Source of the DNA: Microcaldota archaeon | GTDB lineage: Archaea; Micrarchaeota; Micrarchaeia; Micrarchaeales; CABMGC01 | Assembly (NCBI GenBank): GCA_021792095.1 | Contig: JAJYVH010000001.1 | Coordinates: 381,324 to 445,323 of the forward strand | Reading direction: 5' to 3' | Length of the DNA: 64,000 bases | In this document: one piece after another, positions 1-64,000 of the stretch | Position numbering within the stretch: the first letter of the stretch is position 1 | How the letters are laid out: every line of letters starts with the position of its first letter | Notes under the pieces: model-generated | What the model was told of the DNA's origin: nothing | The model's input: only the letters and a program-made list of their open reading frames with translations | The model's database searches: none | Translations under genes and position numbers: made by a program

Positions 1-1
1 G

Positions 2-253
2 CTCGTGAACATAATAGGCGGCCAGGATCTCACGCTGCACGAGGCCGAGACCATATTCCAGGAAGTGTCGAGCAGGATAAGCGACGAGGCGATGCTGAAG
101 TGGGGGGCCAGGATAGAGCCCAGCATGCAGAAGAGCGCTCTCAAGGTGATGGTGGTCGTCGGGGGCGTGGAGTACGCTAACTACGCCGCCGAGGAGGCGA
201 GGGCGCAGGCCAAGGGCGAAGAGGCAGCAGACCTCGACGAGATGTTCGGCTAG
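2..253 (+). CDS. ftsZ: Cell division protein FtsZ, C-terminal part (5' end outside window)
   Basis: LVNIIGGQDLTLHEAE...RISDEAMLKWGARIEP...LKVMVVVGGV matches the FtsZ C-terminal GG-DLTL / WGARI / VVVtGV pattern; frame is open to the window start. Confidence 0.75.
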   Translation, partial: LVNIIGGQDLTLHEAETIFQEVSSRISDEAMLKWGARIEPSMQKSALKVMVVVGGVEYANYAAEEARAQAKGEEAADLDEMFG

Positions 254-273
254 CCCGGGTGTGCCTTGTGTAC

Positions 274-1131
274 TTATGGCGTAGTGTAACCGCTGGTCCA
301 CGAGCTCGTGTACACGACGTTGGTGGGCACGCCGTTGTTCTCGTTGCCGCTGTAGTCGTTGGCGTTGCCGTTCAGCGGCCACCAGCCCACGAGGTTCTGC
401 AGATCTATCGGCGCTCCACCTATACCTTCAAGGTAGAGAGCCTGAATTTCGTTCGATGAAAATGAGGTATTATAAAGCTGGACGTTAGCGAGGGAGCCAT
501 CAAAGATTGAATAATAGCCTGAACCAGTATAATATGCACCAATTACAGGGTACGAGTTCCCAGTGTATGTTGTGCCAGTCGTAGAGTAATGCCCTACATT
601 GGTACCATCAACATAGTAGGTCATATTGTTAGCTGTGCTACTGAACATGCATGTGATGAATTGCCATTTGTTTGTAGAAATTGATCCGTAGTAGGCAATT
701 GACTCCCAACTGCTGCCAGTTGAAGAGACAATACACTCAAATGTTCCCCCAGATTCTAGTGCCATGCCAAGCTGTAAGAAACCCGAACCCTGAGATACGA
801 GTATTACAAACTGGGTAGATACAGATGCTGGATTCACCCATGCTGAGAGCGTCCACCCATTAGCAATCGAAGAAGAAAAAGCTGGCAGAACTACGTATTG
901 ATTACCTGTGCCTGTAAATGTAGCCACATACTCAGGCAGCTCGCCGCTGCACACGCCTTCTGTGTTTATGAAAGAGGTAGTGCCTGGACCATTTGGCCTG
1001 AAGACCTGGCAGGCGCCCGGCGGCGCCTTTGGCGCGAATGTGGCACCGTTGAAGACGCCGAGCTGGAAGAGGGCGCCCAAGACCACGGCTATGATGAGTA
1101 TGGCCCAGCCGTAGGTCATGAGGTACTCCAT
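274..1131 (-). CDS. LamG-domain class III signal-peptide (pilin-like) surface protein, copy 1; upstream ATG out of frame
   Basis: SQSAMEYLMTYGWAILIIAVVLGALFQLGVF class III signal, LamG core, C-terminal VGWWPLNGNANDYSGNENNG; near-identical ends to copies 2 and 3. Confidence 0.85.
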   Translation of the reverse strand: MEYLMTYGWAILIIAVVLGALFQLGVFNGATFAPKAPPGACQVFRPNGPGTTSFINTEGVCSGELPEYVATFTGTGNQYVVLPAFSSSIANGWTLSAWVNPASVSTQFVILVSQGSGFLQLGMALESGGTFECIVSSTGSSWESIAYYGSISTNKWQFITCMFSSTANNMTYYVDGTNVGHYSTTGTTYTGNSYPVIGAYYTGSGYYSIFDGSLANVQLYNTSFSSNEIQALYLEGIGGAPIDLQNLVGWWPLNGNANDYSGNENNGVPTNVVYTSSWTSGYTTP

Positions 1132-1210
1132 CGCCGACTGTGAGCGTAATCGTTTAGGAGGAGCGGCGCCCGGGTTGCTTGCTCTGGCTATCCTGCCCTC
1201 GGCGCTACGT

Positions 1211-1225
1211 TGTGTGTGTGTGTGT
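1211..1225. repeat. (TG)7T dinucleotide run in the leader of LamG copy 1
   Basis: Direct reading: tgtgtgtgtgtgtgt, 3' of ATG 1226-1228 (minus strand). Confidence 0.95.
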
Positions 1226-1351
1226 CATTCTTCCTCCGCCGTCCCTTTCCATCGCATACAGGTGCCTTGGAAAACATAAATAACTTGCTGTGCTCTCTGC
1301 TCGATGCGCAGCCCTGTGCCTGTTTTATAACTTGCGCAGCATATACTGTGC

Positions 1352-1540
1352 ATGAACCTTAATCCTGTGCCGAAGATAAGGCAGTTCTGGAGCGATGCGA
1401 GCAGGATACTCAGCATAAGCTACAAGCCGGGCGTCAACGAGTTCAAGCGCACGCTCAAGATTGTGCTCCTGGGCACGCTTGCGCTGGGCATAGTGGGCTA
1501 CATCATATACCTGATTGTAGAGCTTGCGATAAACTTCTAG
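1352..1540 (+). CDS. secE: Preprotein translocase subunit SecE/Sec61-gamma
   Basis: 62 aa, single C-terminal TM, ...KPGVNEFKRTLKIVLLGTLALGIVGYIIYLI... Confidence 0.85.
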   Translation: MNLNPVPKIRQFWSDASRILSISYKPGVNEFKRTLKIVLLGTLALGIVGYIIYLIVELAINF

Positions 1541-1551
1541 CCGGTGTTGCC

Positions 1552-2394
1552 ATGGAGGTGGAGCTGGACTACACCAAGTCCGCGCAGCAGAACGCGGAGG
1601 CTTACTTCGAGAGGGCGAAGAGCTCCGAGCGCAAGCGCGACGGGGCGGAGCGCGCTGCCGGGAGGCTCGAGCAGCAGCTCTCCCGGCTGGAAAAGGAGAG
1701 CGTGGTGCGCAAGGAAGTGAGGAAGAAGCGCGAGAGCGAGTGGTACGAGAAATTCTACTGGTTCTTCACGAGCACGGGCCTGCTGGCGATAGGCGGCAGG
1801 AGCGCACAGCAGAACGAGGAAGTGGTCGCGAAGTACTTCCAGCATGGCGACCTCTTCTTCCACGCCAGCATCTTCGGCGCGTCGGTCGTCATACTGAAGA
1901 AGGGCGAGGGCGCGCCGCAGCAGGCCCGCGACGAGGCGGCGCAGTTCGCCGCCTGCTTCTCCAAGGCGTGGGAGACCGGGCAGTCGAGCGTGGATGTCTT
2001 CGCCGCGAAGCACGGCCAGGTGTCCAAATCGGAGGGCAAGGGCTACCTGGCCACAGGCAGCTTCCTGATATCCGGCGAGCGGGAGTGGCACAAGGGCGTC
2101 AGGCTGGAGCTCGCGGCCGCGGTCGAGGAGAGCACGGTGAGCCTGCAGAAGCAGATGGGGTCGCAGTACGCCTACATATCGCTCTCGCCGCTGGAGGTGC
2201 ACGTGGACACCGGCAGGCTCGCGATAATGCCTTTCACAGCCTACGCCGCATCGGGCAAGGCGAAGGGGCTGAGGCTGCTGCCAGGGAAGACGAAGAAATC
2301 CGACGCTGCGAAGCAGATAGCCAAGAGGCTGGGCTACGGCGACGTGGACTACATAATGCAGCACCTGCCGCCGGGCGGCTTCGAGATAGGGTAG
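1552..2394 (+). CDS. NFACT-R (DUF814) domain protein, standalone RqcH/NFACT C-terminal half
   Basis: VELDYTKSAQQNAEAYFERAK, KFYWFFTSTGLLAIGGRSAQQNEEVVAKY, GDLFFHASIFGASVVILK are NFACT-R motifs; no NFACT-N region. Confidence 0.75.
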   Translation: MEVELDYTKSAQQNAEAYFERAKSSERKRDGAERAAGRLEQQLSRLEKESVVRKEVRKKRESEWYEKFYWFFTSTGLLAIGGRSAQQNEEVVAKYFQHGDLFFHASIFGASVVILKKGEGAPQQARDEAAQFAACFSKAWETGQSSVDVFAAKHGQVSKSEGKGYLATGSFLISGEREWHKGVRLELAAAVEESTVSLQKQMGSQYAYISLSPLEVHVDTGRLAIMPFTAYAASGKAKGLRLLPGKTKKSDAAKQIAKRLGYGDVDYIMQHLPPGGFEIG

Positions 2395-2429
2395 CTGTTT
2401 AAATACTTTGTTTTCGGATACCTTGCAAG

Positions 2430-4421
2430 GTGCTGTTTTTGGCATTCTACGACTACAGCCTAGCTTTCGGAGTGATAGCTCTGGCGTTCTCTCTGGTAGC
2501 TGCGGTGGTGACGCTGCGAAAGGACCCTGGAAACAGGAAGATGCAGGAAATAAGCGACGCGATAAAGGCCGGTTCGAGCGCGTACCTGAACAGGCAGGGC
2601 ATAACAATAGGCATATTCATAGTTGTGATATCTGTCGCCCTGTTCTTCTTCCTGAAGGACGGCTGGCAGTACGTCGTCGCCTTCCTCACAGGCTCCATAA
2701 CCGCGTACGCAACCGCGTACCTCGGCATGAACGTCGCTGTGCGCGCAAACACCAGGACGGCCAAGGCTGCCGAGAAGGGCATGCATAACGCTTTCTACAC
2801 CGCGATACTCGGAGGTTCTGTCACTGGCTTCGCGGCCATAGGCTTCGGCCTGATAGGCATAAGCCTGCTGCTGGGGTACCTCACGATAAGCAGCGTGGCG
2901 ATACTGATAGGCTATGGTTTCGGCGCTTCGCTGGTCTCGCTCTTCGCCCGAGTGGGCGGCGGCATATACACCAAGTCCGCTGACGTGGGTGCGGACCTCG
3001 TCGGCAAGACTGAGCTCAACCTGCCCGAGGACGACCCCAGGAACGCTGCTGTGATAGCCGACAATGTGGGTGACAACGTTGGCGACTGCGCTGGCATGGC
3101 TGCCGACGTTTACGAGAGCTACGCCGTCACGCTAGTGGCTGCATTGCTCATAGCGATAGGCGTGTCTAGCGCCGTGCTCAACCTCGCTTATCCGTTGTAC
3201 ATAGCCTCCGCGGGCGTGGTGGGCAGCCTGATAAGCATGGTATTCCTTAGTATGAGGAGCAAGACGCCTACGCTGACGCTCTACAAGGGCATAGGCGCAG
3301 CTGTAGTGTTCTCTGCGATAATAGACTTCGCGATTACTTATGTTGTAGGAGCGGCCATGAGCTACTTCATCGCAGTGCTCTCGGGCCTTGTGCTCGCCAT
3401 ACTGCTCTTCGCCATAACCGATTACTACACTGGCAGCGGAAGGAGGCAGGTGGTCAAGGTGGCCGAGGCGGCGAAGGGAGGTGCAGGCACCGACGTGATA
3501 ATGGGCCTGTCGATAGGCCTCAGGACCACATTCTTCCCAGCGATATTCATAGTGACTGCGATCTTCATCAGCTACTACGCAGCCGGGGTATACGGAATAG
3601 GCATAGCGGCAGTAGGCATGCTCTCGCTCACTGCCACGATACTCACGATAGACTCGTTCGGGCCAATAACTGACAACGCAGGCGGCATAGCGGAGATGGC
3701 CGGCCTGCAGCACAGCATCAGGCGCGTGACCGACGAGCTCGACGCGGTGGGCAACACCACTAAGGCCACAACGAAAGGATTTGCCATAGGCGGCGCTGCG
3801 CTTTCGGCCACAGCGCTCTTCGTAGCATTCGCGCAGGCCGTCGGCCTCACTACGATAGACGCGCTCAACCCGATAGTGACCATAGGCATATTCCTGGGAG
3901 CCCTGCTCCCGTTCGTGTTCTCCTCGTTCCTGATGGAGGCGGTGGGGCACACGGCCAACCTGATGGTTGACGAGGTGAGGCGCCAGGTAAGGACGATCAA
4001 GGGCCTGCTCCAAGGCAAGGCGAAGCCAGACTACGCTAAGGCGGTGGACATAGCGACCGTCAACGCGCTGAAGTCGCTCGTGGTGCCAGAGCTCCTGGCC
4101 ATACTCACGCCTATAATCGTGGGCCTTGTGCTCGGCAAGGCCGCGCTCGGCGGCCTCATAGTGGGCATGATACCTACGAGCTTCATGATGGCACTGTTCA
4201 TGGCCAACAGCGGGGCGGCGATGGACAACGCCAAGAAGTACGTCGAGACGGGCAAGTTCGGGGGCAAGGGAAGCGAGGCGCACAGGGCCGCCGTGGTGGG
4301 AGACACGGTGGGAGACCCGCTCAAGGACACCGCAGGGCCAGCGCTGAACTCGATGATAAAGGTGATAAGCACCATATCCATACTGCTTGCGCCAGTCTTC
4401 GTCGCGTATGCGCTGCTGTAA
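2430..4421 (+). CDS. hppA: Membrane-bound ion-pumping pyrophosphatase
   Basis: 663 aa polytopic; DVGADLVGKTELNLPEDDPRNAAVIADNVGDNVGDCAGMAADVYESY and GDTVGDPLKDTAGPALN signatures. Confidence 0.95.
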   Translation: MLFLAFYDYSLAFGVIALAFSLVAAVVTLRKDPGNRKMQEISDAIKAGSSAYLNRQGITIGIFIVVISVALFFFLKDGWQYVVAFLTGSITAYATAYLGMNVAVRANTRTAKAAEKGMHNAFYTAILGGSVTGFAAIGFGLIGISLLLGYLTISSVAILIGYGFGASLVSLFARVGGGIYTKSADVGADLVGKTELNLPEDDPRNAAVIADNVGDNVGDCAGMAADVYESYAVTLVAALLIAIGVSSAVLNLAYPLYIASAGVVGSLISMVFLSMRSKTPTLTLYKGIGAAVVFSAIIDFAITYVVGAAMSYFIAVLSGLVLAILLFAITDYYTGSGRRQVVKVAEAAKGGAGTDVIMGLSIGLRTTFFPAIFIVTAIFISYYAAGVYGIGIAAVGMLSLTATILTIDSFGPITDNAGGIAEMAGLQHSIRRVTDELDAVGNTTKATTKGFAIGGAALSATALFVAFAQAVGLTTIDALNPIVTIGIFLGALLPFVFSSFLMEAVGHTANLMVDEVRRQVRTIKGLLQGKAKPDYAKAVDIATVNALKSLVVPELLAILTPIIVGLVLGKAALGGLIVGMIPTSFMMALFMANSGAAMDNAKKYVETGKFGGKGSEAHRAAVVGDTVGDPLKDTAGPALNSMIKVISTISILLAPVFVAYALL

Positions 4422-5396
4422 TCACGGCGTAGTGTAGCCGCTGGTCCACGAGCTCGTGAACACGACGTTGGTGGACGGCACGCCGTTGTTCTCGTTGCCG
4501 CTATAGTCGTTGGCGTTGCCGTTCAGCGGCCACCAGCCCACAAGATTCTGCAGGTCGATGGGCGCGCCGCCTATGCCCTCCTGGTAGAGAGCTTGAATTT
4601 CATTGGTTGAAAGAGACGTGTTGTAGATTTGGACATTTGCTATTTGACCATTAAAATTTCCTCCATTACTAATGTACAGGGGGTGTGACCCAGAGCACGG
4701 CAGGTTATTGTAACCTTGTGGGGTCGCAAAAGGCAAAGGATTAGCGTCAACATACGCTGTTGTAATTGAGTTGGCGCTGTTGGAAGGCGAAGGTGAAATT
4801 GTCCCGGCAGCCTGCACCCAAGTTCCAATCGGGGCAACATATGTGAATTCATTTATCTGTGAATTGCAGCCCCATACTTCTAGAGCGTTGGGATTGGGGT
4901 ATGTTGATGAATAGATTTGCAGCCCCATTCCGTACTCAACATCTCCAACTGACCAACTACTCCCTTGTTTACTTACAATATTCTGCCAGCCTGCGCCTGT
5001 TGACCCATACCAATTAATCCAAGCAACAATAGTGATAGAATTAGTTTGTATACTTGGATTATTACTTATTGGTATGTTTGAAGGAGGAGTTAGAACAGCT
5101 GCGTACTCCGGCAGCTCGCCGTTGCACACGCCCTCGAGGTTCAGATTGAAGGCTGTGCCAGGGCCGTTGGGCCTGAAGACTTGGCAGGCGCCGGGCGGCG
5201 CCTTTGGCGCGAATGTGGCGCCGTTGAAGACGCCCAGCTGGAAGAGCGCACCCAACACCACCGCTATTATGAGGATGGCCCAGCCGTAGGTCATCAGGTA
5301 CTCCATAGCCGACTGTGAGCGTAATTTTCTAGGAGGAGCGGCGCTTGGGTTGCTTGCTCTGGCCATCCTGCCCTCGGCGCTCGTTGTGTGTGTCAT
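4422..5396 (-). CDS. LamG-domain class III signal-peptide (pilin-like) surface protein, copy 2; upstream ATG in frame
   Basis: MTHTTSAEGRMARASNPSAAPPRKLRSQSAMEYLMTYGWAILIIAVVLG...; SD-like GGCGGAGGAAGAATG at the start; C-terminus shared with copies 1 and 3. Confidence 0.87.
   Translation of the reverse strand: MTHTTSAEGRMARASNPSAAPPRKLRSQSAMEYLMTYGWAILIIAVVLGALFQLGVFNGATFAPKAPPGACQVFRPNGPGTAFNLNLEGVCNGELPEYAAVLTPPSNIPISNNPSIQTNSITIVAWINWYGSTGAGWQNIVSKQGSSWSVGDVEYGMGLQIYSSTYPNPNALEVWGCNSQINEFTYVAPIGTWVQAAGTISPSPSNSANSITTAYVDANPLPFATPQGYNNLPCSGSHPLYISNGGNFNGQIANVQIYNTSLSTNEIQALYQEGIGGAPIDLQNLVGWWPLNGNANDYSGNENNGVPSTNVVFTSSWTSGYTTP
5385..5393. repeat. (TG)4T dinucleotide run in the leader of LamG copy 2
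   Basis: Direct reading: tgtgtgtgt. Confidence 0.9.
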
Positions 5397-5515
5397 TCTT
5401 CCTCCGCCGTCCCTTTCCATCGCATACAGGTGCCTTGGAAAACATAAATAGCTTGCTGTGCGCTCTGCGCGGCGCACAGCCCCACAGCCTCTAGGCGTAG
5501 TAGGATGTCGCTTTA

Positions 5516-6265
5516 CTAGCTGAGGAAAGACTTCAGCAACGCTAGGCCCTGCCTGTAGCCGGCCTTAGACCTGCCGAATTCCCTGACGTGGAACACGTAG
5601 GGCACCCTGCCTATCCTTAGGCTGCCCCTGTCCACGCATTTCAGGAAGTCGAAGAGCACCTTGTAGCCCTCGCCTACGAACCTCGAGCTGTTCCTGCTGT
5701 AGACGCGCATGAACATGCTCCTCCTTACCCCGAAGAAGCCCGAAAACACGTCCTTGCACGTCTCGCTGCCCTCCGCGTCCAGCACCATCAGGCCGACGCG
5801 CATTAATGCCCTTGAGATGAGCTGCCTGTACGGCGCCCAGTCGGTCACGCTCTCCCGCTCCGCGACCACGATGTCGCAGCCGCGCTCGAGCTGCCTTGCT
5901 ATCTCCCTTATCTTTTCCAAAGGGTGCTGCATGTCCGAATCCATCACTATCGCGTATTCGGTTGTGCTCCTGCGCATACCGTCCACGATGCTCGCGGTGA
6001 GGCCGCGCCTCTTGCCTTCGGCATGCCTGTCCATCAGCGTCACGCGCTTGTTGCTGCGCGAGAGCCGCCTTACGGTGCCCCTTGTCCCATCGCTCGAGCC
6101 GTCGTCGACCACGATTATGCGCATGCGCGGGTACTCCGTGCCTATCCTGCCTATCATGGCCCCTATGGTGCCGTTCTCGTTCAGCGTAGGCAATATCACA
6201 GTAAAATGCGAGTAGTCCTTGTTGCCCATCGAAACGCACCCGCGGCGCACCTGCGCTGCGCGCAT
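5516..6265 (-). CDS. Family 2 glycosyltransferase (dolichyl-phosphate sugar synthase-like)
   Basis: VILPTLNENGTIGAMIGRI...IIVVDDGSSDGT...VMDSDMQHPLEKI. Confidence 0.85.
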   Translation of the reverse strand: MRAAQVRRGCVSMGNKDYSHFTVILPTLNENGTIGAMIGRIGTEYPRMRIIVVDDGSSDGTRGTVRRLSRSNKRVTLMDRHAEGKRRGLTASIVDGMRRSTTEYAIVMDSDMQHPLEKIREIARQLERGCDIVVAERESVTDWAPYRQLISRALMRVGLMVLDAEGSETCKDVFSGFFGVRRSMFMRVYSRNSSRFVGEGYKVLFDFLKCVDRGSLRIGRVPYVFHVREFGRSKAGYRQGLALLKSFLS

Positions 6266-6313
6266 ATCGGAAAGATATGCTTGCTTTATATTAATTAACG
6301 CACTAAATGCTGC

Positions 6314-8554
6314 ATGCCAACCGAAAGGCAGCTGATGGGCCTGCTGTGCAACCCGCCGGTGCTAGCGTTCATAGCCTACCTGCTTGTATCGCTCGTCCTG
6401 TTCTGGCCCGTGGCCTTCGGCAGCAACGTAGTGTTCACGAACTCTAGCGACACCTATCAGGCGCTCGCGTACCTGTGGCACGTGCCCTACTCCCTTTTCG
6501 TGTCGCACACGTCGCCTTACTTCTACAGCGGCATCATCTTCCCGGTGGGCGCAGCCCTAGCCGGCCAATCCATAATGCCGCTGGCCGGGATACTCTCGTG
6601 GCCCTTCCAGCTCGTCAACAGGGCCATGGCGTTCAACCTGCTCTTCTTCCTCGCTTTCGTGCTCTCGGGCCTCTTCATGTTCATGCTGGCCGACTACGTG
6701 GTAGGGAACAAGTATGCCGCTTTCGTGGCCGGGCTTGTGTTTGCTTTCAGCCCGATGCACATAACCCAGGCGTACGGACACCTCAATTGGGCCATGGTGG
6801 AGTTCCTGCCCCTGTTTGTGCTTCTTCTTTTGCTGGCCCTTGACAAGAAGAGGCAAGTGTACGTTTTCGGCGCAGCCGTCTCTTTTGTGCTCCTGACTTT
6901 CATGGGCGACGTAGAGCAGGGCATACTCACGCTGTTCTTCGCAATAGTCATACTCATCCTGTACGCTATAAGCAGGGACAGGCGCATCGTGCTCAGCGGG
7001 AGGTCCTTCCTCGTGCTGGGCGAGATGGCGGTAATAATACTGCTGCTCTCCGCTCCGTTCATATTGTCCATGCTCCCCTACCTTCCCCAGGCGTTCAGCG
7101 CTGTCTCCAGGCAGTCTAGCACGCTGTACAGCGAGGTTTGGAGCGTGGACCTGGCATCGTTCTTCCTGCCTGGCTACTACAACGGCATCTTCTCAGGCAT
7201 CTCTAGCAGCTACTACGTGATATATGCGCCCGACGTAACCGAGCGGGTCGCATACATAGGCTACACAGTGCTTGCGCTCGCGCTGCTCGGCTTGGCTTAT
7301 GCGTGGAAGCACAGGAGCGAGGAGGGCATGCACCACGGCCTGATATGGGCGATAGTGGCCTTGATAGGCGGGGTGATGGCCCTGGGCCCGGTGCTCCAGG
7401 TGTACGGGACTGTGAGCAGCCTGCCCCTGCCCTACCTGCTGTACAGCTACCTGCCAATATTCAACATAATCAGGGAACCCGACCGCTTCTTCTTCTTCGC
7501 GACCATGGGCCTGGCGATCCTGGCCGCGCTCGGCATTAAGAGCCTCGAGAAGCACCCGCTGCTGGGCACGCAGCGCAAGAGGCTGCTCTTCGTCATAGCT
7601 GTGTCGTTCCTCATACTTGTCGAGTACAATGGCACCCCGCTGTCTGGCTCCGCTGCGCAGCACCTCGTCGCGAGCACTAACGTGCCCGTAGCCTACTATC
7701 AGCTGGGCAACTACACCTCGAACTTCACTACCCTGATACTACCGGCGCTCGCCAACTACACGAGCAGGGTGCCGGAGATGTTCCCAGGGCTCAACATGTA
7801 CTACCAGACTGCGCTGAACAAGCCGATACTCGGCGGCTACGCCGCAAGGCCGAACGCGAGCCAGAACGTATCTGACGAGATAATACCGCTCGCCGCTTCC
7901 GCTTACTACCTGCAGAACGGCGGCGGGCTGCTGTACGGCTCGCCCATAGTGGAGAACTACAGCAACGTGACCAAACTGCTGCTGCGCCTCTACGGCACCC
8001 AGTTCGTCTCCGTAGACAGGCAGGCCTACAACCTGACGGAACTGGAGCAGCTCGCGAGCTACCTTGCGAGCCTCTTCGGCAATCCGGCCTACATAGACAA
8101 CACGACGCTCGTCTTCTCCACGGCCAATGCGCTCTCAAGCGTAGGCACGTCGGTAGCCGCTTACACGCCTGTGCTCATAGGGAACCCGCACGCCTTCTAC
8201 CCTATAAGCGTCTGGGAGCCGGGCTGGACATTCTGCACCTCGTCGTCAAGCTGCAATGCCACGTTCCAGGACACGTGGTTTGGGCAGGGCCAGGCGTACA
8301 TAGACGTATACTCGCCTAAGAACCAATCGGTGAAGCTCTCTATGCTCGCGGAATCGCCCAACGGCAAGAAGAGCGCCTACGTGTACCTGAACGGCCAGCA
8401 GTACACTTCCCTGCAGCTCAACACCACGCTCTCCGCGTATACGCTCAGCTTCCCCATGGATGCTGGCATAAACCAGGTGGTGTTCGTGTCAGCAGCGAAC
8501 GGCAACAACCCTTACAGCGGCATCGGCGTAATGAACATGACTTTCTACACCTGA
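6314..8554 (+). CDS. Polytopic membrane protein, GT-C glycosyltransferase-like with large extracytoplasmic C-terminus
   Basis: 746 aa, multiple N-terminal TMs, N-glycosylation-rich C-terminal region; next to GT2 and flippase genes. Confidence 0.6.
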   Translation: MPTERQLMGLLCNPPVLAFIAYLLVSLVLFWPVAFGSNVVFTNSSDTYQALAYLWHVPYSLFVSHTSPYFYSGIIFPVGAALAGQSIMPLAGILSWPFQLVNRAMAFNLLFFLAFVLSGLFMFMLADYVVGNKYAAFVAGLVFAFSPMHITQAYGHLNWAMVEFLPLFVLLLLLALDKKRQVYVFGAAVSFVLLTFMGDVEQGILTLFFAIVILILYAISRDRRIVLSGRSFLVLGEMAVIILLLSAPFILSMLPYLPQAFSAVSRQSSTLYSEVWSVDLASFFLPGYYNGIFSGISSSYYVIYAPDVTERVAYIGYTVLALALLGLAYAWKHRSEEGMHHGLIWAIVALIGGVMALGPVLQVYGTVSSLPLPYLLYSYLPIFNIIREPDRFFFFATMGLAILAALGIKSLEKHPLLGTQRKRLLFVIAVSFLILVEYNGTPLSGSAAQHLVASTNVPVAYYQLGNYTSNFTTLILPALANYTSRVPEMFPGLNMYYQTALNKPILGGYAARPNASQNVSDEIIPLAASAYYLQNGGGLLYGSPIVENYSNVTKLLLRLYGTQFVSVDRQAYNLTELEQLASYLASLFGNPAYIDNTTLVFSTANALSSVGTSVAAYTPVLIGNPHAFYPISVWEPGWTFCTSSSSCNATFQDTWFGQGQAYIDVYSPKNQSVKLSMLAESPNGKKSAYVYLNGQQYTSLQLNTTLSAYTLSFPMDAGINQVVFVSAANGNNPYSGIGVMNMTFYT

Positions 8555-10152
8555 GCGGCCCGGCCTGGCCTGTGCGTGTGCATGCTGCGGTCCAGGAAAG
8601 AGAAGTACGCCAGCGCGGGCTTCGCTAGCCCTTTCAGCGCGGGCATGCGTTCGGAAGTCTCGCCAAGCATCGCTATCTCTTCCCTGCCTATGATCTTGAA
8701 CGCCACTAGGAACACCGGGTACGCGAGCGCCAGCGCCACTACGCCGTACGCGAGCTCTGCCAGCGAGTTCTGGAGCAGCAGGCCAGCAGCGAAGACGAGG
8801 GCCAGTGCAGTGTTGCTGAGCAGCACGGCAGCAAGGCGCCTGTACTGCGTGCGCATGCCCAGCGCAACGCGCACGCCCCTGAGGAACAGGTAGTCGTACG
8901 CCAGGCTGCCTACGAAGAAGACTGCAACTATCGCCCCGATCACCCCGAAGCTCGGGGCAAGGGCAACGAGCGCGACCAGCTGCACTATGGCCGCTATCGC
9001 CGCGTAGACGAGCAGCTTTGATGTTTTGTTCGTGGCCACGAACACGCTGGTGGCGAGCGTTCCTGCGAGCCCTATTATGGTGCCGAGAGAGACAAGGCTG
9101 AGGTAGAGCGGTGCCGACGCGTACGACGTGGAGAGCAGCAGGTAGACGAGCGGCGCCGCGAACACGCCTATGTACGCTATTATCGGCGTGCTTGAGAGCA
9201 TCGCGTATTCCATGGTCTTGTTGTACACCTCCTCCAGGCTCCTGCCCTTGGCGCCTGCCTTCCTTGTCGCGGCTATGCTGAGCGTTGGCAGTATCGAGAA
9301 CGCGGCCGTGGTGTAGAACACTGCGAGCGTGTTCCTGGCCCTGGTGGCGACGCCGAAGTTGCCCAGTAGGTCGGCCGAGATGAAGAAGCCGAGCACCAAG
9401 GTAGCTATGCTCGTCATGCTGCCCGTAAGCAGGTTGTTGCCTGCTATAGGCAGCGAGAACCCAAGGCTCTCGCGCAGATCCTTGGGCAGGGGCCATGCGG
9501 CTCCGACGTGCATGCGCCCGCGCGCGTGTGCGAAGACCAGGTATGTGCCCAGCGCTGCCGAGAAAGCGTAGCTTATGAACACGCCAGCTATGGCCCCGAA
9601 CACGCCGTAGCCGAGCAGTATGAGCGCGACGGATACGGCTATGGCGACCAGGTACCTTATGTTCTCCAGCGCTATCGCAACCACGTTCTTGCCCACGCCT
9701 ATCAGCGCGCTGTCAGAGGTGCCGTAGAGCATCGAGAAGAATATGGTGGCCGAAGCTGTGACCAGCAGCGGGAGCGTGACCCCGGTGCCGCTCTCGAAGC
9801 CCCGGACGAGGCCGCTTATGCCCATCGCGAAGAGGGTGAGCAGCAGGCCTATCACGACCACGGAGAAATAGCTCGAGCCGAGCGCCTTCGCGAACGCCTT
9901 CGCGTCGTCATTGTCCTCGGCCTGCGAGAGGTGCTTGACCAGGTACTGGCCGAAGCCGAAGTTCGATGCCGATGTCATTAGCGCGAAGAAGGCGAACGCC
10001 ACTGTGAATATTCCGTAGAGCTGCGGGCCGAGCAGCCTGGCGACCACGACGACGTTGGCTATGCCTATCAGCAGCGCCAGGACCCTGCCGATCGTGAGGG
10101 TGGAGAACGTCCTTGCGCTCCTGCTGCCCAGCGACTCCTTTTCGCGCCGCAT
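8545..10152 (-). CDS. Polysaccharide biosynthesis (Wzx/MATE-like) flippase
   Basis: About 12-14 TM; RTFSTLTIGRVLALLIGIANVVVVARLLGPQLYGIFTVAFAF N-terminus typical of the family. Confidence 0.8.
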   Translation of the reverse strand: MRREKESLGSRSARTFSTLTIGRVLALLIGIANVVVVARLLGPQLYGIFTVAFAFFALMTSASNFGFGQYLVKHLSQAEDNDDAKAFAKALGSSYFSVVVIGLLLTLFAMGISGLVRGFESGTGVTLPLLVTASATIFFSMLYGTSDSALIGVGKNVVAIALENIRYLVAIAVSVALILLGYGVFGAIAGVFISYAFSAALGTYLVFAHARGRMHVGAAWPLPKDLRESLGFSLPIAGNNLLTGSMTSIATLVLGFFISADLLGNFGVATRARNTLAVFYTTAAFSILPTLSIAATRKAGAKGRSLEEVYNKTMEYAMLSSTPIIAYIGVFAAPLVYLLLSTSYASAPLYLSLVSLGTIIGLAGTLATSVFVATNKTSKLLVYAAIAAIVQLVALVALAPSFGVIGAIVAVFFVGSLAYDYLFLRGVRVALGMRTQYRRLAAVLLSNTALALVFAAGLLLQNSLAELAYGVVALALAYPVFLVAFKIIGREEIAMLGETSERMPALKGLAKPALAYFSFLDRSMHTHRPGRAAQV

Positions 10153-10384
10153 GCGACTGTTGCTCCTTCAATGCTTATAATGCCTGCCCAATGCGCTCGC
10201 TGTGCAGCTCCCGGGAAGCCTAAGCGCTGCGGCTGCCTTTTAAAAGTTGTCATGGGGTGTGGCAGATGACTTAGTGGTATGCAGGGCAAAGAAGCGGCAC
10301 ACAACGCTTATATTTGTTCTTCAACAGAATGGTATTGCACTCGTTAGGAATTGGGTGGGTGCAATCAGGGAAGTGGGTGAAGGT

Positions 10385-10624
10385 ATGGTGGGTGAATTGC
10401 TACAAGGCGAGATGTACGACATAGACATAAGGGCCAAGAACATGCGCGGAGAGGGTATCGGGACAGTGAACGGCATGGTCGTCTTCGTGAAGAACGCGAA
10501 GACAAGGATAGGCAAGGCGTACAAGGTCAAGGTTACCGACGTGTACAGGACGTTCGCCTACGCAGAGGTCATGGGCGAGAAAGGCAAGTATTTTATAGGT
10601 AACGGTAGCCTAATAGTAGATTGA
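10385..10624 (+). CDS. TRAM-domain small RNA-binding protein
   Basis: YDIDIRAKNMRGEGIGTVNGMVVFVKNAKTRIGKAYKVKVTDVYRTFAYAEVM; start chosen at M47 of the supplied ORF. Confidence 0.75.
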   Translation: MVGELLQGEMYDIDIRAKNMRGEGIGTVNGMVVFVKNAKTRIGKAYKVKVTDVYRTFAYAEVMGEKGKYFIGNGSLIVD

Positions 10625-10688
10625 CTTCTTTTGTTTTCTTTCTTTGCTTTACCACTTGGAGGGATTGAAGGAATTGGTTGGTGAACGT

Positions 10689-11330
10689 ATGTACAATATG
10701 AAAGAGGTATCAGAGACACTGAAAAAGGGCACTACGACAGTGGGCATAGTGTGCAGCGACGGCATAGTGCTGGGCGCAGACAGCAGGAGCACCATGGGCG
10801 ACTTCATAGAGAGCGACGCAAGCATAAAGCTTTACAAGATAGATGACAACCTTGGCGTGCTCATAGCCGGCGTGGCGGGCTACGCCGAGTATGTGGTCAA
10901 GCTGCTCAAGGTGCAGAACGAGATGTACAAGATGACGGAGGGCAAGCCCCTGTCGCCGACCTCTGCAGCGTCGCTTCTGGGCTTCATAATGCGCGAGAGC
11001 GCAAACGAGTTTGCGTACGCTTTCCTGATAGTTGGCGGCCTCAACAAGGGCGACGCCGAGCTCTACGACATAGACCCGATAGGCAGCGCCAGCAAGCAGG
11101 CCAAGTACACTTCGATAGGCAGCGGCATGATGTCGGCGCTCGGATACCTGGACAGCATCTACACGCCAGGCATGAACGTGCAGGAGGGGCTCAAGCATAC
11201 GGTCAGGGCGCTCTCCGCGGCCATGAAGCGCAGCTCGGCCACAGGAGGCGAGATGAGGCTGGCTGTGATATCAAAGAAGGGCTTCAAGGAGTACGGGAAG
11301 GAAGAGATAGACAAGCTTTTGGCGAAGTAG
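10689..11330 (+). CDS. psmB: Proteasome beta subunit
   Basis: Propeptide ...LKKG/TTTVGIVCSDGIVLGADSRSTMGDFIES; active-site Thr; GGTGA ahead of ATG 10689. Confidence 0.93.
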   Translation: MYNMKEVSETLKKGTTTVGIVCSDGIVLGADSRSTMGDFIESDASIKLYKIDDNLGVLIAGVAGYAEYVVKLLKVQNEMYKMTEGKPLSPTSAASLLGFIMRESANEFAYAFLIVGGLNKGDAELYDIDPIGSASKQAKYTSIGSGMMSALGYLDSIYTPGMNVQEGLKHTVRALSAAMKRSSATGGEMRLAVISKKGFKEYGKEEIDKLLAK

Positions 11331-11391
11331 CGCCGTTTTATCTTTAGGGTGGCCTGTGCGCGCACCTGGATGCGCGCCTGCAAGCAAGTTG

Positions 11392-13347
11392 ATGGATTTG
11401 GCAGTAGAAGAGAAAGTAGAAGTAAAGAGCATACTGGAAACAGTGAAGTCCCTGGTGCCCAGCGAAGCGGGGCTCACCAAGGCAGAGTTCGAGGGCCCGG
11501 ACGTTGCGATATACGTCAAGAACGTGGCCGCGATGTACGGCAACGAGAACGTGATAAGGGGCATATCGGCCAGCGTCAAGAAGAAGCTGATAGTCAGGAG
11601 CGACACGGTCAGCCTCTCCGACCCCGAGAAGGCGACTGCGAAGATACTGGAGATAGTGCCTCAGGAGGCCGGGATCAACGCGGAGACCATAAGGTACGTG
11701 CCCGAGTTCAACGAGGTGCAGCTCGAGGCAATGAAGCCTGGTCTTGTCATAGGCAAGGGAGGCAGCACTCTGATAAGGATAGTCATAGAGACAGGCTGGG
11801 TGCCAAAGGTGCTGCGCATACCCACGATGAACAGCGATGTCATCAAGGGAGTGCGCCAGCTGCTGGTGAAGGAGAGCGAGTTCAGGAAGAAGTTCCTCGC
11901 CACGATAGGCAAGAAGATAAACCAGCCAATGGTGCAGAGCGAGTGGGTGAAGGCTACAGCGCTCGGCGGATTCAGGGAGGTGGGCAGGAGCAGCCTGCTG
12001 ATAGAGACCAACCACTCGAAGATGATAATAGACTGCGGCGTGAGCCCCGAGCCCGCGGTGAAGGGGCTTGATGCTGTTACCGGCGACACGAACAAGGCGT
12101 TCCCCTATCTAGACAGCGCCAACATAACGATAAACGACCTCGACGCAGTGATACTCACGCACGCGCACATGGACCACATAGGCTTCGTGCCCTACCTGTT
12201 CAAGTTCGGCTACGAAGGGCCGGTGTATTGCACCCCGCCCACGAGGGAGCTCGCGGCCATGCTGCTCTTCGACTACATGAAGCTGGTGCAGCGCAGCGGA
12301 GGAACCCCGCTGTACGAGGAGAAGGACGTGAAGAAGATGCTGACCCACATGGTGACCAGGGACTACGGGGAGGTCACGAACGTGACAGAGGAGGTCAAGC
12401 TCACGTACCACAACGCCGGGCACATACTCGGCAGCTCCGTGGTGCACCTCCACATAGGCGAGGGCATGTACAACGTCGTGCACACTGGCGACATGAAGTA
12501 CGGGTTCACAAGGCTGCTAGACCAGGCCGACACGCGGTACCCGCGCATAGACTCTCTTTTCATAGAGAGCACTTACGGGGGCCCGAAGAACATAGGCGTG
12601 AACAGGCAGGAGGCCGAGGCGCAGCTGATGCAGCTCATAAAGCGCGTCACGGAGAGCGGCGGCAAGGTGCTCATCCCAGTCTTCTCTGTAGGCAGGGCGC
12701 AGGAGCTCATGCTGACCCTGGAGTCGTATGCCACGCCCAACCCGCTGTTCAAGCTCGAAGTCCCCGTGTACCTTGACGGCATGATACTTGAGGCTACGGC
12801 CATACACACAGCGTATCCCGAGTACCTGAAGGCCAGCCTGCAGCACAGGATACTGAGCAACAACTCTCCCTTCGAGAGCGAGATCTTCGAGGTGGCGAAG
12901 GGGGAGAGGCAGGAGATAGTGGACAAGGGGCCGTCGGTGATACTCGCCAGCGGAGGCATGCTCAACGGGGGCACGAGCCTCGAGTACTTCAAGGCGCTGG
13001 CCGAGGACGAGCGCAACGCAATGGTCTTCGTGGGCTATAACAGCACCAACTCGCTAGGCAGGAAGATACAGAACGGGTTCAAGGAGATAGCGCTGCCGGG
13101 CGAGGACGGCAAGCTTGTGCCGATCAACGTGCGCATGCAGGTCGCGACAGTTGACGCCTTCTCTGGGCATAGCGACAGGCACCAGCTGATAAATTTCGTC
13201 CAGAACCTCAGGCCGGGCCAGCCCAAGAAGATATTCACGATGCACGGCGAGGAGGCGAGGTGCGACGACCTGGCTAGGACCCTGGGCGCAAGGTTCCGCG
13301 TAGAAGCGCGAGCCCCAATGAACCTCGATTCCATAAGGTTCAAGTGA
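11392..13347 (+). CDS. KH-domain/beta-CASP ribonuclease (aCPSF1/FttA transcription termination factor)
   Basis: N-terminal KH regions, LTHAHMDHIGF metallo-beta-lactamase motif, beta-CASP C-terminus DAFSGHSDRHQL; next to psmB. Confidence 0.93.
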   Translation: MDLAVEEKVEVKSILETVKSLVPSEAGLTKAEFEGPDVAIYVKNVAAMYGNENVIRGISASVKKKLIVRSDTVSLSDPEKATAKILEIVPQEAGINAETIRYVPEFNEVQLEAMKPGLVIGKGGSTLIRIVIETGWVPKVLRIPTMNSDVIKGVRQLLVKESEFRKKFLATIGKKINQPMVQSEWVKATALGGFREVGRSSLLIETNHSKMIIDCGVSPEPAVKGLDAVTGDTNKAFPYLDSANITINDLDAVILTHAHMDHIGFVPYLFKFGYEGPVYCTPPTRELAAMLLFDYMKLVQRSGGTPLYEEKDVKKMLTHMVTRDYGEVTNVTEEVKLTYHNAGHILGSSVVHLHIGEGMYNVVHTGDMKYGFTRLLDQADTRYPRIDSLFIESTYGGPKNIGVNRQEAEAQLMQLIKRVTESGGKVLIPVFSVGRAQELMLTLESYATPNPLFKLEVPVYLDGMILEATAIHTAYPEYLKASLQHRILSNNSPFESEIFEVAKGERQEIVDKGPSVILASGGMLNGGTSLEYFKALAEDERNAMVFVGYNSTNSLGRKIQNGFKEIALPGEDGKLVPINVRMQVATVDAFSGHSDRHQLINFVQNLRPGQPKKIFTMHGEEARCDDLARTLGARFRVEARAPMNLDSIRFK

Positions 13348-13349
13348 CG

Positions 13350-14210
13350 CTAAGGAGTTGTGTAGCCGCTGGTCCACGAGCTCGTGAACACAACGTTGCT
13401 GGGCACGCCGTTGTTCTCGTTGCCCGAGTAGTCGTTGGCGTTGCCGTTGAGCGGCCACCAGCCAACGAGGTTCTGCAGGTCGATGGGCGCGCCGCCGATG
13501 CCCTCATCGTAAAGCGCATTTATTTCAGGCTCTGTGAGTGAGCTGTTGTAGATCTGGACATTGGCTATGCTGCCGCTGAAAAAGTCACCTTGGTTGTTTG
13601 ACACACCTATTTCAAGTGTGGTCGCATACGAACCTACGGGTGCTATGCCCACCGTACCATCCTGCTTTCCATCAACATAAAAGGTAGCTGAGCTTCCTGA
13701 GAACGTCACCACGCCATCGTGCCAATTTCCATTCGTGACTATAATAGAACTAGCATCGTTCCAGTAACCTGAAATGCCATTTGATGACCAAAAGGCCATC
13801 TTCTGAGTCCCAGAATTATCGCTTATCGCAAGTATGTAGCCTTGCCATGGGTCGCTAGGATTTATTCTGCCTACAAGGCTCTCTCGAGTAGTTTTTGTAG
13901 TCTGGAACCAAACAGATATCGTTCCGGATCCTCCGCTTGCACCTAAATCCAGGTTAGACGAGCTTCCAGAGTTAACATAGCTGCTTGTTCCGTTGAAAAA
14001 ACCAACAAACTGCGGCAGCTCGCCGTTGCACACGCCCTCGATGTTCAGGTCGAAGGCCGTGCCAGGGCCGTTGGGCCTGAAGACCTGGCAGGCGCCGGGC
14101 GGCGCCTTCGGCGCGAATGTGGCGCCGTTGAAGACGCCCAGCTGGAACAGGGCGCCCAGCACCACAGCTATTATGAGTATGGCCCAGCCGTAGGTCATGA
14201 GGTACTCCAT
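13350..14210 (-). CDS. LamG-domain class III signal-peptide (pilin-like) surface protein, copy 3; upstream ATG out of frame
   Basis: Same N- and C-terminal blocks as copies 1 and 2; LamG core FFNGTSSYVNSGSSSNLDLG...TISVWFQT. Confidence 0.85.
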   Translation of the reverse strand: MEYLMTYGWAILIIAVVLGALFQLGVFNGATFAPKAPPGACQVFRPNGPGTAFDLNIEGVCNGELPQFVGFFNGTSSYVNSGSSSNLDLGASGGSGTISVWFQTTKTTRESLVGRINPSDPWQGYILAISDNSGTQKMAFWSSNGISGYWNDASSIIVTNGNWHDGVVTFSGSSATFYVDGKQDGTVGIAPVGSYATTLEIGVSNNQGDFFSGSIANVQIYNSSLTEPEINALYDEGIGGAPIDLQNLVGWWPLNGNANDYSGNENNGVPSNVVFTSSWTSGYTTP

Positions 14211-14289
14211 CGCCGACTGTGAGCGTAATCGTTTAGGATGAGCTGCGCTTGGGTTGCTTGCTCTGGCTATCCTGCCCTTGGCGCTACGT

Positions 14290-14301
14290 TGTGTGTGTGT
14301 G
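14290..14301. repeat. (TG)6 dinucleotide run in the leader of LamG copy 3
   Basis: Direct reading: tgtgtgtgtgtg. Confidence 0.9.
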
Positions 14302-14433
14302 CGTTAACTTTTCCCCTTCTGTGTTGTCCATCTCATTAACTGATGTAGGAAACTTAATAAATAAGATACTATTTATCCGCAGTTCCTGGCGGGCTTGGCG
14401 GGTGCGGACTGCTTTGCCCTTGCCTGGCGTGCG

Positions 14434-15636
14434 CTAGTTCTGGCTCTGCCTTCCGGCACCCCTGCCCACTGAGAGCTTGACGCCGTTGGAGTCCCTGGTT
14501 ATCGTTATGTCGAGCTCGTCGCTGCCAAGCATGCGCCTCAGCTCGTCGTACGTGTACGAGCCTATGTCGCCGCTGGCCCTCTTCTCCTTGAGCACCTCCG
14601 CGCGCCTGGCTATGAGCGTCTCGCGCTTTATCTCCGAGTAGGTTAGCGAGAGCGTGGGGTTCTGGGCGGTGTAGGTGTCCTCTATGCCTAGCTCTATGGG
14701 CTTGTAGCCTTCGCTCTGGTACACGAACGGCAGCACGTTCTGGAACTCCTGCTTTATGCCCTCGACAGTCTTCTCCACCCTGCCGCCGCTGCCAGCTATC
14801 ACGAAATCGTCGCCGTTGAGGAAGCCCACGAAGATATCGCCGCCGCTGTCGCGCACCTTGTCCTGCAGCAGCTGCGACACGAGGCGCAGTATCGTTATGC
14901 CAGCGTCGTTGCCGAAGCGCTCCGCGAAGTTGGCGAGGTTGTCCACCCGCAGCCTCCCTATGCTGTAGTCAGAATCTGCGCCGCGCACCGCCTTCTCCAT
15001 GGTGCCCGATATGCGCTCCTCGTTCGGCAGGTCTATGAGCGGGTCGAACTTCTTGCCCTTCTTCTTCAGGAAGATGGTCACCAGGCTGCCGAGCTCGCCG
15101 GGGTCGAACGGCTTCTTTATGTAGTAGTCGGCCCCGTACTTTATTCCCTTGAACCTGTTGCTGGTGGCGTCCATCGCGCTCACTATTATCACAGTTATGT
15201 CCTTCAGCCCCTGGGTGGTCTTTATCGTCTTGCACACCTCGAGGCCGTCGGCTCCGGGCAGCATGAGGTCCAGTATCACGAGGTCTGGCTTCTGGTACTT
15301 TATCTTCTCTATTGCCTCCTTGCCGTCGTATATCTGGGTAGTCTGGTAGCCGCCGCCTATGGAGAGCGCCATGAGCTTGTTTATCGCCGGGTCGTCCTCG
15401 ACCACGAAGACGCGCTTTATCGGCTGCTGCTCCTGCAGCATATAGTAAGTGGGTATGCCGCCGCTGCTCCTGGAGGCTATGGCGCCGGCCTTCTCCAGCT
15501 CCAGCAGCGCCCTGTCGAGCGTCTCCTTGTCGGCGTCCAGCTCAGTTACGTAATCCTTGAGCTCGTTGTACGTCACTTCCTGTCTGTCGTTAACCATGGA
15601 CATTATGTCCGATTCGACGTCCTCTATGCCCTTCAT
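14434..15636 (-). CDS. Response regulator: N-terminal helix-turn-helix-like domain, REC domain, degenerate GGDEF-like domain
   Basis: REC residues VFVVEDDP, LVILDLMLPG, IKKPFDPGE; then DPLIDLPNEERI...ISGTMEKAVR...GFLNGDDFVIAG in place of GGDEF; start at MKGIEDVE. Confidence 0.8.
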   Translation of the reverse strand: MKGIEDVESDIMSMVNDRQEVTYNELKDYVTELDADKETLDRALLELEKAGAIASRSSGGIPTYYMLQEQQPIKRVFVVEDDPAINKLMALSIGGGYQTTQIYDGKEAIEKIKYQKPDLVILDLMLPGADGLEVCKTIKTTQGLKDITVIIVSAMDATSNRFKGIKYGADYYIKKPFDPGELGSLVTIFLKKKGKKFDPLIDLPNEERISGTMEKAVRGADSDYSIGRLRVDNLANFAERFGNDAGITILRLVSQLLQDKVRDSGGDIFVGFLNGDDFVIAGSGGRVEKTVEGIKQEFQNVLPFVYQSEGYKPIELGIEDTYTAQNPTLSLTYSEIKRETLIARRAEVLKEKRASGDIGSYTYDELRRMLGSDELDITITRDSNGVKLSVGRGAGRQSQN

Positions 15637-15713
15637 AAACTCCCCTGGTCGCAAGCCTATTAGGCAACGAAAGAATAATATTGGTTCTTGCAGAAACTTT
15701 TGCAGGTCATCGT

Positions 15714-16715
15714 ATGCGTTCCAAGCCAGGCCCGGTGCAAGCAAGGAGGCAGTTAAAGCCAGGCAGGCTGATACTGCCTGTGATCATACTACTCGTAATC
15801 GCGTATGCCGCCTACTCGATTGCCTTCCCCAGCGTGATAACGCTGTCCAGCGCGCAGAGCCTGTCGCTTGGTCAGAACCAGACTGTGTTCATGAGGCTCT
15901 ACAACAGCAGCGTTGTAGCTCTCACGCTCACTTCATCCTCGGCATCGGGCGCCTCTTTCTCGCTGGGTGCGGTGCCCCTCCTCTACGGCTCTATGGTAAG
16001 GTTCACGCTCTCCCCTTCGCAGAGCATGAGCGTCAGCGCGTTCGGATCGCAGAGCGCAGACATGAACATAGTGCTTGCCTCTAGCAGCGGCACAGGCGCT
16101 AGCGTAGAGATAACGCCGCTCCACGAGTTCCTCGGCGTAAGCGTAAGCCCGGGAGTCAGCATCTCCAATCCTGCAAGCCTTAGCGGCACTGCAACTTCCA
16201 ATGTCACTATAGTGGTGCCGGAGTCCACGAGCAGCGTGGCCACCACGACTACAGTAAAGCCTATGAACAGCAGCCAGGCGGAGGTGGCGAAGGCCATGGG
16301 CCTGATAAACTCCACCGGGACCGGGGTGCTGATGAACAATTACGCAAAGCTCTACGCGAAGGACTCGGGATGCAATGCGAGCACCTACAACTCCACATAC
16401 CTTACGTATCACGCCTCCGCCCCTCCAGCCCCTGTAGACTTCGCGAACCTCAGCCAGGTGGTGCCAAGGAGCCTGACAGTGAGTGCCAGCGTCTCCTCGG
16501 GCCCTGACGTGGCGGTTGTCTACAAGACGGCAGCCCCGTCGAGCGCATCCACAGGAGCTGCCCTGGTGGTGATAGTTAACACCAGCTCATCCTCGTTCCT
16601 GTCCAGCGTGACATATACAGGCGTATACTACGGGCTCAATTACACGCAGCTGAACAGCACCTACGCCTTCCAGAGCAAGATACTCAACGCCTGCGCCGCC
16701 TACGTCACTCCATGA
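15714..16715 (+). CDS. Membrane-anchored Ser/Thr-rich secreted protein, unknown function
   Basis: N-terminal TM (LILPVIILLVIAYAAYSIAF) followed by low-complexity extracellular region. Confidence 0.6.
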   Translation: MRSKPGPVQARRQLKPGRLILPVIILLVIAYAAYSIAFPSVITLSSAQSLSLGQNQTVFMRLYNSSVVALTLTSSSASGASFSLGAVPLLYGSMVRFTLSPSQSMSVSAFGSQSADMNIVLASSSGTGASVEITPLHEFLGVSVSPGVSISNPASLSGTATSNVTIVVPESTSSVATTTTVKPMNSSQAEVAKAMGLINSTGTGVLMNNYAKLYAKDSGCNASTYNSTYLTYHASAPPAPVDFANLSQVVPRSLTVSASVSSGPDVAVVYKTAAPSSASTGAALVVIVNTSSSSFLSSVTYTGVYYGLNYTQLNSTYAFQSKILNACAAYVTP

Positions 16716-16756
16716 AGGCCCTAATGCAGGCTGTCCGTGACTGAGTGCAGGTTGGG

Positions 16757-19090
16757 CTAGCGCGGGTCAGTTTCCTTTTGCGCTTCCTGCTGCTTCGCCT
16801 TCTTCCTGTTGCTCTTCTTCTGGGCCCCCGCTATCGGCAGGGTGAACCAGAACGTGCTGCCCTTGCCCGGCTCGGACTCCACACCGATCCTGCCGTCGTG
16901 CAGGTTGACTATCTCCTTCGCTATGCTGAGCCCCAGGCCGGTGCCCGAACCCTCCTGCACCGTCAGCCCCTTCCTCTGCACCTGGTAGAACTTCTTGAAC
17001 AACTTCTTCATGTCCTCCTTGCTTATGCCCGTGCCCGTGTCCCTGACCTCCACCCTCACGGACCTGCTCTTGCTGCTCACCCTGGCCGCGCTGAGTCTGA
17101 TGCTGCCCCGCTCGGTGAACTTTATGGCGTTGCCTATCAGGTTGACGAGCACCTGTATGAGCCTGTTCGGGTCTGCCTGTATCGGAGGCACGTCGTAGCC
17201 TATCGCCACCTCGAACGCGATGCCCTTCTTGCCAGCGAACTCGGCCAGCGACTGTATGGCCGGATTCTTCACCAGGTCGTTGAAGTTGACCTGCTGCATG
17301 TCCAGCTGTATCCTGCCGGAGCTTAGCTTGGCGACGTCTAGTATCTGGAGTATGAGCTGCAGCAGCCTGTCCGCCTCCTTCGTTATTATGTCCGCATACT
17401 CCTTGTAGCGCGGATCCAGGTCCTTAGAGCCGCCGGCGAGCAGCTTGCCGTAGCCGTATATGCTTGTGAGCGGCGTCTTGAGGTCGTGCGATATGTTGTA
17501 CAGGAACTGCGTCTTGAGCTCGCTCTCCGATTTCGCGTTCTCGAACTTTTTCTCGAGCTCCTCGTTCGCGTCCTCGAGCCTGCTCATCTTCTGTTTCGTG
17601 GCCAGCTCCTTGACCACCATCATGTAGCCCACGAGGTTATAGTCGGGGTCGCGCATGCTCCTCAGGGACTGCTCGCAGGGTATTGCCTCGCCGCCCTTGG
17701 GCATCACGTTCACGAAATCGTTCTCCACCACTCCGCTGTTCCTCGCGATAGCCACAGAGGAGTCGAACTTGCCCCTGCTTTCGTTGTCCGAGTACAGGGA
17801 CGACACCGCAGTACCGCTCAGCTCGCTGTTCGAATAGCCGAGGAGCCGCTCCGCGCTCCTGTTCATCGACTTCACGTAGCCGAAGGCATCGATGCTTATT
17901 ATGGCGTCGTTGCTCGATTCTATGAGCCCCTCGAGCGCTCCGCGCATCGCCGTGGCGTACTTCTCGAGGTTGCTGCTGGACAGCATGCACGAGTAGCCTT
18001 CGAACTGGTTCCTTGACACCACCGCCTTAGCATCTGCGTAGACTCCGTTGCCGAGGTTCAGGCGGAGCGTCCTCGTCGCGGCGCCGTCCACCTGCCCGAG
18101 CCACGCCTCGAAGCCGCTGTCCCCGTAGACCATGTCCGCGAGCCTCCTGCCCACGAAGGCGTTCCTGCCTATCTTGAGCACGCGCTCGATGTTAGCGCTG
18201 ACCCATATTATGCCCGTATCCGGTGCAAGTAGCGCGAACGCATCGTTGGCACCCTGCTCCGCGATCTTCACCTTCTCCTTCGTTTCAAGCAGTTCAGTGG
18301 AGTCCGAGAGCAGGACGTGCAGCAGCCTGTCGTTCACGCTGCCGCAGCTTGCCTTGAAGACCCTGCCGCGCTGCAGCCTGTCCCTTATGTCGGCGGTGCG
18401 CCAGCCCTGGAGCGAGAGCAGCATGTTAGCGTCGGCGTCTATGAACTCGCCGACGTTCCTGCCCACAATCTCCTTCTGCGTCTTGCCGAACGCCTCGCAG
18501 GCGCTCTTGTTCGCCTTCACTATGGTGCCGTTCCTGTCTATCAGCATCTGCGCCATGTATGTGTTGAATGCCGCATCGAAGTAATGCGCCAGGCTGAGGC
18601 TTCTCTCCCTTTCTGCCTTGGCTGCCACCGCGTAGCCCAGGGCATCCGCGGCCATGCCGAGCTTCGATACTGTGCCAGCGTCGAACTTGTCCTCCTGCCT
18701 GGACAGGAAAGTAGCCACGAGGACGGGCTTGCCCTCGACGCTCACGGGCAGCATCGTGCAGCTCCTGAAGCCCAGATTGTAGTGCTTTATCAGCTCCGGG
18801 AACGCCGAATAGCCGCTAAGCCTGTTGTCCACGTACGGCTTGCCCGTGTTCATCACGAACGCGTCCAGGCCGTCCAGCCTGTCCCTGTCGGAATAGGTGT
18901 CCTTGACCAGCACGTACTCTATGCCCATGGCGCCCCCGATCCTTGCGGCGAACTTCGCAAGCAGGTCTTCCTTGCTGCCTGACTCCCTGCTCATCTCGAA
19001 TACGTCGGCAACTACCTGCTCCACAGTCGCGGTTTCCAACATCGCTGTCGCAATACACTCTGTGTTGCCGGATTTAATACTTTTACTCAC
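16757..19090 (-). CDS. Sensor histidine kinase (GAF/PAS-PAS-HisKA-HATPase_c)
   Basis: LYNISHDLKTPLTSIYGYGKLL H-box; NLIGNAIKFTERG, VRDTGTGISKEDM, GSGTGLGLSIAKEIV; start may be M17 (19042). Confidence 0.92.
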   Translation of the reverse strand: MSKSIKSGNTECIATAMLETATVEQVVADVFEMSRESGSKEDLLAKFAARIGGAMGIEYVLVKDTYSDRDRLDGLDAFVMNTGKPYVDNRLSGYSAFPELIKHYNLGFRSCTMLPVSVEGKPVLVATFLSRQEDKFDAGTVSKLGMAADALGYAVAAKAERERSLSLAHYFDAAFNTYMAQMLIDRNGTIVKANKSACEAFGKTQKEIVGRNVGEFIDADANMLLSLQGWRTADIRDRLQRGRVFKASCGSVNDRLLHVLLSDSTELLETKEKVKIAEQGANDAFALLAPDTGIIWVSANIERVLKIGRNAFVGRRLADMVYGDSGFEAWLGQVDGAATRTLRLNLGNGVYADAKAVVSRNQFEGYSCMLSSSNLEKYATAMRGALEGLIESSNDAIISIDAFGYVKSMNRSAERLLGYSNSELSGTAVSSLYSDNESRGKFDSSVAIARNSGVVENDFVNVMPKGGEAIPCEQSLRSMRDPDYNLVGYMMVVKELATKQKMSRLEDANEELEKKFENAKSESELKTQFLYNISHDLKTPLTSIYGYGKLLAGGSKDLDPRYKEYADIITKEADRLLQLILQILDVAKLSSGRIQLDMQQVNFNDLVKNPAIQSLAEFAGKKGIAFEVAIGYDVPPIQADPNRLIQVLVNLIGNAIKFTERGSIRLSAARVSSKSRSVRVEVRDTGTGISKEDMKKLFKKFYQVQRKGLTVQEGSGTGLGLSIAKEIVNLHDGRIGVESEPGKGSTFWFTLPIAGAQKKSNRKKAKQQEAQKETDPR

Positions 19091-19110
19091 GATTGTTGTG
19101 CAGTGTGCTA

Positions 19111-19791
19111 ATGCAGGTAATCAGGCTATTCGATGGCGTTTACAGGCTCGACGGCAGGCTGGCCACAAGGAACCTGGTCCGGGGCAGGAGCGTATACGGC
19201 GAGAGACTGGTGGAGCACGAGGGCGTGGAGTACCGCCTTTGGAACCCGTACAGGAGCAAGCTGGCTTCCGCCATAATAAACGGCCTCAGCGAGCTGGGTA
19301 TAAAGCGGGGCTCCAAGGTGCTTTACCTCGGCGCCGCGACAGGCACCACGGCAAGCCATGTTAGCGACATAGTTGGCAAGGAAGGCATAGTGTGCTGCGT
19401 TGAGATCGCGGAGCGCAGCATGCGCGAGCTGCTCAAGGTCTGCGAGAGCAGGCCCAACATGCTGCCTGTGCTGCAGGATGCGAGGAACGTTGAGGCTTAC
19501 GCAGACGCGGTCAAGGAGTATGATGTCATATACCAGGACATAGCCGCCAGGGACCAGGCGGAGATACTCTCTGTCAACGCGGCGCTCCTGAAGGAAGGCG
19601 GTTTCGCATACGTTGCGATAAAATCGCAGAGCATCGACGTCGCAAGGAGGCCAGAGCTCGTCTACAGGGAGTTCATGGCAAGCATAGAAAAAAGATACGA
19701 TGTGCTGCAGACACTGCCGCTCGTCCCGTTCACAAAAATGCACCTCTTCGCCGCGCTGCGGAAGAAGCGGGAGCAGGGGCAAGCAATTTAA
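19111..19791 (+). CDS. flpA: Fibrillarin-like rRNA/tRNA 2'-O-methyltransferase
   Basis: YRLWNPYRSKLASAIINGL, VLYLGAATGTTASHVSDIVG, VYQDIAARDQAEIL, LVPFTKMHLFA. Confidence 0.93.
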   Translation: MQVIRLFDGVYRLDGRLATRNLVRGRSVYGERLVEHEGVEYRLWNPYRSKLASAIINGLSELGIKRGSKVLYLGAATGTTASHVSDIVGKEGIVCCVEIAERSMRELLKVCESRPNMLPVLQDARNVEAYADAVKEYDVIYQDIAARDQAEILSVNAALLKEGGFAYVAIKSQSIDVARRPELVYREFMASIEKRYDVLQTLPLVPFTKMHLFAALRKKREQGQAI

Positions 19792-19808
19792 GTGTTGAAG
19801 CAGATGTT

Positions 19809-20651
19809 TTGCACGAGCCCATGCTGAATGCAGCCAAATATGCGAAGGCACTTGACAAATACGCGCGGAAGAGCGTGGAATGCCCGCACTGCGGCATGCA
19901 GACCGCAGTGTCGGATAATGCGTACTCGTTCTGCAACTTCTGCGAGCAGCGCATAGACCTTGGGAAGAGCATACCTGAGCACGAGAAGAAGGCGCGCGAT
20001 GCGTTCGCGCCTGTCGCCTCTGGGTTTAAAGCAAACGACACTGACGCGGCGCTGGCCGCGGCCGACAGGCTTCTGAAAGGGAACACAGACCCGGAGCAGC
20101 TCTACCTTTTGGGCCTGTTCTATTCCGCCGCTTCGTGGGCGAAGTACAACGACAGGGACTACGCGCTCCGTGGCTTCATGGAGCCCAACGCTGCGCGCAT
20201 AAGGAGCGGTCTGGAGCTTTCCGCCAAGGCTAAGGAGTGCTTCTATAAGGCGATAAAGCTAGCAGGCGATGCGCAGGCGGACAACGCAGCGGCGGACGGG
20301 CAGTTGCTGTTCATAAGGTTCATGGGCTGCATGAGGCTGCGCAGGAAGGCAGACGCGATGCGCGCCCTGCAGGAGCTTCGGCGGGCTGATAGGCAGAATG
20401 CGCTAATCGGCTACGCCTATGCTGTTTACGCGGTTGAGACCGGCGCTAGAAATGCGGATAAAGCTCTCATAGATATGCTCGAAGGCGGGGAGCCCAATTC
20501 TTTCTATTATCTCGCTAGGTACCTTGCGCTCCGGAAGAGGCTGAAAGAGGCGGCAGCGCTACTCGAAAGACTTGAGAGCGTGGCGAGCCTGCCTGCCGCT
20601 AGGGAGCTGGCATACGGGATAAGGCAGGCGCAGCAAGCCGCTGAGGTGTGA
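19809..20651 (+). CDS. Zinc-ribbon plus TPR-like repeat protein, unknown function
   Basis: CPHCGMQTAVSDNAYSFCNFC zinc ribbon; helical repeats. Confidence 0.6.
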   Translation: MHEPMLNAAKYAKALDKYARKSVECPHCGMQTAVSDNAYSFCNFCEQRIDLGKSIPEHEKKARDAFAPVASGFKANDTDAALAAADRLLKGNTDPEQLYLLGLFYSAASWAKYNDRDYALRGFMEPNAARIRSGLELSAKAKECFYKAIKLAGDAQADNAAADGQLLFIRFMGCMRLRRKADAMRALQELRRADRQNALIGYAYAVYAVETGARNADKALIDMLEGGEPNSFYYLARYLALRKRLKEAAALLERLESVASLPAARELAYGIRQAQQAAEV

Positions 20652-21237
20652 GCGCGCTCCGCTTCTGTTCGTGCGGTGCCGGCGCAGCGCATTCGCGCTT
20701 AAGCCGTACCAGGTAGCCTGCTAGTTCACTGTCTGGAGACACAGAGTAGGCGGCCACGCCTTCCTTTGGGCGGATCCTGTGCTCTGTCCATCGCCCATCG
20801 GTATGCGTGTGCCTTACCTCGCCGCACAGCTCTCCCTCCCTGATATTGAGTCTCTCCAGTTTGTCTTCGAAAGATTCCTTGTCGGCAGCAGAATCCCCGA
20901 CAACCAACACTATGTAGTGGTTTTGGCCGTGTCCTTTGTTGACACGTCTCATTTCCATAAGGAACGCGTCGCTTATGACGTAGTTTGGGTGGCCGTCCAG
21001 CCACATCGTCCTGCCTTCCTTCTTCAGTTCAGCGCCGCTGTCCCTGTCCCTGACGAGCATATAGCCGAGCACGAGCGGTATGGCCTCCCCGTCGTGCATA
21101 AAAATCATTCTTCTGCCATCCCGGAGCCTGGTAGCCAGGTAGTTGCCTGGTTTGTAATCTATGTGGGCTTTGCACAGTGCCCCCTCCAGCTCCTGCTGGA
21201 ACAGGGTCGGCTGCTGGTTTGGCCTAACGTTCATCAT
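20599..21237 (-). CDS. Hypothetical protein
   Basis: 212 aa ORF; converges with and overlaps the previous gene by 53 nt. Confidence 0.45.
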   Translation of the reverse strand: MMNVRPNQQPTLFQQELEGALCKAHIDYKPGNYLATRLRDGRRMIFMHDGEAIPLVLGYMLVRDRDSGAELKKEGRTMWLDGHPNYVISDAFLMEMRRVNKGHGQNHYIVLVVGDSAADKESFEDKLERLNIREGELCGEVRHTHTDGRWTEHRIRPKEGVAAYSVSPDSELAGYLVRLKRECAAPAPHEQKRSALTPQRLAAPALSRMPAP

Positions 21238-21301
21238 GTTTCCCTTACCTGTAGCTGACTGCCAATCGGCCGTTTATATAAATTGTGTTTGGCCCGCGCG
21301 G

Positions 21302-24253
21302 CTAGCCCTTCACCACGCCAATTGGCACGTTCTTGGTGACTATCTTTGATAAGCCCGCCTTCTCGACCACGCCCACCACCTCGTCAACGTTCTTGTATGC
21401 CCACTCCGCCTCCTCGCTGACGAGCTTCCTGCTCCTCACCCTTATCTCTATGCCCTTGCTGCTGAGCGAGCCGAAGGTCTTGCCCTCGGGTATGGTGCGT
21501 ATCGCCTCGTGCCTGGACATGACTCTGCCTGCGCCGTGGCACGTGGTGCCGAAGGTCTCCTTCATAGAGCCCTCCTGGCCGCAGAGTACGTAGCTGGCGG
21601 TGCCCATGCTGCCCGGGATCAGCACCGGCTGCCCCACGCTCCTGTACTCCTTTGGCACCTCTTCCCTGCCCTTCGGGAAGGCCCTGGTGGCGCCCTTCCT
21701 GTGCACGTACACCTGCATCCTGCGCCCGCCCACGGTGTGCTCCTCCTTCTTCACTATATTGTGCGCTACGTCGTATAGCAGCTCCATGCCCAGCGCGTCG
21801 GCGCTCCTGCCGAAGACCTCCTCGAAGCTCTTCCTGACGTTGTGCATTATTATCTGTCTGTTCGCGAATGCATAGTTGGCCGCACCATTCATTGCTGCAA
21901 GGTAACTATCGGCTTCCCTGCTGCCTATGCGTGCATAGCTGAGCTCTTTGTCAACGAGCTGCATTTTGTTCTTCTCCTGGTACTCGTTGAGCGTGCGCAG
22001 GTAGTCGCTGCAGATCTGGTGCCCGAAGCCGCGCGACCCTGTGTGCACCATGACCAGCACCTGCCCTAGCTCTAGGCCGTAAGCGGAGGCCGTTTTCTCA
22101 TCGAACACCTGTCCGACTCTTTGCACCTCTAGGAAGTGGTTGCCCGCCCCAAGCGTCCCGAGCTGATCCAGGCCTCTCTTCCTCGCCTCGCTGCTCACGG
22201 CTGAGAAGTCTGCGCCTTGCATCCTTCCGTTCTCCTCTATCCTTTCAACGTCGTTAGCCCATCCATATCCATTCTCTATCGCATACTCCGCACCGAGTTC
22301 GGCTACCTTCTCTAGGTCGTTCTGTGTGAAGCCTGCCTTGAACCTGCTGCCAACCCCGCTTGGCACGTTCTTGAACAGTGTGTCGAGGAGTTTGCCTAGG
22401 GCTGGCCGCACCTCCTTTTCGCTCAATCCTGTCTTTATCAGCCTTACCCCACAATTAGAGACAACAATGCCGTTTGCAACGAAGTTATGGTTTGCATTAT
22501 TTACCGTCAGATCGAAAACATTTCCGTTGTAGGCAACCTCTTCTATTTTGCTTATTTCGTCAAGAGCGAAACCTCCGTCTCCTATCGCGTTTTTGGAAGT
22601 AAACTCGCTGAACTTGTAATCTTTCCATATTCTTGCGTTTCCGGTCCTTCCGTCAAAAGCATGTTCTAAGAAGCTTCTGCTTACTTCCTCTTGCATAAGT
22701 TCCTGTACTATTTTTTCTTTGCTGGAGCCATTCTGCTTCATTTCGACTGCCATTTTCCTGGAGCTGTCCCTAGTGCCTCTGAGTCTTTTCAGGTATGTAA
22801 GGTAAAGGGCTGCCAGGCTTGCAGCCCTCTCTTTGTCCTTGTTGTAGGTGTAGCCTACAGTGCCAAAGAATTTAATCAGATTTTCCGTATTGGATAGTAT
22901 TCCTAGCCTGAAACCGACAGTTCCGCCCCACTTTCCAGCATACCTGTATCCCTCTACAATTGCAGGTTCAAGTGTTGATACGCCAAGCGATTCGAGCATT
23001 TTTCTTATGTCTGAGAGAAAAGCGACCGCGTTGTCCCCTAGTTCTTCCAGCTTCTTGACACTGAACGCAGGCATGTGAAAGTTATAGCCGTTTGCGAATG
23101 CTTGTGGCGTCCCCATTTCAGCGCCGAAGTAGGCAGACAGGAATAGCCTTTTTTGCCAGTTTTCAGAATTAGCAACCCATTCGGGTACTCTGTATGCCTG
23201 CGTCGATTTGTTGCCTATTGGCGCTCCAAGGCAAACTAGGAGGGCGCTGAACGCAGCAGCGCTTACCTTAAGTGAGTGTTCCTCATAATCAAATTCCGTC
23301 GTGCCATACGCCGTGGTTATTTTGTGATGCCTTTTCCTATGATACATGCCGGCCCTGAATCCAAGCAGTTCTATGTCTCTCTTGACCATTAGCAAATCTT
23401 CTTTTTTTCCATAAAAAATACTGTACGAAATTGCACCTTTTGTTTTAGATATGGTTCCGTCGCCGATCACAAAACCTAACAGTTTCAGCAATATGGGGAG
23501 TTTTTGATGGGTCGTAGTTACGTTATTCAGCCCCCGTTTCCTGAGTATATTCAGTACCTGTGCCAAAGCGTTGCCTTTCCTGCTTATTCCAAACTCTTCA
23601 AGCGTAGCAGACAGTCTCTCTTCGGAAAGTATCACCCTCTCAATAGGCCTAACGAAATCTACACCGATAAATCCAGTCACAGCGACTTTTCCGCCGACTT
23701 TAAGTTCTGCAATTGGCAGCATGCCCCTGTCCGTGAGTATGGGATGATCGGCAGTAGCCACAAGCTCTTTGCCTAGCGCTGTCGTAATGCGGAATACCTT
23801 TCTGTCATTTTGTTTTTCCATGAACAGTATAGGCGCGCTTTCCGATTGAGTCGAAGTGTTTAGGTCGAAGGTTACGAGATGTGCGTGCTCTTCTCTCATA
23901 TCACATATCCTGTGTCTCGCCCCGTTTGAGTCAAGCACCAAAGTGTCAGGTGTAAGGCAGTTTATGTCAAATCCGACAGCGCCTGGAGACACTATGCCTT
24001 CATTAGCGTCGAAGGCGACCACGCCCCCTATGGGCATGCCGTAGCCCGCGTGCGCGTCCGGCATCACGAGCACGTCGCCCACTATGCCTGGCAGCGTGGA
24101 GACATTAATTGCCTGCTGCACAGTGCCGTCGTTCTTCACCTTCTCCAGCATGCGCTCGTCCAGGTACATGACGACGTTTGCGTTCATGCCCTTGCCGGCA
24201 TCCCTCTCCAGCATGAACTTTACGTCGCTGAGCCTCTTGAATTCCATGCACAA
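21302..24253 (-). CDS. rtcB: RNA-splicing ligase RtcB with in-frame intein
   Basis: Exteins GDVLVMPDAHAGYGMPIGGV...SPGAVGFDIN / CGVRLIKTG...LGAGNHFLEVQ...HTGSRGFGHQ; ~502 aa intein between DIN and CGVRL. Confidence 0.95.
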   Translation of the reverse strand: MCMEFKRLSDVKFMLERDAGKGMNANVVMYLDERMLEKVKNDGTVQQAINVSTLPGIVGDVLVMPDAHAGYGMPIGGVVAFDANEGIVSPGAVGFDINCLTPDTLVLDSNGARHRICDMREEHAHLVTFDLNTSTQSESAPILFMEKQNDRKVFRITTALGKELVATADHPILTDRGMLPIAELKVGGKVAVTGFIGVDFVRPIERVILSEERLSATLEEFGISRKGNALAQVLNILRKRGLNNVTTTHQKLPILLKLLGFVIGDGTISKTKGAISYSIFYGKKEDLLMVKRDIELLGFRAGMYHRKRHHKITTAYGTTEFDYEEHSLKVSAAAFSALLVCLGAPIGNKSTQAYRVPEWVANSENWQKRLFLSAYFGAEMGTPQAFANGYNFHMPAFSVKKLEELGDNAVAFLSDIRKMLESLGVSTLEPAIVEGYRYAGKWGGTVGFRLGILSNTENLIKFFGTVGYTYNKDKERAASLAALYLTYLKRLRGTRDSSRKMAVEMKQNGSSKEKIVQELMQEEVSRSFLEHAFDGRTGNARIWKDYKFSEFTSKNAIGDGGFALDEISKIEEVAYNGNVFDLTVNNANHNFVANGIVVSNCGVRLIKTGLSEKEVRPALGKLLDTLFKNVPSGVGSRFKAGFTQNDLEKVAELGAEYAIENGYGWANDVERIEENGRMQGADFSAVSSEARKRGLDQLGTLGAGNHFLEVQRVGQVFDEKTASAYGLELGQVLVMVHTGSRGFGHQICSDYLRTLNEYQEKNKMQLVDKELSYARIGSREADSYLAAMNGAANYAFANRQIIMHNVRKSFEEVFGRSADALGMELLYDVAHNIVKKEEHTVGGRRMQVYVHRKGATRAFPKGREEVPKEYRSVGQPVLIPGSMGTASYVLCGQEGSMKETFGTTCHGAGRVMSRHEAIRTIPEGKTFGSLSSKGIEIRVRSRKLVSEEAEWAYKNVDEVVGVVEKAGLSKIVTKNVPIGVVKG
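22454..23959 (-). other. RtcB intein (502 codons) with LAGLIDADG-type homing endonuclease
   Basis: Begins Cys (CLTPDTLVLDSNG), ends ...NANHNFVANGIVVSN followed by Cys+1; LLGFVIGDGTI motif; lower GC than exteins by eye. Confidence 0.92.
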
Positions 24254-24501
24254 GCGCCCTCTATGGCACTGCTCTTTGTGACATCCTCCCGCGTGGCCTT
24301 CTTCCCTTGTTTCCTCTCCTTTACCCTGCGGAAGAAGTTCTGGTATGCCTTGATGAGACGGAAGTATGCTTCTCTCTGAACCTGTGAGTAAAGCTCTAAA
24401 ACTTGATAGAGCCTGTATCGATAGGCTCTTGAAGTATCCACATTTTCTGTTTCAGCCTTCATGTTATTATGCCTTTCACAGTTATGCACGACCATGTCCA
24501 T
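24220..24501 (-). pseudogene. Possible TnpB/IS605 OrfB N-terminal remnant
   Basis: RAYRYRLYQ... and VQREAYFRLIKAYQNFFRRVKERKQGKK resemble TnpB N-terminal motifs (YryrLYP; L.kAyqnFFrRvk.G). Confidence 0.4.
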
Positions 24502-24646
24502 CTTCCTTTTCCGCCCTCGCTCTCATCCCACCCCTAAAGTATGTAGGATTTCCAGCTAATGCAAATTTAACGTCAATGTTTAAATAGGAGCTAAAACCAA
24601 TACCGCTTGTAAGTAATTTAAATTATCCCTGATTAATAGAGGCAGT

Positions 24647-24745
24647 GCAGGGGTGGCGGAGCCTGGTCAAACGCGGCAGACTCAAGATCTGTTGGCCATA
24701 GGCCTGCGGGAGTTCAAAAGCGATGAGCAAATCTCTCCCCCTGCA
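24647..24745 (+). tRNA. tRNA-Leu (CAA) with 13-nt insertion/intron in the T-loop
   Basis: Acceptor GCAGGGG/CCCCTGC; anticodon arm GCAGA-CTCAAGA-TCTGT; variable arm GGCCATAGGCC; T-stem GGGAG/CTCTC enclosing 20 nt TTCAAAAGCGATGAGCAAAT. Confidence 0.88.
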
Positions 24746-24771
24746 CTTTCTCGCTAACTGGGGTGTTGAAT

Positions 24772-25524
24772 ATGGCAAAGGTAAGAGGCAAGGGGAATAA
24801 AAGGGCGAAGGCACTGGCAATGGCAGGCGCTAAGGCGAGGGCAGCGAAGCGTGCGCCGGTGAAGCGCTCGGTGATGGCGAAGGTGCTCGGCGCAAGGATA
24901 AAGGACAAGATGCTGCTCGACGTGCCCCATTACCCCCAGACCGAGGATTTCACGAGCTCGGCAGCCTGCGCCATGATGGTGCTCAAGTTCCTCAAGCCAA
25001 ACTTCAAGTTCAGGCGCGAGGAGGAGTATGACATCTGGCAGGAGGCTGTCAACGGCAGCGTCTGGTACGGTTCCAAGTACGGCCTCGCCTACGCGCTTTC
25101 CAAGCGCGGCGCCAGCGTCGGCATAATGAGCAACACCAAGGACGAGGGCTACGAGCGCAAGATGGCAGTATACGAGAACGTGAACCTGGACACGCTGACT
25201 GCCTCGTTCAACGAGATAAGGCAGAAGTCTGAGCAGGCGGGCATAGAGGAGGAGCACAGGGAGGTGTCTACCACGACCATAAAGAAGGCGCTCTCCGCGG
25301 GCCAGGTGCCAATAGTGCTTATAGACGCCAAGACGATAAACTCTTACCTGGAATCGATGCCGCACTGGGTAGTAATAAAGGGCTACGACACCGACAACTT
25401 CTACATAAACGACCCCTACTCGGACAGCACCATAACAATAGCGGCCAGCGCGTTCAAGGCGGCGCTGGGCTACGAAGCGAACTACCACATGGTGCTGGTG
25501 AACGCGAAGCCCAAGGGCAAGTGA
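24772..25524 (+). CDS. Peptidase C39-like family protein
   Basis: LLDVPHYPQTEDFTSSAACAMMVLKFL...GQVPIVLIDAKTINSYLESMPHWVVIKGYDTDNFYINDPY (papain-like C39 fold motifs). Confidence 0.65.
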   Translation: MAKVRGKGNKRAKALAMAGAKARAAKRAPVKRSVMAKVLGARIKDKMLLDVPHYPQTEDFTSSAACAMMVLKFLKPNFKFRREEEYDIWQEAVNGSVWYGSKYGLAYALSKRGASVGIMSNTKDEGYERKMAVYENVNLDTLTASFNEIRQKSEQAGIEEEHREVSTTTIKKALSAGQVPIVLIDAKTINSYLESMPHWVVIKGYDTDNFYINDPYSDSTITIAASAFKAALGYEANYHMVLVNAKPKGK

Positions 25525-25564
25525 AGCCTTTCAGGCTCTTTGGCTCTTCCGCTCCAGCGGCGTT

Positions 25565-25600
25565 GGCGCCCGAATGGCGCCGGCTCACGTGCTGTTTTTA
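25565..25600 (+). terminator. Hairpin followed by T-run between convergent genes
   Basis: GGCGCC-cgaat-GGCGCC (25565-25581) then gctcacgtgctgttttta. Confidence 0.3.
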
Positions 25601-25656
25601 CATAGAAAGAGGGGCTGACGGAACGCGAGGCAGCTAGGCCCGGATCCGCCTGTCGT

Positions 25657-26004
25657 CTAATACCTGCTGTTGAGCATGCTTACGTCAGTCTCGGGCTCCC
25701 TGTTCCGGGCTTCGCTGAACCTTGCCTTTTCCTTCGCGATGCCTCTTATCGTGTTGTAGCACTTCAGGCACATCAGCCTGCGCTTCACGACGCCGCGCCT
25801 CACGTATGGGTCCCTTTCCTGTATGTAGCTGGGCGGCAGCACCTTTATCTCTCCCTTCTCCATGAGTCTGTTGCAGTACATGCAGGTGTCTTCCACCATC
25901 CTGGCGAACTCCCCGCGACCTTCTCGCAGTCCCGCGGCTTCTCTACAGCCACCGGCTTCCTCCCTGCCTACACTTTTCATTTCGCTTTTTCCCCACATAG
26001 CCAT
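25657..26004 (-). CDS. Zinc-ribbon hypothetical protein
   Basis: CMYCNR...MCLKCYNTIRGIAKEKAR two CxxC pairs; start uncertain. Confidence 0.5.
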   Translation of the reverse strand: MAMWGKSEMKSVGREEAGGCREAAGLREGRGEFARMVEDTCMYCNRLMEKGEIKVLPPSYIQERDPYVRRGVVKRRLMCLKCYNTIRGIAKEKARFSEARNREPETDVSMLNSRY

Positions 26005-26120
26005 TCCCCACTAGGCCGAGCGCAATTTCCGTCATCTTCCCCCTTCAATGTCTGTTTATGCTGTTCCTTATATTTTAAGGTTTCGTTTAAGCCATGGTAA
26101 TGGTACGTGTCAGAGTGCCA

Positions 26121-27212
26121 CTATTCCTCGGATGCGCGCCTGACTGCTTCGATAACGGCGCCGGTGCCCGCATCTGTCTTGATGCCGTCATCGTCGAAAT
26201 GCGTCCTTGTGGCCCTGTGTCCGCTCGAGAGCGCCGCGAGCACCCTAGCCTGGGAGACGGAACCTACGCCCAGGTAGGAAGTGGCCTTCGGCACAGAGTA
26301 GAAGAAGGGTGTGTCGAGCTCCCCGTGTACCCGCTCCAGCAGCTCCCGCACGTCGCCATCGCCGCCGTCGCGCAGGCGCAGCATGCGCCCCAGCAGTCTC
26401 TTGTCGTGCAGACCGCCGAGCCAGAGCGGCCCGAAGAACTGCATGCGCTTGCCGCAGTAGCCGCACTTGGCGTCGACCCTGCGCTCTATACCAGCCTCGT
26501 ACGCGAAGTTGTGGCAGTTGCTGCAGTAAGCGCCGAAGCCCGAACGCCTGACCGATTCGTGCGCTTTCTCCGCCCCCTGCTCCAGCCTCAGGAAGAGGCG
26601 CATGTAGTGCATGTCGGCGATGCTGAGCAACGGCTCTATGCCGAAGCCGAACTGAGCCGCCTCGCGGGCAACGAAGTACAGCAGTATGCGCACACCCGCC
26701 TCGTGGCAGAGCTCGTTGTGTATCGGCACCGACCCGTAGTTGCGCAGGCAGGCCGCCGCCTCGGCGCCGCAGAGCGTGGCCGTGTCCGTGGCCGTGACCA
26801 TGAGTACAGCGTGCCTCTTGCACACCTTCAGCGCGTCGTGAACGAGCGGCACCGGCGTGCCGAAAGGATCCAGGTCCACAACATCGAACGCTTCTTTGCT
26901 CGCGCCAGCAAATTCCTGGAGGCTCTTGCCCAGCACCCTGAGCCTCAGCCCGTTGAGCCTGACGTTGGCCTTCGCGTTCCTGCAGGCGGCGGGGTTTATG
27001 TCGAGCAGCACCCCGTCCCTGATGCCCGCCTCGAGCGCGTACCTTATGCCCCTCGCTCCCGTAGCGGCGGTGGCGTCGAGCAGCCTGGCATCCCGCATGC
27101 CGAGCGCCCTCAGGAAAAGGACGGATATGCTCCTGAGCTTGCGCATCTTCGGGTTGTAGAAGACGCCTTCGCTTATCCTTATCCTGGCGGCGCCCTCGGT
27201 TGCCTGCTCCAT
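26121..27212 (-). CDS. trm1: tRNA (guanine(26)-N2)-dimethyltransferase Trm1
   Basis: SEGVFYNPKMRKLRSISV, LDATAATGARGIRYALEAG, VDLDPFGTPVPLVHDAL, CSNCHNF...CGYCG. Confidence 0.93.
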   Translation of the reverse strand: MEQATEGAARIRISEGVFYNPKMRKLRSISVLFLRALGMRDARLLDATAATGARGIRYALEAGIRDGVLLDINPAACRNAKANVRLNGLRLRVLGKSLQEFAGASKEAFDVVDLDPFGTPVPLVHDALKVCKRHAVLMVTATDTATLCGAEAAACLRNYGSVPIHNELCHEAGVRILLYFVAREAAQFGFGIEPLLSIADMHYMRLFLRLEQGAEKAHESVRRSGFGAYCSNCHNFAYEAGIERRVDAKCGYCGKRMQFFGPLWLGGLHDKRLLGRMLRLRDGGDGDVRELLERVHGELDTPFFYSVPKATSYLGVGSVSQARVLAALSSGHRATRTHFDDDGIKTDAGTGAVIEAVRRASEE

Positions 27213-27213
27213 C

Positions 27214-27450
27214 CTATCGCTTCTTCACGAGCTTGCGCAGGGCGTCGAGCAGGCCGTGCGCATAGGATATGCTCGCGAATGCGGTGTACAGGTCCCTGCG
27301 CCCGAGCCACGACACAGCATCGTCCCTGTAGTTCTTCGCCGAGCCGAGCACCTCCTGCTCCGCGGAGTCGAGCTCCGTGCCCTCGAGCTCGCCCACGCTC
27401 TCGTCGAACATGCGCACGTCCTTGTCTATCCTTTCCTCTATTTCCTGCAC
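27214..27450 (-). CDS. DUF357 family protein
   Basis: YRDDAVSWLGRRDLYTAFASISYAHGLLDALRKL. Confidence 0.7.
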   Translation of the reverse strand: MQEIEERIDKDVRMFDESVGELEGTELDSAEQEVLGSAKNYRDDAVSWLGRRDLYTAFASISYAHGLLDALRKLVKKR

Positions 27451-27513
27451 GCAAACAGCTCAGAGTTTAATAATTGTCGCAACAATAATAACACAGACGT
27501 TTCCGGTGTGCAT

Positions 27514-28119
27514 ATGCCCAAACAGGTCCCGTGGGATGAAGATACAGAGGAGTTTGTGTCAGATTTGGACGACATAATATCTAAGAAGTACGGCATGACA
27601 CTCAGGAACCTGCTCCTGAACCCCTCCAAGTACACGGTCAGGCCCGGCGCCGCCGCTACCATCGCAGACGCGAAGCAGGATGTGCACGCCTACTTCGATT
27701 CGCTGCTGGAGGGCCTCAAGGACGAGCAGTCTAAGCTGCAGAGCGAGATGGAGCTCGCCGATTCGCAGTATGCGGCGGTGGACTCAGTGATAACCGAGAA
27801 GGCCGCGGCAGCGCGCGTGCCTTACATCAGGCCCATGTACGTGTCCAGGCAGAGGGAGGGCGAGGAGGTGGTGCTGATAGAGCGCTACGACGAGAGCCTC
27901 GAGCCCTTCGTGGGCAAGCTGGTGAACGCGTCCAACTACGTTGCCGACGTTTCCGCCACTTACAAGACGTACCGCCTCGGCTCCTGGCTCTTCTCGGGCG
28001 CCAAGAACCATGTGCTGACAATAAACCCTCCGGCGAGCCCCGTGCTTGCGATAGAGTCGAGCAGGGATACTATCAACGGCCTGCTGGATGCAATCGTTCC
28101 TGCTGCGCCAGAGCAGTAG
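27514..28119 (+). CDS. Hypothetical protein
   Basis: MPKQVPWDEDTEEFVSDLDDII...; ATG 27514. Confidence 0.55.
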   Translation: MPKQVPWDEDTEEFVSDLDDIISKKYGMTLRNLLLNPSKYTVRPGAAATIADAKQDVHAYFDSLLEGLKDEQSKLQSEMELADSQYAAVDSVITEKAAAARVPYIRPMYVSRQREGEEVVLIERYDESLEPFVGKLVNASNYVADVSATYKTYRLGSWLFSGAKNHVLTINPPASPVLAIESSRDTINGLLDAIVPAAPEQ

Positions 28120-28130
28120 CCGGTGTCGCT

Positions 28131-28694
28131 GTGCCTTCAGCTAAGCGCATCCTCGTGATAACTGGCGTTCCGGGGACAGGCAAGACCACGCTCGCAGACA
28201 GGATAGCCAAGCGTTTAGGCGATGCGGAAGTGGTGCATGTCACTGAGCTCATCAAGGCGGAGCGCCTTTTCTCCGGGTACTCGGAGCGGGGCGAGCTGGT
28301 CGTGGAGATGGGCAGGCTGAGCCGGGAGCTCGGGCGCATAGCAAAGAGGAGCGTGCAGAAAGTTGTCATAATGGAGGGTCACCTGCTCTGCGACATCAGC
28401 GTGAGGGGTGCGGCCGCGCTTGTGCTGAGGGAGCACCTGCCTGCGCTCGCCGGAAGGCTGGAGCGGCGCGGATACGCGAGGGAGAAGGTATCGGACAACG
28501 TAATCGACGAGGCGCTCGACTACTGCGGCGTGCATTCCCGCAAGCACTACGCTAATGTGCTGGAGTCTTTCTGCGGCGACAGGCGCCTTATGGGCAACGT
28601 TGACATGCTGCTGCAGGGCAAAAGGGCGAGCGGCTCTATAGACCTGATGCCAGAGCTGTACGCGATGATAAGCAAGGGGCGGCTGAGCCTCTAA
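28131..28694 (+). CDS. Adenylate kinase-like P-loop nucleotide kinase (Fap7/AK6-like)
   Basis: ILVITGVPGTGKTTLADRIAKRLG; VIMEGHLLCDI. Confidence 0.75.
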   Translation: MPSAKRILVITGVPGTGKTTLADRIAKRLGDAEVVHVTELIKAERLFSGYSERGELVVEMGRLSRELGRIAKRSVQKVVIMEGHLLCDISVRGAAALVLREHLPALAGRLERRGYAREKVSDNVIDEALDYCGVHSRKHYANVLESFCGDRRLMGNVDMLLQGKRASGSIDLMPELYAMISKGRLSL

Positions 28695-30073
28695 CGCAGC
28701 ATGAGCTTCTTCCTCAGCTCGTTGTATATCTGCTCCGCATAACTGTCCGGAATCTTGTTTATGAATAGGCTCGAGCCGCGGAGCGCTACGTCCTTCCTTC
28801 TACCCACAATCCTGCCAGCCGCGACCGCCTTCATGAAGCCCGCGAGGTCGCTGTACCTGCTGCGCTCCAAAGCGCTTAGCTTTTCTCCTGACACCAGGAA
28901 GGCCAGCGCCTTCCCGTGCGCAGCCGCGAAATCGCTTTGGGCCTTGGCGCTGAACGCGCTGGGCCCGCTGTGAAGCGCAGAAAGGAGCTCCTGCCTCGGG
29001 GCCAGGAACGCGAGCAACCCGCTCTTGCCGCTTATGGCCTGGAGCGAGATGTATATGCTGAAGCCGTGCTTGTTGGCGTGGTACTCTATCATCTCCGAGA
29101 CCTTCCTGAGCTGCGGCCAGACTATGTCCTCGCTCTTGTCGGGCACTTTCGCGGCCACGAGATAGATGTCGAGCCCCGCTTTCTTCGCAAACTCCTGGAG
29201 CGCCCTGGCAGAGCCTCCGCGCCCTGCCGCGGCCCTATGGAAGAAGCTCGCGCTTGGGTTCTTCAGGAACGCCCTGCAGAGCATCACGAACCTCGCCAGC
29301 GACTCTGTAGACACTCCGGCTGCCACATTCCTGTCCTTGTCCACCGGGTCTATCACCACGAACTGCGAGCGGAACCTCGCAATGAGCGACCTGTCCTTGA
29401 GCTCTGTCCTGTTCTTCGGGTCCAGCAGCACAGGCAGGGTGAAGCCTGCCGCATTCCTTATGGCATCGAGCAGCGAACCGTAGTTATAGACGAGCAGCTC
29501 GCAGAGATAGCCGGAGAATCCGCTTGTGCGCACCTCCGCGCCATATAGGTTGTTCGCCTTCAGCAGGTGCTTCAGCACCCTGACGTCGTCGCGTTGCTTC
29601 TGGGAAAGGCGGGAGTTGATGAAGTCTGCGTGCATAGGCGAACGGTCTACGGCTGTGCTCATGTCCTCTATGTTGTCTATGTAGTATGCCGGAACTATGT
29701 CGGCCTCCACGCCAAGCGACTCCATGTGCAGCCTGGTGTACGGATGCTCTGCGTACTTTATGGTGTAGCTGTCGCGCTTGCTCTCGAGCACCTTCCTAGC
29801 GTACGCAAGCCCCTGCTTCGTTATCCTCTCCCTGCTGTACTTCTTGCTGAAGAGCAGGAATATGTCTATGTCCGAATCGCCCTTTAGCTGCGTGCCCCTT
29901 ACCACCGATCCCACGACGCGTATCGCCACATCGCTGGGCACTACCTCCCGAAGCCTGCCCGTGAGCCTGTTGATGACGTTCACGTCGTGCCTGAATTCCT
30001 CCTCGCTAGGCTTGACTTCAGCGAGCGCCTTCGCGAAGACAGCGCCTATTGCTTTATCGGAGTTAACGGGCAT
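28691..30073 (-). CDS. cca: CCA-adding tRNA nucleotidyltransferase (archaeal class I)
   Basis: VVGSVVRGTQLKGDSDIDIFLLF; start MPVNSDKAIG at CAT 30071-30073. Confidence 0.93.
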   Translation of the reverse strand: MPVNSDKAIGAVFAKALAEVKPSEEEFRHDVNVINRLTGRLREVVPSDVAIRVVGSVVRGTQLKGDSDIDIFLLFSKKYSRERITKQGLAYARKVLESKRDSYTIKYAEHPYTRLHMESLGVEADIVPAYYIDNIEDMSTAVDRSPMHADFINSRLSQKQRDDVRVLKHLLKANNLYGAEVRTSGFSGYLCELLVYNYGSLLDAIRNAAGFTLPVLLDPKNRTELKDRSLIARFRSQFVVIDPVDKDRNVAAGVSTESLARFVMLCRAFLKNPSASFFHRAAAGRGGSARALQEFAKKAGLDIYLVAAKVPDKSEDIVWPQLRKVSEMIEYHANKHGFSIYISLQAISGKSGLLAFLAPRQELLSALHSGPSAFSAKAQSDFAAAHGKALAFLVSGEKLSALERSRYSDLAGFMKAVAAGRIVGRRKDVALRGSSLFINKIPDSYAEQIYNELRKKLMLR

Positions 30074-30112
30074 GTAACATATAAATAAATCAGCAAGTTT
30101 AAATATGGCTGA

Positions 30113-30184
30113 GGGCTCGTAGCGCAGCAGTAGCGCATTCCGTTCGCAACGGAAAGGTCGCGGGTGCGAATCCCGCCGAGTCCA
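30113..30184 (+). tRNA. tRNA-Ala (CGC)
   Basis: Acceptor GGGCTCG/CGAGTCC with G3:U70 Ala identity pair; anticodon loop TTCGCAA; T-loop TGCGAAT. Confidence 0.93.
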
Positions 30185-30199
30185 CAATTAAGGTGCCTG

Positions 30200-30943
30200 C
30201 TACTTCTCCCTCCACCTCGACCTCTTGACCGCAATCGCGAGCATAGCAAGGGTAACCCCGATTATCACGACCCAGTCTACGGCTAGCATGCCGCCGCTGA
30301 AGCTGACGACGCCTGTTATGCTCTGCATTATCTCAGCGCCGTAGGTGGCAGGAGAAAGGTAGGCGAGGTACTGGAACGGCATGGGTATGTAGGTTATCGG
30401 GTAATAGACGGGCGGCAGCGCGGAGAGCACAGTGGAGACTATGCCCGCGTACGCCCAGCTCTCCACCACGTCCGAGGAGAATGTGGAGAGCACGAAGCCC
30501 AGCGCGCACGAGAACGCGAAGAGTATGATGAGCACCGCAGCGAGCTCTGCAAAGCCCAGCAGGCTCGCATGCACGTAGAAGAACGCGAGTATGCCCAGGA
30601 CTATTATGACAGGTATGGTGTACACGAGCTCCGATACTGACATGCCCAGGAAGTATATGGCGGCGCTAGTGGGCGAGCTCACCACCATGTCCTGGAGCTT
30701 GAAGTCGTTCTTGAAGTGCGATAAGTCCTGCTGCATGCCGGTCCCCGCGCCTATCATGGACAGTATGAAGGCGCCGCCTATGGCTATCGGCAGCAGCGTG
30801 CCGTGGCTCACGAACGTTATGGCTATCAGCAGCGAGAAGGGGGCGAGCACAGTGCTCACCAGCACCAGGGGATAGTTGGCCATCATGTACAGGGAATTGA
30901 CGAACACGGATGCGATTATCTGGCTACCAATACTCTTCCCCAT
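30200..30943 (-). CDS. ABC-2 type transporter permease
   Basis: Six TM, ABC-2 family pattern; overlaps the ATPase gene. Confidence 0.85.
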   Translation of the reverse strand: MGKSIGSQIIASVFVNSLYMMANYPLVLVSTVLAPFSLLIAITFVSHGTLLPIAIGGAFILSMIGAGTGMQQDLSHFKNDFKLQDMVVSSPTSAAIYFLGMSVSELVYTIPVIIVLGILAFFYVHASLLGFAELAAVLIILFAFSCALGFVLSTFSSDVVESWAYAGIVSTVLSALPPVYYPITYIPMPFQYLAYLSPATYGAEIMQSITGVVSFSGGMLAVDWVVIIGVTLAMLAIAVKRSRWREK

Positions 30944-31853
30944 TGTCGTACACCTCGTTCTCTATCGGCTTCTTCACTATGTAGTAGAATATATCCTCCA
31001 GCGTAATCGGGTTCATCGAGAGCCTGACGCCTCTCTTGATCAGCTTCGTGGAGAGCCTGTTCGCCTCGCGTTCGGTGGTGAGTATCTGCCTTACGCCATC
31101 TTCCCCAACGATCATGCTGCCCTGCCGCGGCTTCTCCGCCTTCGCCTCCGAGAATACCTTTATGCTGTACGGGTACTTCACCCTTGCCCTCAGCTCGTCG
31201 AGCGTGCCGAGCGCCATCAGCCTTCCATCGTTCAGTATGCCTATATTGTCAGCGAGGTTCTCCGCCTCTTCCAGGTAGTGCGTAGTGAGGAAGATGAAGT
31301 GGTCCTTCTTGAGCATCCTGAGCGTCTCCCACAGCTCTGTTCTTGATATAGGGTCCAGCCCGGTGGTGGGCTCGTCGAGGAAGAGTATGCGGGCTCTGGA
31401 AGCTATGACTGCAGCCACCAGCACCTTGCGCTTAAGGCCCCCGGACAGTTTCCTGTTTGTAGTGTCGGCGTACTTCTCTATCCTCAGCTTCCTCATGGTG
31501 GCCATGAAGCTCCGCGCCGCCTCGTCCCTGCCCATGCCGCGCCAGTATAGATAGGAGGTTATGAACTGCCTGGGCGTAAGCCATGGCATCGCGTGCGCCT
31601 CCTGAGGCACGCATGCGATCAGCTCGCGCACGCTGCCCGTGTCCTTCACGACATCGAGCCCGGCGAGCGTGGCGTAGCCTCCCGTAGGCAGCAATTGCGT
31701 GGCCAGTATCCTGACCAGCGTCGTCTTGCCTGCGCCGTTCCTTCCTATGAGCGCGAAGACGCCCTTCGCAGGTATCGAAAAGCTCACTCCGTCCAGCGCG
31801 CGCTTGCCCTTGTCGTACTCCTTGCTGAGCCCTTTGCACGTTAGCATGTCCAT
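30924..31853 (-). CDS. ABC transporter ATP-binding protein
   Basis: ALIGRNGAGKTTLVRIL, KLSGGLKRKVLVAAVIASRARILFLDEPTTGLDP. Confidence 0.93.
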   Translation of the reverse strand: MDMLTCKGLSKEYDKGKRALDGVSFSIPAKGVFALIGRNGAGKTTLVRILATQLLPTGGYATLAGLDVVKDTGSVRELIACVPQEAHAMPWLTPRQFITSYLYWRGMGRDEAARSFMATMRKLRIEKYADTTNRKLSGGLKRKVLVAAVIASRARILFLDEPTTGLDPISRTELWETLRMLKKDHFIFLTTHYLEEAENLADNIGILNDGRLMALGTLDELRARVKYPYSIKVFSEAKAEKPRQGSMIVGEDGVRQILTTEREANRLSTKLIKRGVRLSMNPITLEDIFYYIVKKPIENEVYDNGEEYW

Positions 31854-31970
31854 AAGCGCCACTGGCGAACATAGGATTTGCACTTGGCAACATTTAAATG
31901 CGTGCGCAGCAATTCTGTATCGGCACGTTTTACGCACTAGCAGCAGCCTCCGTACCAAAATGGCGATTTC

Positions 31971-32819
31971 ATGATAAGTTACGGGTTAGGTCTTGCTGTA
32001 GCCGCCACCGTAATCTGGGCATTTGCCTCGCTGCTGGCTAAAGTGATGACTTCGAAGATAGGCAGCATCGGTTTCTCGCTGGTCGTTCTAAGCATAGGCA
32101 TAATCCCTACGGCAGCAGCGATGCTCGTCTACCCATCGCAGCCTGGCACCATAGTGCTGTCGCTGGCAGTTGCGGCCGGAGTGTTCCTTGCAGTGGGCTA
32201 CCTGTTCTTTCTGAAGTCGCTCCGCACAGTGCAGGCTTCCGACACGTACGCTACTACTATGCTGCAGTCGGTCATGATAACAGTTTTCGGCATATTCGCG
32301 CTGGGCGAAGCGTTCACAACGCTGGACATTTTTGGGTCGGTGCTGATACTGGCGGGCGTGCTGTTCGTGTCCATGGCTGTCGGTTTCAGGCCCAACAGGC
32401 AGCTCGTTCCAGCGGTGTTCGGCAACATCTCGTGGGCCGTCTTCTGGATTATAGCAGCATACGTCATAGCCCTGTACGGCAACATATTCCCGTTCCTCAC
32501 GTACTCCAGGCTGGTTGCCGCTCTAATAGTGGTGCCGTTCTTCTTCGCCTTTCCGCCATCCAAGGCGGAGAGAAAGGCGAGCAGGGGTGGCATGTTCCTG
32601 CTTCTTGGCGTTACCGCCGCGATGCTCTCCGGATTTGGCAACATGGCGTTCGGCCTGCTGACTGGCGTGCAGCTGATAGCCGTAGGCAGCATGATAACCA
32701 CCCTCTCGCCCCTGCTTGTGGTGATACTGGCGCATTTTGTGTTGAAGGAGCGGCTTGCTAAGAAACAGGTTGCTGGTGTGTTGGTGGCGACTGTCGGCGC
32801 CATGGTGATGGTGCTGTGA
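31971..32819 (+). CDS. EamA/DMT superfamily transporter
   Basis: Ten-TM duplicated EamA pattern. Confidence 0.8.
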   Translation: MISYGLGLAVAATVIWAFASLLAKVMTSKIGSIGFSLVVLSIGIIPTAAAMLVYPSQPGTIVLSLAVAAGVFLAVGYLFFLKSLRTVQASDTYATTMLQSVMITVFGIFALGEAFTTLDIFGSVLILAGVLFVSMAVGFRPNRQLVPAVFGNISWAVFWIIAAYVIALYGNIFPFLTYSRLVAALIVVPFFFAFPPSKAERKASRGGMFLLLGVTAAMLSGFGNMAFGLLTGVQLIAVGSMITTLSPLLVVILAHFVLKERLAKKQVAGVLVATVGAMVMVL

Positions 32820-32850
32820 TTGACGCATGCTTCCCTGTATCGCGGAGCAA

Positions 32851-32879
32851 GTATTATATAATTTTATAACACAGTGTTA
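32851..32879 (+). promoter_or_regulatory. TATA element and overlapping inverted repeat upstream of SOD
   Basis: gtattatataattttataac followed by TAACAC-A-GTGTTA (32867-32879); ATG at 32892. Confidence 0.55.
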
Positions 32880-32891
32880 GCAGTAGATTAG

Positions 32892-33527
32892 ATGGCATAC
32901 GAAGGAATCAAAGGCGAACTCAAGAAGTACGAACTGCCTCCCCTGCCCTACAAGCTAAACGCGCTGGAGCCCTACATAAGCGAGCAGGTGATGGACCTGC
33001 ACTACAACATGCACCACAAGGGCTACGTCGCTGCCTCGAACGCAGCTGTCGAGAAGGTGCAGAAGATAGTGAACGGTGAAGTTCAGGGGTATGACTGGCA
33101 GGGAGTGGTCAGGAATCTTGTGTTCAACATAAACGGCCATAAGCTCCATACCATGTTCTGGAACAACATGGCGCCTGCGGATTCGAAGGGCGGTGGCAAG
33201 CCGGGCGGAGCGCTGCAGGACCTTATCGAGAGGCAGTTCGGCACCTATGACAAGTTCAAGCAGACGTTCACCGACGTGATGAAATCGTTGACCGGCACCG
33301 GCTGGGCCGTGCTCCACTATGACACGGAAACGGGGGGCTTGGTGATCTCAACGGTCGAGAACCACTTCATAAATCACATCGCGGAACTGCCAGTGATACA
33401 GATTGTTGACGAGTTCGAGCATGCCTATTACCTGCAGTATAAGAACAACCGCAACGCGTACCTGGACGCCTGGTGGGGCGTGGTCAATTGGGCCAACGCC
33501 GAGAAGCGCCTGGAGAAGTACCTCTGA
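32892..33527 (+). CDS. sod: Superoxide dismutase (Fe/Mn)
   Basis: [71 protein letters not shown]. Confidence 0.95.
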
Positions 33528-33656
33528 AGGCTTATGACGTTCGGAGGCGCTCCCGCAGCTTCGGCTTAGGCTAAAATACCTTTTCGTTTCAAGAAGCATA
33601 GTGGTGTTGTCCTGATTTCGAAGGCCTACGAGGGCAGCGTCGACTACTTCCAGGTA

Positions 33657-34679
33657 ATGGACGAGAACGGGAACATAGATGCGTCCCTGCTTCCGGGGGA
33701 CGTTGACGACGCAAAGATGGTGAGCATGTACAAGTACATGCTGCTCACCAGGGCGCTGGATGCCAAGATACTGAGCCTGCAGAGGCAGGGCAGGGCCGCG
33801 ACATACGCGCCTTCGCTCGGCGAGGAGGCGGTGCACATAGGCGCAGCTTTCGCGATGCGCAAGCAGGATTTCTTCGTGCCGAATTTCAGGCAGCACGGCA
33901 TGTACATAGTTAGGGGCTTCCCGCTTGACAGGTTCGTGCTCTACTGGAAAGGAGTCGAGGAAGGCGACGCGATTCCGAAAGGCTTCAACGGCCTTTCGGT
34001 GTCTGTACCCGTGAGCACCCAGATACCGCATGGCGCAGGCATAGCGTACGCGTTCAAGTACAGGAAGCAGGATGCGGCTGTGCTTACCTTTGTTGGCGAC
34101 GGCGGCACGTCGGAGGGCGACTTCTATGAGGCGCTGAACTTCGCAGGTGTCTTCAAGCTACCGCTAATAACTATTATCGAGAACAACCAGTGGGCGATAT
34201 CGCAGCCAAGGAGCAGACAGACAGCGGCGAAGACTCTGGCGCAGAAGGGCATAGCCGCAGGTATATCGTGCGTGCAGGTGGATGGCAACGACATGCTGGC
34301 TGTATACAAGGCAGTAAGGGACGCAATCGCGAACGCTAAGAACGGGCCTACGCTGATAGAGGCAGTGACATACAGGCTGAGCATGCACACAACATCCGAT
34401 GACCCGACGAAATACAGGACCGATGCGGACGTCGCTGCATGGCAGAAGAAAGACCCGGTTGCAAGGGTCAAGGCTTATCTTGCAGGGAAAAAACAGTGGG
34501 ACGACGCGATGGAGCAGAAGACCGCGGAGGAGCAGCAGAAGCAGATAGACGACGCTGTGGCCAAGGCTGAAGCATTCAAGCCAGACCCCAGGAGCATGTT
34601 CGAGAATGTTTACAGCTTCATGCCCGAAGTGCTAAAGCAGGAAGAGGACGCTGCCGAGTCAGCGAACTTCTGGAGGTGA
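33657..34679 (+). CDS. pdhA: Pyruvate dehydrogenase E1 component, alpha subunit
   Basis: TRALDAKILSLQRQGRAATYAPSLGEEA; TPP motif GDGGTSEGDFYEALNFAGVFKLPLITIIENN; family N-terminus appears to extend ~13 codons upstream without ATG/GTG/TTG. Confidence 0.92.
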   Translation: MDENGNIDASLLPGDVDDAKMVSMYKYMLLTRALDAKILSLQRQGRAATYAPSLGEEAVHIGAAFAMRKQDFFVPNFRQHGMYIVRGFPLDRFVLYWKGVEEGDAIPKGFNGLSVSVPVSTQIPHGAGIAYAFKYRKQDAAVLTFVGDGGTSEGDFYEALNFAGVFKLPLITIIENNQWAISQPRSRQTAAKTLAQKGIAAGISCVQVDGNDMLAVYKAVRDAIANAKNGPTLIEAVTYRLSMHTTSDDPTKYRTDADVAAWQKKDPVARVKAYLAGKKQWDDAMEQKTAEEQQKQIDDAVAKAEAFKPDPRSMFENVYSFMPEVLKQEEDAAESANFWR

Positions 34680-34683
34680 TTGC

Positions 34684-35649
34684 ATGCAAATGAACATGGT
34701 CTCTGCTATAAACAACGCGCTTGACATAGCGCTAAGGGAGAGCAACGACGTCGTGCTGCTCGGCGAAGACGTAGGTAAGGACGGCGGCGTGTTCAGAGTA
34801 ACAGAGGGCCTGCAGGCCAAATACGGAGAAGACAGGGTGATAGACACGCCTCTGGCTGAATCGGGGATAACGGGCACAGCGATAGGCATGGCGCTCGCAG
34901 GCCTGCACCCAATACCAGAGATACAGTTCGCCGGCTTCATGTACCTGGCATTCGACCAGCTCGTCAGCCATGCCGCAAGGTTCAGGTCAAGAACTAGAGG
35001 CACGCTCACTGTGCCGATGGTGGTGCGAACTCCGGTCGGAGGCGGTGTACGCGCGCTGGAGCACCATTCGGAGAACCCTGAAGTGCTGTACTCGCACATA
35101 GGGGGGCTAATAGTCGTTGAGCCGTCCGGCCCATACGATGCGAAGGGCCTGCTGCTCAGGGCTGTGCACATGCAGGATCCTGTTGTGTTCCTTGAGCCAA
35201 CCCGCATCTACAGACTATTCAGGGAGGAGGTCCCCGATGACGCCTATGAGGTGGAGATAGGGAAGGCAAACGTGCTGAGGAGCGGCAGCGCACTGAGCAT
35301 AATAACCTACGGCACAATGGTTCAGCCCGTGAAGAACGTGGTGGAGAAGAAGAGGGTCGACGCGGAGATAGTAGACATTCGCACAATAAACCCGCTCGAC
35401 GAGGCAACGGTGCTAGCGAGCGTGAAGAAGACAGGAAGGGCGATGATTGTTTATGAGGCGCCGCTCAGCTTCGGCGCTGGCGCGGAGGTTGCGGCCAGGA
35501 TAGCCGAGAAGGCGCTCTATGAGCTGCAGGCGCCGGTCATGAGGGTCGCCGGTCCAAGCCTTCCGTATCCTTTCCCTGCTTACGAAAACTTCGCAACACC
35601 TAACGAGAAGCGCATAGGAGATGCGATAGACAAGCTGCTGAGCGCTTAG
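34684..35649 (+). CDS. pdhB: Pyruvate dehydrogenase E1 component, beta subunit
   Basis: VVLLGEDVGKDGGVFRVTEGLQAKYGEDRVIDTPLAESGITGTAIGMA. Confidence 0.94.
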   Translation: MQMNMVSAINNALDIALRESNDVVLLGEDVGKDGGVFRVTEGLQAKYGEDRVIDTPLAESGITGTAIGMALAGLHPIPEIQFAGFMYLAFDQLVSHAARFRSRTRGTLTVPMVVRTPVGGGVRALEHHSENPEVLYSHIGGLIVVEPSGPYDAKGLLLRAVHMQDPVVFLEPTRIYRLFREEVPDDAYEVEIGKANVLRSGSALSIITYGTMVQPVKNVVEKKRVDAEIVDIRTINPLDEATVLASVKKTGRAMIVYEAPLSFGAGAEVAARIAEKALYELQAPVMRVAGPSLPYPFPAYENFATPNEKRIGDAIDKLLSA

Positions 35650-35661
35650 GGATGCATTGCG

Positions 35662-36894
35662 ATGGAGACAATAAAGTTCGTGGATGTCGGCGAAGGCATA
35701 ACAGAAGGCCATGTGAGGAAGTGGCTGGTCAAGGACGGCGATCAGGTGAAGGAGGACCAGCCGGTGGTGCAGGTAGAGACCGACAAGGCTGTAGTAAACG
35801 TGCCCGCGCCGATCGGAGGCACCATAAAGGAGAGTGCGCCCGAGAACAGCGACGTGCACATAGGCGACGTCATCGCTTACATAGGAACTGCGTCAGAGCT
35901 GCAGGCCGCGCTGCAACAGGCTCAGGCTCCGAAGCAGGCCGCAGTGCAACAGCAGACAAGCAAGCAGTCCGCGCCGGCGGCAGCGTCACCAACAGAGGCA
36001 AAGGAGATACTGGCAACTCCTGCTGTCCGGAAGCTTGCGAGGGACCTTGGAGTTGACATTTCAAAGCTCACTCCCACGGGCCCGCACGGCAGGCTGACCG
36101 AGAATGATGTCAGGGGTGTAGCCCACGAGGAATCGCTCAAGTCCAGGCCCATACCCAAGTACTCGGAGGTGCTCGAGGAGCAGCACAAGGAGGACGTGGA
36201 GCGCATACCCATGTCTCCGCTTAGGAAGGCGATAGCCAAGAACATGGAGGCTTCGTGGACCATACCAAGAGCCGTGCATATGGACCTGATAGACGCCACT
36301 GCGTTGTACGGCGTGGTGCAGCGTGAGAAGGAGAAGGCGCTCAAGCAGCTCAACGTCAAGCTCACCTTCCTGCCGTTCATAATAAAGGCAACGGTGCAGG
36401 CGCTGAAGGAGTACCCCAACTTCAACGCGAGCTACGACCACGAGAAACTGGAGATAATAAGGAAGAACTACTACAACATAGGCCTGGCCGCCGAATCGCC
36501 CGACGGGCTGCTGGTGGTCGTGGTGAAGGAAGCAGACAGGAAGAGCATAACCGAGATAGCCAAGGAGCTGCAGGACCTGCACGAGCGCGTGGAGAAGCGC
36601 GAGGTCACGCTCGAGGAGATGCGCGACAGCACATTCACTATAACCAACATAGGCAGCCTCGGCGGGGGCTTCCTGTCAGTGCCCATGATAAACTACCCCG
36701 ACGTGGCCATACTTGGCATACACATGATAAAGGACACGCCGATGGTCAGGGACGGCAAGATAGTGATAGGCAAGGAGCTGCCCTTCTCCATCTCGTTCGA
36801 CCACCGCGTGGTGGACGGCGCCGAGGCGGTGCACTTCGGCAACGCGCTCAAGAAGTACCTCGAGGATCCCGACTTTTTAGAGATGATGGGGTAG
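35662..36894 (+). CDS. pdhC: Dihydrolipoamide acyltransferase (E2)
   Basis: Lipoyl motif VETDKAVVNV, E3-binding ATPAVRKLARDLGVDI, catalytic SFDHRVVDGAEA. Confidence 0.94.
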   Translation: METIKFVDVGEGITEGHVRKWLVKDGDQVKEDQPVVQVETDKAVVNVPAPIGGTIKESAPENSDVHIGDVIAYIGTASELQAALQQAQAPKQAAVQQQTSKQSAPAAASPTEAKEILATPAVRKLARDLGVDISKLTPTGPHGRLTENDVRGVAHEESLKSRPIPKYSEVLEEQHKEDVERIPMSPLRKAIAKNMEASWTIPRAVHMDLIDATALYGVVQREKEKALKQLNVKLTFLPFIIKATVQALKEYPNFNASYDHEKLEIIRKNYYNIGLAAESPDGLLVVVVKEADRKSITEIAKELQDLHERVEKREVTLEEMRDSTFTITNIGSLGGGFLSVPMINYPDVAILGIHMIKDTPMVRDGKIVIGKELPFSISFDHRVVDGAEAVHFGNALKKYLEDPDFLEMMG

Positions 36895-36897
36895 CAG

Positions 36898-37398
36898 ATG
36901 CGGCTTGAGAAAAGTGTTTGCATGTTACTAAACAAAAAGCAGCGCTTCCTGCTGAAAAAACTGATGACTAACTCCGCAAAGAAAGGGAATCTTGCGAACG
37001 CAGGCATGGTGCTTGAGAAAGGACGCGTGGTTGCTTCTGCAGAAAGCCTCGTAGCCTCCAATCACGATGCAACTGCGCATTCTGAGAGGATGCTGGTTAG
37101 CGAGGTTGGAAAATCTAGGAAATCTAACTACACTCCTGGCTTGACCATGGTGACCGTGGTGGAGCCCTGCCTGATGTGCATGAGCGCCTGCTCGCAGGCA
37201 GGTTACAAAAAAATAGCTTATGTGATTCCTGCAAAGAAGTACATAGGCAAAATACCCTATATGACTGATGTCATGCCCGTCAACAAGGAAAAGATTGCAG
37301 GCATGTTTGTTGACCCGTTAAAGCTAGAACACCTTCAAAGGTACGAGAAAGAATTTACCCTGGTGTTCGAAGAATTGATGAAACGTAATGCTAACTAG
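36898..37398 (+). CDS. Cytidine/deoxycytidylate deaminase-family nucleoside deaminase
   Basis: TAHSERML and PCLMCMSAC zinc motifs. Confidence 0.75.
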   Translation: MRLEKSVCMLLNKKQRFLLKKLMTNSAKKGNLANAGMVLEKGRVVASAESLVASNHDATAHSERMLVSEVGKSRKSNYTPGLTMVTVVEPCLMCMSACSQAGYKKIAYVIPAKKYIGKIPYMTDVMPVNKEKIAGMFVDPLKLEHLQRYEKEFTLVFEELMKRNAN

Positions 37399-37407
37399 GT
37401 TGTAGAT

Positions 37408-38769
37408 ATGGTAATGGGTGCGCTTCCGGAAGAAGTTGACGTGGCCGTAGTGGGCGGAGGTGTAGGCGGCTACTTCGCGGCCATACACGCTGCCCAGCTG
37501 GGCAAGAGCGTCGCGCTCGTGGAGAAGGAGAAACTGGGAGGTCACTGCCTAAACTATGCATGCATACCCTCAAAAACGCTGATAAAAGTGGCCGACATGC
37601 TCTACGAGATACAGCATGCGCAGCAATTCGGCATACACGCCGAGAACGTGAGCGTTGATGCGAAGCAGATGTACGACTGGCGCATGGGTGCATCAAAGAA
37701 GCTCGAGGACGGGGTCGCCTTCCTGTGCAAGCAGAACGGCGTGGAAACTATAAAGGCCACGGCCACATTCATATCATCGAACACGCTGCAGCTCACCAAC
37801 GGCACCAACCTGGACTTCAAGAAGGCGATAATAGCAACTGGCTCGGAGCCCACATTGCTGAAAGGGTTCGAGTTCGGCGGCAGCATAATAGACTACAAGA
37901 AGGCGCTGATGCTCGATTACATACCGAAAAGCATGGTAATACTGGGCGCCGGCTACGTGGCTGTGGAAGTAGGCATGCTCTACGCCAAACTGGGCACAAA
38001 GGTGGTGATAGTCGCCAGGTCTGACGTGCTTTCGAAGTTCGACAGGGAGGCAGTGGAGCTGGTGAAGAAGAAGATGGGCGAGCTGGGAATCAAGGTGTAC
38101 ACCGGAGTAACGCCCTCGTCGCACGACGCGGGCTCCGTGACGCTCAGCAGCGGAGATAGGCTGGAGGCTGAGCTGATAGTGGTCGCGATAGGGCTTTCCC
38201 CGTACACTGCGGGCCTAGGCCTGAACACCACCAAAGTGCAGCTCGACGGGCGCGGCTTCGTGAAAGTCGACAACGCGCTCCGCACCACTGACCCTAACAT
38301 ATTCGCAATAGGCGATGTGATAGGAGACCCGCTGCTGGCGCACAAGGCAATGCGCCAGGGCATAGTCGCTGCTGAAGCTGCGGCAGGCACGAACGCGAGC
38401 TACGACAACACTGTGGTACCAGCCGTGATATTCTCGGATCCGGAGATGGCGGTGGCGGGCACGCTGGAAGGGGAAGGGATCGCCGTTACGAAGTTCCCGC
38501 TCAGCGCGCTCGGCAGGGCAATAGCGCTCGGCACGACCAACGGCTTCGTGAAGATAGCGTACGACTCCGACAACGTTGTGAAAGGAGTTGAGGTGGTGTC
38601 CGACGACGCAGGCGACATAATAGCAGAGGCGGTGGTCGCGATAGAGATGGGGGCCACGCTAGAGGACATAGCGGACTCGATACACCCGCACCCCACGTAC
38701 GGCGAGGCGCTGCAGGAAGCGGCAGAGGCGGCCCTCGGCAGGAGCATACACTACTTCTACGGAAAATGA
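37408..38769 (+). CDS. lpdA: Dihydrolipoyl dehydrogenase (E3)
   Basis: VVGGGVGGYFAAIHAAQLGKSVALVEKEKLGGHCLNYACIPSKTLI; FAIGDVIGDPLLAHKAM; HPHPTYGEAL. Confidence 0.95.
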   Translation: MVMGALPEEVDVAVVGGGVGGYFAAIHAAQLGKSVALVEKEKLGGHCLNYACIPSKTLIKVADMLYEIQHAQQFGIHAENVSVDAKQMYDWRMGASKKLEDGVAFLCKQNGVETIKATATFISSNTLQLTNGTNLDFKKAIIATGSEPTLLKGFEFGGSIIDYKKALMLDYIPKSMVILGAGYVAVEVGMLYAKLGTKVVIVARSDVLSKFDREAVELVKKKMGELGIKVYTGVTPSSHDAGSVTLSSGDRLEAELIVVAIGLSPYTAGLGLNTTKVQLDGRGFVKVDNALRTTDPNIFAIGDVIGDPLLAHKAMRQGIVAAEAAAGTNASYDNTVVPAVIFSDPEMAVAGTLEGEGIAVTKFPLSALGRAIALGTTNGFVKIAYDSDNVVKGVEVVSDDAGDIIAEAVVAIEMGATLEDIADSIHPHPTYGEALQEAAEAALGRSIHYFYGK

Positions 38770-39389
38770 GGGATGGCACGCCTTCGTTTGTCTATTTTGA
38801 TGTGGGCGGAGTGGTGGTATTGGACTTCAGCGGGACGGACAAGTAGGAGCTGGTAAAGAAGGACCTGGGCATACCTCCGGAGCGCAGCGCCGGTTTCGAC
38901 GCTTTTTGGGACGTATACGAACCCGAAGTGAATGCAGGCAGGGGCGTAGACACGCTCCTTCCGCTTGTCAAGGAAAGGTTCGGTTCGGGGCCGCAAGCAG
39001 GGTACTCGCTCCTTATCGATGGGTTCGTCAACCGTTTCGAGGCCAATAAGTCCATTTGGCCGGTCATCTGGAAAATTCACAAACGATGCAAGATAGGCCT
39101 TCTGACTAACATGTACCCTGGCATGCTCGACGCCATAGGCAAGGAGGGCTTGCTGCCAAAAGAGGACTGGGACGTAATAATAGATTCGAGCAAGGTCGGC
39201 ATCGCGAAGCCAGACCCGAGGATTTTCGGCCTTGCCGAGCGGCTGGCAGGGGTCACGGGCGATGAGATACTCTTCGTGGATAACAACCAAACGAACATAG
39301 ACGCAGCAAGAAAGCTGGGCTGGCAAACGTTCCCCTACGACCCGAAAGCGCCGGAGGTTTCAAGCGGCAGGCTTGCAGCCCTCTTCTAG
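38766..39389 (+). pseudogene. HAD-superfamily hydrolase interrupted by in-frame TAG (38844-38846)
   Basis: MRDGTPSFVYFDVGGVVVLDFSGTDK*ELVKKDLGIPPERSAGFDAFWDVYEPEVNAGRG...IAKPDPRIFGLAERL...FVDNNQTNIDAARKLGW; start overlaps lpdA stop (ATGA). Confidence 0.8.
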
Positions 39390-39391
39390 GC

Positions 39392-39565
39392 TTACGCTAT
39401 CTTTTCTTCGTGCTCGTCAGCCTGGAAGCCTATCTTGTGGTGCGTGCCGTCGCAGAAAGGCTTGTGCTCCGAGTGCCCGCACCTGCAGAACGCGAATTTC
39501 GTCTTCCCGTCTACCAACACTATGTTGGGTCCGTCCTTAGTAGATTTTATTATTACTTCTGCCAT
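39392..39565 (-). CDS. CDGSH-type iron-sulfur protein, 57 aa (absent from supplied ORF track)
   Basis: MAEVIIKSTKDGPNIVLVDGKTKFAFCRCGHSEHKPFCDGTHHKIGFQADEHEEKIA*; CxCx2Sx3PxCDGTH motif. Confidence 0.9.
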   Translation of the reverse strand: MAEVIIKSTKDGPNIVLVDGKTKFAFCRCGHSEHKPFCDGTHHKIGFQADEHEEKIA

Positions 39566-39612
39566 ATAATCTGCAGGATATAGGCTGGAAAAAATATAAT
39601 AAGGGACCTGCC

Positions 39613-39897
39613 ATGGATGGTTTCGCGGAGCAGAAGGTGCCTGGGGGCAAACTTGTCGGTGTTAGGTTGCGCTACGGGAAAACAATAGAGAAGGTGCTCA
39701 TAACCGGCGATTTCTTCGCTCACCCAGAAAGCGCCGTGTACAAAATAGAGGCCGCGCTCGCAGGCATGCCAGCATCAGCTACTTCGAAGGAACTGGCGGA
39801 GAGGATAAGCAGCGTGGCGAAGGCCGAGGAAGCGGAGCTCGTAGGCGTCACCCCGGAGGCCATAGCCGATACCATAAAGAAAGCGATGACTGCATGA
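39613..39897 (+). CDS. lplB: Lipoate-protein ligase accessory subunit (LplB-like)
   Basis: GKLVGVRLRYGKTIEKVLITGDFFAHPESAVYKIEAAL; overlaps lplA by 4 nt. Confidence 0.82.
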   Translation: MDGFAEQKVPGGKLVGVRLRYGKTIEKVLITGDFFAHPESAVYKIEAALAGMPASATSKELAERISSVAKAEEAELVGVTPEAIADTIKKAMTA

Positions 39898-40640
39898 AAT
39901 GGAGAGTAATACCACTCGAAATCCACGACGCTTACGAGAACATGTCCATAGACGAAGCGCTGCTCGAGTCCATAGCGAACACAGGGGCGTACCCCACGAT
40001 AAGGTTCTACAGGTGGAAGCCGAGCGCCGTCTCTATAGGCACCTTCCAGAGCATGGAGAAGGAGGTTAATGTGGGCAGGTGCAGAGAGCTGGGCATAGAC
40101 GTGATAAGGCGGATAACTGGCGGGGGCGCGGTGTACCATGATTTCAACGGCGAGATAACGTACAGCATACTGGGTCCCGCAAGCATATTTCCCAAGGGCA
40201 TAAGGGAGAGCTACAGGTTTGTCTGCGACTGGATAATAGCCGGCTTGTCGCAGCTGGGCATAAAGGCGAGCTTCGCCCCGATAAACGACATAGTGGTGGA
40301 CGGGAAAAAGATATCCGGCAACGCGCAGACAAGGAAGCGGGGCGTGCTGCTGCAGCACGGCACTGTGCTCTACAGCACGGACGTTAAGACCATGTTCAGC
40401 GCTCTGAACGTGAGCTCGGAGAAGATATCAGATAAGGCGATAGCGAGCGCCGAGGAGCGCGTCACATCGGTATCCAGGCACTCTGGCGCGAGCCTGGAGA
40501 AGCTCTATGAGGCCCTGCTCGACGGCTTCACGGAAGGCAAGGATTTCGAGTTCGGGAACTTGGGCAACGAGGAGAGGAGCCGCGCGAAGGAGCTCGAGGC
40601 CAGCGTTTACAGGACAGACGCATGGAATTTCAGTAGGTAG
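39894..40640 (+). CDS. lplA: Lipoate-protein ligase A catalytic subunit
   Basis: IRFYRWKPSAVSIGTFQ, RRITGGGAVYHDFNGEITYSI, KISGNAQTRKRGVLLQHGTVL. Confidence 0.92.
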   Translation: MKWRVIPLEIHDAYENMSIDEALLESIANTGAYPTIRFYRWKPSAVSIGTFQSMEKEVNVGRCRELGIDVIRRITGGGAVYHDFNGEITYSILGPASIFPKGIRESYRFVCDWIIAGLSQLGIKASFAPINDIVVDGKKISGNAQTRKRGVLLQHGTVLYSTDVKTMFSALNVSSEKISDKAIASAEERVTSVSRHSGASLEKLYEALLDGFTEGKDFEFGNLGNEERSRAKELEASVYRTDAWNFSR

Positions 40641-41604
40641 TCCTGTCGAACGGCTTAAGCACGCTGGGTATCTGTTCAACGATGTCGGATGCCAGCAGGT
40701 GGTAGCCCTTCAGCCCGTACAGCCTGTCGCCTATAGCGGCGTGCGCATACGCGCCGGCCACAGCCGCATCGAACATTTCGTTGCCCCTCGCTGCAAAGCC
40801 AGCAACGATGCCTGACAGCACGTCTCCGGTGCCCATGGTGGCGAGCGCCGCCGTCCTTGCCCGTATCACCTTCGTCATGGCGCCATCGCTCACCACTGTC
40901 TCGTGGCCCTTCAGCAGCAGAACCGCGTGCAGCCTCTTCGCCATGGCCACGGTGGCATCTATGCGCTCCTTCAGGCCGCCTGCGGCCAGCTTCTTGCCGC
41001 CGATGGCCAGGAACTCATGATCGTTCGGGGTCAAGAGAACGTTCCTGTCGAGCTTAATGCTCCCTAGCCCTATCCGCAGAGCATCCGCATCAAGAATAAG
41101 TTTCTTGCCGTGCTCTATGCAGTACCTTGCGAGCGCGGCCGCAGCCCTGAGGCTTCCCGTATTCCTCCCCAGCCCCGGCCCTATCACTATTGCGTCAGCC
41201 TTGCTAGCTTCTGCGCAAAGCTGCTTAACGTCACTTGCGCCTACTATGTCTCCGCTCAGCGGTACTACTATAAGGTCGGGCGAGATGGCCCTTATGGTGC
41301 TCACTATGCCTCTGGGCACGCAAAGCACCGCGTATCCTGCGCCGGTGCGAAGCGCTGCGAGCGTTGTGTAAGCGGCACTGGCGGCGAGCAGAGGAGCGCC
41401 GTGGAACCTGTCGCTGCCGCCGACCACCAGCACGCGCCCGTTGCTGAACTTGCCTCCTCTGAGGCTGCGCGGCTTGGAGGCACGGTCAAGATCAGCACTG
41501 CTCGCAATGCCCGTTTTCATTCTAGCGCCCGGTTTCCACAATCCTCTTGATGAAGTACTCCCCTGCCTTGTAGGAACTCCTGACAAAGGGCCCCGCTGCG
41601 GCAT
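40630..41604 (-). CDS. nnrD: ADP/ATP-dependent (S)-NAD(P)H-hydrate dehydratase (YjeF C-terminal domain)
   Basis: VLVVGGSDRFHGAPLLAASAAYTTLAALRTGAGYA; LTPNDHEF; TMGTGDVLSGIVAGF. Confidence 0.88.
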   Translation of the reverse strand: MPQRGPLSGVPTRQGSTSSRGLWKPGARMKTGIASSADLDRASKPRSLRGGKFSNGRVLVVGGSDRFHGAPLLAASAAYTTLAALRTGAGYAVLCVPRGIVSTIRAISPDLIVVPLSGDIVGASDVKQLCAEASKADAIVIGPGLGRNTGSLRAAAALARYCIEHGKKLILDADALRIGLGSIKLDRNVLLTPNDHEFLAIGGKKLAAGGLKERIDATVAMAKRLHAVLLLKGHETVVSDGAMTKVIRARTAALATMGTGDVLSGIVAGFAARGNEMFDAAVAGAYAHAAIGDRLYGLKGYHLLASDIVEQIPSVLKPFDRTTY

Positions 41605-42391
41605 AGAGGAACCCCATGCCCAGAGCTGACCTCTTTATCCTCTCGAACTTCTCAGGCGTCACGTACTCCTTTACCTCGTACTGGAACTGCGAGGGCCTCA
41701 GGTACTGGCCTACAGCCACGAAATCCACATGCGAATCGCGTAGGTCGTGGAGCGATCGCAGTACCTCTTCCTCGGTCTCGCCCACTCCAAGCATCATCGC
41801 GGACTTGGTGTAAAGGCGTACGCCCATCCGCTTGAACTCGTTCAGCACGCGGAGCGACTGCCTGTAGCTCGCACGCCTGTCGCGTATGACGGGGCTGAGC
41901 CTCTCCACGGTCTCTATGTTATGGCCCACTACATCCGGTCCCGCATCAGCTATCGTCCTGAGCAGCGAAGCGTCCCCGCCGAAATCCGGTATGAGCACCT
42001 CGACAAGCGTGCCCGGATTCTGTTTCTTGATTGCCCTGATGCATGCTGCGAAATGGCCAGCTCCCTGGTCCTGCAGGTCATCCCTGCATACGGAGGTGAG
42101 CACAACGTAATCAAGCCTCCACTTCCGTATCACGTTAGCGAGCTTGGTCGGCTCCAGCGCGTCTATTCCCGAGCCTATCGCGCTCTTGTGCACTGCGCAG
42201 AACCTGCAGCCGCGCGTGCACTTGTCGCCGAGTATCATGAACGTTGCGGTGCCCGAGCTCCAGCATTCCGCAATGTTCGGGCAATGCGCCTCCACGCATA
42301 CCGTATGCAGGCCCGCATCCGCTATGCTCTGCTTGGTTTCCGCGTACTTCTCCGTGCCCGCGGGGCTTATGGAGAGCCATTCTGGCAGCAT
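41522..42391 (-). CDS. lipA: Lipoyl synthase
   Basis: VEAHCPNIAECWSSGTATFMILGDKCTRGCRFCAV; radical SAM CTRGCRFC. Confidence 0.95.
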   Translation of the reverse strand: MLPEWLSISPAGTEKYAETKQSIADAGLHTVCVEAHCPNIAECWSSGTATFMILGDKCTRGCRFCAVHKSAIGSGIDALEPTKLANVIRKWRLDYVVLTSVCRDDLQDQGAGHFAACIRAIKKQNPGTLVEVLIPDFGGDASLLRTIADAGPDVVGHNIETVERLSPVIRDRRASYRQSLRVLNEFKRMGVRLYTKSAMMLGVGETEEEVLRSLHDLRDSHVDFVAVGQYLRPSQFQYEVKEYVTPEKFERIKRSALGMGFLYAAAGPFVRSSYKAGEYFIKRIVETGR

Positions 42392-42561
42392 TCAAACAGC
42401 ACTAACATGGAAGCGAAGCTTTTTGTTTGCTGCGCAAAGGTTAGGGTGATAGGATGCGGATAGACACGGAAGTCAACAATCACGCCGCGTAACAAATAAA
42501 AAGTGTTCTGTCATAATCAAAATGGCGCGAAGATGCACGTGCCTGGCGAAGGGGGTAGCCG

Positions 42562-43191
42562 GTGACCTTTGCGGTCGCAAATAATAGCGTCCTGAGTCCC
42601 ACCTTGGCGCTAGGACAGTATGAGTACCGGTCGCGCCCTAGACGCATCGAAGACGAGGTTGCGCTCAAAGTGGTGGAAAGGGATGGCATATTGTTTAAAT
42701 CCATTTTTGAAAGCAGCGTTGCTGCCAATCTTGAGCTCCTTCAGATTCCTTTCCTGTTTGCAAAGCAGAAGTTCAGTATAACTATAAATGGTAAGGAGTA
42801 CGTGTACACACCTGATTTCGATTTGGGCATAGCATACGAAGGCAAACCTGTGCTCATAGAGGTGCACGGCGCCAGGTATATTACTGAGTCGTTTCTGGAC
42901 AAGATGTACGAATTCATGCAAACCGACGCTGCCAAGGTGCGCCACATTGTGCTCATGACAAACAGACGACCCGGCAAGCCTAACAGGTTGAAAATAGCTC
43001 TGGAAGACTATGGCTACAAGGAAGATGACATATGTGATAGCGTTCTCTACATCCCGTATGCGCCGGAACTGCACCAGCCACTGAGCCTGAGGAATGAAAA
43101 GGAGAAGTCGCTTGTTGGCTTCCTGCAGGATCTTAAGGAGCACAGCAGGCCGATTGGGCTGAGCATTTACGGCGATGCCTTGCGCCACTAG
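42562..43191 (+). CDS. Putative PD-(D/E)XK-type nuclease-fold protein
   Basis: YTPDFDLGIAYEGKPVLIEVHGARY resembles PD-D/ExK; GTG start. Confidence 0.5.
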   Translation: MTFAVANNSVLSPTLALGQYEYRSRPRRIEDEVALKVVERDGILFKSIFESSVAANLELLQIPFLFAKQKFSITINGKEYVYTPDFDLGIAYEGKPVLIEVHGARYITESFLDKMYEFMQTDAAKVRHIVLMTNRRPGKPNRLKIALEDYGYKEDDICDSVLYIPYAPELHQPLSLRNEKEKSLVGFLQDLKEHSRPIGLSIYGDALRH

Positions 43192-44477
43192 GTAAGCTTG
43201 CGCTGGTTCAGGAGATGTCTTAGCACAGTGCTGTTCCTCATCCACGTGCCTATGGGTATGACCATCTTCGTGCCTATGTAGTCTATCGCCTGCCGCATGG
43301 TATCGAACTTCACTGGCTCGTTCCTCAGCGTCTCGCGGACGTGCTCGCGGACATTCCATACGCCTACCGGCATTATGTAGCCTGGGTGCGTCTCCCTGAG
43401 CACCACGGCGCTCGCCTGCCTGCCTATCTTGCCGAGGTATTCGGATATGGCGAGCCTCGCGGCGTAGTAGCATCCGCCTATCTCCGCGTACTCCTTCCTG
43501 CCGTTGAAGAACTCGCTGCTCGAGAATATGTATATCTCCTTGCTGTCCATGTTCCAGGTGGTGTTCGGGTACCAGGCCTCCACAAGCTCGTAGCTCCACG
43601 GGCCAGGGAACATGAGCACCAGCCATCGGTTGTCAAGCGCCACGCTGCTGAAGACGCGCACGTCCTCGAGAGGCCCGCTCTCCTTGACCGGTTCCAGGTT
43701 GTGCTTCGAGAGCGTATCGTCAACGGCTGTTATGCTCCACCTTGTAGGCACGAACTTCCTGCTCTTCTTCACCCCGAGGCCGCCGGCAGCGAGCAGCTTC
43801 TGGATACGTGATACCTCAAGGCCCTTGCTGTAGAGCTCCACCATGCCGTCCCTAGCAAGCAGGGAGGTATCGAAGTATGCCTTCTCCATCTGCTTGTTCG
43901 CCTTCGTGTTGCCCAAGCGCATCATCTTCATCGGCGCGCTGGGCCCGAAGGGCTGGCTGTTGTCGTCGAACTTCACCATGAGGTTCGGTTTCCTTGCGAG
44001 CCGCATGTCCACGTTCGCGAACCTGTCTGCTATTGCAAGCTCCTGCAGCATGCTGCCTATCCTGCTGTTGTCCACGTTCTGCACCTTTTCCTTCTGCATG
44101 CCGCGGACGAGCATCGAGCGCGCCTCCACGATCTCTGGTATGCTCTTGCCCGCCCAGGTCTCCGGCAGGCCGAGCTCTGACGTGTCACCGCTTACCGGAG
44201 GCACGAGCGGCCCGACATACACATTGGGGTAGCCGTACCTGCCCACGAAAACGTCGGGCGGCGAAGAGCCAGATATGTCCTCCTTCTCTATCAGCGACAG
44301 TACCTTGAACTTGTAGTAGTACTTGAGCACATGCGGGTCCCTCATGTTGAGGTAAGCGATCGGAGTTCGCCTCACAGAGAGCTCGTTCTCAAGCGCAAAG
44401 CCACCCGAAATAATCTTGGGCTGCATAGGTATATATTGGCTCTTGCAGAATTCCAACAGTGAATCGTATGGGCCCAA
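43188..44477 (-). CDS. nreA: Archaeal Nre-family DNA repair protein (DUF650/651)
   Basis: SSPPDVFVGRYGYPNVYVGPLVPP; ARSMLVRGM; FVPTRWSITAVDDTLSK; PGPWSYELVEAWYPNTTWN. Confidence 0.85.
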   Translation of the reverse strand: MGPYDSLLEFCKSQYIPMQPKIISGGFALENELSVRRTPIAYLNMRDPHVLKYYYKFKVLSLIEKEDISGSSPPDVFVGRYGYPNVYVGPLVPPVSGDTSELGLPETWAGKSIPEIVEARSMLVRGMQKEKVQNVDNSRIGSMLQELAIADRFANVDMRLARKPNLMVKFDDNSQPFGPSAPMKMMRLGNTKANKQMEKAYFDTSLLARDGMVELYSKGLEVSRIQKLLAAGGLGVKKSRKFVPTRWSITAVDDTLSKHNLEPVKESGPLEDVRVFSSVALDNRWLVLMFPGPWSYELVEAWYPNTTWNMDSKEIYIFSSSEFFNGRKEYAEIGGCYYAARLAISEYLGKIGRQASAVVLRETHPGYIMPVGVWNVREHVRETLRNEPVKFDTMRQAIDYIGTKMVIPIGTWMRNSTVLRHLLNQRKLT

Positions 44478-45559
44478 AACTTTCTGCAGGAACGTCGAAA
44501 AACAGGCTAGCTAGGCTCTTTTCCAACCTCAAGGGCACAGACGTGGTGCTGATAGCGAACACCGACAGGGCGGATCCCAATTTCCATTATCTCACCGGGT
44601 TCACCAGCGGCCTGTTCGAGAGCTCGCTGCTCCTGGCCCACAGGGACCGCATGCACCTTTTCACGTACAGCCTGGAGTACGAGACAGGCATGGAGGAGAA
44701 GCCGGAGAACATGAGCATAGTCAACATTATGGCCGATGCCAGGTCCGCTAGGGCGATGCTCGGCAAGCTCCTGAAGGGCAAAAGGGTGGGCTTTAACGGA
44801 GCATTCCTGCCTTTTGAGACCTACAGGCACATACAAAGCAGGTACAGGCCCAAGAGGATGGTCGACGTAAGCGACGGGCTAAGCGCAACGAGGCTGATCA
44901 AGGACGGGACGGAGCTTAAACACATAAGGAAGGCGGTAAGGATAACCAAAACGGCGATGCGAGAGATACCCAAGTATTTCAAGGAAGGCATGACTGAGCT
45001 GGAGCTCATGGCGCGCTTCGATTTCATACAATTGTCCCTTGGTGCGAACGAGTCTGCGGAGTACAACATCGTGGCTTTCGGGAAGAATACTGCTCTGCCG
45101 CACCACTTCTCTGGCAACACCAGGCTCAGGAAGGGCGACCTGATCATAATAGACGCTGGAGCGGTGGTGAACAACTACTATTCTGACATCAGCAGGACCT
45201 TCATCTTCGGGGCCAAGGGAAGCGCGAGGCAGAAAGAGATGCTGCAGACAGTGAGGGAGGCCCAGAAAAAGGCGATGGGAGTCGCCAAATCCGGCAGGAA
45301 ATGGATCGACATGCACAATACGGCGGCCGCGTTCCTGGACAGCACCAGGGACGGCAGGTACAAGGGCGAGTTCATCCATGCCATCGGCCATTCGATAGGC
45401 CTTGAGATGCACGATAACCCCGCGTCCTATCTGAGCACCCGCAAATTAGAGCCAGGCATGGTCATAACTGTGGAGCCAGGGGTGTACGAGGTGGGATTCG
45501 GGGGAGTGAGGATAGAGGACGACATACTTATAACGAAGAACGGATACAAGATTCTCTAA
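44459..45559 (+). CDS. M24 family Xaa-Pro aminopeptidase (aminopeptidase P-like)
   Basis: HHFSGNTRLRKGDLIIIDAGAVVNNYYSDISRTF; HAIGHSIGLEMHD; GMVITVEPGVY. Confidence 0.92.
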   Translation: MNRMGPKLSAGTSKNRLARLFSNLKGTDVVLIANTDRADPNFHYLTGFTSGLFESSLLLAHRDRMHLFTYSLEYETGMEEKPENMSIVNIMADARSARAMLGKLLKGKRVGFNGAFLPFETYRHIQSRYRPKRMVDVSDGLSATRLIKDGTELKHIRKAVRITKTAMREIPKYFKEGMTELELMARFDFIQLSLGANESAEYNIVAFGKNTALPHHFSGNTRLRKGDLIIIDAGAVVNNYYSDISRTFIFGAKGSARQKEMLQTVREAQKKAMGVAKSGRKWIDMHNTAAAFLDSTRDGRYKGEFIHAIGHSIGLEMHDNPASYLSTRKLEPGMVITVEPGVYEVGFGGVRIEDDILITKNGYKIL

Positions 45560-45632
45560 GGGGAGTTCTGCTAGCTTGGTAGGCTACCACCCTCGGGCGG
45601 TGGTGACCTGGGTTCAAATCCCAGACTCCCCG
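45560..45632 (+). tRNA. tRNA-Pro (CGG)
   Basis: Acceptor GGGGAGT/ACTCCCC; anticodon arm CCACC-CTCGGGC-GGTGG; T-arm CTGGG-TTCAAAT-CCCAG. Confidence 0.87.
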
Positions 45633-45642
45633 TTATACGTAT

Positions 45643-46265
45643 TTACTTGATCCCGAACTTCTCAAACTCCTTCTTTAAACGTGGTAGGCTAGTGAAAACA
45701 ATGCCTTGTATCCCGAGTTTCTTTGCGGCCTCGACATTTGCAGCCACGTCGTCCACGAAAATACGTTCTTCAAGTGTCGCCTTGATTCTCTTCAGTAATT
45801 TCAAAAATGCTGCCTTTTCGGGTTTAGCTACGCCCTCTTCATAAGACTTGAAGACCGTTTCGAAGTGCTTGCCCACCTTCCGCATCATACTGTCCCTGTC
45901 CAAGTTTATGGTGTTAGTAAACAAATGCACCTTATACTTGTTTTAAGATGCCTGACGTATTTCAGCAGTTCCCAACTAATCCTATCCTTGTCTATTTTGT
46001 GGTATTCATTCCAAGCCTTGTATGCATTGTCTGCGTCTATTTCCTTACCCAGTCTCCTGCCTATGCGCCTGAGAAACTCCTTTGGCGTTTCCAGACCTCT
46101 AATGGGTTTGTATCTGTTTTCGTTCCAGAGCACAGGGGCATCGCCTTTCCTTATTCTAAATATCTTCACCAAGTCATCTGGTATGTTGCTGCCTGTACCT
46201 TTCAAGCGAATAAGCACTCCCCCGAAATCGAAGATTATGTGCTTGTAAACGGAATCACGCTCCAA
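45643..46265 (-). pseudogene. HAD-superfamily hydrolase with one-base frameshift in a T4 run (45941-45944)
   Basis: ORF1 ...HIIFDFGGVLIRLKG...LLKYVRHLK and ORF2 VHLFTNTINLDRDSM...VAKPEKAAFLKLL...IFVDDVAANVEAAKKLGI; adding one T gives continuous HLKNKYKVHLFTN (208 codons). Confidence 0.85.
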
Positions 46266-46377
46266 TCCCTATAGTGCAGCAGGTTTCTTTATGAATGGGG
46301 GTTGCCAAGCGGCAAACAATTGGCTTAATATCTTTAGTCCAGTCTTTTAAAAGACAGGGCCCACAGAGGGCATTTTG

Positions 46378-48129
46378 CTAAGTTCCGGTCACGTAGTACA
46401 GCTTCTGCTCGTATTCCTCAGCCACATGGATCAGGCCGTCAGAGGCGGCGCTGTCGTAAGGCGCTGCCACGAGCTCCAGGTTCGGGCAGTATTTGCCAGT
46501 GTCGTTTATGTATTGCCATTTCGGCGCGTAGCCTATTGTGGCATTTGGTATTATCACGTAGCTTCCATTTTCGAAATCGCTGCAGTTAGGTATTCCGTCG
46601 AGCATTATGGCGTTCAGGTGCTTGTTGTTGCCGAGGTATATGGGGAACTGCGAATAGTCCCCGGAAGGGTAGTATATCGTGGTATTCGTGTTTGCGTTGA
46701 CGAACATGCTTGCTATGGCGTGCAGGCTGTAGTACTCCGCGTTGATGTAGCTTGACCAGGAAAGGTTCACAGGTATGGATGTCGCTATGAGGAATACGGC
46801 GACCGCCGCGGCGAAGACAGGTTTGGCGAGCTCGAAGGTGCGTCTCTGCCACGCTCCGCGCCTGGCAACCCTCCAACGCTCCTCCCAGCCGTCCGTGATG
46901 CGCGCGAGCGCCATGGCGATGATCACGGACGTGGGTATCGCGATGCTGGCGAAGTACCTTACATCCCTGAATATCAGTATCCACCTGAATGGCGCGAGGG
47001 TGAGGCCCTGCGGCGCGAACTGTATGAACGCGAAGCCTACAGTTAGCCATACGGCAGGGAAGTAGAGGCGCTTCTCGCGCCTGAAAATCAGGTACGCAAT
47101 CCCGGCCACTACGGCATAGAAGTAGAAGCCCGCAGTGGTGCTCCTGTTTATCAGCTGGTTCGCTAGTGCTCCGAGGCTGAAGCGGCCGCTCTCCAGCATG
47201 CCCAGCGCACTCTGCACATTGCTGTATGCAAACATGTTTTCAGGATAGTAGTAGAGATAGTAGCTGAGGTCGTTGAGCGAATAGTTTGCGTATGCTACAG
47301 GGGCGCCTATTATCCCGTACGTTGTGCTTGTCATTGTCAGGTTGGCGTAGTACGCCTGGTTCAGCGTGATGATGGTCAGCGGGTTGCCCGATACCGCGCT
47401 ACTTAGCGCGAGGATGGCAAAGGAGGCCACGGCCATTCCCGCAAACAGGTATGCGAGCAGGGAGCGCGTCATTCTCCTCCTTGCCACTTCGACGAGCATG
47501 AACAGCACCGCCGCAGCCGCGGCGTACAGCGCTATCGGCGTGGTGAGCGGCGATACGGCGAGCAGCGCGCCGGATGCCAGCATCCACTTCCTTGATTTCC
47601 TGTTGTATCCATAGAGCAGGAACAGGAGCGCGAGTGCCGTAAAGAACATCATGGCCTCATTTATCTCTATGCGGATCGCGCCGCTGACAGTGGGCGTGAA
47701 GAAACTGAGCAGAAGGGCCGATAAGAGGCCGCATTTCTCGTTGTACAGCTCCTTGCCCAGGAGAAACGCTATGAAGACGCTGCCCACGAACATCGCAACG
47801 TTCCATGCCGTGCTGCTGTATACTCCGAGCCCGAATAAGTAGAAGAATCCGGCTATGGGCAGGTACTCGAGTATCCTTCCTGAATCCAGGTTGTTGAAGT
47901 TGAACTGGCCGTGCAGTGCGCTTATCGCGAGCACAGCATACGCGTTATCCTCGCTCAGGTTTGTGGGTCCGCTGGCGAAAGCAAACGCATACGTAAGGTC
48001 GAAAGCGAGAATGAGCGCGAGGAGCGCGTACAGCAGGAGCCGCCTCTTTTCTTCCTTTCTTGTTCCATGTGCGTGTCGCATCCTCTCCTTCCTTATTCCG
48101 TGCCGCACTCTGTCTCTGCATGCAGCCAT
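46378..48129 (-). CDS. Polytopic membrane protein, GT-C (ArnT/GT39-like) glycosyltransferase
   Basis: 583 aa, multiple TM, SEDNAYAVLAISALHGQFNF loop after TM1. Confidence 0.6.
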   Translation of the reverse strand: MAACRDRVRHGIRKERMRHAHGTRKEEKRRLLLYALLALILAFDLTYAFAFASGPTNLSEDNAYAVLAISALHGQFNFNNLDSGRILEYLPIAGFFYLFGLGVYSSTAWNVAMFVGSVFIAFLLGKELYNEKCGLLSALLLSFFTPTVSGAIRIEINEAMMFFTALALLFLLYGYNRKSRKWMLASGALLAVSPLTTPIALYAAAAAVLFMLVEVARRRMTRSLLAYLFAGMAVASFAILALSSAVSGNPLTIITLNQAYYANLTMTSTTYGIIGAPVAYANYSLNDLSYYLYYYPENMFAYSNVQSALGMLESGRFSLGALANQLINRSTTAGFYFYAVVAGIAYLIFRREKRLYFPAVWLTVGFAFIQFAPQGLTLAPFRWILIFRDVRYFASIAIPTSVIIAMALARITDGWEERWRVARRGAWQRRTFELAKPVFAAAVAVFLIATSIPVNLSWSSYINAEYYSLHAIASMFVNANTNTTIYYPSGDYSQFPIYLGNNKHLNAIMLDGIPNCSDFENGSYVIIPNATIGYAPKWQYINDTGKYCPNLELVAAPYDSAASDGLIHVAEEYEQKLYYVTGT

Positions 48130-48378
48130 GCAAAGGTTGCTTTCCTTACTGCCCGGTGTCTTTTATTAATATCGCACTGGCTTTGTGTCTGTGTGCGGCC
48201 CAGAGCCTGCCTTCGTATGGCTCACGCGGGTTGGCATAGCTGTGCTGCTTGTTCGAGTCGGCATGTTCGCGGCGGGCCTGCTGCTCCGCTTCCAGTGGCT
48301 TATAGCAATAGTGGATTTCGTTGTGGCTGCAATAGGTGCTGTAGGTCGGCTCTTGCTCCGGAGCCGTATGTAAGCTAT

Positions 48379-49512
48379 CTACTGTTTTGAATACACGAGG
48401 GTCACCACATCGCCTTCCAAAAGGATGTGATCCCTGCCGCATTTCTGGCCCTGGAACCTTGCGCTTTTCCCTGTGACCAGACCGTACCTCAGGTCCTTCG
48501 CCGCCTTGGAGTGGAGCCCCTTCGCGAGGTCCATGATGCTGCTTCCCTCCTTGAGCACGAACGGCCTCGAGTAGTCGGCCTCGCCGTCTTTCGGCCTGAG
48601 GTAAACCCTGACGAGCCCGAGGTTGGCGAATATCTCTTTTTTGAGTGCGTCGATGTTGGTTCCGTTCACCGCGCTTATGCACACTACTCCGGCTCCGAAC
48701 CCCTTCTGCGCCTCCCTTCTCATCCTTTCGGCGTCCTGCTCCCTCAAAAGGTCCGTCTTGTTGAGCGCCACGATGCCCTTGGTGTAGACCGCGTTGTCTA
48801 CAAGCAGCGCGATGAGGTCGTCGATGTCCATGCCGCTGTAGAATATCGCCTTCGCGTTGTAGATGCCTGTTTCGTGCAGCACCATCTCCACCTCCCGCTT
48901 GCTCGGTACCTTGTGGCCGCCCGACTCTACCACTATCCCGCCTGCTTTGCTCTCCTCAATCAGCACCCGCGGCTTCTCCTTGTTCACCTTTATGTCCAGG
49001 AGGGAGAGCTCCTCGATAAGCTTGCCCAGCTGCTCCGGGGCAGTGGCGTCTATGACGAAGAGCAGCAGGTCTGCAATCCTTATCACGCTGGCGATCTGCG
49101 TCCCTGCTCCTTTGCCTATGTGCGCGCCCTCTATCAGGCCGGGCACGTCGAGCACCTGTATCCTGGCGCCGCCGTACTCCAGCATGCCAGGGATCACGTC
49201 CAGCGTGGTGAATGCGTACTCGGCGACCTTGGATTCCGCCTGCGTGAGCTGCTTGAGCAGCGACGACTTGCCCGCGTTCGGGAAGCCGACGAGCACAACA
49301 GTGGCGTCGCCAGACTTCCTGACGCCAAAGCCCGTTCCGTGCCTGCTCTTCTTCTCGGCCAGGCTGCGCCTCAGCCTTGCCATCTTCGCCCTGAGTATGC
49401 CGAGGTACTTGTCAGTGGCCTTGTTGTACTTGGTCTTCGAGTACTGCTCCTGCAGCTCCTCGAGCTCCTGCTGCAGCCTCGCCTTGTCAGGCATGAGCAT
49501 CTTCAGCTGCAC
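48379..49512 (-). CDS. DRG/Obg-family GTPase with C-terminal TGS domain
   Basis: VVLVGFPNAGKSSLLKQLTQAESKVAEYAFTTLDVIPGMLEYGGARIQVLDVPGLIEGAHIGKGAG. Confidence 0.93.
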   Translation of the reverse strand: MQLKMLMPDKARLQQELEELQEQYSKTKYNKATDKYLGILRAKMARLRRSLAEKKSRHGTGFGVRKSGDATVVLVGFPNAGKSSLLKQLTQAESKVAEYAFTTLDVIPGMLEYGGARIQVLDVPGLIEGAHIGKGAGTQIASVIRIADLLLFVIDATAPEQLGKLIEELSLLDIKVNKEKPRVLIEESKAGGIVVESGGHKVPSKREVEMVLHETGIYNAKAIFYSGMDIDDLIALLVDNAVYTKGIVALNKTDLLREQDAERMRREAQKGFGAGVVCISAVNGTNIDALKKEIFANLGLVRVYLRPKDGEADYSRPFVLKEGSSIMDLAKGLHSKAAKDLRYGLVTGKSARFQGQKCGRDHILLEGDVVTLVYSKQ

Positions 49513-49536
49513 ATTAATTAAGCTGTATCGCCTGGC

Positions 49537-50202
49537 TCAGCCGCGTGCATATTTGTCTCTGCCGTGCGGCGCTATGGAGCCCACGCTGCCGGCCAGGGAC
49601 GCGTACCTCTGCCTCCTCCTGTCCAGCCTGGCTATCCTGGCGCGGCGTTCGGCTATGTGCGAGGAGATGAGCTGCAGCTCCCTCTTCCTGAAGAACCTGA
49701 ACAGGCCAGCGTTGCGCCTGCGCAGCTCGGCATCCAGCTCTGCCACTGCCGAGGCCTCCCTGGCAGCTGCGTTCTCGTACCTGGCGGTGCCTTTTGCCAG
49801 GTGCGCCATGAAGTAATCGAGCTGCGCCAGTATGCTCTCGGAGTTCTTGGTCACGAGCGCTGTTCCGGCGAGCATCAGCGCAGCGAACTCCTTGCCGAAT
49901 CTTGACTTGTAGCCTGCGGCCAGGGCCTCCATCGCCTTGGTGTATACGAGCAGCTCGCCTCTTGACATGTGCTTCGCCCTCGCCGCTATGCTCTGCATGC
50001 ATAGTGTCTCGTAGCTGAGCGAGCCGAACTCCTTGAATATGTGGGCCGCGTGCTCGTTCAGCAGCTCTATGTTGCTGCCGCCCCTGCCCCCGAGCTCGGA
50101 CTGCCACTGCTCCCTTATGACGCGCTTTATGGCGTTGGCCTCTATAGTGTCGAAGCCGCTGCTCTCGCTGTTGGCCTTCACGTTGCTCCTGTTTGCATCC
50201 AC
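49537..50202 (-). CDS. Hypothetical helical protein
   Basis: 221 aa predicted mostly helical; no recognised family. Confidence 0.45.
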   Translation of the reverse strand: MDANRSNVKANSESSGFDTIEANAIKRVIREQWQSELGGRGGSNIELLNEHAAHIFKEFGSLSYETLCMQSIAARAKHMSRGELLVYTKAMEALAAGYKSRFGKEFAALMLAGTALVTKNSESILAQLDYFMAHLAKGTARYENAAAREASAVAELDAELRRRNAGLFRFFRKRELQLISSHIAERRARIARLDRRRQRYASLAGSVGSIAPHGRDKYARG

Positions 50203-50221
50203 TCGGTCGCCTTCGATGCCG

Positions 50222-51937
50222 CTAAAGTCCTATGAATTTCTTTCCCCTTATGTCATCAAGCTTAAAAAACCCGATCCTCTCGAACTGCACGATCTCGTCC
50301 TCGGCCAGCCCGTCCACATACGCCTCCGCGTACGCATCGCGCTCCCGGATGCTGTCTTCGTTGAACTCCTCGCCTATCAGCAGCGGCCCTATCTCCACCA
50401 GCTTGCACCTGACTCCGCTCTTCGCGTCCACCCACTGGAACTTGGGCGCATCCAGCGCTTCGTTCCCTGTTGCCCTGGCCCTTATGCCGCCTTTGCCTGT
50501 CTCCGTGACCTCCGCGTTTACCAGGTCCTTCAGCCTGAACACCGAGCCCTTCCTGAGCGTCTGCGCGTCGCTCCCGCTTATCAGCAGCTCTCCTGATGTT
50601 TTGCACTCCCTAGAACCGAGCTCCCTTGATGGGTGCAGCCTGAGGCTTACAGAGCCATCATCCACGCCCTCCACGCTGAGGCCCACAGGCTCGGTGACGG
50701 CGAAGAGCCTCTTGGCCTCGCCGTCGATCAGCTGCCTGTTCTCGGCGAGCAGCATGTCCATGCTGACCCTGTGCTCGCTCTTGCTCATCCCGAACCTCAG
50801 CACGAAGCTCTTTATCGCCTCGGGCCTTATGCCCCTCCTCCTGAGCGCCGCGATTGTCACGAGCCTCGGATCGTCGTAGCCTGAGAGCCTGCCCTGCGCT
50901 ATCAGCTCGTTCGTCTTCCGCTTGGACGTTATGTTGCCCTGTATCTCCAGCCGAGCCACGCTCCTTATCCTGGGCTTCCGCAGGCCCAGCAGCTCGAGTA
51001 TCTTCATGTCGAGCTCGTCGCGCAGCTCGTACTCCTTGGACCTTATGGCGTCTGTTATTCCCTCCAGCGAGTCCACGATCGGCGTGTTGAAGTCGTAAGT
51101 GGGCCACGCCGCATACCTGTCGCCCTGCCTGTAGTGCCTGTGCTTAACGATGCGGAGCAGCACAGGGTCCCGCAGCGTAGTGTTGCTGGCCTGCATGTCG
51201 AGCTTTAGCCTGAGCACAGCCTCGCCGTCTTCGAAGCCCCTATTTATCATCTTCTCCAGCAGCCCTTCGTTATCCTCGCGCGCCCTGTCCCTGTGCTCGC
51301 AGGCCTTTCCCTCGAACCTGAGCTTCTTTATGAGCTCGCCTTCGCAGGTGCATACGTACGCGTTGCCGGACCTTACAAGCTCCCTGGCGTAACCGTACAG
51401 CGCTTCGATGTGGTCGCTGGCGTAGTACTCCCTGTCGAACCTTATGCCCAGCCATTCAAGGTCCTTCTTCAGCCCGTCCACGTATTCCTGCCTCTCCTTC
51501 TCAGGGTTAGTGTCGTCGAAGTAGAGCGCCAGCGTGCCCTTGTATATGTCCGCGAACTCGCGCTCCAGCCATGTGACCATGGCGTGGCCCACCTGCATGT
51601 AGCCGTTCGGCTCCGGTGGGAAGCGCGTGGCGAACCTGCCAACTACGGCGCCTTCGAGCTCCATTCTTGGCTTAGCGCCTTTCTCCGCCTTCTCCCTGTC
51701 CTTTTGCCTGAACTCGTCCGCGTACCGGCCGAACTCGCGCTCCAGCTCCTCCTGGCCCATCCCGTTCACGCGCTCTACAGCCTCGTCGACCTCGCCGATG
51801 ACGGCCCGCACGTCCTTCCTGAGCTCCGGATACGCCGCGAGCACCTTGCTCAGCACCGACTTCGCATCCGCCTTCCCGTAATCCATGGCGTTCTTGACCG
51901 CGAACTTGATGGCCACCTTGCGCGCGTCATCGTGCAT
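50222..51937 (-). CDS. gltX: Glutamyl-tRNA synthetase (archaeal type)
   Basis: TRFPPEPNGYMQVGHAMV, YFDDTNPEKERQEYVDGLKKDLEWLGI, SKRKTNELI. Confidence 0.95.
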   Translation of the reverse strand: MHDDARKVAIKFAVKNAMDYGKADAKSVLSKVLAAYPELRKDVRAVIGEVDEAVERVNGMGQEELEREFGRYADEFRQKDREKAEKGAKPRMELEGAVVGRFATRFPPEPNGYMQVGHAMVTWLEREFADIYKGTLALYFDDTNPEKERQEYVDGLKKDLEWLGIRFDREYYASDHIEALYGYARELVRSGNAYVCTCEGELIKKLRFEGKACEHRDRAREDNEGLLEKMINRGFEDGEAVLRLKLDMQASNTTLRDPVLLRIVKHRHYRQGDRYAAWPTYDFNTPIVDSLEGITDAIRSKEYELRDELDMKILELLGLRKPRIRSVARLEIQGNITSKRKTNELIAQGRLSGYDDPRLVTIAALRRRGIRPEAIKSFVLRFGMSKSEHRVSMDMLLAENRQLIDGEAKRLFAVTEPVGLSVEGVDDGSVSLRLHPSRELGSRECKTSGELLISGSDAQTLRKGSVFRLKDLVNAEVTETGKGGIRARATGNEALDAPKFQWVDAKSGVRCKLVEIGPLLIGEEFNEDSIRERDAYAEAYVDGLAEDEIVQFERIGFFKLDDIRGKKFIGL

Positions 51938-52594
51938 CTAAGCACCTGTGCTCGGTTTGAGCGTCAGGGAGCCGTATATGGTGTAGTTGCTGGTCAGCAG
52001 CATGTAAGCGTAGACGCTGACTGTGTTGCCCGTCATGCTGCCGAGCGTCGCTGGCATGAACTCGTGCCTGAGGCTGCTGGGCACCTCCACGCTTACTCCG
52101 CCCTGGCCCCCGGTGACCACCACCTTGAGGGTGGCGGGCAGCAGTATGTCGGCTGTTGTGGTGAAGCGCGTGCAGTTGGCGCCCGGTCCCAGGCCGCTGC
52201 TGAGCGCCCTGTAGAGCGCATAACTTCCCTCGCTGCCCGCCTCTATGAGCGTTATGGTTCCGTTCTCAGGCTGGAAGTCAGTGACGTTGCCGTTCCTAGT
52301 CATGTTGGCGAGCAGGCCGGTGAGCGTGTCCGACACCCGGGTCGCGTTGCTGCACAGGACGCTAGCCTGCAGCGTGCTGTTGTAGCCCGTGAGCTGCGCG
52401 GGCACGGGGCTCGGCGTCTGCGCGTAGGCGAGCTGGCCCTGGTTCACTGTAGTGGTGGCCCCGCTGCCTGGCGCATTGCTGCCGAACGCGGCGTAAGAGC
52501 TGAGGAATATGGCTGCCACGAAGATCATGCCTATCAGCTCTATCATTTTCTTGCGTTCCATGCAATGCCCTTTAATACCTTCAGTAACATACAC
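51938..52594 (-). CDS. Membrane-anchored secreted hypothetical protein
   Basis: N-terminal TM KKMIELIGMIFVAAIFLSSYAAF. Confidence 0.5.
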   Translation of the reverse strand: MYVTEGIKGHCMERKKMIELIGMIFVAAIFLSSYAAFGSNAPGSGATTTVNQGQLAYAQTPSPVPAQLTGYNSTLQASVLCSNATRVSDTLTGLLANMTRNGNVTDFQPENGTITLIEAGSEGSYALYRALSSGLGPGANCTRFTTTADILLPATLKVVVTGGQGGVSVEVPSSLRHEFMPATLGSMTGNTVSVYAYMLLTSNYTIYGSLTLKPSTGA

Positions 52595-52625
52595 TCTAAG
52601 CTAATAAGTAATTAATGGTGAGCAT

Positions 52626-53303
52626 GTGGCTTTCAAGGACGGAGATTTCGTAAGGATAGACTACACCGCATGGCGCGGCGCAGACAGCAAGCTTGTCTAC
52701 ACCACAATGCGCAAGGTGGCGGAGGACAGCAAGGAGGTGGACAAGGACGCGGCCTATGCGCCGCAGACTGTGGTCATAGGCAAGGGCAACGTGATAAAGG
52801 GCATAGAGGAGGCGCTCAAGGGCATGTCAGTCAGCGAGTCGAAGAGGGTGGAGATAGAGCCTGAGGCCGCTTTCGGAGCGAAGAACCAGGAGCTTGTGAA
52901 GGTGATGCCGCTCAGCGATTTCAGGAAGAGGGACATAGATCCGTACCCCGGGATGCAGCTGGACCTCGACGGCGCAACCGCCACCATAAAGAGCGTCAAT
53001 TCGGGCAGGGTCATAGTGGACGCTAACCACCCGCTCGCCGGCGAGAAGCTGGTGTGCGAGATAAAGGTGCTGGAGCAGGTGAGCGGCGATGACGCAAAGA
53101 TCAAGGCGCTCGCCGGCAACTTCAGACTCGCGCCAGATTCGGTCTCGGTGGCGGACGGCACTGCGAAGGTGCTGTTCGGCCTCGCCGTGGAGAAGAATGC
53201 AGCTTATCTTGTCAGGAAGAGCGACTTCGTCGACGCTGTGCTCCGCTACATGGAGAGCATAAAGAGAGTCGACGTCGAGGAGCAGTACGAGAGGAAGCGC
53301 TGA
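52626..53303 (+). CDS. FKBP-type peptidyl-prolyl isomerase (SlyD-like)
   Basis: KDGDFVRIDYTAW...VVIGKGNVIKGIEEALKGMSVSESKRVEIEPEAAFG. Confidence 0.9.
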   Translation: MAFKDGDFVRIDYTAWRGADSKLVYTTMRKVAEDSKEVDKDAAYAPQTVVIGKGNVIKGIEEALKGMSVSESKRVEIEPEAAFGAKNQELVKVMPLSDFRKRDIDPYPGMQLDLDGATATIKSVNSGRVIVDANHPLAGEKLVCEIKVLEQVSGDDAKIKALAGNFRLAPDSVSVADGTAKVLFGLAVEKNAAYLVRKSDFVDAVLRYMESIKRVDVEEQYERKR

Positions 53304-53307
53304 GCCG

Positions 53308-53499
53308 TCAGTCGTTTATGTGCAGCGCATAGGAGCCGTTGACCTTCAGCCCGAGCTTCTTGGCTAGCTCCGACTTCTCGGCGTTCAGGATCACTATGTA
53401 GCCGCTCCACTTGCTGGTGAGGTTGCTCTTGCCGCACAGCGGGCACGTGTCGCCCTGGGATATTATGAGCCTGTCAGTCCTGCAAGCCTTCTCCGCCAT
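53308..53499 (-). CDS. spt4: Transcription elongation factor Spt4
   Basis: ACRTDRLIISQGDTCPLCGKSNLTSKWSGYIVILNAEKSELAKKLGL. Confidence 0.92.
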   Translation of the reverse strand: MAEKACRTDRLIISQGDTCPLCGKSNLTSKWSGYIVILNAEKSELAKKLGLKVNGSYALHIND

Positions 53500-53503
53500 G
53501 GCA

Positions 53504-54100
53504 TCACTTCCTCTTCGCCTTCGCCCTTACCTGCTTCAGCTTGTCCTCCTTTATCCACTCGGGCTTCCCGAAGCCATCGGGCCTCATTGTGAGCGCTATC
53601 CTCGCGTCCTGTATCGTGTTCTTTATGCTTATCGTTGACACCTTCGCGTACACCATGTCGCCCTTCTTTATGCTCCGCTTGGTGTTCTTGGATACGAAGA
53701 CGCCGGCCTTCCTGTCGTAAGTTATGAAATCGCTCGTTATCTGCGACAGGTGCACCAGCCCGTCTATGGGCCCGAGCCTTACGAAGAGGCCAAAGTCGGC
53801 GAGCTCCGACACCTCGCCAACCACCACCTCCTCCACCTCCAGCTTGAACGTCAGCACGTCGAAAGTGAGGTCGTGGTGCACGTTGGGGTCTGCGGGCAGT
53901 ATGGAGCCGTCGCTTATGTCCCTGACGTTGTATACTGCCAGGACTATGCCCATGTCCTTGTCAAGCGTTCGCTCGTACTTGGCCCGCAGCATCTCCGCTG
54001 TCGCCTTGCCTATGTCCTGGCCTATGTACTTGGGCGGCACGCTGACAGAATCCTTTACAGTGTACGTGTAATACAACAATTCACCTAGGAATGACAGCAT
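53504..54100 (-). CDS. rpoE1: RNA polymerase subunit E' (Rpb7/Rpo7)
   Basis: TVKDSVSVPPKYIGQDI...VGEVSELADFGLFVRLGPIDGLVHLSQI; next to spt4. Confidence 0.94.
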   Translation of the reverse strand: MLSFLGELLYYTYTVKDSVSVPPKYIGQDIGKATAEMLRAKYERTLDKDMGIVLAVYNVRDISDGSILPADPNVHHDLTFDVLTFKLEVEEVVVGEVSELADFGLFVRLGPIDGLVHLSQITSDFITYDRKAGVFVSKNTKRSIKKGDMVYAKVSTISIKNTIQDARIALTMRPDGFGKPEWIKEDKLKQVRAKAKRK

Positions 54101-54112
54101 ATATGGGCAACG

Positions 54113-54481
54113 TTACCTTAAAATCCCCTTTGGTGACACGCTGGCAACGCGCACCCCCAGCCCCTTCAGCTTTCCCTTGAGCGCCCTGTCGTTCGTGCAC
54201 ACCCAGCACTTCCTGCCCGCGCTCTCCCTTTCTATCCACGAGTCGACGTAGCCGTCGTCCCTCAGCACGTCCACCCTGTGCGCGCGCAGTATCCTGAGGC
54301 CTAGCCTGGCCGCCTTCCCCTTCTTCGATCCGGGGCCGGCGAGGCGCTCGAGCTCGTTGATGACACCGCGCGACACCATGATGGCGGTACCCGGCATCTG
54401 CTCCAGTATGGCGGCGAACACGTCGATGCCGTTGCCTGCCGCGAACACGATCGAGCTCGTGTCGACTATTATGGCGTCCAT
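54113..54481 (-). CDS. PIN-domain ribonuclease-fold protein
   Basis: AIIVDTSSIVFAAGNGIDVF...VSRGVINELERL...CTNDRALKGKLKGLGV. Confidence 0.8.
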   Translation of the reverse strand: MDAIIVDTSSIVFAAGNGIDVFAAILEQMPGTAIMVSRGVINELERLAGPGSKKGKAARLGLRILRAHRVDVLRDDGYVDSWIERESAGRKCWVCTNDRALKGKLKGLGVRVASVSPKGILR

Positions 54482-54521
54482 GAATATCGTTTATATGCTT
54501 TGGCTGTCTAGCAGTCTTACA

Positions 54522-55097
54522 ATGACAGATATAATAACGGCTATCAACACCTGGGCGTTCCAGGCCGTCGGCGCTGTGTCAAGCCAGCCCCTGAATTCGG
54601 TGCTGGGCCCTCTTGCGGCAAGCTTCCTGGTGGTGCTCCCGCTCGTTGCCGTATGGCTCTACTACAAGAAGGACAGGAACGTCTTCTCGTTCGCTGTGGC
54701 CGTGGTAGTGTTGTACATCATAGGCGACATAATAAAGAACATAGTCATGGAGCCCAGGCCCTGCTCGCTGCCGCAGCTCAGCTGGATAAATCACGTTGGC
54801 TGCGAAGCCGGTTTCTCCTTCCCCTCCAACCATGCTATGACGCTCACTGGCCCGATACTGTTCGTGAAGGGCTACAGGTACCTGAGGTGGCTCTACTTCG
54901 TGTGGCTTGCGCTGATACTCTTCGGCAGGGTTTACCTGGGCCAGCACTACCTCACCGATGTGATAGGCGGCATAGTGCTCAGCCTTGTCTTCGGATATGC
55001 GCTGTACAGGTACAGGGAACGCATAAATGCGCTATGCATGCGGATTCTCTCCCGCCTGCCCTTGCTTTCGAGGCTTGCGCAGAGGCTTAGTGCGTGA
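54522..55097 (+). CDS. PAP2 superfamily membrane phosphatase
   Basis: KNIVMEPRPC, FSFPSNHAMTLTG, FGRVYLGQHYLTDVIGG. Confidence 0.9.
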   Translation: MTDIITAINTWAFQAVGAVSSQPLNSVLGPLAASFLVVLPLVAVWLYYKKDRNVFSFAVAVVVLYIIGDIIKNIVMEPRPCSLPQLSWINHVGCEAGFSFPSNHAMTLTGPILFVKGYRYLRWLYFVWLALILFGRVYLGQHYLTDVIGGIVLSLVFGYALYRYRERINALCMRILSRLPLLSRLAQRLSA

Positions 55098-55101
55098 TTC
55101 C

Positions 55102-55506
55102 ATGCCGCTCGACATGTACGCCGAGGAGCTGTTGCGCAACTACGAGCACCCGGGCAACAAGCGCGCGATCCAGGACGCGAGCATCAGCGTGGACGAGCAG
55201 AACATCTCGTGCGGGGACTCGATAAAGGTGTACCTGAAGCTGGACAACGGGAAGATAACCGACGCCAGTTTCGAGGGCAGCGGCTGCGTAATATCGATGG
55301 GTTCGGCAAACATGCTGCTGGAGGAGCTGAAGGGGAAGACGCTGGGGCAGCTCGAGCGCATGGGCTACAAGGACCTGCTCGCCATAATAGGCATAGACCC
55401 GGGCCCGGTCCGCATGCACTGCGCCACGCTGGCGCTGAGGGCGGCTAAGAAGGCAGCGTTCGCCTACGAGAAGAAGCCTGTGGACACCGCCACTAAGGAG
55501 TTGTGA
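55102..55506 (+). CDS. Fe-S scaffold protein, SufU/IscU-like
   Basis: NPGNK-like HPGNKRAIQDASISVDEQNISCGDSIKVYLK; FEGSGCVISMGSANML; RMHCATLAL. Confidence 0.87.
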   Translation: MPLDMYAEELLRNYEHPGNKRAIQDASISVDEQNISCGDSIKVYLKLDNGKITDASFEGSGCVISMGSANMLLEELKGKTLGQLERMGYKDLLAIIGIDPGPVRMHCATLALRAAKKAAFAYEKKPVDTATKEL

Positions 55507-55567
55507 CGTTTGCCTCGGGAGGCTGGGCCCGCCACACGTGTGGAGTTGCAGCTTCACATGCAAGCGT

Positions 55568-56293
55568 TCAGTGTAAGTCGCCCAATGTTATTTCGATTCG
55601 CTTGCTGCGCTTGCCCTTGTTCTCGAAGCTCTTGAGCGATATGGCGCCTATCTCGCGCGTGTTGGCCACGTGCAGGCCGCCGTCCGATTGGAGGTCCACG
55701 CCCTCTATCTCCACTATGCGCACCTCCGGCATACTCATTATCAGCTCCCTGCCTGGTTCCGTCCTGGCGAGGTTCGGCATCGCGAGCGCCTCATCCCTGG
55801 TGATTATCCTTGAAGAGACAGGGTGCGCCTCCGCTGAGACGACATTGGCCCTGTCTATTATCTTCTGCGCCAGCTCCCTGTTCAGCGCATCCAGGCTGAA
55901 GTCTATGCGCGCCCTGTCTGGGAATATCGCGCCGCCTGTTATGCCGCCCGCCCCGTAGTCCTTCTCCACAATGCCATCAATCAGGTGCACCGTGGTGTGG
56001 TAGCGCATGAGCGAGTAGCGCCTCGCCCAGTCTATCGCCCCATGCACCTTATCGCCTTGCGAAAGCGCGGGCTCGCTATCCAGCCTGTGGAGGATTGTCT
56101 CGCCCTCCTTCCTTACCTCCACCACCTTGTAGCTCGCTCCGGCGCTGGAAATTGTGCCCGTGTCGTGCTGCACGCCGCCCCCGGTGGGATAGAACGCAGT
56201 GGCGTCAAGCTCCACCTCACTGCCCCTGACGCTCCTGACCTCTGCGTCGAATTCCTTGGAATATGCATCCTTCCAGTAAAGTTTCACAGACAT
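55568..56293 (-). CDS. alaX: Alanyl-tRNA editing protein AlaX
   Basis: FYPTGGGVQHDTG, MRYHTTVHLI, DGGLHVANTREIG; start MSVKLYW at 56291-56293. Confidence 0.92.
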   Translation of the reverse strand: MSVKLYWKDAYSKEFDAEVRSVRGSEVELDATAFYPTGGGVQHDTGTISSAGASYKVVEVRKEGETILHRLDSEPALSQGDKVHGAIDWARRYSLMRYHTTVHLIDGIVEKDYGAGGITGGAIFPDRARIDFSLDALNRELAQKIIDRANVVSAEAHPVSSRIITRDEALAMPNLARTEPGRELIMSMPEVRIVEIEGVDLQSDGGLHVANTREIGAISLKSFENKGKRSKRIEITLGDLH

Positions 56294-56329
56294 ATTTAAT
56301 ACTTGCATGCCGGGATATATAAGAGTTGT

Positions 56330-56402
56330 AGCCCCGTCGTATAGCGGCCAAGTACCGCGGGCTTTGGACCCGTGAACACCGGTTCGAATCCGGCCGGGGC
56401 TA
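56330..56402 (+). tRNA. tRNA-Gln (TTG)
   Basis: Acceptor AGCCCCG/CGGGGCT; anticodon loop CTTTGGA; T-arm CCGG-TTCGAAT-CCGG. Confidence 0.92.
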
Positions 56403-56480
56403 TCCTTAAAAACGTCAGGGCGGCCGGCGTTGAGCCCGGCTTCCGATGCGTTCGCAAAGCATTTTAAGCGGCGCTTGCAT

Positions 56481-57269
56481 ATGCCTATGGATACAATGGG
56501 GAAGAACGAGCTTAGCATAAAACCCAGCGTAGCTTTCCTTGCATTTCCAGTGCTCATAGCGCTGGCGCTGGCCTTCGTAGGCTACGCGCTGCTCCAGTCA
56601 GCGCCGCAGAGCGCCAACACCATAACAGTGACGGCCAGCGGTTCTGTGACGGCTGTGCCAGCTGAGGCCCAGCTCTCCATAGGCCTGAACAGCACAGGCG
56701 CGACGGCTGCCGAAGCGGTATCCAGGCTCAGCCTCGCGGCGAGCGCGCTGAACACGACCCTGCTGCCGCTGCTGAACGGCAACGTCAGCGACATACAGAC
56801 GCAGTCGTACAGCGTTTTCGTTCCTCCCAGATGCTCGAATTCCAGCACCTACTACGGACAGGCGAACTGCATACAGGCTAACGCGCCCATATACTACGTG
56901 GCGCAGGAGTCCCTCAGCATCACGCTGCCCAACGTCAACAATGTCACCGCGGCTCTCTCCGGCGCGTCTCTGGTGAGCGGGGTCAGCATAAGCGGCGTAT
57001 CTGCCAGGCTGTCAGCCCAGCAGCAGGCCGGAATGATGCAGCAGGCGCTCTCGATGGCCCTGGATAACGCCACATCCCAAGCCCAGGCCGTGGCAGATGG
57101 CGCGCAGGTGGAGGTGCAGAGCATAACAGTCCAGAACGGGTACATATTCTTCTCGCCCGCGTCGAGCCTTTCGGCCCTGACATCGAGCGCGCCTTCGAGC
57201 CAGACGTTCTTCCCGGGCACCGCCACCGTGGCCAAGAGCGTGTACGTTGTCTTCAAAGCGGAGCGCTGA
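56481..57269 (+). CDS. SIMPL (DUF541) domain membrane-anchored protein
   Basis: ANTITVTASGSVTAVPAEAQLSIGL. Confidence 0.82.
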   Translation: MPMDTMGKNELSIKPSVAFLAFPVLIALALAFVGYALLQSAPQSANTITVTASGSVTAVPAEAQLSIGLNSTGATAAEAVSRLSLAASALNTTLLPLLNGNVSDIQTQSYSVFVPPRCSNSSTYYGQANCIQANAPIYYVAQESLSITLPNVNNVTAALSGASLVSGVSISGVSARLSAQQQAGMMQQALSMALDNATSQAQAVADGAQVEVQSITVQNGYIFFSPASSLSALTSSAPSSQTFFPGTATVAKSVYVVFKAER

Positions 57270-57323
57270 CTGCAAGTTATTAATTGCTGCCTGTGTAGGC
57301 TCTAATCTGCAGGGGCCGGTAGC

Positions 57324-58190
57324 ATGCTCGCGTGGTACTATCTCATACTCGCCTCCTCGGTGCTCAACGGTCTCGCCACATTGGTCGAGAAGAGGGCGCT
57401 GAAGACGCATTACGCCACTGCTTTCTCTGCCGCGCTCACGCCGCTGGTGGCGCTGGTCTCGCTCCTGTTCATACCCCTGGCCAATTTCGACATGAGCTCG
57501 TGGCAGCTGCTGCTGATAATCGCCTGGAGCGCGCTCAACGCATACACCTACCTGCTCGCCGCCAGGGTCTTCAGGCACGGGGAGCTCTCCGCATCCTCGG
57601 CCGCCTTCGGGAGCCTGCCGACGCTTGTCGTGGTGGTGCTCGCGTTCGTGTTCCTGTCCGAGCAGCTGTCGGCGGTGCAGTATGTGGGCATAATAGGCAT
57701 GATAGTGGCTACCTACATGCTCTTCTTCAGGGGAGCGGGGCGGAAAAGCGGCCACTATTTCGAGAGCGGCAGGTACAGGTACCTGGTGCTGTTTGCCGTG
57801 TTCGTGTCAGGCACAGCATCCGTACTCAACAAGTACGTGATAACCGGAGTCAACCCGTACGCCTTCCTGATAGTGTCCAGCGTATCCATGTCCGTGTTCT
57901 TCACAATCTTTATATCGCTTAGGTACAAGGGCATCGGGGAGATGGTCCAGACGTTCAGGTCATACAAGCTGCCCATCTCGCTGGGCGCCATCTTCACGGC
58001 AGGCTACAGGCTCACTTTCTACCTCGCCCTGATACTGGTTCCTGTGAGCCTGGCGCAGCCCCTGGGCAACACGTTCTATGTGATAATAACTGTGGCGATA
58101 GGAGGACTGGTGTTCGGGGAAGAGGACCTCGCGAGGAAACTAGTGCTCAGCGCGTTCCTGGTGTTCTTCGCGTACCTGCTGGTCCTCTAG
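57324..58190 (+). CDS. EamA/DMT superfamily transporter
   Basis: Ten-TM duplicated EamA pattern. Confidence 0.78.
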   Translation: MLAWYYLILASSVLNGLATLVEKRALKTHYATAFSAALTPLVALVSLLFIPLANFDMSSWQLLLIIAWSALNAYTYLLAARVFRHGELSASSAAFGSLPTLVVVVLAFVFLSEQLSAVQYVGIIGMIVATYMLFFRGAGRKSGHYFESGRYRYLVLFAVFVSGTASVLNKYVITGVNPYAFLIVSSVSMSVFFTIFISLRYKGIGEMVQTFRSYKLPISLGAIFTAGYRLTFYLALILVPVSLAQPLGNTFYVIITVAIGGLVFGEEDLARKLVLSAFLVFFAYLLVL

Positions 58191-58197
58191 CCCGCGG

Positions 58198-58677
58198 TCA
58201 TCCCTGCAGCACTGCGCGCTCGCCTGCATGCAGTGTAATGTTGTACGCGCTCGGGACCTCGAGCACGTAGTGGCCGTAGTGGCATACGGGTGTTGTGCTG
58301 TACGGAGTGGCGTTGTACACGTATGCTATGGTGCCGTTGGCTATCCACGCCTGCTGCAGCCGCATGGGCGTGTTCTCCATCCAGAAGCACTGCAACGAGT
58401 CGTTGCTGAACACGAACAGCATGCCGATCGCTCCCATCCCTGAGATGTCGCCGTAGCTCGCGTTCATCAGGCCCCGCTGCCACGCGCTCTCGTTAAGCGC
58501 CAGCAGGACTGCGTGCTGCTGCGAAGCTATGTAGATAGTGCCTTTGGGCAGGGACCCAAGGTATGCGGTCTCCGTGGCGGGCGTGCGTACGAGGTATGGG
58601 TAGTATGCGAACATGGCCGCAACCGCGAAAACCAGCGCCGCCGCAATTGGCCAGTATGCGTATCTGCTTAGCCGCAT
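58198..58677 (-). CDS. DUF192 family membrane-anchored protein
   Basis: ESAWQRGLMNA...GMLFVFSNDSLQCFWMENTPMRLQQAWI. Confidence 0.85.
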   Translation of the reverse strand: MRLSRYAYWPIAAALVFAVAAMFAYYPYLVRTPATETAYLGSLPKGTIYIASQQHAVLLALNESAWQRGLMNASYGDISGMGAIGMLFVFSNDSLQCFWMENTPMRLQQAWIANGTIAYVYNATPYSTTPVCHYGHYVLEVPSAYNITLHAGERAVLQG

Positions 58678-58678
58678 G

Positions 58679-60145
58679 TCAGTACGACCTTGCGAAGTTG
58701 GCGATATACTTTGCGGCAGAGCCGCAAGCGATGCATCTCTTGCCCTTGACTGCATGCTGCGCGTCGAAAGGCATGTTGGTGATCTTGGCCCCGGTCTCCT
58801 CCTTGACCTTCGACTCGCACTCCTCGGAGCCGCACCAGCCCGCCTGCACGAAGCCCCCCTTCCCTTTTATCAGCCTCTTGGCCTCGTCGTAGCTGTCGAC
58901 CCTGTGCGTGTTGTCGTCGAGCTGCTTCTTCGCCTTTGCGTAAAGCGCCTTTTGTATCCCCTCGAGCAGCTCGCCTATCCTCTTCTCGGCCTTCGAGAGC
59001 TCCACGCTCTCCTTGGCGCCTGTGTCCCTCCTCGCAAGCACCGCCTTGCCCTCCTTTATGTCGCGCTCGCCTATCTCTATCCTTACTGGCGTGCCGTTCA
59101 TCTCCCACTCGTTGAACTTCCAGCCCGGCGAGTACGTCTCCCGGCCGTCGAGGTAGACCCTGGCCGTCTTCGCGACCCTGGCCTCAAGCTCCTTCGCGTG
59201 CCTGATCACTAGCTCCTTGTTGCCGTCGTTGTATATGGGCACTATCACTGCCTGCACTCGCGCGAGCGCGGGCGGAAGCACAAGGCCCTTGTCGTCGCCG
59301 TGCACGGCGAGCATCGCCCCCAGCTCTCGCGTGGAGATGGCGAACGTATTCTGGTAAGCATACTCCTTCTTGCCCTCCTTGTTGATGAACGTTATGTCGA
59401 ACGCCTTCGCGAACCTCTGGCCGTCCACGTGGAAATCCGGGCCCTGTATCGCCCAGCCGTCCGGCATCAGGTGCTCTATGCTGTAGCTCGCCTCCGCGCC
59501 CGCGAACTTCTCGGAATCGGTCTTCTTCCCCACAACGCCTGGCAGCGCCAGAACGTCCTCGAGGACCCTGCTGTATATGCCCAGCACCAGGTCGCGCTCC
59601 GCCTCCTCCTCATCCCTTGTGGCGAACACGGTGTGCCCCTCGTTCCACAGGAACTCCCTGCTCCTCAGCAGCGGGGTAGGGTGCTTGAACTCCCACCTTA
59701 GCACGCTGTTCCACTGGTTGTAGCGCATAGGCAGGTCGCGCCACGAGCGTATCCACTTGGCGTAGCGCTCGTACATGACAGTCTCGGACGTTGGCCTGAT
59801 AGCGAGCCTCTCTTCGAGCTTGCTGTTGCCTGTGTGCGTGACCCATGCGACCTCAGGGCTGAAGCCCTTGACGTGCTCCTTCTCCTTGTCGAGCAGGTGC
59901 TCGGGTATCAGCATCGGGAAGTAGACGTTCTGTATGCCTGCCTGCCCGAACAGCGAGTCCGTCGCCTTCTGCACCTGCTCCCACGCGAAGTAGGCGTTGG
60001 GCCTGAAGGCGATGCAGCCGGACACGCTAGTGTAGTCCACGAAGTCGGTGCGCTCTATCACTTGCGTGTACCACTCGGAGAAGCTGCTCTCCTTCTTGGC
60101 GCTGAGCCCCTTCTTCTCCTCCCTCTCCGCTTTGTCGTTTGCCAT
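58679..60145 (-). CDS. proS: Prolyl-tRNA synthetase (archaeal/eukaryotic type)
   Basis: FSEWYTQVIERTDFVDYTSVSGCIAFRP; LAIRPTSETVMYERYAKWIRSWRDLPMRYNQWNSVLRWEFKHPTPLLRSREFLWNEGHT. Confidence 0.95.
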   Translation of the reverse strand: MANDKAEREEKKGLSAKKESSFSEWYTQVIERTDFVDYTSVSGCIAFRPNAYFAWEQVQKATDSLFGQAGIQNVYFPMLIPEHLLDKEKEHVKGFSPEVAWVTHTGNSKLEERLAIRPTSETVMYERYAKWIRSWRDLPMRYNQWNSVLRWEFKHPTPLLRSREFLWNEGHTVFATRDEEEAERDLVLGIYSRVLEDVLALPGVVGKKTDSEKFAGAEASYSIEHLMPDGWAIQGPDFHVDGQRFAKAFDITFINKEGKKEYAYQNTFAISTRELGAMLAVHGDDKGLVLPPALARVQAVIVPIYNDGNKELVIRHAKELEARVAKTARVYLDGRETYSPGWKFNEWEMNGTPVRIEIGERDIKEGKAVLARRDTGAKESVELSKAEKRIGELLEGIQKALYAKAKKQLDDNTHRVDSYDEAKRLIKGKGGFVQAGWCGSEECESKVKEETGAKITNMPFDAQHAVKGKRCIACGSAAKYIANFARSY

Positions 60146-60212
60146 GCTAATGTCTTTACTCTGCAGGCTAACTTTTTATACCACACGCCCTTACGGCCGG
60201 AACCAAATGCGG

Positions 60213-60854
60213 CTATGGCACATATGTAGCGTACATCGCCAGGTGCCCGGACACGGCACTTATGCTTATCAGGCCCGCGACTATGACCGCGCCTATGAGC
60301 GCAAGCGCGAAGAGCGCGAGCACGACGCTCCAGCCCGTCCCGAGCCTATTGCGGCCAGGGAGCCTGTCAATCAGGTAGGTTATGGGCCACGCTAGCACTG
60401 CCGCTATCCCGAAGAACGAATACAGGCCGAGCAGCGCAATGGGCGAGCTGCTCATCCCGAGATTGTAGCCGTTCAGCCCGTATACAAGCGTCATTATCCC
60501 GGCCAGCAGGCTCCAGAAGCCCAAGTACTCGAGCTTTATCCTGTACCTGACGCCTATCGCGAAAGCGACCAGGAGCAGGCCGAGCGCAACGTAAGGGTCG
60601 TAGAACAGTATGTTGTAGCTGCCCGTTATCGGCCACGTGAGCATGTTCCAGAGCCCGCTTACCGTTATGAACGAGCCCAGCACGCCGAGAGGCAACGCGA
60701 TGCCGTTGAGAAGCTCCTGCAGGTTCTTTTGCTTGCTTCTCACAGCAATGCACACCTTCGCTAGGAAGTAGAGCAGCAGCAGCCCCGCGAATGTTATGCT
60801 GAACAGGGACAGAGCCAGACCGTTTATCACCGCCATTCCATTCACCGAACACAC
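60213..60854 (-). CDS. DUF981 family membrane protein
   Basis: GVLGSFITVSGLWNMLTWPITGSYNILFYDPYVALGLLL. Confidence 0.7.
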   Translation of the reverse strand: MCSVNGMAVINGLALSLFSITFAGLLLLYFLAKVCIAVRSKQKNLQELLNGIALPLGVLGSFITVSGLWNMLTWPITGSYNILFYDPYVALGLLLVAFAIGVRYRIKLEYLGFWSLLAGIMTLVYGLNGYNLGMSSSPIALLGLYSFFGIAAVLAWPITYLIDRLPGRNRLGTGWSVVLALFALALIGAVIVAGLISISAVSGHLAMYATYVP

Positions 60855-60909
60855 CTTGCAGGTAATTAATTAAAAGCAATGCGAAAGTACAGGCTAGTTC
60901 GGTAAAACC

Positions 60910-61539
60910 CTAGAACCTTGTTATCTTCCCAAGCTCCCTTTCCAGTTCCTCGATGCCCCTGAAGAGTATAGCGTGTATGCCCACTTCCTCAGCGCCCACT
61001 ACGTTGTCCTTCTGGTTGTCCACAAAGACGACCTCGCTGGCCTTCGTGCGCATCCTGGCGAGCGCGTAATTGTATACCGCGTTGTACGGTTTCTGCATGC
61101 CTATGGCGAACGACGCGAACCTGTAGTCGAACAACCCTAGGTATGGACGGAAGAGCTTCATCGTGTACTCGTACTTCGACCTGTCTATGTTCGAAAGGTA
61201 CGCGGTGGCGTAGCGCCTGTGCAGCCGCCTGACGAGTGCGAACACAGGCTTGTTCAGCTTCGCGTGCTTCCTGTAGAGCTCGAACCATTTAACCTGGCTC
61301 TGCCTGATGCCGAGTCTCTCGGCCAGCCTTGTCTCCAGCTCGTCCTTTGTTATCATGCCCATGTTTCCGAGCGACACCTCCCTGCCGTTGATTATGCCCT
61401 TCACCTTGCCGAACGGCATCCCGCTCAGCCTTGAGAGGTAGTTGCAGTAGTACTCGTTGTGGAAGTCATACATGAGCACGCCGCCTATGTCGAACATTAT
61501 GCACTTTATCACGGGTAGCGCCCCTTTTTCACGTAGCAC
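60910..61539 (-). CDS. HAD-superfamily hydrolase (intact)
   Basis: IMFDIGGVLMYD...YLSNIDRSKYEY...QKPYNAVYNYAL...VVFVDNQKDNVVGAEEVGI. Confidence 0.85.
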   Translation of the reverse strand: MLREKGALPVIKCIMFDIGGVLMYDFHNEYYCNYLSRLSGMPFGKVKGIINGREVSLGNMGMITKDELETRLAERLGIRQSQVKWFELYRKHAKLNKPVFALVRRLHRRYATAYLSNIDRSKYEYTMKLFRPYLGLFDYRFASFAIGMQKPYNAVYNYALARMRTKASEVVFVDNQKDNVVGAEEVGIHAILFRGIEELERELGKITRF

Positions 61540-62030
61540 GAGTAGAAGAAGAACAGGAGCAGCGATGCCGGGTCCCGCAGCTCGTGGCGCGCCATCATGC
61601 CGCGCACAGCGCTGGGGCTCGCCTCCTTAACTGTAAGCACCTCGTCCGGATCCATTCCTTGGCGTCCTTTCCTTAGCTTCGTGGCATAGAAGAAATGCCA
61701 TCTCTGCCGGCCCCAGCCCGGAGAGCCGAAAATGGTGGCCAGGTGCCTGAGCTCCCCGGCGACGTAGCCCGTTTCCTCCTCAAGCTCCCTGACTGCAGCG
61801 TGCATTGGTTTTTCGTTGTCGTTTATGTATCCGGAAACGAATTCAGTCAGGTACTTCCTGATCCTCGGCCTGTAGTGCCGTTCCGTGAGCAGCTTGCCGT
61901 TCGGCAGCCGCGCCACAACGAAGACTGTATCTGATTTTACCTCTGAAAGGAGCGTCTTCTTCCTGCCCCGCATGTCGAGCGTCTCCTCCAGAATCTTGAG
62001 ATGCCTGCCGCTGAAGACTACTTTCGCCAT
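61509..62030 (-). CDS. NUDIX hydrolase (ADP-ribose pyrophosphatase-like)
   Basis: HAAVRELEEETGYVAGELRHLATIFGSPGW Nudix box. Confidence 0.9.
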   Translation of the reverse strand: MAKVVFSGRHLKILEETLDMRGRKKTLLSEVKSDTVFVVARLPNGKLLTERHYRPRIRKYLTEFVSGYINDNEKPMHAAVRELEEETGYVAGELRHLATIFGSPGWGRQRWHFFYATKLRKGRQGMDPDEVLTVKEASPSAVRGMMARHELRDPASLLLFFFYSCYVKKGRYP

Positions 62031-62083
62031 AGTGGCTTTTACCTGCTCGGTATTTTAAGGTTAGTGCGCCATCGTCTATGCGA

Positions 62084-62225
62084 GGGGTTGTGGCGTAACC
62101 TGGCAGCGCGGCAGGCTCCAGATGTTTGGAAGGAATTGAGCCGTTTGGCGATGATTAGTGTTTGGAGCGGATCCAAAGTGATCGGGCGTAACCTGCATGT
62201 CGGGGTTCAAATCCCCGCAACCCCA
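62084..62225 (+). tRNA. tRNA-Trp (CCA) with 69-nt intron (62122-62190) after position 37
   Basis: Acceptor GGGGTTG/CAACCCC; anticodon stem GCAGG/CCTGC; loop CTCCAG^intron^A; T-arm CGGGG-TTCAAAT-CCCCG. Confidence 0.92.
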
Positions 62226-62295
62226 GATTGGTTTTGGCCCTATGGCGGTGCCTGCGCGGCATCGCGCGTAATGGGGTGGGCAGCGGGCGACGAGG

Positions 62296-62574
62296 TCAGG
62301 CAAGGAGCAGGTATGCTGCGGTTATAGACAGGCTGAGGGCAAGTAGGAGCAAAGCGTCTCTTGATTCGCTGTATGTCGTGGGCCGCAATGCGCGTGAAGA
62401 CAGAGCTGCCCCCACGAGCGCGGATGCAACTATGATCGCTCCAGCGTTTGCTACGCTAAGCGCCCTGCATAACAGCGCGACGCAAGACGCGATTGCAGTA
62501 GCTGCGGTGAGCACTGCAGCTGCTTTGCTCTGTATCCAACTTATCTTGTAAAGCCTGCGGGTGTCTTGCATCAT
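62296..62574 (-). CDS. Small hypothetical membrane protein
   Basis: Multiple hydrophobic helices; 4-nt overlap with next ORF. Confidence 0.45.
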   Translation of the reverse strand: MMQDTRRLYKISWIQSKAAAVLTAATAIASCVALLCRALSVANAGAIIVASALVGAALSSRALRPTTYSESRDALLLLALSLSITAAYLLLA

Positions 62575-62765
62575 AGGACCAACCTCACCAGCACGGCAGC
62601 AAAAAACAGTATTGCGAATCCCAGCGACTGAGCCACAAGCGCCTTGTTTTTTCTGGATGCGAGAGTGCCGAGTATTGCCGCACTCAGCAGGACGCTAGAT
62701 ACGGACCCGCTCGCCTTCATAGCATAATATGCAAAAACTGCAGCTAGGTCTGCCATCATACACAA
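62571..62765 (-). CDS. Small hypothetical membrane protein
   Basis: 64 aa, two predicted TM; overlaps both neighbours. Confidence 0.45.
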   Translation of the reverse strand: MCMMADLAAVFAYYAMKASGSVSSVLLSAAILGTLASRKNKALVAQSLGFAILFFAAVLVRLVL

Positions 62766-63307
62766 AACACCTCGAGCCTGTAGTCTGCAAGGTACGACAG
62801 CGCAATCGCCGAGCTGCGGCTGAAAGAGAGGGTGCAGGATGCAGTGCTGCGCACGTCTGTGACAAACAAGGCTAGCTTGCCCGCATCGTCATTCGTGCAT
62901 TTCATGCTGCCAAACCGCGCAATGTCCACGAAGCCCAGTCGCTCGTATGCCACGCGCTCCACTTTCCGCAGCGGCATGCCCATTTCAAGCATGCCGTTTT
63001 GCATGAGCCTGTCGTAAGCTTTCCTGAGGAAGACACGCCTCCGCATGTCCTCGAAGGGTCCGGCGTAGCCTTTCCACACCCGCATGCCCTTCGCACCAGC
63101 TGGCTGCGCGCACAACACGGGCAGCCTTTTATCGAAGACGCGTTCGTCTTGCGTCCCGTCCCCTTCGCCTGTTTCCGCGCCTGCTTCCGATAGATAGAGC
63201 GCTATCTTTTCCCTTCCGATGTTGATGTTGCTCGCCAGGAGGAAGAAGATGCCACCTATCGCTATGGGCGCAAGCTGGAGCAGATACCACAGGTCTACGC
63301 TTGCCAA
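62756..63307 (-). CDS. Hypothetical protein with N-terminal TM
   Basis: LLQLAPIAIGGIFFLLASNINIG then soluble domain. Confidence 0.5.
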   Translation of the reverse strand: MASVDLWYLLQLAPIAIGGIFFLLASNINIGREKIALYLSEAGAETGEGDGTQDERVFDKRLPVLCAQPAGAKGMRVWKGYAGPFEDMRRRVFLRKAYDRLMQNGMLEMGMPLRKVERVAYERLGFVDIARFGSMKCTNDDAGKLALFVTDVRSTASCTLSFSRSSAIALSYLADYRLEVFCV

Positions 63308-63990
63308 GATTTCACCAGGCTGAAAGCACCATCGCCATAGTTTGCTACCTTGTATCCTGCATCTCCGGCTGTTGCCAACGCGTCTGTTATGTCAGACTCC
63401 TCGATTCCCAGCTCCGATGCGATACCCTTTGCATCTATCCTGCTTCTTCCCGAAATGGCGATAGTCTTCAGGATAGTCTTGTGTAGTTTTGATGCAAGCT
63501 CAACATTCTCTTTCTTGGTGTCCCTGTTTTCTGATATGAGTCTGACAAGCCTCTTGGCAAGCACGATGCTCGCAGCGCGTATGTTTTGCGCCTTTGTCTC
63601 TGGCTTCAGGGAACTTAGCTGCTCTCCCGCCAGCGCAAGCACAAGGTAGGGATAGAGGGTGTGCAGCCCAACGTCGTAGCAGCACGAAGTGAGCTGCAAC
63701 AGCGCTACGAGCCTTAGCAGCGCTTCGCGAATGAAGAGCATGGGAGTTTTTCTGGAATATATGCAGAGCGCTATCTTATCGGTTCCGAATTCGACGCTGT
63801 AATGGTGTTCGTCATCATCGGGCACTATCTCGTAGGCAAGGACCGTGCCTTCCCTGACTAGCCGCAGGCCATGGTATGCCTGCAGCTCCCTTTTTATCGC
63901 CGAGGCACTTCCCTTCAGCTCTGCGCTCACCTCTATCCTGCTGAAGAGCATGCCCTGCCTGCCTTCGGCGCGCCTAAGTGCCATTCGCAT
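63295..63990 (-). CDS. Hypothetical protein with possible C-terminal winged-helix
   Basis: C-terminal ISGRSRIDAKGIASELGIEESDITDALATAGDAGYKVANYGDGAFSL resembles a wHTH. Confidence 0.5.
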   Translation of the reverse strand: MRMALRRAEGRQGMLFSRIEVSAELKGSASAIKRELQAYHGLRLVREGTVLAYEIVPDDDEHHYSVEFGTDKIALCIYSRKTPMLFIREALLRLVALLQLTSCCYDVGLHTLYPYLVLALAGEQLSSLKPETKAQNIRAASIVLAKRLVRLISENRDTKKENVELASKLHKTILKTIAISGRSRIDAKGIASELGIEESDITDALATAGDAGYKVANYGDGAFSLVKSWQA

Positions 63991-64000
63991 CCGCCCGTGC

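Follow-up and report, generated by a model that had tools for sequence, protein, structure and literature searches.

A very short predicted intron in the T-loop of tRNA-Leu(CAA), conserved across an order of Ca. Micrarchaeota

Non-canonical tRNA introns and the tRNA-Leu(CAA) gene

Non-canonical archaeal tRNA introns with relaxed bulge-helix-bulge (BHB) or bulge-helix-loop (BHL) motifs, those of the T-arm included, have been reviewed (PMC6379350 and PMC12397907, citing Marck and Grosjean 2003). Splicing endonucleases of the epsilon-2 class reportedly cleave relaxed motifs as well as BHB and BHL ones, at a range of sites in the tRNA (PMC12397907, PMC6379350, PMC4033280). For example, the enzyme of ARMAN-2 (Ca. 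Micrarchaeum acidiphilum) cuts BHL substrates in vitro, among them pre-tRNA-Cys (PMC12397907). An intron within the T-arm is also found in tRNA-Ile(UAU) of Cyanidioschyzon merolae, where it blocks formation of pseudouridine-55 by Pus4 until it is removed (PMC9602550).

The gene described here lies in a window of 64,000 nt (the whole stretch of DNA analysed) from a Ca. Micrarchaeota genome that consists of one contig of 771,545 nt (0.77 Mb). The 13-nt insert in its T-loop is, on comparative grounds, almost certainly a very short intron. Introns of this kind are already known, and this is a well-conserved case with no new mechanism. It shares with other non-canonical archaeal tRNA introns a T-loop site, a 4-bp helix between exon 1 and the 3' part of the intron, bulges at both junctions, and a normal tRNA as the product expected when each bulge is cut behind its second base. 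Unlike them, it has a 3' bulge of 5 nt, is 10-21 nt long in its family, often has hardly any inner helix, and is fixed in one isoacceptor across an order. The tRNA introns of ARMAN-2 occur in the same phylum, at non-canonical sites and with the same class of endonuclease. The C. merolae intron, in contrast, belongs to a eukaryote (a red alga) and is one of three in its tRNA. No description of a Leu(CAA) T-loop intron was found in the searched literature on tRNA introns of Micrarchaeota and ARMAN-2; priority is not claimed because a 2011 study of ARMAN-2 may already list it.

Features of the locus are collected in Table 1. The acceptor stem is GCAGGGG/CCCCTGC, the anticodon arm (GCAGA-CTCAAGA-TCTGT) is free of introns, and the variable arm is long. 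The T-stem GGGAG/CTCTC encloses 20 nt, TTCAAAAGCGATGAGCAAAT (24713-24732), where 7 are normal. Rfam model RF00005 matches the gene at 42.2 bits, the weakest of the above-cut-off tRNAs of the genome, and ARAGORN makes no call at 24647-24745 with or without its intron mode. The original prediction had described a 13-nt insertion within this T-stem in an otherwise canonical tRNA with an uninterrupted anticodon loop; the sequence parse bears out both parts. It had also named an intact second Leu(CAA) gene beside a silent copy as evidence against an intron, and a genome-wide search with Rfam and with patterns found no second gene. There is no other site in the genome that matches AAAGCGATGAGCAAA with fewer than two mismatches; templating of the insert by another genomic site is rejected, no near copy being present. 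A group I intron can be rejected as well, since 13 nt compares with a catalytic core of about 200 nt or more, and the window holds no group I match.

Table 1. Features of the tRNA-Leu(CAA) locus in the window (positions are those of the window)
Feature	Position	Strand	Basis
tRNA-Leu(CAA), all stems intact	24647..24745	+	Sequence parse
5' exon, tRNA positions 1-58, ends ...GGGAGTTCAA	24647..24717	+	Rfam RF00005, parse, insert-free orthologues
Predicted intron of 13 nt, AAGCGATGAGCAA, at tRNA position 58/59	24718..24730	+	Sole register giving TTCAAAT in 94/94 distinct insert-bearing orthologues
3' exon: A59 T60, T-stem CTCTC, acceptor CCCCTGC, discriminator A	24731..24745	+	Rfam, parse
Central helix, exon strand G53-C56 (GTTC)	24712..24715	+	Pairs with 24725-24728; partner complementary in 94/94 orthologues
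Central helix, intron strand GAGC (relatives GAAC/GGAC/GAAT/GGGC)	24725..24728	+	Orthologue comparison
5' bulge AAA, cut expected after the second base (24717)	24716..24718	+	Bulge rule (cut after second base) and orthologue comparison
3' bulge AAATC, 5 nt (canonical 3), cut expected after the second base (24730)	24729..24733	+	Orthologue comparison
RtcB tRNA-splicing ligase with intein, divergent neighbour directly beside the tRNA	21302..24253	-	Pfam PF01139 545 bits, PF14890 58 bits
C39-peptidase-like protein, downstream, syntenic marker for the tree	24763..25524	+	Pfam PF11814, tblastn synteny

A conserved splice motif and its register

For comparison, 94 distinct insert-bearing genes were gathered by their 5' halves only, with nothing required of the insert. 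The inserts are 10-21 nt long and 13 nt is the most frequent length, which removes an earlier doubt that 13 nt might be too short for an intron. The last four bases of the loop are AAAT in 89 genes, ACAT in 4 and TAAT in 1. The four bases that precede them are GAAC (71 genes), GGAC (11), GAGC (7), GAAT (4) or GGGC (1). In every gene the 4 nt directly before NNAT can pair with G53-T54-T55-C56 (94/94, against a chance expectation of about 0.012 per gene), and the pairing reaches A57 in 75. The same test placed one to six bases further in is passed by 0 or 1 gene. The changes on the intron side, from GAAC to GGAC, GAGC, GAAT or GGGC, retain G-U pairs; only one-sided changes are visible because the bases on the exon side belong to the invariant consensus of tRNAs. 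It had been suggested that GTTCA/TGAGC might simply extend the T-stem as an alternative to an intron; the comparison instead identifies this pairing as the conserved central helix of a splice motif.

The interior of the insert is nearly free to vary, far more so than the exons (90 distinct introns versus 59 distinct exon sets). In the longer introns there is also an inner helix, placed as in a BHB, for example AACA-gaaa-TGTT in L102 and ATAA-tat-TTAT in L170, and likewise in L110. Across the series this helix ranges from 0 to 5 bp, and the gene in the window has at most 1 bp. Inner pairing averages 1.30 bp versus 0.48 ± 0.07 in shuffled sequences, with 0 of 500 shuffles above 0.67. A BHB of opposite polarity, in which the 5' end of the intron pairs with exon 2, was sought by hand and gave no helix in any register. 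The thermodynamic minimum is a non-cloverleaf structure for the precursor alone, and likewise for the spliced form.

If G53-C56 form the central helix, A57, A58 and the first intron base make up the 5' bulge, and the last two intron bases together with A59, T60 and C61 make up the 3' bulge. Cutting after the second bulge base therefore falls at position 58/59 at both ends. In the window sequence alone, the four registers given by the original prediction (24716-24728 to 24719-24731) are indeed equivalent; it is the relatives that single out 24718-24730. Removal at 58/59 yields TTCAAAT in 94/94 genes, while 57/58 would leave TTCACAT in 4/94 and 56/57 would leave TTCACAT or TTCTAAT in 5/94. An alternative is a genuine intron spliced at 59/60. 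That site is the joining point of permuted T-loop tRNAs in Thermofilum and C. merolae (PMC3218864), it differs from 58/59 by a single base, and 64/94 genes would give TTCAAAT there too. The remaining 30/94 would carry TTCAATT, though, whereas 58/59 gives TTCAAAT throughout and obeys the second-base rule on both sides; splicing at 59/60 is thus unlikely. An intron with T as its first base occurs in L102, for example.

By the strict archaeal definition of a BHB, the 4-bp central helix is present in 94/94 genes, but the bulges are not both of 3 nt, the 5' one having 3 nt and the 3' one 5 nt. The insert is placed with the relaxed BHB/BHL introns, outside the strict BHB, because of this 5-nt bulge. 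In a relaxed motif at least one of the bulges beside the central helix is regular, while the opposite junction is relaxed or lies in a loop, and this is the arrangement found here. Excising such an intron at its bulges restores a canonical tRNA, as the predicted cuts at 58/59 would in 94/94 genes (TTCAAAT). Introns of this kind also go with a broad-specificity endonuclease in the host; the candidate here is an orthologue of the ARMAN-2 enzyme 4fz2, the breadth itself being known from the ARMAN-2 papers.

A single splicing endonuclease gene was found in the genome (G000:C1:245.4-246.6 kb). Residues 7-385 of its 385-aa product align with 4fz2, an epsilon-2 enzyme, at 418 bits, and the alignment has the same residues at the catalytic positions Y236, H251 and K282 and at K161 of the ARMAN-specific loop (roles in the ARMAN-2 enzyme from PMC6379350). 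This enzyme, of a class with broad specificity, probably excises the intron. In the precursor, G53-C56 would pair with the 3'-proximal GAGC of the intron to form a 4-bp helix flanked by a 3-nt 5' bulge and a 5-nt 3' bulge, a relaxed BHB; in the shortest introns, with an inner helix of about 1 bp, the motif would effectively be a bulge-helix-loop. The endonuclease would cut past the second base of each bulge, and a ligase, most likely the neighbouring RtcB, would join the exons. The restored TTCAAAT loop is proposed to be able, as a consequence, to dock with the D-loop. We assign this full scheme, from the intron at 58/59 to the restored loop, a probability of roughly 0.93 from sequence comparison. 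Orthologue conservation, complementarity and register together give good support to the T-arm intron first suspected. Its status as an intron is as secure as sequence comparison can make it; the cutting, the joining and the enzymes responsible are what we infer.

For other tRNAs of this genome, ARAGORN reports introns of 12, 14, 25, 38 and 44 nt. At 62084-62225 (+) of the window it calls an Arg(CCT) with a 69-nt intron; the loop CTCCAGA reads Trp(CCA), and the intron holds a C-box-like GCGATGA. Outside the window, tRNA-Leu(UAA) (L085, G000:C1 near 118538-118640, minus strand) has a D-loop insert, GGAACGGCTTGAGCCACGGAA, that is conserved in the genus with a variable hairpin tip and is probably a second non-canonical intron. 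A 3' tRNA-Leu-like fragment, GGGTTCAAATCTCTCCCCCTGCA (L070, G000:C1:116982-117003), lies 1.5 kb downstream of it on the same strand and looks like the attachment-site remnant of an integrated element. In some congeners the 3' half of a tRNA-Leu follows an ORF with a homing-endonuclease-like end (L052, G002:C1, near 63337), which suggests a large intron in another tRNA-Leu.

Distribution and loss across the phylum

We searched 301 genomes of the phylum with a Leu(CAA) pattern in which the T-loop insert finishes with GRRYNNATC. It matches 134, all in two families of the window's order: 63 of the 79 genomes in the family of the window and 71 of the 85 in the order's one further family. There were no matches among 137 genomes from other families of the class, and a reversed-pattern control also gave none. 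Nearly all of the named relatives are Ca. Micrarchaeota MAGs; the intron of Ca. Micrarchaeum sp. A_DKE (L170) is identical to that of another genome of the order (G262). A_DKE, a laboratory enrichment with a complete genome (CP060530), has an insert of 18 nt whose inner helix measures 4 bp. A pattern for the uninterrupted form matches 22 genomes, 8 within the order and 14 outside it, a few of the latter matches not being Leu tRNAs. The eight comprise five of the window's genus together with G190, G200 and G221.

Within the genus, Leu(CAA) stands at the syntenic locus with an ordinary TTCAAAT loop in five of the seven other genomes, and the gene was not found in the remaining two, both incomplete. 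The five intact congeners by themselves suggested a recent insertion in the window's genome, a view that the wider search reversed. For almost every other genus of the family, the Leu(CAA) alignment stops at the same base, because those genes hold an insert of their own there.

Almost all of these loci have the C39-like protein next to the tRNA on its downstream side, and in most of the window's family rtcB is on the other flank (tblastn). In a tree of the C39-like protein, the window's genome is placed next to the five congeners with an intact gene (bootstrap 100, SH-aLRT 48), and this group is nested inside intron-bearing relatives (96/97). The intact state requires three changes on the tree, and does so in all bootstrap trees. 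The insert is thus reconstructed as having undergone three or more clean losses, one of them among the closest relatives, and G190, which has no match to the marker, may be a fourth loss. Clean loss can occur by reverse flow of the spliced tRNA, or by conversion with another tRNA-Leu, for example Leu(UAG), whose 3' end is identical.

Other readings of the insert and its significance

The mature tRNA might keep the insert within a lengthened T-arm hairpin made up of T-stem, bulge, TTCA/TGAG helix and loop. The observed complementarity would form such a hairpin too, and the insertion site adjoins bulged bases 59-60, next to which an insertion in the T-loop is sterically least harmful. Such a helix would, however, tie up T54-C56, which are needed by the elbow, and both the length of the insert and the sequence of its loop vary freely. 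At least three clean losses, moreover, left an ordinary T-loop, and retention is very improbable. A decaying or disrupted pseudogene, its function taken over by tRNA-Leu(UAA), is scarcely tenable: the intact stems, the lack of any other CAA tRNA found in the genome and the same insert architecture kept in 134 genomes weigh against it, although Leu(UAA) is present and TTG makes up only about 4% (a rough figure) of Leu codons in the window's long ORFs. Absence of the insert from five congeners would also be expected if it were an error of sequencing or assembly, or had arisen recently by random insertion. That explanation is refuted, with negligible probability left to it, by homologous inserts with a conserved helix in more than 130 independently assembled genomes.

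A spliced intron at 58/59 accordingly stands as the preferred reading. Why it is kept across the order is addressed by one proposal that we regard as quite unlikely: pairing of the intron with T54-C56 would keep the T-loop inaccessible, both to modification and for forming the elbow, until the intron is spliced out, and would so gate maturation. If this were true, splicing would be a checkpoint for UUG decoding. Since ARAGORN misses the gene, Leu(CAA) may be annotated as absent in these archaea. The family would represent a very short tRNA intron fixed at one position order-wide while its interior turns over freely, and it would offer a natural series (10-21 nt, with 0 to 5 bp of inner helix) for the minimal needs of the epsilon-2 endonuclease.
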